Of a stretch of DNA of 42,387 bases, positions 1-42,387 are shown piece by piece. A program made the position numbers and the translations under genes. The notes below the pieces were generated by a model that was not told where the DNA came from, did no database searches, and saw only the letters and a list, made by a program, of their open reading frames with translations. Source of the stretch: Deltaproteobacteria bacterium (GTDB taxonomy: Bacteria > Desulfobacterota > JADFXK01); NCBI GenBank assembly GCA_015233625.1, contig JADFXK010000001.1, positions 9,537-51,923 on the forward strand. The letters run 5' to 3'. Each line of letters starts with the position of its first letter. Position 1 is the first letter of the stretch.

Positions 1-255
1 AGATGATTATAACGCTTTCTTTCGCGTGAGGAATTTGGTATAGAAAAAAGCAAATTTAAAGTTAAACAAGGAGACGTTTGGCCATGTTGTCTTTTCAAGA
101 GAGAGTAAATATCAACATCTGGTTCATCCGACTAAGAAGTACTTGCTAACACAGGATTCGGTATCCCACAGGCGGCCGGCCGACATTGGTGTTACCGGCG
201 GCCAAATTGAACATCATAACCATGACGGTCAAACACAAGAAAGGAGCAACAACGA

Positions 256-732
256 ATGAAAGCATTAAGATTAATTGTTTTATTGTTAGCCGGTGTCCTG
301 GTCATCGGTCCTCTCGGCCTGGCGGAGTGTTCCGCCCTTGAGTATTGCTGGAACCTTTCTTATCCCGGGATGATAACTCCTCCCGAGTCCATCAGAGTCG
401 GCGTACTGGACATAGGCAACGGCCATTATGTCTTAGCCGGCTCGGCTAAAATTATAAGTGTTATCGACGGTAAATACAATACATTTGTCGTTAATGGAAA
501 CGCCGAGATGGTAGATAACGTCTTGGAAGTGTCGCTTCATATGGCCAGTCGCAATAAAATTTCACTTCTTCCCGGCGACTCAGACGGCTTGGGCTCCATA
601 ATGATTTTTATGAGGTTAAACCCGGTTACTCTAAGTGGAGATTATGCCAGGACACTTGATGGGACAAACGGACCTTTACAATTAAAGGGAACTTTTTTTG
701 ACGGAACCGTCACCTCCGGGCCTTGCAAATAG
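256..732 (+). CDS. Small secreted protein, tandem paralog 1
   Basis: 158 aa ORF with N-terminal signal peptide (MKALRLIVLLLAGVLVIGPLGLAECSA); RBS AGGAG upstream; shares ECSALEYCWNL, VGVLDIGNGH and LEVSLHM blocks with the next ORF. Confidence 0.75.
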   Translation: MKALRLIVLLLAGVLVIGPLGLAECSALEYCWNLSYPGMITPPESIRVGVLDIGNGHYVLAGSAKIISVIDGKYNTFVVNGNAEMVDNVLEVSLHMASRNKISLLPGDSDGLGSIMIFMRLNPVTLSGDYARTLDGTNGPLQLKGTFFDGTVTSGPCK

Positions 733-770
733 GCGCCAGACGGTCAAATAAAAGAAAGGAATAATAACAA

Positions 771-1283
771 ATGAAAAAATCAAGATTATTTGTTTTGTTG
801 TTAGTCAGTGTCCTGGTCATCGGTCATATGGCCGCGGCCGAGTGTTCCGCCCTTGAATATTGTTGGAACCTTGCTGCTCCGGGAAAAACGGTTCCGGCCT
901 CATTGCAAAACGTTATGGCGGCGTCAATTCAGTCGATAAAAGTGGGAGTGTTGGATATTGGCAATGGCCATTTTATGTTGGCCGGCCTGACCACTCTCAA
1001 CAATATATTTAGTCGGAATGAATGGACCGGTTATGTCACCAATGGAAACGCTGAGTTAAGAAACAACGTTTTGGAGGTGTCGCTTCATATGTCCAGCCGC
1101 GATAATATAGCCGTAATTCCCGGAGATGCCTCAACGGCCATCATGACGATGGTGATTCATATGCGGTTAGACCCAGTCACTTTAAGTGGCGATTATTCGA
1201 TGATGTTTGATGGGGCAAAAGGAACTATCCAGTTTAAAGGAGCTGGGGTGAATGGAAAAGTCACCTCCGTATCTTGTAACTAG
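771..1283 (+). CDS. Small secreted protein, tandem paralog 2
   Basis: 170 aa ORF with signal peptide and collinear similarity to the 256..732 product. Confidence 0.75.
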   Translation: MKKSRLFVLLLVSVLVIGHMAAAECSALEYCWNLAAPGKTVPASLQNVMAASIQSIKVGVLDIGNGHFMLAGLTTLNNIFSRNEWTGYVTNGNAELRNNVLEVSLHMSSRDNIAVIPGDASTAIMTMVIHMRLDPVTLSGDYSMMFDGAKGTIQFKGAGVNGKVTSVSCN

Positions 1284-1607
1284 GCAGACAGCGGATATGC
1301 GGCTTACCCGGCAGATGACATTGATTTGATTCACCCCCGATGAGGTGGAAGCGGCTAAGGTGCGGATAAACAGGGCCAGGGAGCGGCGGAAAATCAAGTT
1401 GGAGCAAAAGTAAAGACCGACCCTAGATGACCGCCTGGATGAAGGAAGGCGTTTAGGGCGGGGCTGAATAAAAAAAGAAGGAACATCTTCACGCCCTTCT
1501 TTCATTATTCGGATTGGAGACCTTGAAATCCACCAAACTTTGCGGGCCAGGTCGACGGGCGGAAATCTGCAAACGATGGCCGACTTGCAATTTCCCGTAA
1601 ACGAACG

Positions 1608-1640
1608 ATGGGCGGGTGAGCATTTTCCCGCCCATTTTTT
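1608..1640. terminator. Putative rho-independent terminator
   Basis: ATGGGCGGG...CCCGCCCAT stem followed by T-run. Confidence 0.6.
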
Positions 1641-1720
1641 ATTGTTGGCCGGGCATGGCGTAAATTAAACCCTAAAAAGAAAAAAGGACTTGAGGCTTTC
1701 ACCTAAGTCCTTGTTTTCTG

Positions 1721-1796
1721 TGGTGCCGAGGGACGGAATTGAACCGCCGACACGGGGATTTTCAGTCCCCTGCTCTACCGACTGAGCTACCTCGGC
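1721..1796 (-). tRNA. tRNA-Phe (GAA)
   Basis: Reverse complement GCCGAGGTAGCTCAGTCGGTAGAGCAGGGGACTGAAAATCCCCGTGTCGGCGGTTCAATTCCGTCCCTCGGCACCA folds as a cloverleaf; encoded CCA; GAA anticodon. Confidence 0.95.
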
Positions 1797-1988
1797 CTGG
1801 AATTGCGTATACCCTAACGCCTGGATGATGTCAAGCATTTTTTCAGAACTTGAGGCAAGGGATTTCGTGGCCTAAGGATATGAGGACGAACCTGAACCAA
1901 TTGGGGCAATTCCACCTGCGATGTTTCTCTGTTTATTCTAACCTTAGTTCGGTGATTTCACTAGGCGATTAAGAGAATGTGGTTGACG

Positions 1989-2140
1989 GACCATGATTTA
2001 ATCCGTAGATTGCGCCGAGTTACTCAGATTAAAAAAGACAAATGACCGCACGCGTTTGTGGGCCTCATCCATCTGCGTTCATCTGCGAAATCTGCGGATA
2101 AATTTCTGTGTCCCAATTAATAAAACTCGTCGACCTCTGT
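1989..2140 (+). repeat. Dispersed repeat copy 1
   Basis: GACCATGATTTAATCCGTAGATT...CATCTGCGTTCATCTGCGAAATCTGCGGAT...ACTCGTCGA; matches copies at 27.1, 35.3 and 36.3 kb. Confidence 0.75.
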
Positions 2141-2275
2141 CTATTCTAATCACACTTATCGACCCGGAGCCTGGATTGATTATGTCTCCAGGTGGATGGG
2201 ATTGTTTTTTTCGGGATCATTACATAAGCTCGGTGTTCAAGACAATCGGGCCGGCTGGATAGAAGGAGCGGATTC

Positions 2276-4573
2276 ATGCCTGATGACCGGATTCCCCAAA
2301 TCGGGGTTGTTTTTCCTCGGACTGATGCCTTAACCAAGGTGCGCGGGGAGGAAAGATTCGCGGCCGACTATTATGGTCGGGATCTTGTTTGGGCCGGGGT
2401 AAAGCGGGCCGGGATACCCCACGCCCGGCTAAAGTCATTGGATGTCGATCAGGCCCGGCAGGTCCCCGGCGTGATCGCCGTCTTAACTCATCGGGATATC
2501 CCAGGGGAGAACCGACAGGGAGTAGTCCGCAAAGATCAGCCGGTCTTGGTCGACGACAAAGTCCGCCATGCCGGTGACGCCCTGGCCCTGGTGCTGGCTG
2601 AATCCAAGTCGGCTTTGGCCGCGGCTCTGAAGTGCATCATGTGTGAACTTGAACCCCTCCCCGGTGTGTTTGATCCGGAGCAGGCCCTGGCTGACGGCGC
2701 ACCTCTGGTCCACGAAGATAATCCGGAAGGCAACATCTTGCTCAAAGCGGAGGTCAAGACCGGAGGGGACGAATCAGTCTGGGATGAATGTGCCGCCGTG
2801 ATCGAAGCCTGTTTTGAGACCCCGCATCAGGAGCACTGCTTTCTGGAAACCGAATCCGGATGGGCCAAGGTCGAACCGGACGGGAAGATCGTGATTGTGG
2901 CCTCTACCCAAGCGCCTTTTCGGGACCGCACTGAGGTGGCCCCGGTACTGGGCCAAGACCCCACCAGCATCCGAGTCATTGCCCCATACACCGGTGGCGC
3001 TTTTGGCGGCAAAGATGGGATCACCGTCCAGAGTTTGCTGGGTCTGGCCGCCTTGCACGCCCAAGGCCGACCGGTCAAGATGTGGTGGGACCGGGAGGAG
3101 AGCTTCGTGGCCGGGACAAAGCGTCATCCGGCTCGGATGTACTATCGGTTAGGGGCCAAAACCGATGGGACCCTGCACGCCATAGATGTCCGGCTATACT
3201 TGGACACCGGGCCCTATGATCATTTGGGTGGGGCGGTTATGACTCAGGCCGTGGAACATAGCGGTGGGCCATACCGGATTCCCCACGCCCGATTAAGAGG
3301 CTGGTCTGTCTATACGAACAATCCCATAGGCGGAGCTTTTCGAGGCTTTGGAGTGGTTCAGGTGACGGCCGCCATGGAACAGATGATGGATTTACTGGCC
3401 GTCAAACTGGGCCTGGACCCGGTGCAACTCCGGTTGAAGAACGCAGTCCGCTGCGGGGACAAGAATTGTGTTGGCGTGACCCTGACCGGCTCGGCCGGGC
3501 TGGAAGAGTGCCTGGAAAAAATGGCCAGGCATCCCTACTGGCAAAACCGGCAGATCTGGATCCAAGCCGCCGGTTCATTAAAACGCCGGGGGGTGGGCCT
3601 GGCCGCAGTGATGCACGCCATGGGTTATGGTACTGTTGTGCCCGACGTAGCCAACGCCCAGGTGGAACTCACCCTCGAAGGTAAAATCCGAGTTTATTCC
3701 GGGGTGGTGGATATGGGTCAAGGCAATGCCGCCACCAACCTCCAGATCGCCGGCAGCATCCTGGGCCAGGCCCCGGGCCAAATGGAACTGGTCCAGCCCG
3801 ATACCGACCGAACATTGCCTTCCGGATCAGCCTCGGCCAGCCGATGTACTTACACTTTCGGGAACGCCCTAATTGGGGCCGCCCAGGCGCTGAAGGAAAG
3901 AATCCTGCAACGAGCCTCCGACTTACTCATGGCCGCCGGACCCGACGAACTGGTCCTGGTCTCGGGATTGGTCAGGCGGGTGACCACCGGACAAGACATC
4001 CCCCTGGCCGTCCTGGCTAAATGGTTGACCGACACTGAGCGCATCGCGGTTTATCGTTTCCGCGCCCCGGTGGCCCAAGAACGGCCGGCCAAGGACGAGC
4101 AGGTCAGACTGCACGGACTACCTCACTGCATCTTCTCCTATGGGGCTCACCTGGCCATGGTCGAAGTGGACGAATTGACCGGGGCGGTGGAGGTCCAAGG
4201 CTACCTGGCCATCACCGACAGCGGCCGGGTCCTCAACCCTCAGACCTACGAGCAGCAGATCCACGGAGGGATTGTCCAGGGCCTGGGTTATGCCCTAAGC
4301 GAAGACTTCCGGGTGGCGGACGGTCGAATTCAGACGTCCGACCTGGCTACTTATATCATCCCGACGGCCATGGATGTGCCGGAGATGTTGTCCATCCCGG
4401 TGGAGATCAACGAACCGACCGGTCCTTTCGGCCTGAAAGGGGTGGGTGAGGTGGCCATGAATGGTCCGCTGCCGGCGGTCGCCAATGCCGTGGCCGCGGC
4501 CTGCGGCGGGAGATGCTTTAGTTTTCCGCTGACCTCAGAACGGGTTCTCCAAGTCATGACCTTTGAATCATAG
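2276..4573 (+). CDS. Xanthine dehydrogenase-family molybdopterin-binding subunit
   Basis: 765 aa; GGAFGGKDG, GAFRGFGVVQ, GVVDMGQGN and C-terminal GLKGVGEVAMNG (active-site Glu motif) typical of Mo-hydroxylase large subunits. Confidence 0.9.
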   Translation: MPDDRIPQIGVVFPRTDALTKVRGEERFAADYYGRDLVWAGVKRAGIPHARLKSLDVDQARQVPGVIAVLTHRDIPGENRQGVVRKDQPVLVDDKVRHAGDALALVLAESKSALAAALKCIMCELEPLPGVFDPEQALADGAPLVHEDNPEGNILLKAEVKTGGDESVWDECAAVIEACFETPHQEHCFLETESGWAKVEPDGKIVIVASTQAPFRDRTEVAPVLGQDPTSIRVIAPYTGGAFGGKDGITVQSLLGLAALHAQGRPVKMWWDREESFVAGTKRHPARMYYRLGAKTDGTLHAIDVRLYLDTGPYDHLGGAVMTQAVEHSGGPYRIPHARLRGWSVYTNNPIGGAFRGFGVVQVTAAMEQMMDLLAVKLGLDPVQLRLKNAVRCGDKNCVGVTLTGSAGLEECLEKMARHPYWQNRQIWIQAAGSLKRRGVGLAAVMHAMGYGTVVPDVANAQVELTLEGKIRVYSGVVDMGQGNAATNLQIAGSILGQAPGQMELVQPDTDRTLPSGSASASRCTYTFGNALIGAAQALKERILQRASDLLMAAGPDELVLVSGLVRRVTTGQDIPLAVLAKWLTDTERIAVYRFRAPVAQERPAKDEQVRLHGLPHCIFSYGAHLAMVEVDELTGAVEVQGYLAITDSGRVLNPQTYEQQIHGGIVQGLGYALSEDFRVADGRIQTSDLATYIIPTAMDVPEMLSIPVEINEPTGPFGLKGVGEVAMNGPLPAVANAVAAACGGRCFSFPLTSERVLQVMTFES

Positions 4574-4788
4574 TAAAAAAAGTACAAACAACCGCGACCC
4601 CTGGCTATAATCTAAAGGCAACGATTCCCTTACTTTTGATGAGCAGATTGATGAAACAAGAACATTGATAGTTGCAGATTTTCATATATTAAAGCACGAA
4701 CCATGCCGGGAAAAACCTTAATTGGGGAAGTGTGGTATAAAAAATAAGAAGGTAAATAATAAAGATCACCAAAAGTAATGGAGTCCAT

Positions 4789-5400
4789 ATGGGAGCAGAA
4801 AAAGTATTAGACACAAAAGCAGTTGCTGAAGCTTCAATTTTACCTCAGGGCAAAGGGAGTAGAGTAGACTTAAAAACGAATGAAGCACTCTGCAAAATGT
4901 ATTTAGATCTGTGGTTGCATCAAAATAGTTTGATGTGGGGTAGGTTACACGTTTTGTGGTTAGTTCAGGTGGGTTTTTTAAGCCTATCTTCCTACCTATA
5001 TGCTACTGATCTGACGTTGCACCTATCATTTCTTGCAAAATTTGCATCCTTGCTTTGTGCACTAACAACTGCCGGGCTGGGATATGTCATGTATAATGAT
5101 AAGAAATTAAGAGACATCTATAGGGCTGGAGTAGAGGATTGTGGACTGGGTCTTTATCCGGCTTCCATGAAGCGACAATCGATTGTTCGGGATAAACGTT
5201 CACTTAATGGTGAAAAACTTTTTTACATCGCAATCTTCGTGGTGTTTGTCTTTATCGACCTATACACAGCTTGGATCTTTAGTATGAGGCCCGCAACAAG
5301 AACTATGCCTGGAAAAACCGAAGCTGGAGTAGTATATATAATTCTCGCAAGAAATCAAACATTAGTAATACAGAGAACTACAAGTCATAATCCATTATGA
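4789..5400 (+). CDS. Hypothetical membrane protein inserted between Mo-hydroxylase subunit genes
   Basis: 203 aa ORF with about three hydrophobic segments; AT-richer than flanking genes; unrelated to flanking operon. Confidence 0.6.
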   Translation: MGAEKVLDTKAVAEASILPQGKGSRVDLKTNEALCKMYLDLWLHQNSLMWGRLHVLWLVQVGFLSLSSYLYATDLTLHLSFLAKFASLLCALTTAGLGYVMYNDKKLRDIYRAGVEDCGLGLYPASMKRQSIVRDKRSLNGEKLFYIAIFVVFVFIDLYTAWIFSMRPATRTMPGKTEAGVVYIILARNQTLVIQRTTSHNPL

Positions 5401-5461
5401 AGGTACGTTCATCATCACTCACGAACCACCTTCATGAATCAAGGCAGGTGAGAGGTAACCG

Positions 5462-5926
5462 TTGAAAATCAATTTTATCTTAAATGGTCGAGAAATCGAA
5501 CTGACGGCCCCGTCCGATGTCCGGGTGGTGGATCTGTTGCGGGAAGAACTCGAACTGACCGGGACCAAAGAATCGTGCGGTTCAGGCGAATGCGGATCTT
5601 GCACTATCCTGGTGGATGGCCAGAGCCGCCTGTCTTGCCTGATGCTGGCCGCCCAACTCCAGGGCCGGGAAGTGACCACGATCGAAGGGTTGGCCGATGA
5701 CGCTGGACGGCATCCGGTCCAGGAGGCTTTTGTCCAGGCCGGGGCGGTCCAATGCGGTTTCTGTACTCCCGGAATGGTCCTGGCCGCGGTTGATTTGCTG
5801 GATCGCCGGCCCGATCCTTCCCGCTCGGAGATAAGAGAAGGACTTAGTGGCAACTTGTGCCGCTGCACCGGTTACCAGAAGATTGTCGATGCGGTGGAAA
5901 TGGCTGTCCATCGAGAGGAAGGTTAG
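5462..5926 (+). CDS. Xanthine dehydrogenase-family 2Fe-2S subunit
   Basis: 154 aa; CGSGECGSCTILVDG and CGFCTPGMV...CRCTGYQKI double [2Fe-2S] motifs; TTG start. Confidence 0.93.
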   Translation: MKINFILNGREIELTAPSDVRVVDLLREELELTGTKESCGSGECGSCTILVDGQSRLSCLMLAAQLQGREVTTIEGLADDAGRHPVQEAFVQAGAVQCGFCTPGMVLAAVDLLDRRPDPSRSEIREGLSGNLCRCTGYQKIVDAVEMAVHREEG

Positions 5927-5929
5927 CCC

Positions 5930-6772
5930 ATGCGAGAGGTTTTTTTGCCTCGGACGTTGGATGAATTGTGGGACCTGCTCCGCCGCCGGCCCGAGGCCGT
6001 CATCTATGCCGGGGGGACGGATGTGCTGGTCAAGCTCCGGGCCGGATTGATCGCCGCGTCGAGCCTGATCTGCCTGGAGCGGATTGAAGATTTACAAGGC
6101 GTCCGGGATCAGGGGGATGAAGTTTACATCGGGGCGGCGACGACCCATCGGACCTTACTGGCCGATCCCGTTATCCAGGAGCATTTTCCCATTTTGATCC
6201 AGGCGCTGAGCGTCCTGGGCTCCCCACCCGTCCGCAACATGGGGACGATTGGCGGCAACGTGGTGACAGCCTCTCCGGCCGGGGATACCTTACCGCCGCT
6301 CTATGTCCTGGACGCGGAGGTAGAGGTGCGATGGAGCGACGGCGCTAAACGATTGCCTCTGAGCCAATTTATCCTGGGGCCGGGAAAGACAAGTCTGGGA
6401 CCGGGCCAATTGTTGGCCGGTGTCTGGCTGAGAAAATCGGCTGATTATAACGTGCATCACTTCGAAAAGGTTGGCCAAAGAAAAGCCCTGGCCATCGCCG
6501 TGGTCAGCCTGGCGGCTCTCCTGAAGGTGTCCGATTCCGGCCGGATTGACCAGGTCAGGCTGGCCTGGGGTAGTGTCGGGCCGACGGTCATGAGATCGGG
6601 AGAGGTGGAGAGCGCCCTGGAGGGCCGGGTAATCTCCCGGGAGACCCTGGACCAGGCCGCGGCTCTGGCGCAGACCGCCGTATCGCCCATCGACGATATC
6701 CGAGCCAGCGGGGCTTATCGTCGCACCGTAGCCGGAAACCTGCTGCTGAGATTGATCAACTACGCTCGTTAA
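5930..6772 (+). CDS. Xanthine dehydrogenase-family FAD-binding subunit
   Basis: 280 aa; YAGGTDVLVKLRAG and TIGGNVVTASPAGDTLPPL FAD-binding motifs; directly follows the Fe-S subunit. Confidence 0.92.
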   Translation: MREVFLPRTLDELWDLLRRRPEAVIYAGGTDVLVKLRAGLIAASSLICLERIEDLQGVRDQGDEVYIGAATTHRTLLADPVIQEHFPILIQALSVLGSPPVRNMGTIGGNVVTASPAGDTLPPLYVLDAEVEVRWSDGAKRLPLSQFILGPGKTSLGPGQLLAGVWLRKSADYNVHHFEKVGQRKALAIAVVSLAALLKVSDSGRIDQVRLAWGSVGPTVMRSGEVESALEGRVISRETLDQAAALAQTAVSPIDDIRASGAYRRTVAGNLLLRLINYAR

Positions 6773-6848
6773 AGACCATGACCGGCAGGGCAGTTAACCA
6801 GGCAGCCGGAACACAAAGATACCTTCACAGAGACAGGACGGGGCCAAT

Positions 6849-8042
6849 ATGCCGGACGAGGACAAACTGTTCACCAAGGAATTTCTGGCGATAGATGGAG
6901 TTATTTTTATAGCCTTCAGCAGCTTGGCGATATTTTATGGGTTCGAACGGTTTCTGGCCACCTTGCCCATCGCCCCCAAGTGGTTTGGTCTAATAATCGG
7001 TCTATTTGCCCTGGCCACCGTGATCATCCGGCCGGTGATCAGCCCGTTCTTTCATCCCGGCAATGCCAAGAAATGGATGACCTATGGTATTGTTGCGGTC
7101 ATCATCTCATTATTATTATACCAGTTTGCCGACAACTGGTGGACGATGTCTCTGATTCGGGTGTTTCACGGGGCTGGCCATTCGGTCTTATGCTCCGCCG
7201 GCACCACCTTGATTGTTGGTTTTATCCCGGAGAAGAGGAGCGGCCAGGCCTTCGGGATCATTACCGCGCTGACGCTGGTGCCGTACGGAATCATTCCTCC
7301 GCTGGCCGGGATGGTGACCGGGTCTACCGGCGGCTTCCTACGTTTGATGAATTACTCGGCTATAATTTCACTCCTGGCCTTTCCTTTGGTGGCCCTGATC
7401 AGGGGCGAGGCAGCGGGCGGAGAAGACCGGCGGAGCGACCGGATGAAGTGGCCGGAGATTGCGGATGCATTGAAGGGTCGAAATGTTATCCTGTTGCAGT
7501 TAATTTGTCTATTGGTCTGGACGGCTTATGCGCCCGTCTTTTTTCTCATTGATGGTTATGCTAAAAAAATTGGTGTGATGGATACCGGCTGGTTTTTCAC
7601 CGCCTCAGTCTTCACCGAGATATTAGTCCGCCTGGTGGCCGGAAAATTTTTTGACAGAATAAGCAAGGTCATTACGTTGGCCGGATCTGCGGCCTGGCTC
7701 ACCTTGGGCTACCTGGCTTTAGCTAATTGCTCGACCGCGGCGGGGCTTTATTCTCTGGGCGCCTTCCTGGGCCTGGGATGGGGGGCAGCCATGCCGGTGA
7801 TAACCGGCCTGATGTTCGACATCTCGTCCTCCAGGCACAGGCCCCTATTGACCAATTTGCTTTTCGTGATGTACCAGGGCGGCTTTCTACTGGGTCCGCT
7901 GATTGGCGCCTATGTCTTGAACAACCAGGGGTATCGCGCCCTCTTTTATGTGTGCGGGGCGTTGACGGCCATTACCGTAGTTTTGACACCCTTTATTCGC
8001 ACCCACTCCAAGGCGGGTCAAGCCGGACTATCAAATGTCTGA
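6849..8042 (+). CDS. MFS transporter
   Basis: 397 aa polytopic protein with MFS-like 12-TM pattern; follows Mo-hydroxylase genes. Confidence 0.85.
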   Translation: MPDEDKLFTKEFLAIDGVIFIAFSSLAIFYGFERFLATLPIAPKWFGLIIGLFALATVIIRPVISPFFHPGNAKKWMTYGIVAVIISLLLYQFADNWWTMSLIRVFHGAGHSVLCSAGTTLIVGFIPEKRSGQAFGIITALTLVPYGIIPPLAGMVTGSTGGFLRLMNYSAIISLLAFPLVALIRGEAAGGEDRRSDRMKWPEIADALKGRNVILLQLICLLVWTAYAPVFFLIDGYAKKIGVMDTGWFFTASVFTEILVRLVAGKFFDRISKVITLAGSAAWLTLGYLALANCSTAAGLYSLGAFLGLGWGAAMPVITGLMFDISSSRHRPLLTNLLFVMYQGGFLLGPLIGAYVLNNQGYRALFYVCGALTAITVVLTPFIRTHSKAGQAGLSNV

Positions 8043-8254
8043 GACTGAGTATTAGTTACCGGTGACTCCAATATGTTCCTCAGGGAGGCTCATGAAAAGA
8101 TTTTTGAGTGGCCGACCAGACCGGAGGAGGGGCCTGGTCAGCCGTGGTGCAGGGATAAGAAAGAACGGGAAGGGTGGGACGATGATCAAAAGATTAAATC
8201 GCCATAGCCTCGTTGGAAAGGTTGCGGCGGTTTAAAGGATCGCCTCCGGGTGGA

Positions 8255-8737
8255 TTATTTACTGTACTTGTCAATCCACTCCTCGGTCAGAGACTTGCCT
8301 GTCTTGGGATGATCCTTCTTTTTGGCCAGGTGATGCTCCTTGCGTTTCTCCAGTTGAGCTTGTTGTTCCGGAGTCAGAACCTTCATAATCTGGGCCTTCA
8401 CTTGAGCCCGATTGATGACCAGATCCTCACGTGCCGCACTCAATGGCTTATAAGCGGCTCGCATGGCAGCTTCGGTGGCATTGGGAGCCTTAACCGCGGT
8501 GCGGAAGTTCTCTTTGGCCGTTTTCAGGCCGGCCCACAATTTCTGACTCTGAGCTTTATTGGATTTTAGGATGGTGGCGATGGAATGTTTCTGAGCATCG
8601 GTCAGATCGAGTTTCGTCACCCAGCCCAGAATTCCGCATGAACGCTTGTGGTGAGATCCGCCATAGGCGATGGCTCCAGAAACTACGCCAACCAAGACAA
8701 AGACCAGCACGAAGGAAACGATTAATGTTTTTTTCAT
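8255..8737 (-). CDS. Spy/CpxP-like periplasmic protein
   Basis: 160 aa, signal peptide, LTDAQKHSI and LTPEQQAQLEKRKEHH (LTxxQ repeats), His-rich segments. Confidence 0.75.
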   Translation of the reverse strand: MKKTLIVSFVLVFVLVGVVSGAIAYGGSHHKRSCGILGWVTKLDLTDAQKHSIATILKSNKAQSQKLWAGLKTAKENFRTAVKAPNATEAAMRAAYKPLSAAREDLVINRAQVKAQIMKVLTPEQQAQLEKRKEHHLAKKKDHPKTGKSLTEEWIDKYSK

Positions 8738-8901
8738 GATTGCATTCCTTTCTTTTAAGTAAAAACAAGGTCTTGAATACCTAACTTAGTCAAGGTCAAG
8801 ACCGGTTGCTTGCCCTTGCAAGTATAGTCGTCGGTTCATGCTAAAAGGTTACTCGAAAAAAAAATAAAACAGCCGGGAACCTTCTCGACGATTTCAACAG
8901 A

Positions 8902-9114
8902 TTGCTCACCCCCGCGACCCGGCCACAATACCAGATCAACTCACGGTGTTTAACCAGGACTGCCGCTCTTCCCAGGAATGGCTATAGTCTTTATGACTTG
9001 GGTGGAAACGTTTGGGGGTGGTTGCGGAACCGGGACGATAGTGGTTGGGATGGTAAGCGGGGCTGCCGGTGGAGATACCCGGATGAATTCGGTGTGGCCC
9101 TAATCCGGCCATAG
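8902..9114 (+). pseudogene. Remnant of formylglycine-generating-enzyme/sulfatase-modifying-factor-like gene
   Basis: Short ORF with LPRNGYSLYDLGGNVWGW, the FGE-family NxYGLYDMxGNVWEW signature, then a truncated C-terminal-like stretch (FGVALIRP). Confidence 0.5.
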
Positions 9115-9186
9115 TCCCAAGGCCGGGAAACACCGTCTCCTGCTAACGGACGAATTTCGACGCAGGCGAGACCTGCGCCGGAGTTG

Positions 9187-9393
9187 TTATTCAGCCACTG
9201 GGAAATTGATCTCATTCAATGTTGCTTTGATCTTATCCAAAGAAGCCGGGGCGTCCCACTCCACGGTGACGGTTTTCGTTCCAGGGTCACCCTCCACCTT
9301 GGCCACACCAGGCATCTCACTCAATTCCCGCTTGATACTCATCACGCAATGACCACAGTTGATTTTGGGGATGGAAAATGTTTTTGACTCCAT
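9187..9393 (-). CDS. Heavy-metal-associated (HMA) domain protein, CopZ-like
   Basis: 68 aa; INCGHCVMSIKRELSEMPGV (GxxCxxC-type variant NCGHC), beta-alpha-beta pattern. Confidence 0.85.
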   Translation of the reverse strand: MESKTFSIPKINCGHCVMSIKRELSEMPGVAKVEGDPGTKTVTVEWDAPASLDKIKATLNEINFPVAE

Positions 9394-9521
9394 GGTTTTC
9401 TCCTGTTAATTAGTTGCTGGTTCCTGATTGCTCGGGGCTCGGTGCCGGTTGCCGGTTATTTGTTCAATACGCTGGAATTTATGAACAACCTTAAACAAGC
9501 AATCAGCATCAAGCAAATACT

Positions 9522-11392
9522 TTATGGCCTGATTTCCTCAAATTCCTCTTTTAAAGACATGGTCAAGCTGAACACTCCGCTTTCAATCTTCCGGGTCAGG
9601 TTAGGAAAAATCTTTCGAAACACCTTCATCATCTTGGTGTTCTCAGCCAACACATCGGCGACCAGGGTCACTATTCCCTTGTCCTTAGCAATGGTGGCCA
9701 GGTATTTCAGCAGGAAGGTGCCTAACCCGAATCCCTGCCAGGTGTCATGAATGGCAAATGACACCTCGGCCGCATTGGACTCGAGGTCGAGATGATACAG
9801 GGCTACGGCGATGATCTCCGGATAGCCCCGGTATTCAGTAATCCCGACAATGGTCATTTCCTGGTGATAATCAATGTTGACCAGGTGTTGCATCCGGCTG
9901 TGGGGGGCTTCCCTGACCACGTGGAAGTACCGGAGATAGATGGCTTCGTCAGACATGGTATAAAAAAGATCCCGAAGCATGGTTTCATCCACCGGCTTAA
10001 TCGGTCGGAAAAAAACGGGCACCCCATTTTTAAAACTCCTGGTGATTTCCCACTGTTCTGGATAATTATCGACTAAGGAAGGGGGAAGTTGATCGGCAAA
10101 AATATAATGCTGTTTCTTGGCTGCCAGCATTAATCGTTGTCTGAAACGGGGATGGGCAATATTTATCAACTGCAGCGAGCGCTCAAAGATGGTCCGGCCG
10201 AACAAATAAGCTGTGCCGTATTCAGTAACCACGTAATGGATATCACTGCGCGGCACGGCCACCCCACTCCCCTCTTTCAGTTTAGGCACGATCCTGGATA
10301 CGGTTCCATTCCTGGCTGTGGACGGCAGGGCGATAATGGCCCGCCCGTTCTTGGCCTTACTGCCGCCATCGGTGAAGTCCAGGGTGCCGCCGACACCAGA
10401 AAAAAATTTGTGCCCAATGGAGTCAACGCACACCTGGCCGGTAAGGTCGACTTGCAAGGCAGAATTGATGGCCACCATGTTATCATTCAGGCTGATCACA
10501 TGGGGGTCGCAGACATAGTCGGAGGGGAGGAATTCCAGCATGGGGTTGTTGTCCACAAACTTGTAGAGCCATTCGTCGCCCATGCACATGCAAGCCACCA
10601 TTTTGCCTGGGTGTAAGGTCTTCTTCCGGTTAGTGATCACCCCGGCCTCAGCCAGCTCGGCGATGCCGGTGGTAAAGAACTCCGTATGAATCCCCAGGTC
10701 TTTCTTGTCCCGGAGAAAGGCCAGGGCCGTATTGGGCACGGTCCCGTAGCCGACTTCAATGGTGTCTCCATCTCTAACCAACTGGCTCAGATGACGCCCA
10801 ATCCGTTGGGTAATGACATCCGGCTCCTTGCTCACCACGGTGATTAAAGGGTGATTGCCCTTGACCAGGAAATCGATCTGATCGACGTGAAGGAAGCTGT
10901 CCCCCAGAGTCCGCGGCATATTGGGATTTACTTCGGCCACGATAATCTTGGCGCTTTCTGCCGCCGCTTTAGACACATCCACTGAAATGCCCAGAGAACA
11001 GAATCCGTGATGGTCCGGCGGCGAGACCTGAATCAGGGCCATGTCAAGTCGAATAATGCCTTGCTTGAACAGGGCCGGGACATCGGATGACCGGACCGGA
11101 ATGTAGTCGGCTCGTCCTTCCGCCACCGCCTCCCGAGCCTGGGGTCCAATAAAGAAGGTCTTCAGCCGCAGGCACTCTACATATTCTTTTCGGGCATATG
11201 GCGAGTCTCCTAAATTGGCGACATGATAAACACAGGTATCTACCAGATCGCGGCCGATTTTTTCTAAATGGCTGGTCAGGGTCTGAGGTTCCGCGCACCC
11301 GGTGTGAATGAAAAGTTATCTCCGTTCTTGATCTTTCTTAAAGCATTCTCGGCGGTGGAGACTTTATCCGCATACCTTGCTTCCCAATTCAT
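9522..11392 (-). pseudogene. Acetyl-CoA hydrolase/transferase with C-terminal GNAT domain, frameshifted near the 5' end
   Basis: Main ORF 9522..11126 encodes the hydrolase/CoA-transferase core and GNAT tail. The same frame extends upstream as CAEPQTLTSHLEKIGRDLVDTCVYHVANLGDSPYARKEYVECLRLKTFFIGPQAREAVAEGR, while the ATG at 11392 (MNWEARYADKVSTAENALRKIKNGDN) is in another frame. Confidence 0.8.
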
Positions 11393-11536
11393 ATCGTCTA
11401 CCTTAGTCGCCTATCACGTCGGCCGGTTACTGATTACAAGTTCAACTGGTTATTGGAGTTGATCCGCCGGTTGCCTCCGATACGCAACACGTAATTTGAA
11501 ACCCCTAACACGTAAGACAATTCACGACCAAGACCG

Positions 11537-12199
11537 TCAATACAAACCACCACCCTGGCCTTTCCTGCGGAACAAGACCAGGCCCAGCAGGATGCCGGCC
11601 AAAGCCACCCCGCCGACAGAAACCAGCCAATGGAGTTGGCTATCGAGATCGATCTTTTCCTTTTGATTTTGCATCGCGCCCAACTCCGCCTCTTGGCGCT
11701 TAACGACGGTGTCGATTTCTTTTTGTTGCTGACTTAACTTGGCGTAGCTTGACCTTACTTGTTCCATTTTTTGAATGCCCTGGTTCAAGGTCTCCAATTC
11801 TTTTCTCTGATCCTGGATATCTTTTTCAAACTTAGATATGTCACTAGTTAATTTAGTATTTTGCTGTTTCAGGGTACTTACTTCGTTGGTCAGGCTAGTG
11901 TTTCGATCTTTAACGCTTTTATAGCGATAGATCTTAGGCAAGTCGGGGCTCAGAAACTTTCTTAGGATCCAGCCTTGTTGCTCTTCTCTGGGTCCATACT
12001 TCACCTTGGCCCAATTTCCATCTTCATCTAATAACTCCACCTCTTGATAAGATTTAAGATAACCAACAATTTTGGCATCGGCGCCTGTCCCTGTCTTGAC
12101 CGCCACCTCAAAATCGTCAATGACATAAGTTGGACCGGCCATCGCCGAGACGGGAGATAGCAGCACAATAAGCCATAATAATATTACTATGTTACCCAT
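11537..12199 (-). CDS. SH3-domain protein (TIGR04211/YgiM-like)
   Basis: 220 aa; signal peptide, SH3-like domain (YVIDDFEVAVKTG...EQQGWILRKFL), coiled coil, C-terminal TM. Confidence 0.75.
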   Translation of the reverse strand: MGNIVILLWLIVLLSPVSAMAGPTYVIDDFEVAVKTGTGADAKIVGYLKSYQEVELLDEDGNWAKVKYGPREEQQGWILRKFLSPDLPKIYRYKSVKDRNTSLTNEVSTLKQQNTKLTSDISKFEKDIQDQRKELETLNQGIQKMEQVRSSYAKLSQQQKEIDTVVKRQEAELGAMQNQKEKIDLDSQLHWLVSVGGVALAGILLGLVLFRRKGQGGGLY

Positions 12200-12462
12200 T
12201 TTTTCCTCTCTTGGGGATGGTTCAGGTCACTCTTCATGTGATCTACTCTTAAATATTCGACAATGACTTTAACAGACTAGTGCCTAAAAGGTCAACAGGT
12301 CATCGTTTTAATGTTGACCCAATGGTCATTTTTTGTTAGGAAAAATAGTAACCATCCATACCTGGTTGCCCGGCAACGCCTGATCCCGATATACTGGACC
12401 GGGCCATCCGACGGATATACCTGGCTAACAAACTAAAATAATTAATATCTTCGAGGCAAATC

Positions 12463-12756
12463 ATGGACCGAATCTTAGCTTTGATCAATCAAGCGCGCGA
12501 CCTGGACTGGATGCAAACTATTCAAAACCCCTATGTCATCGCTGCAATAGTGGTCCTTTTGGCCTTGAGCTTCTGGCGCAAAGCTTATGCGGCCGTAGCC
12601 GTCATTATAGTGGTAGTCGCCTTTATTCCGTTGAGTTATTATACGCTGCCTAAAGGGGAAGAGGAGATCGATGTCGCCAAAGTGGCCATCTTTGCCGGCG
12701 GCTCGGCAATCTTGGGTGGGATTTTAATTTATTTTGGGTTCGTCAAAGGCAAGTAA
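12463..12756 (+). CDS. Small hydrophobic membrane protein
   Basis: 97 aa with about three TM segments. Confidence 0.65.
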   Translation: MDRILALINQARDLDWMQTIQNPYVIAAIVVLLALSFWRKAYAAVAVIIVVVAFIPLSYYTLPKGEEEIDVAKVAIFAGGSAILGGILIYFGFVKGK

Positions 12757-12854
12757 ACCTGCCCCCGGGGACAATGAGTTCATGATCACCAAAATGTGCC
12801 CAAGATGAAATGTACTATTCCTTAGGTCTGGACGAGACCGGGTCGGGCATCAAT

Positions 12855-12890
12855 ATTTGGTACGCGATAATAATTTGGTACGCGATAAGA
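12855..12890. repeat. Two tandem 18-bp direct repeats
   Basis: ATTTGGTACGCGATAATA / ATTTGGTACGCGATAAGA, 17 of 18 identical. Confidence 0.85.
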
Positions 12891-13044
12891 TGTCGGCATT
12901 CATCTAAAGAAAGGATGTTTGATATTCTATTCGCCGCAGAGACCGGGGGCTGAAATGAGATAACTTGCAGTTACCACTCCCCTTGCTGAGCGCTGAAAAC
13001 TGCTCGCTCATAATATTTGTTGGAGAAGTCAAAAGGAGGCTCCC

Positions 13045-13797
13045 ATGGCCGACCAAACCCCACCATCCATCGGTTCCGGACAATCCGAAGTATATGTCGA
13101 ATCCAAGGAAATGAAGATCGGAACCGGCGTCACAGCCCGGATTCAAAAATCGGAAACATTTTACCAACTGATGGGAACTGAAGATGATGTGGTAGTCTTA
13201 AGCCTCCTGATAAAAGACACGCCATCCAAAATCATCGAAAAGGTGCCCTTTGACGAATTCGAGAAACGATTCAGCCGTGTGGAAAATTATTTTAAGGATA
13301 AGTCTAAAGAGGTAAATGTGAAGTTGACTCGCCATTTATCCATGGGGGAGCAACATCTGGAAAAGCAAGAATATTACAGCGCCGAATACGAGTTTGACAG
13401 CGCCCTCAAGATGGACCAAAGGAATCTGCGGGCTAATTTGGGCAAGAGTCAGACTCGGGCCGCCTTGGGCGATGAACAGGGCGCGGTTGAAATCCTAAAA
13501 AAAATGGCGGACTTCGATGACCTGTACCAGATAGAAAACAAACATGTATTTAACAAATACGGCATGCAACTCCGGCATCACAAACTGTATGATGACTCTG
13601 TTCAAAGCTATGTCAAGGCCCTCAAGTGCGACTCAGGTGACGAACACCTATACTATAACCTGGCCCGGGCCCTATATGAGAAGGGTGATCAAGAAAAAGC
13701 TTGCCGCGTATTAAAAAACGCCATCAGGTTGAACCCCGACTTCAAAGATGGTGAAACATTACTTGCCTACTATGAAAAGCATCCGCCCCAGACTTAA
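13045..13797 (+). CDS. TPR-containing protein
   Basis: 250 aa; C-terminal TPR motifs (YYNLARALYEKGDQEKACRVLKNAIRLNPDF); RBS AGGAGG. Confidence 0.75.
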   Translation: MADQTPPSIGSGQSEVYVESKEMKIGTGVTARIQKSETFYQLMGTEDDVVVLSLLIKDTPSKIIEKVPFDEFEKRFSRVENYFKDKSKEVNVKLTRHLSMGEQHLEKQEYYSAEYEFDSALKMDQRNLRANLGKSQTRAALGDEQGAVEILKKMADFDDLYQIENKHVFNKYGMQLRHHKLYDDSVQSYVKALKCDSGDEHLYYNLARALYEKGDQEKACRVLKNAIRLNPDFKDGETLLAYYEKHPPQT

Positions 13798-14006
13798 AAA
13801 CAAGAGTCCCCGCCTGCTTGACGCATCCCTAAGCCATCGGTGGTCTGCTTACAGCACTCGGCAAAACCAGAATAGCCTGTGGTCGGTAGTCTCGACTTAA
13901 CCTGGAATAAGACGGATGGAACGTCCTATCTTGTTGCTCTCGGCCAACATCGCCGGATAGTTCCTTACCCTGGGACCCAGATGATATTCAATGAAGGACT
14001 GACCGC

Positions 14007-16463
14007 TTGACGTCGGACTTAGCCATCTCGTTTCGTATGGTCATCTGGATCGGGCTGGCCGCGGGCCTGGGCCTGTGGTGGTCCCACCGGAGCCGAGAAG
14101 GCGAGGACCTGACCCCTTGGGCCATTGTCGTCCTTTACTGGTTGGCCCTGATGGTCTTGTTTTGGCCGGCGATAGTCTCTGACCGGTGTTTGGTCCCGGC
14201 GGACATCCTATTTCAGAATTATCCCTGGAAGGCTTTCTATCCAGGTGTCACACCCCATAATCCCCTCCTGACCGATCCGCTGGAAAGCGTTTACCCCTGG
14301 TGGCGGTCCTGGCTCAAAGCGGTCCACGAAGGAACCTGGCCTTTATGGAACCCGGCGGCCTACTGCGGATCTCCGCTTTTGGCCAATCTGATCTCCGCCT
14401 CTCTCCATCCCATCAACCTGTTGCTTCTCATCCTGCCCATCGAACAGGCCGGCACGCTGTTCCCCTTCTTGCGTTTGCTGGCGGCCGCAGGAGGTACCTA
14501 TGCCTTGTTGCGCGCCTTTCGGCTTCCCTCGGCCAGCGCCTTCTTAGGCGGGCTGTTGTATGCTTTTTGCGGTGTGCATATCGTCTGGTTGTCCAACTAT
14601 CCCAGTGTCAACGTCACCGCCCTGATGCCTTGGATTTTTCTCAGCCTGGACCGGCTGGCCCGCGGAGGGCGCCCCGGCTGGGCCCTGGGTCTAACCCTAT
14701 TTTCAGCCCTGCAGTTCTTGGGGGGGCACCCGGAGTCATCCTTCCATTTATACCTGGCCGCTCTGCCGTTTTTCATTTGGCGTCTCTTCGTGGAACGGCA
14801 GAGAGGGATCGGTTACCTGGTCCTGGTCGGCCGAATCGCCCTGGTGAGCGGCGCCGGTCTGGTCGCGGTGGCTTTAGTCGCGTTTCAATTGTACCCTTTT
14901 ATGGAATACCTGCCTCTGACCTCCCGGTATCAAGAAATCGCGGCCAGCGGTAAAAACATGTTTCAACACTTAGACTTCGGCGTCTGCCTCCGGCAAATCT
15001 CCGGCACGCTCATCTCTCCGGACTTCTACGGGAATCCGGTGCACGGAAACTACTGGGGCTTCGGCAACTATACGGAACAGAATACCCATCTGACCATCAT
15101 CGGGCTGATTTTGGCGGCCCTGACTCTAATCCGAAGCCGCACCCACCGGGGACTAAAGCGATTTCTGCTCTTACTGGCCTTGTTTTCTTTCCTGGTGGCG
15201 GTGCGGACGCCGGGGTTGTTTGATTTGCTCGCCCATCTACCGTTGTTTAAGGAAGCCAGCAACCATCGGCTGATCTTTGTCTTCTCCTTCTGCTGCTCTC
15301 TACTGGCCGCCCTGGCCGCGGCCGACTATCAGGCTGGGCCGGAAGAATCCATCAAGACACCGGTTCTGACGGCCATAGGGCTGGTGATTGTGGCCGGACT
15401 CCTTCATTTCTTTTCCTCAGATGGGTTGACCGAACTCCAATTGCATTACCGGCTGACCCATTTGGCGATGTTCCTGGCCTTCTTGGTGCCGGCTGTTTGC
15501 CTGACCGCGTATGGCGGCAGCCGGCGGAGACTGGGCCGCAGACTACCCTGGATCGCGGCCGGACTGGTGGTGCTGGAGGTGATGGCCTGGGGTTCGGATT
15601 ATAATACCTTCGTGAATCGGGCTCTGATCTATCCACCCACCCCCATGACCGATTTTATCACTTCTCGGCCGGGCCGTTTCCGGGTGGTCGGATACAAAGG
15701 TTGCCTCAGACGCGGGGCGGAGCAAGTCTACGGGTACGATAGCATTATCAGTATGGACCCGATGAAACCTGCGGCATATGAACGGGTGCTGGCGGCTGTC
15801 AACGGCCGATACCAGGCAGTGTTTACACCGGAAGTGGCCGCAGTGGATTCGCCCGGGGTAGATTTCTTACATGTTAAATATGTCGCCGTCGGGCCCGACG
15901 TAAGTACACAGGAGTTCTCATCAGAACGATTCAGATTGGCCTACACGGGGGTTGATGGGAAGGTATATGAAAATCGACAGGCCCTTCCGAGGGCTTTTTG
16001 GGTTGAAGAAGTTTTGATTGCTCCATCCGGGGCGAGCGCTTTTGGGCTGGCCGACATCCATCGTCATGAACTCAACCGGGTGGTAGTCATAGAAGCCCCG
16101 GTAGATGCCGGGTTTAACTCCGCCAGGTTTGCGGCGGCCAAAAATCCAACCGTGGTTGTAGTCGAGAAAAAACAGAACAGTTTCCGTGTGCGAGTCCACA
16201 CTACGGCCTCCGGCTGCCTGGTCCTGAGCGAGGTACTTCTTCCCGGTTGGCATGTCCGGTTGGATGGCCAAGAATCCCGGATCAACCGGGCCAATGGTGC
16301 CTTTATGGCCGTGTTCGTGCCGGCCGGAGTGAACCAGATGGAGTTTTACTATGCGCCGAAGTCTTTCCAGGTCGGACTCATCATCTCCGGGGCCGGATTG
16401 TTCGTCGTGTTCTTGGCCCTGGCCGGATGGATCAGGTGGCGGTTCAAGCGCTCCACAAAATGA
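14007..16463 (+). CDS. YfhO-family large membrane protein
   Basis: 818 aa; about 12 TM helices plus C-terminal beta domain; LFWPAIVSDRCLVPADILFQNYPW...DPLESVYPWW typical of YfhO-like proteins. Confidence 0.75.
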   Translation: MTSDLAISFRMVIWIGLAAGLGLWWSHRSREGEDLTPWAIVVLYWLALMVLFWPAIVSDRCLVPADILFQNYPWKAFYPGVTPHNPLLTDPLESVYPWWRSWLKAVHEGTWPLWNPAAYCGSPLLANLISASLHPINLLLLILPIEQAGTLFPFLRLLAAAGGTYALLRAFRLPSASAFLGGLLYAFCGVHIVWLSNYPSVNVTALMPWIFLSLDRLARGGRPGWALGLTLFSALQFLGGHPESSFHLYLAALPFFIWRLFVERQRGIGYLVLVGRIALVSGAGLVAVALVAFQLYPFMEYLPLTSRYQEIAASGKNMFQHLDFGVCLRQISGTLISPDFYGNPVHGNYWGFGNYTEQNTHLTIIGLILAALTLIRSRTHRGLKRFLLLLALFSFLVAVRTPGLFDLLAHLPLFKEASNHRLIFVFSFCCSLLAALAAADYQAGPEESIKTPVLTAIGLVIVAGLLHFFSSDGLTELQLHYRLTHLAMFLAFLVPAVCLTAYGGSRRRLGRRLPWIAAGLVVLEVMAWGSDYNTFVNRALIYPPTPMTDFITSRPGRFRVVGYKGCLRRGAEQVYGYDSIISMDPMKPAAYERVLAAVNGRYQAVFTPEVAAVDSPGVDFLHVKYVAVGPDVSTQEFSSERFRLAYTGVDGKVYENRQALPRAFWVEEVLIAPSGASAFGLADIHRHELNRVVVIEAPVDAGFNSARFAAAKNPTVVVVEKKQNSFRVRVHTTASGCLVLSEVLLPGWHVRLDGQESRINRANGAFMAVFVPAGVNQMEFYYAPKSFQVGLIISGAGLFVVFLALAGWIRWRFKRSTK

Positions 16464-16574
16464 GAATTGCTGGCCGATAGAAATCCAGATTGCTACTTGA
16501 CTCTGTTTGTGTTAATCTTAAAATATTCATCTTGTTTCGCGACAGCCTCAAAAACCACTTAAAAAGGGGAAAAA

Positions 16575-16901
16575 ATGAACGGGAACAAAGAAAAAGTCAA
16601 GTTCACCTATGTGGCGCCGCATCACCTTAGGGACTGCTATGTTAATGGAGCCTGGGGAGAAGTCACCGGACGAGACGAGATAGTCATGCACTTTTACTCC
16701 GAGAGACAACCTCTACCGAAATCAAGTGCCTATACCTTTGACGAGACCGGAAACGTCACCGATTACGAAGAAGAACCGGGCGGAGATACTGTTCGGCTCA
16801 TTCAGGCGTCTCTGGTCATGGATCTGGAAACGGCCCGGGCCATAAACCAGTGGTTGGCCGATAGAATTGATGCTCTGACGGTTCCGGAAGAAGGGGAATA
16901 G
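16575..16901 (+). CDS. Conserved-looking hypothetical protein
   Basis: 108 aa ORF preceded by purine-rich RBS; compact globular composition. Confidence 0.55.
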   Translation: MNGNKEKVKFTYVAPHHLRDCYVNGAWGEVTGRDEIVMHFYSERQPLPKSSAYTFDETGNVTDYEEEPGGDTVRLIQASLVMDLETARAINQWLADRIDALTVPEEGE

Positions 16902-16968
16902 TCTACTACCAATTAAATACCAAGATGATCTACCTCAGGCAATCCGGCGCTGACCCGGCCAGAGACTT

Positions 16969-18198
16969 CTAGACACAAATAAAGCGCTCATCGGCCGCGG
17001 TCAATTTTTCCCAGCCGGTCTCGGTGACTAAAATAGTGTTCTCAAAACCCACCGCACCATGTTCAGGGAAGACCATTTTTAGTTCCAGGGCAAAAGTCAT
17101 CCCAGGTTCCAACGCATACCTATGCCCTGGGGCCAAAAATGGTAACTCACCGATTTCGAGTCCGATGCCGTGCCCGATAAACTTGATCCGATAACCGTCC
17201 ACACCCAGAAAGTTCTCCTGATACCCCAACCTGGCCGCCAGGTCTAGACCGAAATGATAGAATTCCTCACAAACCACGCCGGGCTTGACTCGCTCCAGCA
17301 GGTCTGTCTCAATCTCTTGCAAGGCCTGGTAGGCCTCCCGGATTTGAGCCGGAGGTGAGCCGATGGCAAACATACGGGTTTGGTCCACCTGGTATCCGTC
17401 CAGGCAGATGCCGAAGTCGACCAACACCGCCTCTCCTTCGACGATGGGCTTAAGACTGGATCCGGCGGGAAAAGCCGGGGACAAACCGCATCCGGCAAAG
17501 GGCGCATCCAGCCCGCCGATTTCCGCCCCACACCGCCCGCTGACCACGTGCCAGGTGTGCATTTCGTTGTTGAATCCCCGAGCCCGGATCATGTTCTGGT
17601 GGCCCAGCGACATGGCCAGGCTGGTCATGCCGGCCGCCACATCCATCTCTGTCCGCCCTGGTATCAGTAGTCCGGGAATAGATCGGTAGACCTGCGCCGC
17701 GACCTGTCCGGCGCGGGCCATGCTGGATAGCTCATGGGGCGATTTGATTTTTCTGACCTGTCTAATCACCGGCCAGGCATCAAAGAACGGGATGCCGGGG
17801 AAGAGACTCTGCAGAAACTCGTACTGGTTGACCGGCAGCACATCCAATTCCAGACCCAAGGGCTGGGGTATCCTCCCGAGGGCATCATGGATCAACCCCG
17901 GCAGGTCCTTTAGCCCGCCGACCCGGACTATCCGATCCAAAGGAGATTCCCGCCTGGCCCGAGCTTCATCCCGCTTGACCATGAGGAGCGGCGTCCCGTC
18001 GGCCGGAACGAAGAGGTAAGCGTGTTGCATGGTGCCAGAGAAGTAAAACAGATCCACCTTCTCCATGATCAAGGCCGCGCCGGCATTCCGGGCCTGCAGA
18101 CCCTGTTGCAGCCTCCGAATTCGTTTGGTTATCTCTACCGTCACTGGAACCATCTCCTGCAGCTTAGATAAGGCCATTAAATCATCTCCGTTGTCCAC
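16969..18198 (-). CDS. M24-family aminopeptidase P/Xaa-Pro peptidase-like
   Basis: 409 aa; pita-bread fold motifs VLVDFGICLDGYQVDQTRMFAIG, GHGIGLEIGELPFL, PGMTFALELKMVFPEHGAVGFENT. Confidence 0.88.
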   Translation of the reverse strand: MDNGDDLMALSKLQEMVPVTVEITKRIRRLQQGLQARNAGAALIMEKVDLFYFSGTMQHAYLFVPADGTPLLMVKRDEARARRESPLDRIVRVGGLKDLPGLIHDALGRIPQPLGLELDVLPVNQYEFLQSLFPGIPFFDAWPVIRQVRKIKSPHELSSMARAGQVAAQVYRSIPGLLIPGRTEMDVAAGMTSLAMSLGHQNMIRARGFNNEMHTWHVVSGRCGAEIGGLDAPFAGCGLSPAFPAGSSLKPIVEGEAVLVDFGICLDGYQVDQTRMFAIGSPPAQIREAYQALQEIETDLLERVKPGVVCEEFYHFGLDLAARLGYQENFLGVDGYRIKFIGHGIGLEIGELPFLAPGHRYALEPGMTFALELKMVFPEHGAVGFENTILVTETGWEKLTAADERFICV

Positions 18199-18241
18199 CG
18201 GGTACCCAGGGCCATCGGTGATCCTGGTCCGGTAGTGAAGA

Positions 18242-18275
18242 CAAAAAAGAGGGCACCCCTTGTGAGAGCGCCCCC
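18242..18275 (-). terminator. Putative terminator after cold-shock gene 1
   Basis: Minus strand GGGGGCGCTCTCACAAGGGGTGCCCTCTTTTTT. Confidence 0.5.
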
Positions 18276-18300
18276 ATTGTGTTTCGGACCGATTGATTAG

Positions 18301-18501
18301 TTAGATTCTGGTGACATTTTTCGCTGATGGCCCTTTGTTACCTTTTTCCACATCAAACCTGACCCGGTCGCCCTCGGCCAAACTTTTGAAGCCATCCATG
18401 TTGATGGAGGAATGGTGAACAAATACGTCCTGCCCATCATCTTCGGCGATGAACCCATAACCTTTTTGGTCGCTAAACCACTTTACATTTCCTTCTGGCA
18501 A
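18301..18501 (-). CDS. Cold-shock protein (CSD), copy 1
   Basis: 66 aa; [30 protein letters not shown] (RNP1/RNP2); TTG start with AGGAG RBS. Confidence 0.93.
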
Positions 18502-18534
18502 AATGCTGCTCCTTCTTTTGTGCCTACCTCTTAG

Positions 18535-18562
18535 TGAAAAAGTAGCGCCCCCAAGGGAGCGC
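18535..18562 (-). terminator. Putative terminator after cold-shock gene 2
   Basis: Minus strand AGCGCTCCCTTGGGGGCGCTACTTTTT. Confidence 0.5.
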
Positions 18563-18590
18563 TGCGTTGAGTACTAGCTCGATTGATCAG

Positions 18591-18791
18591 TTAAATTTTG
18601 GTGACATTCTTGGCCGATGGTCCTTTGTTACCCTTTTCCACATCAAACCTGACCCGATCGCCTTCCGCCAGGCTCTTAAAACCGTCCATATTGATGTTGG
18701 AATGGTGAACAAACACGTCCTGCCCGCCGTCTTGTGCGATGAACCCGTACCCTTTTTGGTCGCTAAACCACTTTACATTTCCCTCTGGCAA
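18591..18791 (-). CDS. Cold-shock protein (CSD), copy 2
   Basis: 66 aa nearly identical to copy 1; same TTG start and leader. The longer supplied ORF (to 18899) is probably over-extended. Confidence 0.9.
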
Positions 18792-19063
18792 AATGCTGCT
18801 CCTTCTTTTGTGCCTACTGGCGGTGATGAAATTAACCCCCGTAACACGGGGGCCTTTAAAATTCGGGGTGTCAACTCCCCACGGTTCATAATATAGCACG
18901 GTCGGTTATCAAATGTCAAGTGATAATTGTGATTTGTTTTAGAGAATAGTCCCATAACATGGCCTAAGACCCTAACAATTAATATCAAAAAATCATTAAA
19001 ATAAAATACCGGTCGTCTCGTTCTTCTATCGCCTCCCGGGAGTCTCCCTTCGGCCCCAAAAGA

Positions 19064-19960
19064 CTAAACCAGGTTCTTGGTAGTACAAACATCACATTCA
19101 AACTGCAAAGTGACATGATTGATCCTGTGGCAACTTAATTTCTCCTCAATCATGGCGCTCAATCGGCAACTCTCACTGATCAGCATATCTTCCACATCCA
19201 CGTGCGTCTCAAAATGAATGCTCTGTTCGTTGAGCATCCACAGATGCGCATGATGGATATTTTTAACACCCGGGATAGCCTCTATTTCCTCGCGAATGTG
19301 GCCTAAAGAAATGAATTTGGGAGCCGCCATCATCAACACCCAGGTGGCCTCCTTGACAATCCCGAAACTACCTTTGAGAACATAAAGTGAAATAACGATG
19401 GTCAAAAGAGGATCTAACCAGTAGATCTGGAAGAAGTAAATCGCCCCCCCTCCGATGATGACGGCCAGGCTGGAAATCGCATCACTCAGCAAATGAAGAT
19501 AGGCTGATCTGATATTAATGCTTTCTTTAGAGCCCTGATGTAACAGCCTGGTACAAATGAGGTTGGCCACCAACCCGATGCCAGCCACAACCATCATCAA
19601 CCCACCGGCAATTGGTTCGGGGTGGGTGAATCGACTGAAGGCCTCTTTGCCCAGATAGAAACAAATGGCCATAAGTACCGAGGCGTTGATAACCGCGGCC
19701 ATAATCTCAGCCCGTTTTAGTCCAAAGGTGTAACTCTCCGTATTGGACCGCTCACCCAATCTCATGGCCAGGTAGCTGATAATAATGGCCACTCCATCAC
19801 TGAAATTATGTAAGGCATCGGAAATCAGCGACAGGCTCCCGGAAAGAACCCCTCCGATGACCTCTGCTACCGTGATAACAAAATTCAAGGCTATGGTGAA
19901 AAACAGACGGGCCGTGGAAATGGGTCCATGGGAACAATGCTCTGAGTGGTGGTGGGTCAT
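19064..19960 (-). CDS. Cation diffusion facilitator (CzcD/ZitB-like)
   Basis: 298 aa; His-rich N-terminus MTHHHSEHCSHG, SLISDALHNFSDG, six TM, HAHLWMLNEQSIHFETHV cytoplasmic domain. Confidence 0.9.
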   Translation of the reverse strand: MTHHHSEHCSHGPISTARLFFTIALNFVITVAEVIGGVLSGSLSLISDALHNFSDGVAIIISYLAMRLGERSNTESYTFGLKRAEIMAAVINASVLMAICFYLGKEAFSRFTHPEPIAGGLMMVVAGIGLVANLICTRLLHQGSKESINIRSAYLHLLSDAISSLAVIIGGGAIYFFQIYWLDPLLTIVISLYVLKGSFGIVKEATWVLMMAAPKFISLGHIREEIEAIPGVKNIHHAHLWMLNEQSIHFETHVDVEDMLISESCRLSAMIEEKLSCHRINHVTLQFECDVCTTKNLV

Positions 19961-20408
19961 GGGGTGTCCTTACACTACAAACCTGACTCTTCGATCTTAC
20001 GAAACCTCAATCCAATGTGTTGCCTGCGGCCATTATGAACCTGGGGAATTCGCCCGTCAAGAAGAATCAAAAATCTTCAAGGCCAGCGTCCACGATGCCA
20101 CCTGCTCTGGGTTGAACAAGGTGTGACTATTGTATAGGGGATATTTTAGGTGATTTGCGCTAAGGAATCAAGGGCAAAGTCTTCCAGCCAGGAGATAGAA
20201 GGGGCGGAGGAGCAGTCTGTCCTCAGGAACGGATTTCTTATTTATCGTTTAACCGAGTCTAAAAGCATAATCACCGAAGACAAGGAAATCTCGATACAAT
20301 AGACGGAAGATTCGGGGAAGCATCGCATTTTCAAGGTTCTTCAACGTCCTCGGTGTTATGCTCTTTGATTTGACGAAACCACACCTGATTATTGATGAAT
20401 ATGGAATA

Positions 20409-21761
20409 TCACGCCGAGCCGACCAGTCCATCACTGGATGTCTTAGCCATCGTCCCGTCTGTCCGCTGGTAGGTAGTCGTCACACCACCGCTTCCATCTA
20501 TCTGGGCCACTCCCACGGGGGCCGTCACATTCAGCCGGAGCTTCAGCAGGTCGTCGCCCTGATCGTTCTTACCTTTGGCCACATCTTGGACATTGACAAA
20601 GGGGTCGAAGATCTGTCTTGATTGATCCATCTGATCAGTGAATTGCCTGGCCATGTCTTTGATCTGATCGATCGCCGTCTGGAATGGAGATCCAGCCTGA
20701 TCCGTTTGGCTGGCTGCCGTCGATCCTGCAAAGGCCGCTGTCAGGTACTGGGGAACACTGGTTTGGCTGGCGTTATCATCCATCATCCCGGCGTTTCTAA
20801 CAATTTGGTCTAAAGTCCGTTTCAACTGATCGTCATTTCCACCAGCCGGTCCGGCCGTGGGATCATTAGTACTTATCCCGTCACCGATTTGCCCGCTGCG
20901 GAAACTCACCAGGGAAGCCGTATAGGACTGCCAGGATTGATATTCTCCGATGTCTGAGCGGTTCAGGGCCCTGGCCATGTGCCTCCTGTTAAAGTGTGGA
21001 TCCTCAGGAATCCCGTAGATTTTCGGGCCCCTGTCATGATGTCTCCTGGCATGGTGTGTATTCATGGAAGAAATCTGGGTGTTCATCTGGACATTTACAG
21101 CCGACACTTCCTGGTGGTTCACACTAACTTCACCAGTCCGACTGTTGATGGATATATCAAGAGATTCCATATTCATAGCGCTGACATGCTGAAAGGAACT
21201 CATCCGCCCGCCCAGTCCCGAGGCCGCAGTCTGGAAGTCCGATGAAGTGCCGGATGAAAAAGAAAAATCCATGGCTCCAGACTGAGAGTCGGAATTATTT
21301 TGGAGGGCTGAAATAATCTTTTCGGCATATGACTCGGACTCATCCGGTTTAAACCCGATAGCTTCGAATAAGCCGGCCATTTCGTGACTTGTGCGGTGGA
21401 ATGCCGCCTGAGTCATTTCCGTCTGGGCGGTACCCGGATCGACCGACTGGGCCCCGGCAAATACCTGGCTGACACTGGCGGCTAGCATAGACACTGACTC
21501 GGACTCCTGAGTGAACGTGGCCTCCCTCGGCCCGAACCCGGTCTGACCGTGTCCACAATCGCCCCTTGACCGTTGGCGGAACTCGTCGCAGGTCCCTTTC
21601 AGTTCCGATTCAAAATCCAACCCGGCGCCCTGGGAATATCCTGCCCCTAAGGATGAGAGACTGCCCAGATCTATCCCTGACCCACATCTGCCCAGCAGCC
21701 CCGATTGGGGGAAACCTGAACTCATTCCATAAATATTCATAAGCATCTCCTTCTCCCCCAC
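20409..21761 (-). CDS. Hypothetical protein, Ser/Gln/Asp-rich
   Basis: 450 aa uninterrupted ORF; low-complexity N-terminus, no TM. Confidence 0.6.
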   Translation of the reverse strand: MGEKEMLMNIYGMSSGFPQSGLLGRCGSGIDLGSLSSLGAGYSQGAGLDFESELKGTCDEFRQRSRGDCGHGQTGFGPREATFTQESESVSMLAASVSQVFAGAQSVDPGTAQTEMTQAAFHRTSHEMAGLFEAIGFKPDESESYAEKIISALQNNSDSQSGAMDFSFSSGTSSDFQTAASGLGGRMSSFQHVSAMNMESLDISINSRTGEVSVNHQEVSAVNVQMNTQISSMNTHHARRHHDRGPKIYGIPEDPHFNRRHMARALNRSDIGEYQSWQSYTASLVSFRSGQIGDGISTNDPTAGPAGGNDDQLKRTLDQIVRNAGMMDDNASQTSVPQYLTAAFAGSTAASQTDQAGSPFQTAIDQIKDMARQFTDQMDQSRQIFDPFVNVQDVAKGKNDQGDDLLKLRLNVTAPVGVAQIDGSGGVTTTYQRTDGTMAKTSSDGLVGSA

Positions 21762-22330
21762 GGCCCCGGAGGCTACCGCCGGGATGAGACCATCCGTTGT
21801 CCATTGTGACCAGGCCAGGCCGCGACTGCTGCCGGTCTTGCCCCCGCCCTACGCTCTGGTCTTCTCTGACCGCTCCGGCGAAATTGCCGGGTCATCCCCC
21901 ATCCTCGGCCGGTGCTTACCATAAGTCTTATCAGGACCGACCCAAACTTGCCGACTACAATCAATAATAGACTTCTACCGGTTCGTGTTGCAATAGTCGC
22001 GCCAGTCCGCCACCTGTCACCTCTTTTGGAGAACTACTTAACAAAAGTAAACAATTTGGGATTACCCGATTAGCCGGCGCTCTATGCAAGGAGTAGTGGG
22101 GGAATTTTTTTCCCAGTGGCAGGAAAGATACGCGGGTGTTGGGATGGGCGAGGAAATGGGGTCAGGCTTGGAAAGGAAGGACGCTCAGATTTCTCGAAAG
22201 GGGCATTTTCGTGCCGCTTGTTTATTTAATTCGTGGTGAGCGTTGGCAACGGCCAATTTAGTCCACCGGTTTGAGTATCTTTCGTCCCGATGGATTTGAA
22301 CGCCGCCCACGCTTGACTTGGCAGGAGGGG

Positions 22331-24757
22331 CTAATTCGGTTGCGCCTTAGTGGCCTTACTCCGAGAGGCTTGCAGTTTGGCCAGATTCTTCCGAACTTTT
22401 GACGTAAGAGGATGCTCCGGCCCCAGGACCTGCTCCACTATCTTCAGAGCTTGATTAAACAGCAATTCTGCCTGCTTATATTTACTCTGAGCCAGGTATA
22501 ACTCCGCCAGGTTATTTATGGTCCTGGCCGTGTCGGGATGACTCGGCCCAAGGATTTTTTCCCTGATCTTCAACGCCCGTTGAAAAAGCGGCTCGGCCTT
22601 GTCATTCTTACCCTGGGCCAGGTATAGGTTCGCCAGGTTATTCAATGTCTTGGCCGTGTCGGGATGATCAGGCCCCAGGACTTTTTCCCCGATCTGCAAC
22701 GCCCGCTGATATAGAGGCTCGGCCTGGTCATATTTACCCTGGTCTTGGTATAGCTCCGCCAGGTTATTCAAAGTCGTGGCCGTATCAGGATGATCAGGCC
22801 CCTGGACCTTTACCCTGATCTGGAACGCTCGTTGATATAAAGGCTTCGCCCGGTCATACTTCCCTTGGGCCCGGTATAACTCTGCGAGGTTGTTCAGGGT
22901 CATGGCCAAGCTGGGATGCTCCGGCCCCAAGGCTTTTTCTTTGATCTGCAATGCCTGTAGATATAGAGGCTCGGCCCGGTCATACTCACCATTGGCGTAG
23001 TATAGTTCTGCCAAGTTGTTCCGGGCCATGGCCGTGTCGGGATGATCCGACCCCAAAACCTTTTCCCTGATTTTCAACACCCGTTGAAAGAGCGGCCCGG
23101 CCAAGTCATACTTACCCTGAGCCCAGTATAGTGCCGCCAAGTTGTTCAGAGTCGCGGCCGTGTCGGGATGATCGGACCCCAGGGCCTTCTCCACGATCGG
23201 CAACGCCCGTCGATAGAGGAACTCAGCTTGGTCATACTTCCCCTGGGCCCAGTATAGGAGCGCCAAGTTGTTCAGAGTCGCGGCCGTGTCGGGATGTTCC
23301 GGCCCCAGGCCTTTTTCCCTGATCTTCAATGCCCGTTGATATAACGGCTCGGCCTGGCCATACTTCCCCTGAGCATAGTGTAGCCCTGCCAAGTTGTTCA
23401 GGCTAGCGGCCGTGCCGGGATGTTCCGGCCCCAGGACTTTTTCTCTAATCTGCAACGCCCGTTGATAGAGGGGCTCGGCCTGAGCATACTTCCCCTGGGC
23501 TTGGTATAGTGCAGCCAGGTTGTTCAGGCTGTTGGCTGTGTCGGGATGATCCGGCCCCAGGACTTCTGCCCTAATCTTCAATGCCCGTTGAAGAAGCGGC
23601 TCGGCCTGGCCATACTTCCCCTGGGCTTGGTATAACTCCGCCAGGTTGTTCAGGGTAGCGGCCGTTTCAGGACGATCGCCACGGGTTGTCTCCATGACCC
23701 GCAATGACCTGTGGTATAAAGGCTCGGCCTGGCCATACTTCCCCTGGGCTTGGTATAACTCCGCCAGGTTGTTCAGGGTAGCGGCCGTGTCGGGACGATC
23801 GGGGCCCAGGACTTTTTCCCTGATCTCCAATGCCCGTTGAAAAAGCGGCTCGGACTTATCATACTTCCCTTCTTCTCGGTATAGCACCGCTAGGTTATTT
23901 TGTGATTCAGCGATGTTAGGATCATCTGGCCTCAGGAGACGTTCTCTTATATCCAGACTGGCCCTTTGCGATGCCTCTGCTTCGGTATATTTACCGGCAC
24001 GGTAAAGCGCAGTCCCCTGCTGATTCAAATAGTCAGCTTTGACCAATTCCAGGCCGGACGGGACAAGCTCAGCGGCTTGCCGATAGTAATCAGCCGCCGC
24101 GGCATAGGCCAACAAAGTCATCTTCAGGTTCCCAGCCGCTGCCCTCGCGGCAGCAGCAGACAAGTATTGTTTCGCCGCAATTCCTTGATGTCTTTTCGCT
24201 TCGGTCAAAGTCAAGTTACCTGCCTGGTAGAGTAGTTTTTCCGCCATGGCAAAATCGCCCAGGTCCAATCCTTGCTTGGCTTTAGCCATAAGGACGTTGA
24301 CCTCAGAATCATCGGAATCGGTTTGAGCCAGTTTCTCCTGAAGTACTTTATACCGGACGGCCATCTCCCGCAGAGTGTGGTCCAGTTTTTCCGGAGGGAC
24401 GTACTGCTGCTTCATAGTCTTAAAGAAATACTTTAGAGCTGCTTGGGTCACACCCAACTCTGCGGCGAGCTTGTCGTATCGCTCCAGCGAAGGACCGTAA
24501 TTGTCAATAGTTCCGCTTCCAATGTTGGCCTGTTTTTCCGCGGTGACATTTCCGCCTATGGATATTGTATTGGTCTTCGGTGGCTTAGACCAGGGGATGA
24601 TGCGAGACCAGGGGACAAACTGATTCAATAAAAAAACGACCAGCCCAACGCTAATCCCATTAAAAACCCACTGCATTGTCTCTCCTAGCCGGCCGGGTCT
24701 TTGACTGATGTCTCTCTCTTGGGGCTTAGTTCCGGGTTTCTTTGTCTTCTTTTCCAT
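22331..24757 (-). CDS. Membrane-anchored kinesin-light-chain-type TPR protein
   Basis: 808 aa; N-terminal TM (MQWVFNGISVGLVVFLLNQFV); 13 units like LNNLAxLYxAQGKYDQAEPLYQRALxIREKxLGPxHPDTA by eye. Confidence 0.88.
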   Translation of the reverse strand: MEKKTKKPGTKPQERDISQRPGRLGETMQWVFNGISVGLVVFLLNQFVPWSRIIPWSKPPKTNTISIGGNVTAEKQANIGSGTIDNYGPSLERYDKLAAELGVTQAALKYFFKTMKQQYVPPEKLDHTLREMAVRYKVLQEKLAQTDSDDSEVNVLMAKAKQGLDLGDFAMAEKLLYQAGNLTLTEAKRHQGIAAKQYLSAAAARAAAGNLKMTLLAYAAAADYYRQAAELVPSGLELVKADYLNQQGTALYRAGKYTEAEASQRASLDIRERLLRPDDPNIAESQNNLAVLYREEGKYDKSEPLFQRALEIREKVLGPDRPDTAATLNNLAELYQAQGKYGQAEPLYHRSLRVMETTRGDRPETAATLNNLAELYQAQGKYGQAEPLLQRALKIRAEVLGPDHPDTANSLNNLAALYQAQGKYAQAEPLYQRALQIREKVLGPEHPGTAASLNNLAGLHYAQGKYGQAEPLYQRALKIREKGLGPEHPDTAATLNNLALLYWAQGKYDQAEFLYRRALPIVEKALGSDHPDTAATLNNLAALYWAQGKYDLAGPLFQRVLKIREKVLGSDHPDTAMARNNLAELYYANGEYDRAEPLYLQALQIKEKALGPEHPSLAMTLNNLAELYRAQGKYDRAKPLYQRAFQIRVKVQGPDHPDTATTLNNLAELYQDQGKYDQAEPLYQRALQIGEKVLGPDHPDTAKTLNNLANLYLAQGKNDKAEPLFQRALKIREKILGPSHPDTARTINNLAELYLAQSKYKQAELLFNQALKIVEQVLGPEHPLTSKVRKNLAKLQASRSKATKAQPN
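22400..23990 (-). repeat. Intragenic ~126-bp tandem repeat array encoding 42-aa TPR units
   Basis: Recurrent AGGTTGTTCAGGGTAGCGGCCGTGTCGGGATGATCCGGCCCCAGGA blocks. Confidence 0.85.
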
Positions 24758-25119
24758 TGCCGTTATCCGAAATTGATAATTCGCTTTCTTCGTTTCGCCA
24801 CCCCAAAAATGCAGCGCAGGGTTTCAAAAGTCAAAAATCCTCTGATCTTCTCTTTTCTCTCTGCGTCCTCATCGGGTTGCCTTTTCTTTCAATTTGTTAT
24901 CCCCTCGTTAAGCCGGGTCGGCCTGATTCCCTGCCCTGATCAGGGCCGAGCGCGTCAGGCGAGGGGGCCGTAATCTTGCATTCTTTGGTCCGGTCTACGG
25001 TCTCGCAGGCCAAAAGCTAAATCTGCCAGGTTATGTTGGTCAACTCAGCACAAGAGCTATAGCTTTTCCGGAAAGAAAGTCCCTGAGGTTTTGGGTCGTT
25101 AATTTAATGAAGCCAAGTT

Positions 25120-25454
25120 GAACGCTGGCCGCTGCAGCCTTTATCCGGCTATCACTTTTTCTCCCGATGGACTTAGAGGCTACCCTCGCTTTGCCTGGCT
25201 GACGGGGCCAAATCGGCTACGCCTTACTGGCCTTAGCTCGTGATGCCATCAGTTTGGCTTGATTGGTCCGAACCTTGGCCGATCGGGATGCCCCGTCCCC
25301 TGGGCCGCCTTAGGTGTGCAACGCCGGTTATATAGCAGATCGGTCAAATTATACTTCCCCGGGCTCCGTATAAGCACACCAGGTTGTTCAGGAAGCGTTG
25401 ATATTTGAACCATTCGACTTAAAAAGTCGTCCCCTCGAATAATTAGGATGCCTT
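25120..25454 (-). pseudogene. Decayed 3' part of TPR paralog
   Basis: Minus-strand remnant NNLVCLYGARGKYNLTDLLYNRR...GHPD resembles a TPR unit; 3' sequence (aaatcggctacgccttactggcctta) matches the 3' end of the 808 aa gene (aattcggttgcgccttagtggcctta). Confidence 0.6.
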
Positions 25455-26186
25455 TTATGGGCGCTTCCGTTTTGGGTACTTGCCGGCAAGATAAAGCGCC
25501 GTCCCCTGCTGATTCAAATAGTCAGCTTTGGCCGATTCCGAGCCGACCGGGACAAGTTCAGCAGCTTGCTGATAGTAATCTGCCGCTGCTGCATAGGACG
25601 TCAAAATCATCTTCAGGTTCCCGGCCTCAGCCCAGGAGGCGGCCGCAATCATCTTCAGGTCCCCAACTTCAGCCCAGGAGGCAGCCGCAGTGAGGAACTC
25701 TTTGTCAGCGGTTTCACTTAATTTTTTGGCCTCTCTCTTAATGCTATCAGCCTTGCTTAATGATCGTTGCCAGGCCTGATTAAGCTGATTTTCCGCCTGG
25801 AGATAATCGCTCTGGTCCAAGGCGTCCTTGGCCCTAGCCCTAAGGGCTTTTACTTCGGGATTATCGGATGCAGTCGTAGTCAGTCTCTCCCCGAGGGCAT
25901 TGCGCCACTCCCCTATCCCGGCTGGCTTTGCATATCCTTCCAGAGAAGGGCTGTAGGTGCTGTTTTGCTGCTGGTTAGGCATGATGTGGTTTTGCTGCTG
26001 GTTAGGCATGGGGGCATGCGGGCTTAAAAGGAAATTGACTACCGTGGCTAAAAGAACGGTGACGAGCCCGTTTAATAGATACTCTTTGCTAGATAGCCAC
26101 TTCATTGTCTTTTTGAGCCTGCCTGGTCCCTTCTCGATATCTCTTTCTTGGGGGTTACCGCCGGTCGTCTCTATTTTCTCTTCCAT
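25455..26186 (-). CDS. Truncated paralog of the TPR protein
   Basis: 243 aa; N-terminal KPQ/NPQERDI..PGRL, TM, and YAAAADYYQQAAELVPVGSESAKADYLNQQGTALYLAGKY parallel the 808 aa protein, ending where its repeats begin. Confidence 0.7.
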   Translation of the reverse strand: MEEKIETTGGNPQERDIEKGPGRLKKTMKWLSSKEYLLNGLVTVLLATVVNFLLSPHAPMPNQQQNHIMPNQQQNSTYSPSLEGYAKPAGIGEWRNALGERLTTTASDNPEVKALRARAKDALDQSDYLQAENQLNQAWQRSLSKADSIKREAKKLSETADKEFLTAAASWAEVGDLKMIAAASWAEAGNLKMILTSYAAAADYYQQAAELVPVGSESAKADYLNQQGTALYLAGKYPKRKRP

Positions 26187-26478
26187 TGCCGTTATCCGAA
26201 ATTGATAATTCGTCTTCTTCGTTTGGCCACATAGAATATGCAGCGCAGGGTTTCAAAAGCCAAAAAACCTTTGGGTCCTTTATCCTAAGCCTATTCCCAA
26301 CTGATGGGAAACAGAATATAATATCATCCATCCGGCGGAACCGGACTCCGGCCCCAACCGAAACAACCGGGGCATACATCCCCTTATTATTTATCTTATA
26401 CCACATGACAATCGTTTTTTCAAGCCGGAAATCCGACGCCAGCCATAAAGTCACCAGCCGATCCGCCATCAGGCCACA

Positions 26479-27042
26479 TCAGACCTGGCAGCCCGGAATC
26501 TGACCTAAGGGAGAGATGAAATAGAATGTGAAGGCGGCCAGGACCATGGCGTGATCCATCTCGCCGCTCCGGATCATGGCCGGGATCTCAGCCAGCGGCC
26601 GGGTGAGCACTTCGATATCCTCCCCGTCATCCTGGCGTTGCCGACCCAGCCGGGTCACTCCCTGGGCCAGGTAGGTGGCGCAAGCATTGCCGAACAAAGC
26701 CGGATTAGGGTTGACCTGGCCCAGCAGGATGATCTCCCCTCCCCCGTATCCGGTTTCTTCCAACAGCTCCCGCCGGGCTGCCTCCTCAGCCGGTTCGTGA
26801 GGATCCACCAGACCTCCGGGGATCTCCAGCGTGACCGATCTGGACCCGAACCGGTATTGCCGGATCAGGACCACCTGATTATCGGGGGTAATGGGAATGA
26901 CATTCACCCAGTTGGGCGAGTCGATCAGGTGAAAATCGTGCTCCATTCCAGTCCGGGGCGAGCAGGCGCGGTCCGTTCTGACCGAAAATACCCGGCACTG
27001 GTATTGGAGTTCCGAGGAGACAATGGGCCATGGTTTGATCAT
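26479..27042 (-). CDS. NUDIX hydrolase (ADP-ribose pyrophosphatase-like)
   Basis: 187 aa; GGLVDPHEPAEEAARRELLEETGYGG matches Nudix box GX5EX7REUXEEXGU. Confidence 0.92.
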   Translation of the reverse strand: MIKPWPIVSSELQYQCRVFSVRTDRACSPRTGMEHDFHLIDSPNWVNVIPITPDNQVVLIRQYRFGSRSVTLEIPGGLVDPHEPAEEAARRELLEETGYGGGEIILLGQVNPNPALFGNACATYLAQGVTRLGRQRQDDGEDIEVLTRPLAEIPAMIRSGEMDHAMVLAAFTFYFISPLGQIPGCQV

Positions 27043-27093
27043 TAAACGTCACCTTATGGATATATAGTTGTTTGAAGAAAGGTTCTGCTTAGC

Positions 27094-27215
27094 GATGATT
27101 TAATCTGCAGATTGCACCGAGTTGCGCAGATTAGAGCATACAAGCGATTGAATTCAAGCTTCCATCTGTGGGTCTCTTCCATCTGCGTTAATCTGCGTAA
27201 TCTGCGGATTCATCC
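27094..27215 (+). repeat. Dispersed repeat copy 2
   Basis: ATGATTTAATCTGCAGATTGCACCGAGTTGCGCAGATTA...CATCTGCGTTAATCTGCGTAATCTGCGGAT. Confidence 0.75.
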
Positions 27216-27578
27216 TTGCTATCAAAAAAGATCATCCGCGTCAATCACCCTATTTAATCGGATTCTCCAGGCCCCGGTGACCGCATGCAAGAACCGGCAG
27301 CTTATCCGAAAATCGCTCCCCGGCATGAAAATCCCTTGACTTATGCGCACCCTGTGATAAATATCGTGGGTTTGAAAACTACGGTTGATGCCCCGTCGGG
27401 GCCATCGTCCTCAAACCAATTGCCTGCTTTAAGAGACTGCTTCATTTCGGCACAAGTTGTCGATAGATGGAACAGTCTATTCGTGTTCGCCGACTCGCCC
27501 CGAGACCGGTATATCTCAACCAGGGCCATGAAAGGCAAGTGGGAGACCCTCCGCGCTAATGAGTAATGGGAGTAATTA

Positions 27579-30371
27579 ATGGACTATAAAGACACGCTCA
27601 ATCTTCCCCAAACCAGCTTTCCCATGAAAGCCAATCTGACCAAAAACGAGCCGGAACAGCTCAAGGAATGGGCCGAAACTGATCTATATCATCAGATCCG
27701 GCGAAGCTCGAAGGGAAGACCGCCATATATTTTGCACGACGGCCCTCCTTACGCCAACGGCCACATCCATATGGGCACCGCCTTCAATAAGGTGATCAAA
27801 GACTTCATCGTCAAATCCCGGCAAATGATGGGCTTTGACGCAGCTTACGTCCCCGGCTGGGATTGCCACGGGTTGCCCATCGAGCATGAGGTCGATAAGA
27901 GATTAGGCGCCAAAAAGGCCGAGGTCTCGGTCGTCGAGAAACGGCGGATGTGCCGAGAATATGCCGAAAAGTTCATCGACATCCAGCGGGAGGAATTCAA
28001 ACGGCTGGGTGTGCTCGGTGATTGGAACGACCCTTATCTGACCATGAAATATTCCTACCAGGCCGTGATCATGCGGGAGTTCGGCAAATTCGCCCTATCC
28101 GGCAGCGTCATGCAAAGCAAGAAACCGATCTACTGGTGTTCCTCCTGTCAGACGGCCCTGGCCGAGGCGGAAGTGGAGTACGATAACCATACTTCGCCCT
28201 CCATCTACGTCAAATTTCCCATGATCTCCGATGTCTCCGACCTCATTCCGGGCGTCGACGCCAACAGCCGGGTGTTCGTGGTCATCTGGACGACCACACC
28301 CTGGACTATTCCAGCCAACCTGGCCGTGGCCCTGCACCCCGACCTGGAGTACGTAGCGGTGCGGGTCAAAGACGACATCCTGATCCTGGCCCAGGGATTA
28401 CTGGAGCAGTTCATGACCATTCTGGGCCAGACCGATTACCAGATAGTGGCCACGATTAATCCCCGAGCCATGGAGGGCCGCAAAGCCCGACACCCCCTGT
28501 ACGACCGGGAGTCATTGGTGGTCCTGGCCCCGTATGTGACCCTGGAAGCCGGGACCGGTTGTGTGCATACCGCCCCAGGGCACGGCCGGGAAGACTACGA
28601 AACCGGGCTGCATTACGGCCTGGAGGTCTACTCGCCGGTCAATGACCAGGGTTGCTTCACTCCTGAAGTGGAATTCTTCGCCGGTCAGTTTGTCTTCGCG
28701 GCCAATAAATCGGTCATCCAGAAGCTGGCCGAGGTGGGCGCTTTGCTGGCCGAGAAATCCATTGACCACTCCTACCCCCATTGTTGGCGTTGCAAGAATC
28801 CGGTCATCTTCCGGGCCACGGAACAATGGTTCATCTCCATGGACAAGACTGGCCTGCGTCAAAAGGCCCTGGCGGAAATCAACAAAGTGACCTGGACCCC
28901 GGCCTGGGGCCGCGACCGGATCTACAGCATGATCGAAAACCGGCCCGACTGGTGTATCTCCCGGCAACGAGCCTGGGGCATTCCCATCATTGTCTTCTGG
29001 TGCCAGGATTGCGGCGCATATTTGATCACCCAGGAGACCATAGACCATATCTCCGCGATGGTCGAGAAGGAGAGCGCTGATATCTGGTATTCTAAAACAC
29101 CGGCCGAGTTATTGCCTCCGGGCACCGTCTGTCAGCAGTGCGGGTCAGCCCACTTAGAAAAAGAGACGGACATCCTGGATGTCTGGTTTGATTCCGGGGT
29201 CAGCTTTGCTGCGTGTGTGGAAGCCAGGGAGGACTTGCGGTTCCCGGCCGACCTGTACTTAGAAGGCAGCGACCAGCACCGGGGTTGGTTCCACTCTTCC
29301 CTCTTGGCCTCGGTGGGGACCAGAGGCGTGGCTCCCTATAAGCACGTCCTGACCCACGGCTTCGTGGTTGATGGCAAAGGCCATAAGATGTCAAAATCTC
29401 GGGGAAATGTTATCGCTCCTGACGACATCATCAAGAAGAATGGGGCTGAAATTCTGAGATTGTGGGTCGTGGCCGAAGACTACCGGGAGGACATTCGGTT
29501 GTCGGGGGAGATCCTGTCGCGGTTGACCGACTCTTATCGCCGCATCCGCAATACCGCCCGCTTCCTGCTGGGCAACCTGAGTGATTTCAATCCGGCCACG
29601 GATGCCGTGGCCCCGGCCGACATGGACGAGATCGACCTGTGGGCTCTGGATCGGCTGCAACGGTTGACCGAAAAGGTTATAGCGGCATACCAGGACTTTG
29701 AATTTCATCTGGTCTTCCACTCCATCTATAATTTTTGCGTCACCGATATGAGCGCCTTTTACCTCGACGTGCTTAAGGATCGGATGTACACCTTCAACCG
29801 GACGGCCCGACCCAGGCGCTCGGGACAAACGGTGATGTACCGGGTGCTGGATGCCTTGACCCGCTTGATGGCTCCGGTGTTATCCTTCACTTCCGAGGAG
29901 ATCTGGAAGTATCTGCCGGCGGATCCCAATCGGGAAAAGAGCGTCCATCTGGCCGGATTCCCTAGTGTTGACCCGGCCCTGAAGAATGCCGAACTGGCTG
30001 AGCGCTGGACCACTTTCTTGAGTGTCCGGAGCGAAGTGACCAAGGCTTTGGAAATCGCCCGGAAAAATAAAGACATCGGGCACTCCCTGGATGCCGCGGT
30101 AACACTTCATGCGACCGGAACGCTGTTCGAGGCGCTGCAACCCTTCGCGGCCAAGATGCGGGATCTGTTCATCGTCTCCAGTGCCCGACTCACGGCCGAA
30201 CCGGCCCCGGAAGGCGCCTATAAAAGTGACCTGCTCACCGATTTCGGCGTCCAGGTGACCCAGGCTGCCGGCCTGAAGTGCGCCCGCTGCTGGGTCAAGG
30301 ACGAGCAGGTCGGCACCTATCCGGACCATCCCGAAATCTGCCCCCGGTGCCATGAAGCCTTAACTAGCTGA
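27579..30371 (+). CDS. ileS: Isoleucyl-tRNA synthetase
   Basis: 930 aa; [30 protein letters not shown]-terminal [12 protein letters not shown]...CPRC zinc finger. Confidence 0.98.
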
Positions 30372-30407
30372 TCAAAATGCCGCATCAGTTTATCAGGTCG
30401 AGGAAGG

Positions 30408-30731
30408 ATGATGAATAAAACCATATGGCTCTCTTTCGATATCGCGATTAGGGGTGATTTAGAAGGGCTCTATGCCTGGTTGGACTCACATGGCGCCAAA
30501 GAGTGTGGCACCAGCCTGGCCGTCCTCAAGTATCCTGATACTGGTAACCTCATTGAGGACCTAAAAAAAGACCTGGAAGAGCATGTGACTCTTGAAAAGA
30601 ATGACCGAGTTTATGTGACATATCAGAACCCTGATGGTAAGGTTATCGGTAAATTTATCTTTGGCAAACGCAAAGGAGACCCCTGGAAAGGGTACGGCCC
30701 GCAAGGTACAGATGAAGATGACAGCGATTAG
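30408..30731 (+). CDS. Hypothetical small protein overlapping a PIN-domain gene
   Basis: 107 aa (MMNKTIWLSFDIAIRGDLEGLYAWLDSHGAKECGTS...); overlaps the downstream PIN ORF by ~20 bp. Confidence 0.7.
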   Translation: MMNKTIWLSFDIAIRGDLEGLYAWLDSHGAKECGTSLAVLKYPDTGNLIEDLKKDLEEHVTLEKNDRVYVTYQNPDGKVIGKFIFGKRKGDPWKGYGPQGTDEDDSD

Positions 30732-31152
30732 CTTTCCTTTCAGAGTCCTGGTCGACACAAGTTTCTGGATCGCCCTTTATGACACCAAAGATCGGTGGCA
30801 TAGCCAAGCGGTTGACCGGGAGGGAGTTTTGACTATATCAAATGTCATCCTGCCCTGGCCGATCCTCTACGAGACGTTGCGGACAAGGTTTGTCAAGAAC
30901 AGGCCATGGGGAATACACTTTCGGCTGCTCCTGGGTACTCTCCATGTATCCCATGTCTGCGATACGCCTTACCGGCAACGCGCCTTTGATGACACGGTGA
31001 CCGATTCCAACGTCCGTCGAGGTATCAGCATGATTGACATGTTGATCAGGCTGATGCTGCAAGATAAGAATCTGGGGATAACTCACCTGCTGACATTCAA
31101 CGTGAAAGATTTTGAAGATGTTTGTCGTGAGAGACGGATCGAACTGGTGTAG
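30712..31152 (+). CDS. PIN-domain-like protein
   Basis: VLVDTSFWIALYD, PILYETL, SMIDMLIRLML, LLTFNVKDFEDVC match the acidic pattern of PIN domains; ATGAAGATGACAG start chosen over the longer ORF from 30634. Confidence 0.7.
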   Translation: MKMTAISFPFRVLVDTSFWIALYDTKDRWHSQAVDREGVLTISNVILPWPILYETLRTRFVKNRPWGIHFRLLLGTLHVSHVCDTPYRQRAFDDTVTDSNVRRGISMIDMLIRLMLQDKNLGITHLLTFNVKDFEDVCRERRIELV

Positions 31153-31201
31153 CCGCCCCAAAGCAAGAGCTAAAGCTGACGATTGACCAAAGGAAGACTA
31201 A

Positions 31202-31687
31202 TTGACTGAATCTTTAAAAAAATACTTAATCCTGATATACGTCGCTGTGCCTGTCCTTATTTTGGATCAGGTGACCAAGGCGATCATTCTTCGGAAGTTG
31301 ACCTTGCACCAGAGCCTGGAGGTGATTCCGGGTTTCTTCAATATTTGCTATGTCCGGAACAAGGGTGCGGCCTTCGGCGTTCTGAATAATCTTTCACCAT
31401 CTTTAACCCGCTATTTATTTATCGCCGTCGGGATCTTGGCCGTGGTGGTCATCGCCTATCTGGTCAATCAAATCAAAGAGGACGGCCGAGGGATGGTGAT
31501 CGCCTTGGGATTGGTCCTGGGCGGGGCGGTGGGCAATAATCTAATCGATCGGGTCAGATGGGGGGAAGTCATCGATTTCCTAGACGTCTACGTCAAGTCC
31601 TATCACTGGCCGGTATTTAATGTCGCTGACTCCGCCATTAGCGTCGGGGCAATTCTTTTGGCCTATCAGATCATCAGGAGGATTTAA
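31202..31687 (+). CDS. lspA: Lipoprotein signal peptidase II
   Basis: 161 aa; LDQVTKAIIL, NKGAAFG, NLIDRVRWGEVIDFLDVY, FNVADSAISVG. Confidence 0.96.
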   Translation: MTESLKKYLILIYVAVPVLILDQVTKAIILRKLTLHQSLEVIPGFFNICYVRNKGAAFGVLNNLSPSLTRYLFIAVGILAVVVIAYLVNQIKEDGRGMVIALGLVLGGAVGNNLIDRVRWGEVIDFLDVYVKSYHWPVFNVADSAISVGAILLAYQIIRRI

Positions 31688-31689
31688 TC

Positions 31690-32475
31690 ATGTTCCCGAC
31701 CATTGTCCGGCTGGGTCCTTTGGCCATCCACACTTACGGTGTTCTTATCGCCACGGCTTTTCTGGCCGGCGTGGGCCTGGCCATGCGGGAAGCCCGGCGG
31801 TTGGGCCAGGACCCGACCAAGGTCATGGACCTGTCTCTATATATCGTCATCTCCGCCATTGTTGGTTCCCGCTTACTCTATGTCCTGCTTAAATTTGATT
31901 ACTATATCAAAAAGCCCCTAAATATCTTTATGATTTGGGAAGGCGGGCTGGTCTTTTACGGTGGTTTGATAGGTGCCTTGATCGTGGGTCTGTGGTACAT
32001 GCGGCGGCATGGGCTGAATATGTGGCAGACCTGCGATATCTTTGCTCCGTCTCTGCCGCTGGGCCAGGCCATTGGCCGGCTGGGTTGTTTTTCGGCGGGA
32101 TGTTGCTATGGCAGCCCCACCAACCTCCCCTGGGCCGTGACCTTCACCAATCCCGAGACCTTGGCCTCACCCCTGGGCGTGCCGATCCATCCCACCCAGT
32201 TGTATTCTTCGGCCATTGGTTTGGTGATTTTCCTCATTCTAATGATCATGCGGAAACACAAAAAGTTCGACGGCCAGTTGATCTGGGTCTATGTCGTCTT
32301 GTCGGGAATAGGACGTTTCTTCGACGAATTCTGCCGGGCTGATTTCCGCGGTCCGGAAGTCTTCGGCGTCATTTCCACCACCCAGGCGATCAGCATTGTC
32401 AGCGTCATAGTCGGCGTGGTCATGCTCATCATCTTAGGCAAGAAGCACCAGTTGGCACCTAGGCCCAACCCGTGA
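31690..32475 (+). CDS. lgt: Prolipoprotein diacylglyceryl transferase
   Basis: 261 aa; IWEGGLVFYGGLIGA, GRLGCFSAGCCYG, PIHPTQLYSS. Confidence 0.97.
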   Translation: MFPTIVRLGPLAIHTYGVLIATAFLAGVGLAMREARRLGQDPTKVMDLSLYIVISAIVGSRLLYVLLKFDYYIKKPLNIFMIWEGGLVFYGGLIGALIVGLWYMRRHGLNMWQTCDIFAPSLPLGQAIGRLGCFSAGCCYGSPTNLPWAVTFTNPETLASPLGVPIHPTQLYSSAIGLVIFLILMIMRKHKKFDGQLIWVYVVLSGIGRFFDEFCRADFRGPEVFGVISTTQAISIVSVIVGVVMLIILGKKHQLAPRPNP

Positions 32476-32501
32476 AACTAACCACCTAAGCAAAAAACAC
32501 G

Positions 32502-32546
32502 ACGCAGAGGTTTTCAGAGTTTCTCGAAGACCTCTGCGTTTTTTTA
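32502..32546 (+). terminator. Rho-independent terminator downstream of lspA-lgt
   Basis: ACGCAGAGGT...ACCTCTGCGT stem followed by T-run. Confidence 0.8.
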
Positions 32547-32600
32547 TCCAGAAGACTCTGTGATGCCGTGTTCCAGTCCGGTACAGCACCTCGTTGGCCG

Positions 32601-33347
32601 TTATCTCCGCATCCCCCGAAGCGTTTCTTCGCTGTAGCCCCACCCCTTGCACGACGGGACGTCGATGAGAATGAAATCAGCATCTTTGTAAGCTTCAAAA
32701 TTCAAGGGTGCCTCGGTATCGATTCGGGCCTGCCCGCCTTCCTCAACCTGCCGGCCATTGATGGCTAACATCCCCTTGGTCAGGTAGACGAAGATCCGAC
32801 GCCCGCGGGTGGCCTCGAAGGACAGCTCCTGGTCCTTATCCAGGTCGGCCCGGTAAATAGTCGCGTCTGCGTGTAACGTAACGGTATCCGGAATGCCCCG
32901 CCCGGAAGCCACCGGGAAAAGTGTGTTCATCCATAACACTGGCGCATATGTTTTTTGGTCATAGGTTGGCTGAAGTCCGGATTTGTCCGGGAAGATCCAG
33001 ATTTGATAGAAATGGACTGGATTATCGGCCAGATTGAATTCGGAATGGGTTAGCCCGGTCCCGGCTGACATACGTTGGACATCATTGGCCTGGATGACCG
33101 CCTGGTTGCCCATGCTGTCCTCATGCGTGATTTCGCCCTGGAGGACGATAGTGACGATCTCCATTTCCTGGTGGGGATGAGTCGGGAAGCCGGTTCCCGG
33201 GGCCACCACATCATCATTAAACACCCGCAAAGCGCCAAACTGGATGTTGTGCGGATCGAAATAGTTGGCGAATGAAAACAACCAGTAGGTCTTCAGCCAG
33301 CCGAAGTTGCTGAAATGGCGCTCCTCTTTCCTGATGATCTGAATCAT
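32601..33347 (-). CDS. Pirin-family protein
   Basis: MIQIIRKEERHFSNFGWLKTYWLFSFANYFDPHNIQFGALRVFNDDVVAPGTGFPTHPHQEMEIVTIVLQGEITHEDSMGN cupin core; supplied ORF start (33452) probably over-extended. Confidence 0.92.
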   Translation of the reverse strand: MIQIIRKEERHFSNFGWLKTYWLFSFANYFDPHNIQFGALRVFNDDVVAPGTGFPTHPHQEMEIVTIVLQGEITHEDSMGNQAVIQANDVQRMSAGTGLTHSEFNLADNPVHFYQIWIFPDKSGLQPTYDQKTYAPVLWMNTLFPVASGRGIPDTVTLHADATIYRADLDKDQELSFEATRGRRIFVYLTKGMLAINGRQVEEGGQARIDTEAPLNFEAYKDADFILIDVPSCKGWGYSEETLRGMRR

Positions 33348-33357
33348 ATCTCTCCTC

Positions 33358-35199
33358 CTACAAGGCGCAGGGGCAACCGGCCGACCAGAAACGCCCGTCT
33401 GAACCCATGATGACCAGATGGGCATGATTGCCGTCGGGATGCAGGTACCCACAATCGCCGTGCGTGTGCTTGGGCGGGGCGGAGTTGGAATTGTCGTAGC
33501 CTCCGTATCGGGCCACGGGAGACCAGTCCGGGCTGACCGGCGGCATCGGCGGGGCTAGTTCGGAGAACTCTGCTGCGGCATACACGGGTTTTCCGCCTAA
33601 TATGGTCAGGACGCTCTCAATGCCGCGGATCTCATCTTCCTCGACAGCGAAATAATCCGCATTCAAGACGGCCAGGTCAGCCAGATAGCCACTCACCAGC
33701 CGGCCTTTGCGATGGTCATCCCGGCTGAACCAGGCGCTGCCGGAGGTGTACAGCCTCAAAGCTTCCTCGCGACTGAGTCGGGACTTCTTATCGCCGGTAA
33801 GGAGGGTCCCGCCCACGCCCTTGCCAGACACCAGCCACCACAGACAGGTCCAGGGATGATACGAGGCCACCCGAGTTCCGTCTGTTCCGGCCCCGACCGG
33901 CAGGCCCAGTTCCATCATTTTCCGGATTGGCGGTTTGGCCTCCACGGCGGCTCGTCCGTAGCGCCGGATGAAGTATTCCCCCTGGTAGGCCATCCGATGC
34001 TGCACGGCGATGCCTCCGCCCAGGTTCAGGATGCGTTCCATGTTTTGCGGGGTAATCGTTTCGGCGTGGTCGATGAACCAGCGCAGATCATCGATGGGCG
34101 TGTCCCGGTGCACCCTCTCGAATAGATCCAGAAAACGGCCGATGGATTCATTGTAAGTGGCATGGATCCGCCAGGGCCATCGGGCTTCCGCCAGTTTCCG
34201 GATCACCTGTTCCAGTTCGATGTCCATAACCGGCCGGAGTTCGGGGCGAGGCTGCAAAAAATTCTCGAAATCGGCCGCACTCCACACCAGATTCTCGCCG
34301 GCCCCGTTGACCCGGAGCAGGTCGTCGCCGTCACCGGGATGGGTCAGGCCCAGCCACCGGGTGTAATCCTCCGCTTCGGTCCCGGATTTCTGGGCGAACA
34401 GGCTGTAGGCGATCCGGACAGTCAGGTCCCCCGCGTTGGCCAGTTGGCGGATGACCGCATAGTCTTCCGGGTAGTTCTGACCGCCCCCACCCGCATCTGA
34501 GGCGCTGGTGATGCCGAACCGGTTTAGTTCCCTCATGAAATGGCGCGTGGAATTCAACTGGTCCGGGAAGTTCAACTTGGGGGCGGTGGCGATGGCCGAA
34601 TAGAGGATCAGGGCATTGGGTTCGGCGATGAGCAGACCGGTGGGTTGGCCGCGGGCGTCCCGGGCGATCACGCCGCCTGGGGGATTGGGAGTGGTTTCAT
34701 CAAAGCTCAGGGCCCGTAATGCGGCCCGGTTAAGCAGGGCGCAATCGTACAGGTGCAGGACAAAAACGGGAGTGTCCGGAGCGGCCGCGTTGATCTCTTC
34801 CAGGGTCGGCATCCGGCCTTCGGCAAACTGCAGTTCACTCCAGCCGCCGATAACCCGGACCCACTGGGGCGGCGGAGTCCGCTGGGCCTGTTCCTGGAGC
34901 CGACGCATGGCCTCGGCGATCCGGGGCACGCCATCCCACCGCAGTTCCAGGTTGTAAAACAGCCCGGCCCGGATGACGTGCAGGTGGGAGTCGTTGAGCC
35001 CGGGGATCACCCGGCGGCGTCGAAGGTCAATCTGCCGGGTCCCGGCATCACCCAGAGCCAGGATGGTCCGATCATCACCCCCGGCCGTGACCAGTCCGTC
35101 TTTAACGGCCAGGGCGGTGACTTCCGGCTGCCGCGGATCATTGGTGGTGATCCGGCCGTTGTACAGAATCAATTCCGGGGCCGGGTTGGGGCCGGTCAT
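33358..35199 (-). CDS. YtcJ-like metal-dependent amidohydrolase
   Basis: 613 aa; VIPGLNDSHLHVIRAG, FIDHAETI, VGAGTDGTRVASYHPW, GYLADLAVLNADYF. Confidence 0.9.
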   Translation of the reverse strand: MTGPNPAPELILYNGRITTNDPRQPEVTALAVKDGLVTAGGDDRTILALGDAGTRQIDLRRRRVIPGLNDSHLHVIRAGLFYNLELRWDGVPRIAEAMRRLQEQAQRTPPPQWVRVIGGWSELQFAEGRMPTLEEINAAAPDTPVFVLHLYDCALLNRAALRALSFDETTPNPPGGVIARDARGQPTGLLIAEPNALILYSAIATAPKLNFPDQLNSTRHFMRELNRFGITSASDAGGGGQNYPEDYAVIRQLANAGDLTVRIAYSLFAQKSGTEAEDYTRWLGLTHPGDGDDLLRVNGAGENLVWSAADFENFLQPRPELRPVMDIELEQVIRKLAEARWPWRIHATYNESIGRFLDLFERVHRDTPIDDLRWFIDHAETITPQNMERILNLGGGIAVQHRMAYQGEYFIRRYGRAAVEAKPPIRKMMELGLPVGAGTDGTRVASYHPWTCLWWLVSGKGVGGTLLTGDKKSRLSREEALRLYTSGSAWFSRDDHRKGRLVSGYLADLAVLNADYFAVEEDEIRGIESVLTILGGKPVYAAAEFSELAPPMPPVSPDWSPVARYGGYDNSNSAPPKHTHGDCGYLHPDGNHAHLVIMGSDGRFWSAGCPCAL

Positions 35200-35284
35200 A
35201 TCGTTCTCTCCCTTTCTGATTTCCTCATCCGGTTTGCGTTCGGCGAGTTCGCTGGGCGATCAGGCAACTGCGGTTAGCAAACCA

Positions 35285-35488
35285 AGACTTTATCCGCAGA
35301 TTACTCAGATTTTCGCAGATTAAGAAAATGCAAAATGATAGTGTCAGAAGGCTTGCATCCAGGCCGCGGTCGGCCAAAGTTCAGCAAATGATCGCAAAGT
35401 CTGTAGTCTCTTTAATCTGCGTTCATCTGCGTAATCTGCGGATACATTTTTTATTTCCCGATTTATAGGGCCCGTCAACCTTAGGTTT
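35285..35488 (+). repeat. Dispersed repeat copy 3
   Basis: GACTTTATCCGCAGATTACTCAGA...GGCTTGCATCCAGGCCGCGGTCGGCCAAAGTTCAG...TTTAATCTGCGTTCATCTGCGTAATCTGCGGATAC. Confidence 0.85.
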
Positions 35489-35493
35489 TTACA

Positions 35494-36174
35494 CTATTTC
35501 TTCACCACATGCGGATTTTGGGCGGCCTGGGGAGCCTTGTGGACCATGGAATAGGCATACTCGATGCCGCAGCCGTAAGCGCCCGCATGTTCCCGGAACA
35601 GTTGCATGAGCGCATTATAGTGATCATGGTTGGCCCAGTCCCGCTGGAACTCCAGCACCGTGGCCACGGTGGTCATAGGCACGGCCCCCGCCTGGACACA
35701 CCGCCGGATAGCCGCATCATGAGCGACGTGGGAGGTGGCCCCACAGGCATCCTCCACGATGTAGACGTTGTAGCCTTCCTTGAGCATAGCCAGGGTGGGC
35801 CAGGTGACGCAGACCTCCGTCCACAGCCCGGCCACGACGATGTTCTTCTTCCCCGTGGCTTTGACGGCTTCCCGGAACGCGGGCGAGTCCCACGAATTCA
35901 TGCTGGAGCGCTCAATGGGCTGCCGGCCCGGAAGAGCATCCATCAGTTGCGGCCAGATGTAGCCGCTAAACGATTCCGTCTCCACCGCGGTCAAGATGGT
36001 GGGGATGCCGAACTCCCTGGCCCCCTTGGCCAGCAGAACCACATTGTTCATCAGAAGCAGCCGATCGATGTTGGCCACACCGAAAATCATCTGCGGTTGA
36101 TGATCAATGAAGACCACCGCGCAGTTGTCCTTGGTAATAAGGCCACTATCAGTGCCGGGTAGGATGTTCGCCAT
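35494..36174 (-). CDS. Isochorismatase-family cysteine hydrolase (YcaC-like)
   Basis: From MANILPGTDSGL; AVVFIDHQPQMIFGV, NIVVAGLWTEVCVTWPTLAMLKEGYNVYIVEDACGATS. Confidence 0.92.
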   Translation of the reverse strand: MANILPGTDSGLITKDNCAVVFIDHQPQMIFGVANIDRLLLMNNVVLLAKGAREFGIPTILTAVETESFSGYIWPQLMDALPGRQPIERSSMNSWDSPAFREAVKATGKKNIVVAGLWTEVCVTWPTLAMLKEGYNVYIVEDACGATSHVAHDAAIRRCVQAGAVPMTTVATVLEFQRDWANHDHYNALMQLFREHAGAYGCGIEYAYSMVHKAPQAAQNPHVVKK

Positions 36175-36254
36175 GGGACTTCCTCCTTTATCCGTTGTGT
36201 TATCCAACATCAAAACTCTTCTGTGTCGCAATCGACAGCCCCGCCGCAGCCGAG

Positions 36255-36460
36255 GACCATGATTTAATCCGCAGATTGCGCCGATTGGCGCAGATTAAAA
36301 GCAATGCAAAACGCTTGTGCCCGAAGGCTTGCATCCAGGCCTCGGTCGGCCAAAGTTCAGAAAATGATCGCCTGGTCTGTGGTCTCTTTAATCTGCGTTC
36401 ATCTGCGTAATCTGCGGATACCTTTTTGGCCCCCAAATTACCAGACTCGTCGAACTCAGG
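36255..36460 (+). repeat. Dispersed repeat copy 4
   Basis: GACCATGATTTAATCCGCAGATTGCGCC...GGCTTGCATCCAGGCCTCGGTCGGCCAAAGTTCAG...TTTAATCTGCGTTCATCTGCGTAATCTGCGGATAC...ACTCGTCGAACTCAGG. Confidence 0.85.
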
Positions 36461-36647
36461 TTATTCATAGGAAATCAGGTTGCGGCAGGCAGGAAGGGAT
36501 GCCCTCGACCAAACGCGGCTCAAATTCCAAGCATGATATGAGCATTCACTCGGTTTGTAAATAGGGCGGGGGATTCATTTCTCTGGTGATTTTCCCGATT
36601 GGGCATGGATTTTTCCCGGTGGGGTTCATATGGGGGGATGGGTTCGA

Positions 36648-37364
36648 CTAGATGCTGCTCTCTCGTGGTTTAAGAATCATCTTCACTTCGACAACTCGCT
36701 GCTCTCGCGTGGATTGTCCAACAATGCGTACTCGCTGTTCCTCAGTAAACATTTCCAGGACCGTATCAAATTGCTCGACCGGAAAGCTACATTGTCGTTC
36801 TGGTTCACCAATAATCTCTCTCAAAGTAAATGTATATTTATCGCGATCAAGCTCTCTGATGATTCCTTCTTTATCAAATAGGGAAAATTCATCATCCGCT
36901 GAGGTGACTTGTTTTATAATCTCCCCTGGTATATTCTCTTCTTTTATCTGTTGGCCTGTGGCCTTAATCGGCAGTACCGGTTCCAGGTGCGGATAAAGCA
37001 GCACGTCTGCCTCTGGAAGTGCGTCTTCCGGTAAATCTTTTATTTGAATCTGCCAAGACTTCCTGACGCCCCAGTCGGTAGTCGTAATATCAACGAGCCA
37101 CATTATAGGTTGGTCTAATGCCTCCCGAATGGAAATAGTCCCTAACTTCAATTTGTCCACTATTGATGGGCGAGTCGGAGCCACCACGTATCGCAGTATA
37201 TCATCCTGATCATCGCTCAAGTAGGCGATAGCCAAACCGTTCAACGGAGTTTTAAAAGTAAAAATCAACGGTTCGTTGTATTCATACAGCATTTCTTCCG
37301 GAGGAAATAAGTTTCCGATGAGTTCCACCGGGTATTCAGGAGCGCTTACATCCCAAAGAGCCAT
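36648..37364 (-). CDS. Hypothetical protein (second gene of a two-gene operon)
   Basis: 238 aa ORF starting 2 bp after the upstream minus-strand ORF ends. Confidence 0.65.
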   Translation of the reverse strand: MALWDVSAPEYPVELIGNLFPPEEMLYEYNEPLIFTFKTPLNGLAIAYLSDDQDDILRYVVAPTRPSIVDKLKLGTISIREALDQPIMWLVDITTTDWGVRKSWQIQIKDLPEDALPEADVLLYPHLEPVLPIKATGQQIKEENIPGEIIKQVTSADDEFSLFDKEGIIRELDRDKYTFTLREIIGEPERQCSFPVEQFDTVLEMFTEEQRVRIVGQSTREQRVVEVKMILKPRESSI

Positions 37365-37366
37365 GG

Positions 37367-37747
37367 TTATCCCCTGAATATTTCTTGAAAAGTTAAATGG
37401 CTATATTTCCAAAAAGTGGCATGACTCGGTACAGGTCCCTCGGTCATTTTAATCTTACCATGCTCCGGCTTGAGGTCAGCCACAATTATATACCTTTTTC
37501 TACGTGGAAACAACCGGCGTATTTCCACCGCATCTTCGACTGTCGTAGATACAGATAATCCACATCGTTGACACAGGTCCTGTCCCGGTTTGACTGGAAC
37601 ATTCATTTCGTGGAAAGTCTCAATATCGTGCTCACCGGGAGGATTTTCCTTTGAATGCCCATAAGCCGTAATATTTGCATCAACAGCGTCAGCCGGAGGA
37701 CAATTGGCCGGCCAGTCGTCTGGAAATCGCAATTCATCTTCTGGCAT
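37367..37747 (-). CDS. Hypothetical protein (first gene of a two-gene operon)
   Basis: 126 aa; CQRCGL motif; tightly coupled to 36648..37364. Confidence 0.65.
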   Translation of the reverse strand: MPEDELRFPDDWPANCPPADAVDANITAYGHSKENPPGEHDIETFHEMNVPVKPGQDLCQRCGLSVSTTVEDAVEIRRLFPRRKRYIIVADLKPEHGKIKMTEGPVPSHATFWKYSHLTFQEIFRG

Positions 37748-38095
37748 TCGGTTCTCTCCGGTTCGTTTTCACATTATCCTCGTAAAAAATTGATTGATTT
37801 CCTTACGCTATATTTTTTTGAAAGTCAAGAAAGCAGTCGGCCGCCGGTCCCACGACCGGGAGACGAAGTTGCGTGGACCATGCCAGCCGAGCATCTTCTA
37901 GCACCTTGTGATCTTGGCGTTGAGCGAAAAGCCCGCTTCGATAAGCGAAAGGCACCGGCCTTGAACCATGCCTTCAAGGAATGATTCAGGAAAATGTCCA
38001 AGGTAATCTGTCAACGGAGGCTCATTTTGAACGAAACATTGAGCCACGTCGCACATAGTCGCGCAAGAAGCTGAACGGCCGTTCGCTGCGTCGGG

Positions 38096-38560
38096 TTAAG
38101 TCCTTTGATGCGCGTAATGTTTCATTGCCCCTCTGGCTAGCATGCCAACAAGCAAGCATACTACTATGGACCATATAGCTTCTGCAAATATTAAAATGGG
38201 GTATTCAAAGAAATCCTGAGGAGTTATTAAGAAAAAAGTAATTTTCCGAAAAGATTCTCCCCCGATAGCAAATAAAAGCAAGTGGGCGATGACTCTTGCC
38301 TTGGCCGTGCAAGCAATGAGTGCTGCTGGTATTCCAAATGAGATTGACCTAAACAAAAAATGATAAAATAGAACCCGAGGATGGATTACGATTTCATACT
38401 CTCGGGCAACTCTAAAACTATCTTGAATTCCAGTCACGTTTCGAAATTCCACTACGACCGACCAGAATATGGTGTTTTCAGCCGCCGCCAATAATAAGGA
38501 AGCAAGCAAGAACACTATCAATGCTATCAGTAAGCAGTCTATGTTTATTTTTTTCATCAC
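38096..38560 (-). CDS. Hypothetical integral membrane protein
   Basis: 154 aa with several hydrophobic segments. Confidence 0.6.
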   Translation of the reverse strand: MMKKINIDCLLIALIVFLLASLLLAAAENTIFWSVVVEFRNVTGIQDSFRVAREYEIVIHPRVLFYHFLFRSISFGIPAALIACTAKARVIAHLLLFAIGGESFRKITFFLITPQDFFEYPILIFAEAIWSIVVCLLVGMLARGAMKHYAHQRT

Positions 38561-38570
38561 ATATCACGAG

Positions 38571-38648
38571 CTTCACCAATCCGGAGACCCTGGCCTCACT
38601 ACTGGGCGTGCCGATCCATCCCACTCAATTATATTCTTTGACGATTGA
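38571..38648 (+). pseudogene. Fragment of an lgt-like gene
   Basis: cttcaccaatccggagaccctggcctcactactgggcgtgccgatccatcccactcaattatattctt aligns with 32142..32219 within lgt (about 10 mismatches over ~78 nt by eye). Confidence 0.8.
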
Positions 38649-38720
38649 CTTATATGTTTGATAAGGTAGTTTTTGGCATGCCTTAATTTGAAGAGACCCA
38701 CACTTGGAATTTTGCATAAG

Positions 38721-38793
38721 GCTCGGACGCAAATAGCTCAGGGGATGGCAAGAAGTGCAGCTTTTTGCCATCCCCTGGAACGCAATGTTAGAT
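38721..38793 (-). other. Palindromic attC-like element (degenerate at one end)
   Basis: ATCTAAC box next to the stop codon of 38796..39785, then CAGGGGATGGCAA/TTGCCATCCCCTG perfect 13-bp stem. Confidence 0.3.
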
Positions 38794-38795
38794 AT

Positions 38796-39785
38796 CTATT
38801 TAGTGCGTACCAGTTTGAGTTTCCCATCTGATCCCGCTACTCGGGTAGGAATAACTGATCTATCGAGATCACCTTTTATAGTTTCAAAGAGATCGCGTGC
38901 AAATAGCTTATTGCCAATATGCCAGGAGTGATCGAAAGAGCCTAAGACATTCGTTTGGTCTGCCTTTTTGATCTCTTCATTTGAATCAAGTACCCTGAAG
39001 TAATCTGTGCAATCGATATTTACACCCTTTGTCGGAGCGTCGGCGGGCAATCCTACACGCCCAACTCGTGGTGCCAGACCTAGGCGCTTTGCATTGGATA
39101 GCTTCAACACCGAGTCACACAAGTTTGAGTAGTTCGTCAACCTGGTACAGTGCCTATACAAAGAATCTGTTGAGCTATTTCCATTAGTTAAAGAGGAAGA
39201 GGAGATATCGCCACCAATGAACGCAACCTGGCTGACAGTCCATGAGTTATTTGGTAGACGGGCGTCGTCGGCGTCGTCAAAGGCCTCTCGGATTACGTAT
39301 GCACCGGTTGAATGGCCGAGCAAATGGATATTGATGGTGCAATCCGGAGCTTGTCGAGCTGATAGTGCCAAAATTCCATCGGACACAAGTTGCATAGCCG
39401 TTTTCTTCGCATCGTGTCTGTCTTCCAGGTAGTTGATAGCCCAGTCATCGCTTGGCCAGTCGAATGACAAAATTTCACCTTTAAAACCTACGGAAGTCAA
39501 ATCACTCTTGAGCTGTGCATGGCGATCCATCACGGTTTTCTGGTTGTTGTTGTACCCATGCACAAATACGAGCAAATCACCTCGATCTCGCCCGCCGTTA
39601 CGAGAATCTTTGCCCCACGTTGCAGCCGTGCGTAGTTTCTTAAACCATTGATTAGTGTTCTTCACTGCCTGCTTTGGTGATGGAAGGTCGCCTTCCGGAA
39701 CAATCAAGAATAAGGATGGTCCGGGTTCGGCTATAAAGACACCACCTTCCACGGCACGGGCGCACATGACAAATTGGTCAGCCAT
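38796..39785 (-). CDS. Alpha/beta hydrolase (DUF900-like)
   Basis: 329 aa; LLVFVHGYNNNQ, ILSFDWPSDD, INIHLLGHSTGAYVIREAF (GHSTG nucleophile elbow). Confidence 0.85.
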   Translation of the reverse strand: MADQFVMCARAVEGGVFIAEPGPSLFLIVPEGDLPSPKQAVKNTNQWFKKLRTAATWGKDSRNGGRDRGDLLVFVHGYNNNQKTVMDRHAQLKSDLTSVGFKGEILSFDWPSDDWAINYLEDRHDAKKTAMQLVSDGILALSARQAPDCTINIHLLGHSTGAYVIREAFDDADDARLPNNSWTVSQVAFIGGDISSSSLTNGNSSTDSLYRHCTRLTNYSNLCDSVLKLSNAKRLGLAPRVGRVGLPADAPTKGVNIDCTDYFRVLDSNEEIKKADQTNVLGSFDHSWHIGNKLFARDLFETIKGDLDRSVIPTRVAGSDGKLKLVRTK

Positions 39786-39807
39786 TCTATTCTCCTATAG
39801 TGGTAAA

Positions 39808-39907
39808 GCCTAACGCCCGCCACCAGCCACTGCCGGAAGCCGAACCGACGCAGGAGCATAGGCTGTTCCCAGTCGGCTGCAAACCCTTGTCGGCTAGGAC
39901 GTTAGAA
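39808..39907 (-). other. Candidate integron attC site
   Basis: Minus strand TTCTAAC-GTCCTAGCCGAC...GTGGCTGGTGGCGGGC-GTTAGGC; R' GTTAGGC fits GTTRRRY; AACGTCC pairs with GGGCGTT; located between two cassette-like ORFs, next ATG ~28 nt after R'. Confidence 0.5.
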
Positions 39908-39952
39908 CAGACATTGGCAAGGTCTAAGGTGAGTTTGCCTCCTGGGTTGGTA

Positions 39953-40846
39953 TTATGACTGCGCTGAATTCTTTACTCCCTTGATTGTATCAAGTCCTCG
40001 CTTGATGGCATCTTCGGTGACCGGGCTGGCGATACCATCAGCAACAATGCCCACAGCAGCTTGAAAGTTCTTCACGGCCTGGCGCGTGGCTGGGCCATAG
40101 CGACCGTCAACGACGAGTTTAGGCACTGCCCCAAGGTCGTTGAGGGCTTTCTGAAGCCTCTCCACATTGTCGTCTTCGACGCTGGTTTGCCAAGGCTCCG
40201 CATCGGCGTTCAGCAACGGCCACACCATGTTGAACCATGCTTCCCGTTCGTCGAGTCCTGTCAAGCCACCGTTGATGCGCTTGGTGATGGTGATGATATC
40301 GTTCTTGTCCGCAAATGTGTTAAGGTTGTTTTCAGTCCACTCACCTACGGCTGGCTTCAAGGCGTGTGCAGGGTAAGTCACCAAATCGGGGTTGCCTACG
40401 AAATTAACTCCACAGAGGGTACCCATGTGCTGGTGGTTTCGTCGTCCAGTGGTTTGGAACATCCCGTTACCACGATAGAGAAATCCATCGCCTCGCTGTG
40501 TATTGCCGAGATCGTGCGCCTTGGACGGGTTGCCGAGGCCATAAACCCTCTCGGCGATGTCTTCCGGGTGGTGGGCGAGTGTCTCTGCCTCATCAGCCGT
40601 CACCGCAGCGCTATGATGGGCGCCAAATATCTTGAGGAGTCGCTGTGCAGAGTAGTTCATATTCTCGCGCAGGATCGTGAAGCCACCCGTCTCGTGCAAG
40701 GCCTGAGCCAGGAAATGCGTCATGCGCAGCGGTGTCGTGATCCTGTGTTCCTTAAACAGTGAGTCGCCTTGGCGGATTGCCTCAAGGTAATTGTCGAGCG
40801 CGTTGGTAGCCGTACGTCTGACCACGTTGATAGTATTGATCGTCAT
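39953..40846 (-). CDS. GH19-like chitinase/endolysin with C-terminal peptidoglycan-binding domain
   Basis: From MTINTINVVRR with GGAGGT RBS; MTHFLAQALHETGGF, YRGNGMFQTTGRRNHQ, ITKRINGG, and LQKALNDLGAVPKLVVDGRYGPATRQAVKNFQ PG-binding motif. Confidence 0.88.
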   Translation of the reverse strand: MTINTINVVRRTATNALDNYLEAIRQGDSLFKEHRITTPLRMTHFLAQALHETGGFTILRENMNYSAQRLLKIFGAHHSAAVTADEAETLAHHPEDIAERVYGLGNPSKAHDLGNTQRGDGFLYRGNGMFQTTGRRNHQHMGTLCGVNFVGNPDLVTYPAHALKPAVGEWTENNLNTFADKNDIITITKRINGGLTGLDEREAWFNMVWPLLNADAEPWQTSVEDDNVERLQKALNDLGAVPKLVVDGRYGPATRQAVKNFQAAVGIVADGIASPVTEDAIKRGLDTIKGVKNSAQS

Positions 40847-41020
40847 GAAATCTACCTCCATTTTTGTCTGTGTTCGGTTGGAGAAGAAATCTGGACACCC
40901 CCGCGAAGTCGAACGTCGCGGGTAACTCCTTAACGACCATGGGCATGGGCTTGCAATAAAGGACTCCGAATACGCCCTATGGTTGCTCAACGGGTTAACT
41001 CGCTGTCAGGTCATTATGTT

Positions 41021-42016
41021 CTATACCCAAACAGGTGGCTTCCCGACCGGCGGTGCAAGATCGATGTTATAGAGTTCCTTAAGAAGTCTTGTCCAGATTT
41101 CTCTACCATCATCGGCAGGGGCACAATGAAAGCAGTATTTTGTCTTTAAGTACTTGGGAACACCTTTCTCGAAATCCTGTTCTCTGATGATAGCCAGATA
41201 TTTGTTGTTGCCAGCCGGAAGATTCAACAGATCACCTTGAATAATCATCGTCTCCCATCCAACTCCGCCCGAGCGGCCGTCAGCCTTCGCAGCATATTGT
41301 GCATCTGAGACAATTACCACTCTGTCGGCCATTGCCAATTCGTTCGTCATCCATTGGGGCAGATCCATACCCTCGCGCAAGTGCCATTGGTCGAGACGTG
41401 CTTCGATGCCGTTGTCCCTTAGGTATGTCGCAAGCCCTGCCACCCAGCCCTTCTGCTCTTGGGTTGCACCAGTGTAGCTTATGAATACCCGAATCGGTTC
41501 TTTGACCTGTGGCTGCGGGACCAGGCCGGGGCCCGATGGTTTGACGTAGTTACTGAGGCGACGAAAAACATTCTCATGCAAGATGCTGATGGTTAGGATT
41601 GCATCCGGATGCGCTTTACTTTTAAAGCCCTCTGCAATTGCGTCAACCACATGCTCACTTCGGAGCCCGCCCGCACCTGCACCTAGGAGTGGAGCCGATA
41701 CAGCTCTGACTGATGAGTAATCTTGTGTGGCCGAGCCAAGCCGCGTTCCTATCAACCGAATAGCTGCGGTGGTAGAATGCATATTTATTACAGAGGCCGC
41801 AAATGCGACGTATTGAGCGATGTTCTCGCCACCTGTGAAGGGCATAATATCTACCTGGCCCAGCTCATATGCCCTTTTTGGGTCCGGTATCCTGTACTCT
41901 TGAAGTGCTGTAGCAACAAAACTCGTTATCGTCCCGCCCGTTGAGCAGGGCAATACAACTAAATCGGATGGCCCGTCAAATATGTTACCAAGTCGCAACT
42001 TAACAAGAGCAGCCAT
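41021..42016 (-). CDS. Macro-domain + TIR/SEFIR-domain fusion protein
   Basis: From MAALVKLRLGN with AAGGAGG RBS; N-terminal macro-like segment (DLVVLPCSTGG...APLLGAGAGGLRSEHVVDAIAEGF); C-terminal IRVFISYTGATQEQKGWVAGLATYLRDNGIEARLDQWHLREGMDLPQWM...GGVGWETMII typical of SEFIR/TIR. Confidence 0.82.
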   Translation of the reverse strand: MAALVKLRLGNIFDGPSDLVVLPCSTGGTITSFVATALQEYRIPDPKRAYELGQVDIMPFTGGENIAQYVAFAASVINMHSTTAAIRLIGTRLGSATQDYSSVRAVSAPLLGAGAGGLRSEHVVDAIAEGFKSKAHPDAILTISILHENVFRRLSNYVKPSGPGLVPQPQVKEPIRVFISYTGATQEQKGWVAGLATYLRDNGIEARLDQWHLREGMDLPQWMTNELAMADRVVIVSDAQYAAKADGRSGGVGWETMIIQGDLLNLPAGNNKYLAIIREQDFEKGVPKYLKTKYCFHCAPADDGREIWTRLLKELYNIDLAPPVGKPPVWV

Positions 42017-42387
42017 TGTTGAAATCCTCCTTACACATGACTTAGTCTCTACACGTTCTGGAGTCGTAACGTTCGACATGAACGGATTACACCGGCTTGG
42101 CCGTAGCGGTCGTTCGATGGCCCGATTTGGCAGTTCCGCTTACAGGTGCACCGGCCAATTTGTGTTGCCAACCTTTAGGAATCAGGTTGAGGCGGCTTCC
42201 AATTTCAGCAATGAAGTCTGTGAATGTGCGGCTTATCTGGTGAATGCCGTATTGAGTGTGATATACTACTCCAACTTAGGTTGTGACAGGCACGATTATT
42301 GCTTGCAAGCTGTGTTATAGACAAAAACAATATCTCATATATCCTCTAAAAGCCATAGTCCGTTTCGGACTTTCAACTTATTGCTTT

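Follow-up and report, generated by a model that had tools for sequence, protein, structure and literature searches.

bSEFIR, reported by Millman et al. in 2022, is said to be a single-gene antiphage system, and the SAVED-TIR and TIR-STING effectors of CBASS fuse a nucleotide-binding input domain to a NADase of the TIR superfamily. For SEFIR systems, NAD+ depletion and an abortive phenotype have been described (PMC12322248, PMC12926258). Type II Thoeris divides its labor between a TIR protein, ThsB, and a TM-macro protein, ThsA; the macro domains of ThsA bind ADPR/IAD and oligomerise (PMC11204291), and the TM-macro ThsA of type II systems is activated by His-ADPR (PMC12847820). In the open-access papers searched, we found no account of a protein that joins a macro domain to a SEFIR domain, and the one review among them that names both mentions the macro domain only in the title of a reference; an earlier description elsewhere is possible.

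The DNA analysed here (hereafter the window, 42,387 nucleotides) carries a gene with precisely this arrangement near one end. The elements to which we refer below, with the evidence for each, are the following:

41021..42016, minus strand: macro-SEFIR gene (P0001, 331 aa); open reading frame and AAGGAGG ribosome-binding site
41543..42016, minus strand: N-terminal macro domain, residues 1-158; profile against the PDB, AF2, Foldseek
41495..41542, minus strand: linker, residues 159-174; low model confidence, not conserved
41063..41494, minus strand: C-terminal SEFIR/TIR domain, residues 175-318; Pfam, PADLOC, PDB profile, Foldseek
41252..41254, minus strand: codon of Glu255, candidate NADase glutamate; invariant in 21/21 sequences, aligned with the TIR_2 alpha-C Glu
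41663..41692, minus strand: macro phosphate-binding loop PLLGAGAGGL, residues 109-118; aligned to PLLGTGVGGL of TTHA0132
41942..41953, minus strand: LPCS motif, residues 22-25, where MacroD-type domains have their NAAN loop; alignment
36643..42387, no strand assigned: variable stretch with the macro-SEFIR gene; absent at the syntenic position in another genome of the genus

The gene starts with an ATG at 42016 and stops at 41021-41023, and a ribosome-binding site, AAGGAGG, lies at 42032-42026, nine bases 5' of the start codon; the corresponding frame of the plus strand is interrupted by many stops. An earlier note made on this DNA had placed the gene at the same coordinates, to which we add that it is read from the minus strand. 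The motifs quoted in that note are all present in the protein (LVVLPCSTGGT at residues 19-29, APLLGAGAGGL at 108-118 and GVGWETM at 251-257), as is the proline-rich linker, KPSGPGLVPQPQVKEP, at residues 159-174.

To collect relatives, the search alignment was built from P0001 and five artificial variants, made so that the two suspected motifs alone stayed conserved, and the sole pattern used by the search was PLLG[AT]GAGG; the variants were kept out of the folding and of all later inference. This pattern search returned 31 loci, which were confirmed by tblastn against the real P0001, while a plain search of genome contigs with exact 8-residue patterns of P0001, which were too strict, gave no match. 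Twenty-one real full-length or near-full-length sequences, the window protein included, were aligned, and the window protein is homologous over its full length to the 20 others at 35-59% identity. The search for the same two-domain architecture that the earlier note had proposed was thus productive, and the two-domain composition of the protein is virtually certain. Because PLLG[AT]GAGG was the search pattern, the invariance of the phosphate loop arises in part by selection; Pro23, Cys24, Gly28, Gly53 and all residues of the SEFIR half lie outside the pattern and are therefore unselected, and one homologue found by a profile search without the pattern (L068) carries the loop PLLGTGYGGL. The proline-rich composition of the linker is not conserved in the relatives. 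Three homologues (L036, L037 and L038) are frame-shifted, L036 just past GGVGW, and represent either assembly errors or inactivated copies.

The C-terminal half belongs unambiguously, as judged by its sequence, predicted fold and alpha-C glutamate, to the SEFIR/TIR (STIR) superfamily. In Pfam it matches both TIR_2 (9.9e-13) and SEFIR (1.9e-12) above the curated cut-offs, and in PADLOC residues 171-330 match bSEFIR at 2.2e-50. The solved bacterial SEFIR structure 5y8e is found in the PDB with the single sequence (1.5e-20) and more strongly with the 21-member profile (6.6e-36), which also matches human Act1/TRAF3IP2 in its SEFIR domain (5.6e-6) and the NADase AbTIR (1.5e-4), and the second half of the AF2 model retrieves 5y8e in Foldseek with a TM-score of 0.74. 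Glu255 is invariant in 21/21 aligned sequences, as are the residues of the SEFIR core; in the AF2 model it comes second in the helix 254-265, where TIR NADases have their alpha-C glutamate, and in a profile alignment to the TIR_2 domain of another macro fusion (L039) it falls on the alpha-C Glu of that domain. The SEFIR/TIR module with a conserved glutamate that had been claimed for this protein is therefore borne out. Since the SEFIR domains of eukaryotes serve as adaptors and not as NADases, the fold alone is insufficient proof of NADase activity, and we regard NAD+ cleavage by the window protein as likely. Elsewhere the SEFIR domain is joined to unrelated partner regions; a SEFIR protein present on many E. 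coli plasmids (L014:2569-3477), for example, has a different, unassigned N-terminal region of ~140 aa.

The N-terminal half is harder to recognise. As a single sequence it has no significant macro match in Pfam or NCBIfam, missing the gathering cut-off of Pfam Macro PF01661, and its PDB matches are weak (2dx6, E 0.058; DarG 5m31, E 0.39), two of the three being macro domains; two weak matches from within the phylum are likewise plain macro domains, and a related fusion protein (L042) has a sub-threshold match to Pfam Macro (0.0048). The 21-member profile, on the other hand, matches the macro domains of TTHA0132 (2dx6, 1.1e-7), Getah virus (alphavirus) nsP3 (9.3e-6) and DarG (2.3e-4). AF2 gave a pLDDT of 38 from the single sequence; with the 21 sequences the mean pLDDT rose to 84.2 (pTM 0.77), with ~90 for the macro domain and an unsure linker at residues 161-169. 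In Foldseek the first half of this model finds TTHA0132 (2dx6) with an E value of 1.8e-8 and a TM-score of 0.77 on the target, together with DarG, nsP3 and PARP14. A macro superfamily fold in residues 1-158 is thus firmly predicted from profile and model, and the reading of the missing Pfam match as an N-terminus without a macro domain is rejected. In the model the domain begins at residue 4, and no membrane segment precedes it. The earlier note, which had named structure prediction as the test of this fold, had let the macro segment run to about residue 180; the fold was found, and its end lies near residue 158.

The residues of the macro half also bear on what it may do. Its phosphate loop aligns to that of TTHA0132, while VNAAN of TTHA0132 aligns to VLPCS of the window protein; Pro23 and Cys24 are invariant in 21/21 sequences, and position 25, which corresponds to the ribose-binding Asn, is S, N, D or A. 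By alignment, the NAAN catalytic loop by which MacroD-type ADP-ribosyl hydrolases are defined is absent. As the MacroD-type loop is missing and the phosphate loop is kept, we infer that the macro half favours ligand binding over MacroD-type hydrolysis. One of the Foldseek matches, 6r0r, is an alphavirus macro domain with ADPR on a cysteine; we do not assert that this residue is equivalent to Cys24. Conservation in the main clade is 50-62% for the macro domain and 45-61% for the SEFIR domain, whereas in the Bacillota/Ferrigenium clade conservation of the macro domain is far lower, at 25-29%.

Set beside the described systems, the protein is neither a Thoeris ThsA nor a canonical bSEFIR. With bSEFIR (PADLOC PDLC03957) it shares a strong SEFIR match, an apparent single-gene organization and a likely depletion of NAD+, but it covers only positions 35-197 of the 412 in the profile, and carries its SEFIR domain at the C-terminus with a macro domain instead of the remainder. 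With type II Thoeris it has in common a macro domain and an enzyme of the TIR superfamily, as well as G[DN][IL]F and PL[LVI]G[SAT]G-like stretches found in both macro domains, and a type II pair lies a few kb from one homologue (L072); it differs in that both domains occupy one chain devoid of a transmembrane segment, and no separate adjacent ThsB TIR gene is present beside it in the visible window. Membership in ThsA was considered and rejected, as P0001 has no match to ThsA_Macro PF20016 and only a weak match to the ThsA profile (Prob 64%). The predicted logic of a nucleotide-binding input coupled to a TIR-superfamily NADase is shared with SAVED-TIR and TIR-STING, yet the PADLOC match to SAVED_TIR (0.0017) concerns the TIR part only, the input is a macro domain rather than SAVED or STING, and no CD-NTase gene stands beside it in the window. 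The macro domains of DarG and of the TTHA0132 type have the same fold and phosphate loop; the window protein differs from them in lacking the MacroD-type NAAN loop, in its fusion to SEFIR and in the lack of an adjoining DarT toxin gene. Finally, it resembles SpbK and other stand-alone TIR NADases in being, by prediction, a single-protein NADase of the TIR superfamily with an N-terminal sensing part (PMC12847820), but has SEFIR rather than TIR and a macro domain at its N-terminus. Of the window protein, PADLOC recognised the SEFIR half alone, and it contains no dedicated fusion model that matches.

Full-length homologues are spread over at least eight phyla (Planctomycetota, Cyanobacteriota, Pseudomonadota, Acidobacteriota, Chloroflexota, Verrucomicrobiota, Zixibacteria and Bacillota), at ~1 per 150-400 genomes sampled per group; Bradyrhizobium tropiciagri and Collimonas silvisoli are among the carriers. 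The gene was detected in 1/396 genomes of the window's own phylum, with both same-genus genomes negative, in 1/149 Bradyrhizobium genomes, in 1/289 genomes of the class of Bradyrhizobium (where a second match is a DarG-like macro protein), in 2/296 genomes of the phylum of Schlesneria (the planctomycete set) and in 1/288 of the class of an Oscillospiraceae bin; because these sets were centred on known carriers, the true rates are lower. The tree mixes phyla, with well-supported pairs of a planctomycete and Cyanothece, Hyphomicrobiales and Schlesneria, and Bradyrhizobium and Planctomycetaceae. Horizontal transfer is the simplest reading of this tree, whose rows are mostly metagenome bins in which binning errors are possible. 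At one locus (L034:4599-8269), two identical, inverted copies of a 1242-nt IS110-family element enclose 1187 nt with only the macro-SEFIR gene inside, and a second inverted pair of 81 nt lies outside them. Searched by tblastn against plasmids, the macro half gave no match, and the matches of the full-length query on plasmids and phages are SEFIR-only. Taken together, macro-SEFIR is very probably an accessory or mobile gene.

A scan of 109 neighbours of the homologues gave scattered defence matches, and most neighbourhoods consist of ordinary genes rather than defence islands. One defence context, in a genome of the planctomycete set (L072:4005-11877), holds within ~6 kb ThsA_Macro (4e-45, a TM-macro ThsA) and ThsB_TIR (4e-15), i.e., type II Thoeris, together with SIR2_2 (3e-11), macro-SEFIR and FRG (2.7e-8), a cluster of NAD-related genes. 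Elsewhere, a XamI-type restriction enzyme and its methylase follow just after the gene (L016), a TIR gene lies directly upstream (L027), or DUF4062 and Schlafen-AlbA genes stand upstream and an SbcC-like gene downstream (L036). We take this context as supportive of a role in defence and not as proof. The accessory, mobile distribution and, for some genomes, the defence neighbours agree with the interpretation in the earlier note; the window itself lies outside any recognised island.

By analogy with the activation of ThsA by His-ADPR and with the depletion of NAD+ by SEFIR systems, nucleotide-gated clustering of SEFIR NADase domains would be the most likely mechanism. At rest the SEFIR domain would be inactive. 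Upon infection, a nucleotide derived from NAD+ (ADPR or one of its conjugates, e.g., His-ADPR), supplied by another enzyme or released during infection, would bind in the macro cleft; the ligand-bound macro domains would dimerise or oligomerise and gather the SEFIR domains, as in TIR assemblies, and a composite active site around Glu255 would then cleave NAD+ and starve both phage and cell. ADPR set free by this cleavage could in turn occupy the macro domain in cis and so amplify the response. We give this reading, in which the protein is a one-gene abortive-infection antiphage effector whose SEFIR domains assemble and cleave NAD+ when an ADPR-type ligand occupies the macro domain, a probability of roughly 50%. 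Its parts differ in strength: an antiphage role is quite probable as a prediction, whereas for the macro domain as a nucleotide-gated trigger, which we infer, the odds are about even. That the gene sits alone between two IS110 elements in L034 suggests that it suffices by itself, and the occurrence of relatives across phyla suggests a portable, one-protein antiphage device for alarm and killing. Against the model, the Asp of ThsA that contacts adenine is N, D or S in the macro-SEFIR family, conservation does not extend to the Asn with which ThsA holds the distal ribose, and no obligate signal-producing partner gene adjoins the window gene or most of its homologues.

That last observation is also what speaks for a different trigger, in which the macro domain would recognise ADP-ribosylated macromolecules (e.g., targets of phage ADP-ribosyltransferases, whether nucleic acid or proteins of host or phage) or would contact a phage protein itself, and would thereby cluster the SEFIR NADase; the protein would still act in defence. 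The nearest solved folds do include macro domains that bind or process such adducts (DarG, nsP3 and PARP14), but the macro domains of the main clade are about as conserved as their SEFIR domains or more so, unlike a fast-evolving surface that tracks phage proteins, an argument limited by the much lower conservation in the Bacillota/Ferrigenium clade, and we consider a protein or adduct trigger rather unlikely. The fusion in cis also invites the idea, offered in the earlier note, that the protein limits itself, the SEFIR domain making an ADPR-type product that the macro domain hydrolyses or sequesters to set a threshold or switch the response off, and for macro domains coupled to TIR systems a regulatory action through cADPR has been predicted (PMC9503650). 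This version is weakened, and to our minds improbable, as the same macro subfamily is found on KAP NTPases and LRR-Roc proteins, which make no NADase product that could be limited, and the NAAN loop is replaced by PC[SNDA].

It is less probable again that the SEFIR domain makes a messenger which acts on another effector encoded elsewhere in the genome, with the macro domain as a feedback sensor: TIR proteins of Thoeris act in this manner (PMC11204291) and TIR or Thoeris genes occur near a few homologues, but no effector gene is conserved beside macro-SEFIR and the L034 copy travels alone. Nor do we favor a function outside defence, as a regulator of stress or NAD metabolism or as a catalytically dead SEFIR adaptor; many homologues do reside among ordinary genes, but the very patchy distribution across phyla, the mobile context in L034, the invariant Glu255 and the defence island around L072 render it highly improbable. 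Overall, the interpretation put forward in the earlier note is partly supported, with NADase activity, ligand binding and phage defence standing as predictions.

The macro subfamily marked by the PCS-type motif is not confined to SEFIR proteins. It is fused to TIR_2 in L039, stands nearly alone in L040, and is joined to KAP NTPases in actinobacteria (L042, L043 and L044) and to LRR-Roc in a Bacteroidetes bin (L045); the fusions in L042-L045 may be separate, undescribed systems. Because the macro module pairs with several outputs, as an input domain would be expected to, it looks, from these architectures, like a swappable input rather than a brake specific to SEFIR. A wider version, which we put forward tentatively and consider doubtful, is that the PCS-type macro domain might be a receptor of general use, exchangeable between proteins, for an immune messenger derived from ADPR, the possible counterpart for NAD-derived signals of SAVED and STING for cyclic nucleotides. 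In unrelated bacteria it might then be plugged into SEFIR and TIR NADases, KAP membrane NTPases and LRR-Roc GTPases, and macro-SEFIR could be its simplest, one-gene, self-amplifying form.

If the preferred reading of macro-SEFIR as a nucleotide-gated effector is true, NAD+ cleavage and the sensing of NAD-derived nucleotides, which type II Thoeris splits, coexist on one soluble chain of 331 residues, and the protein would be a small object on which to test the gating of TIR-superfamily enzymes by ADPR-type messengers; with it, the question of what triggers bacterial SEFIR proteins could be put to a direct test. An input shared by unrelated effectors would, in turn, suggest that further immune proteins gated by NAD signals escape motif and profile libraries, since in the window protein Pfam misses the macro domain.

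The surroundings of the window gene are those of a variable stretch at a contig end, not of a recognised defence island. The source genome, a bin of 619 contigs, is only 68% complete, and the window ends with its contig (base 51923), leaving 371 bases visible upstream of the gene. In a same-genus genome (G002), contig C47 matches the window at 30808-33532 and 36486-36642 and continues with unrelated genes. The neighbours of macro-SEFIR in the window are an endolysin-type gene with GH19-like and peptidoglycan-binding parts, a DUF900 hydrolase gene and small unassigned genes; Pfam and PADLOC scans of these neighbours, in the visible sequence to the contig end at 42387, revealed no TIR gene. The endolysin-like protein (39953-40846, minus strand), a GH19 chitinase-like part followed by PG_binding_1, sits between macro-SEFIR and the DUF900 alpha/beta hydrolase gene at 38796-39785. 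A 238-aa protein (36648-37364, minus strand) matches the defence protein PD-T4-10_B weakly in PADLOC (3.2e-6), and an unassigned 126-aa protein is encoded directly upstream of it (37367-37747) in an operon-like arrangement. Near the edge of the variable stretch lies a dispersed repeat of ~100-210 bp (e.g., 36253-36465 and 35281-35451), which occurs in at least four places in the window and in dozens of copies in two same-genus genomes.
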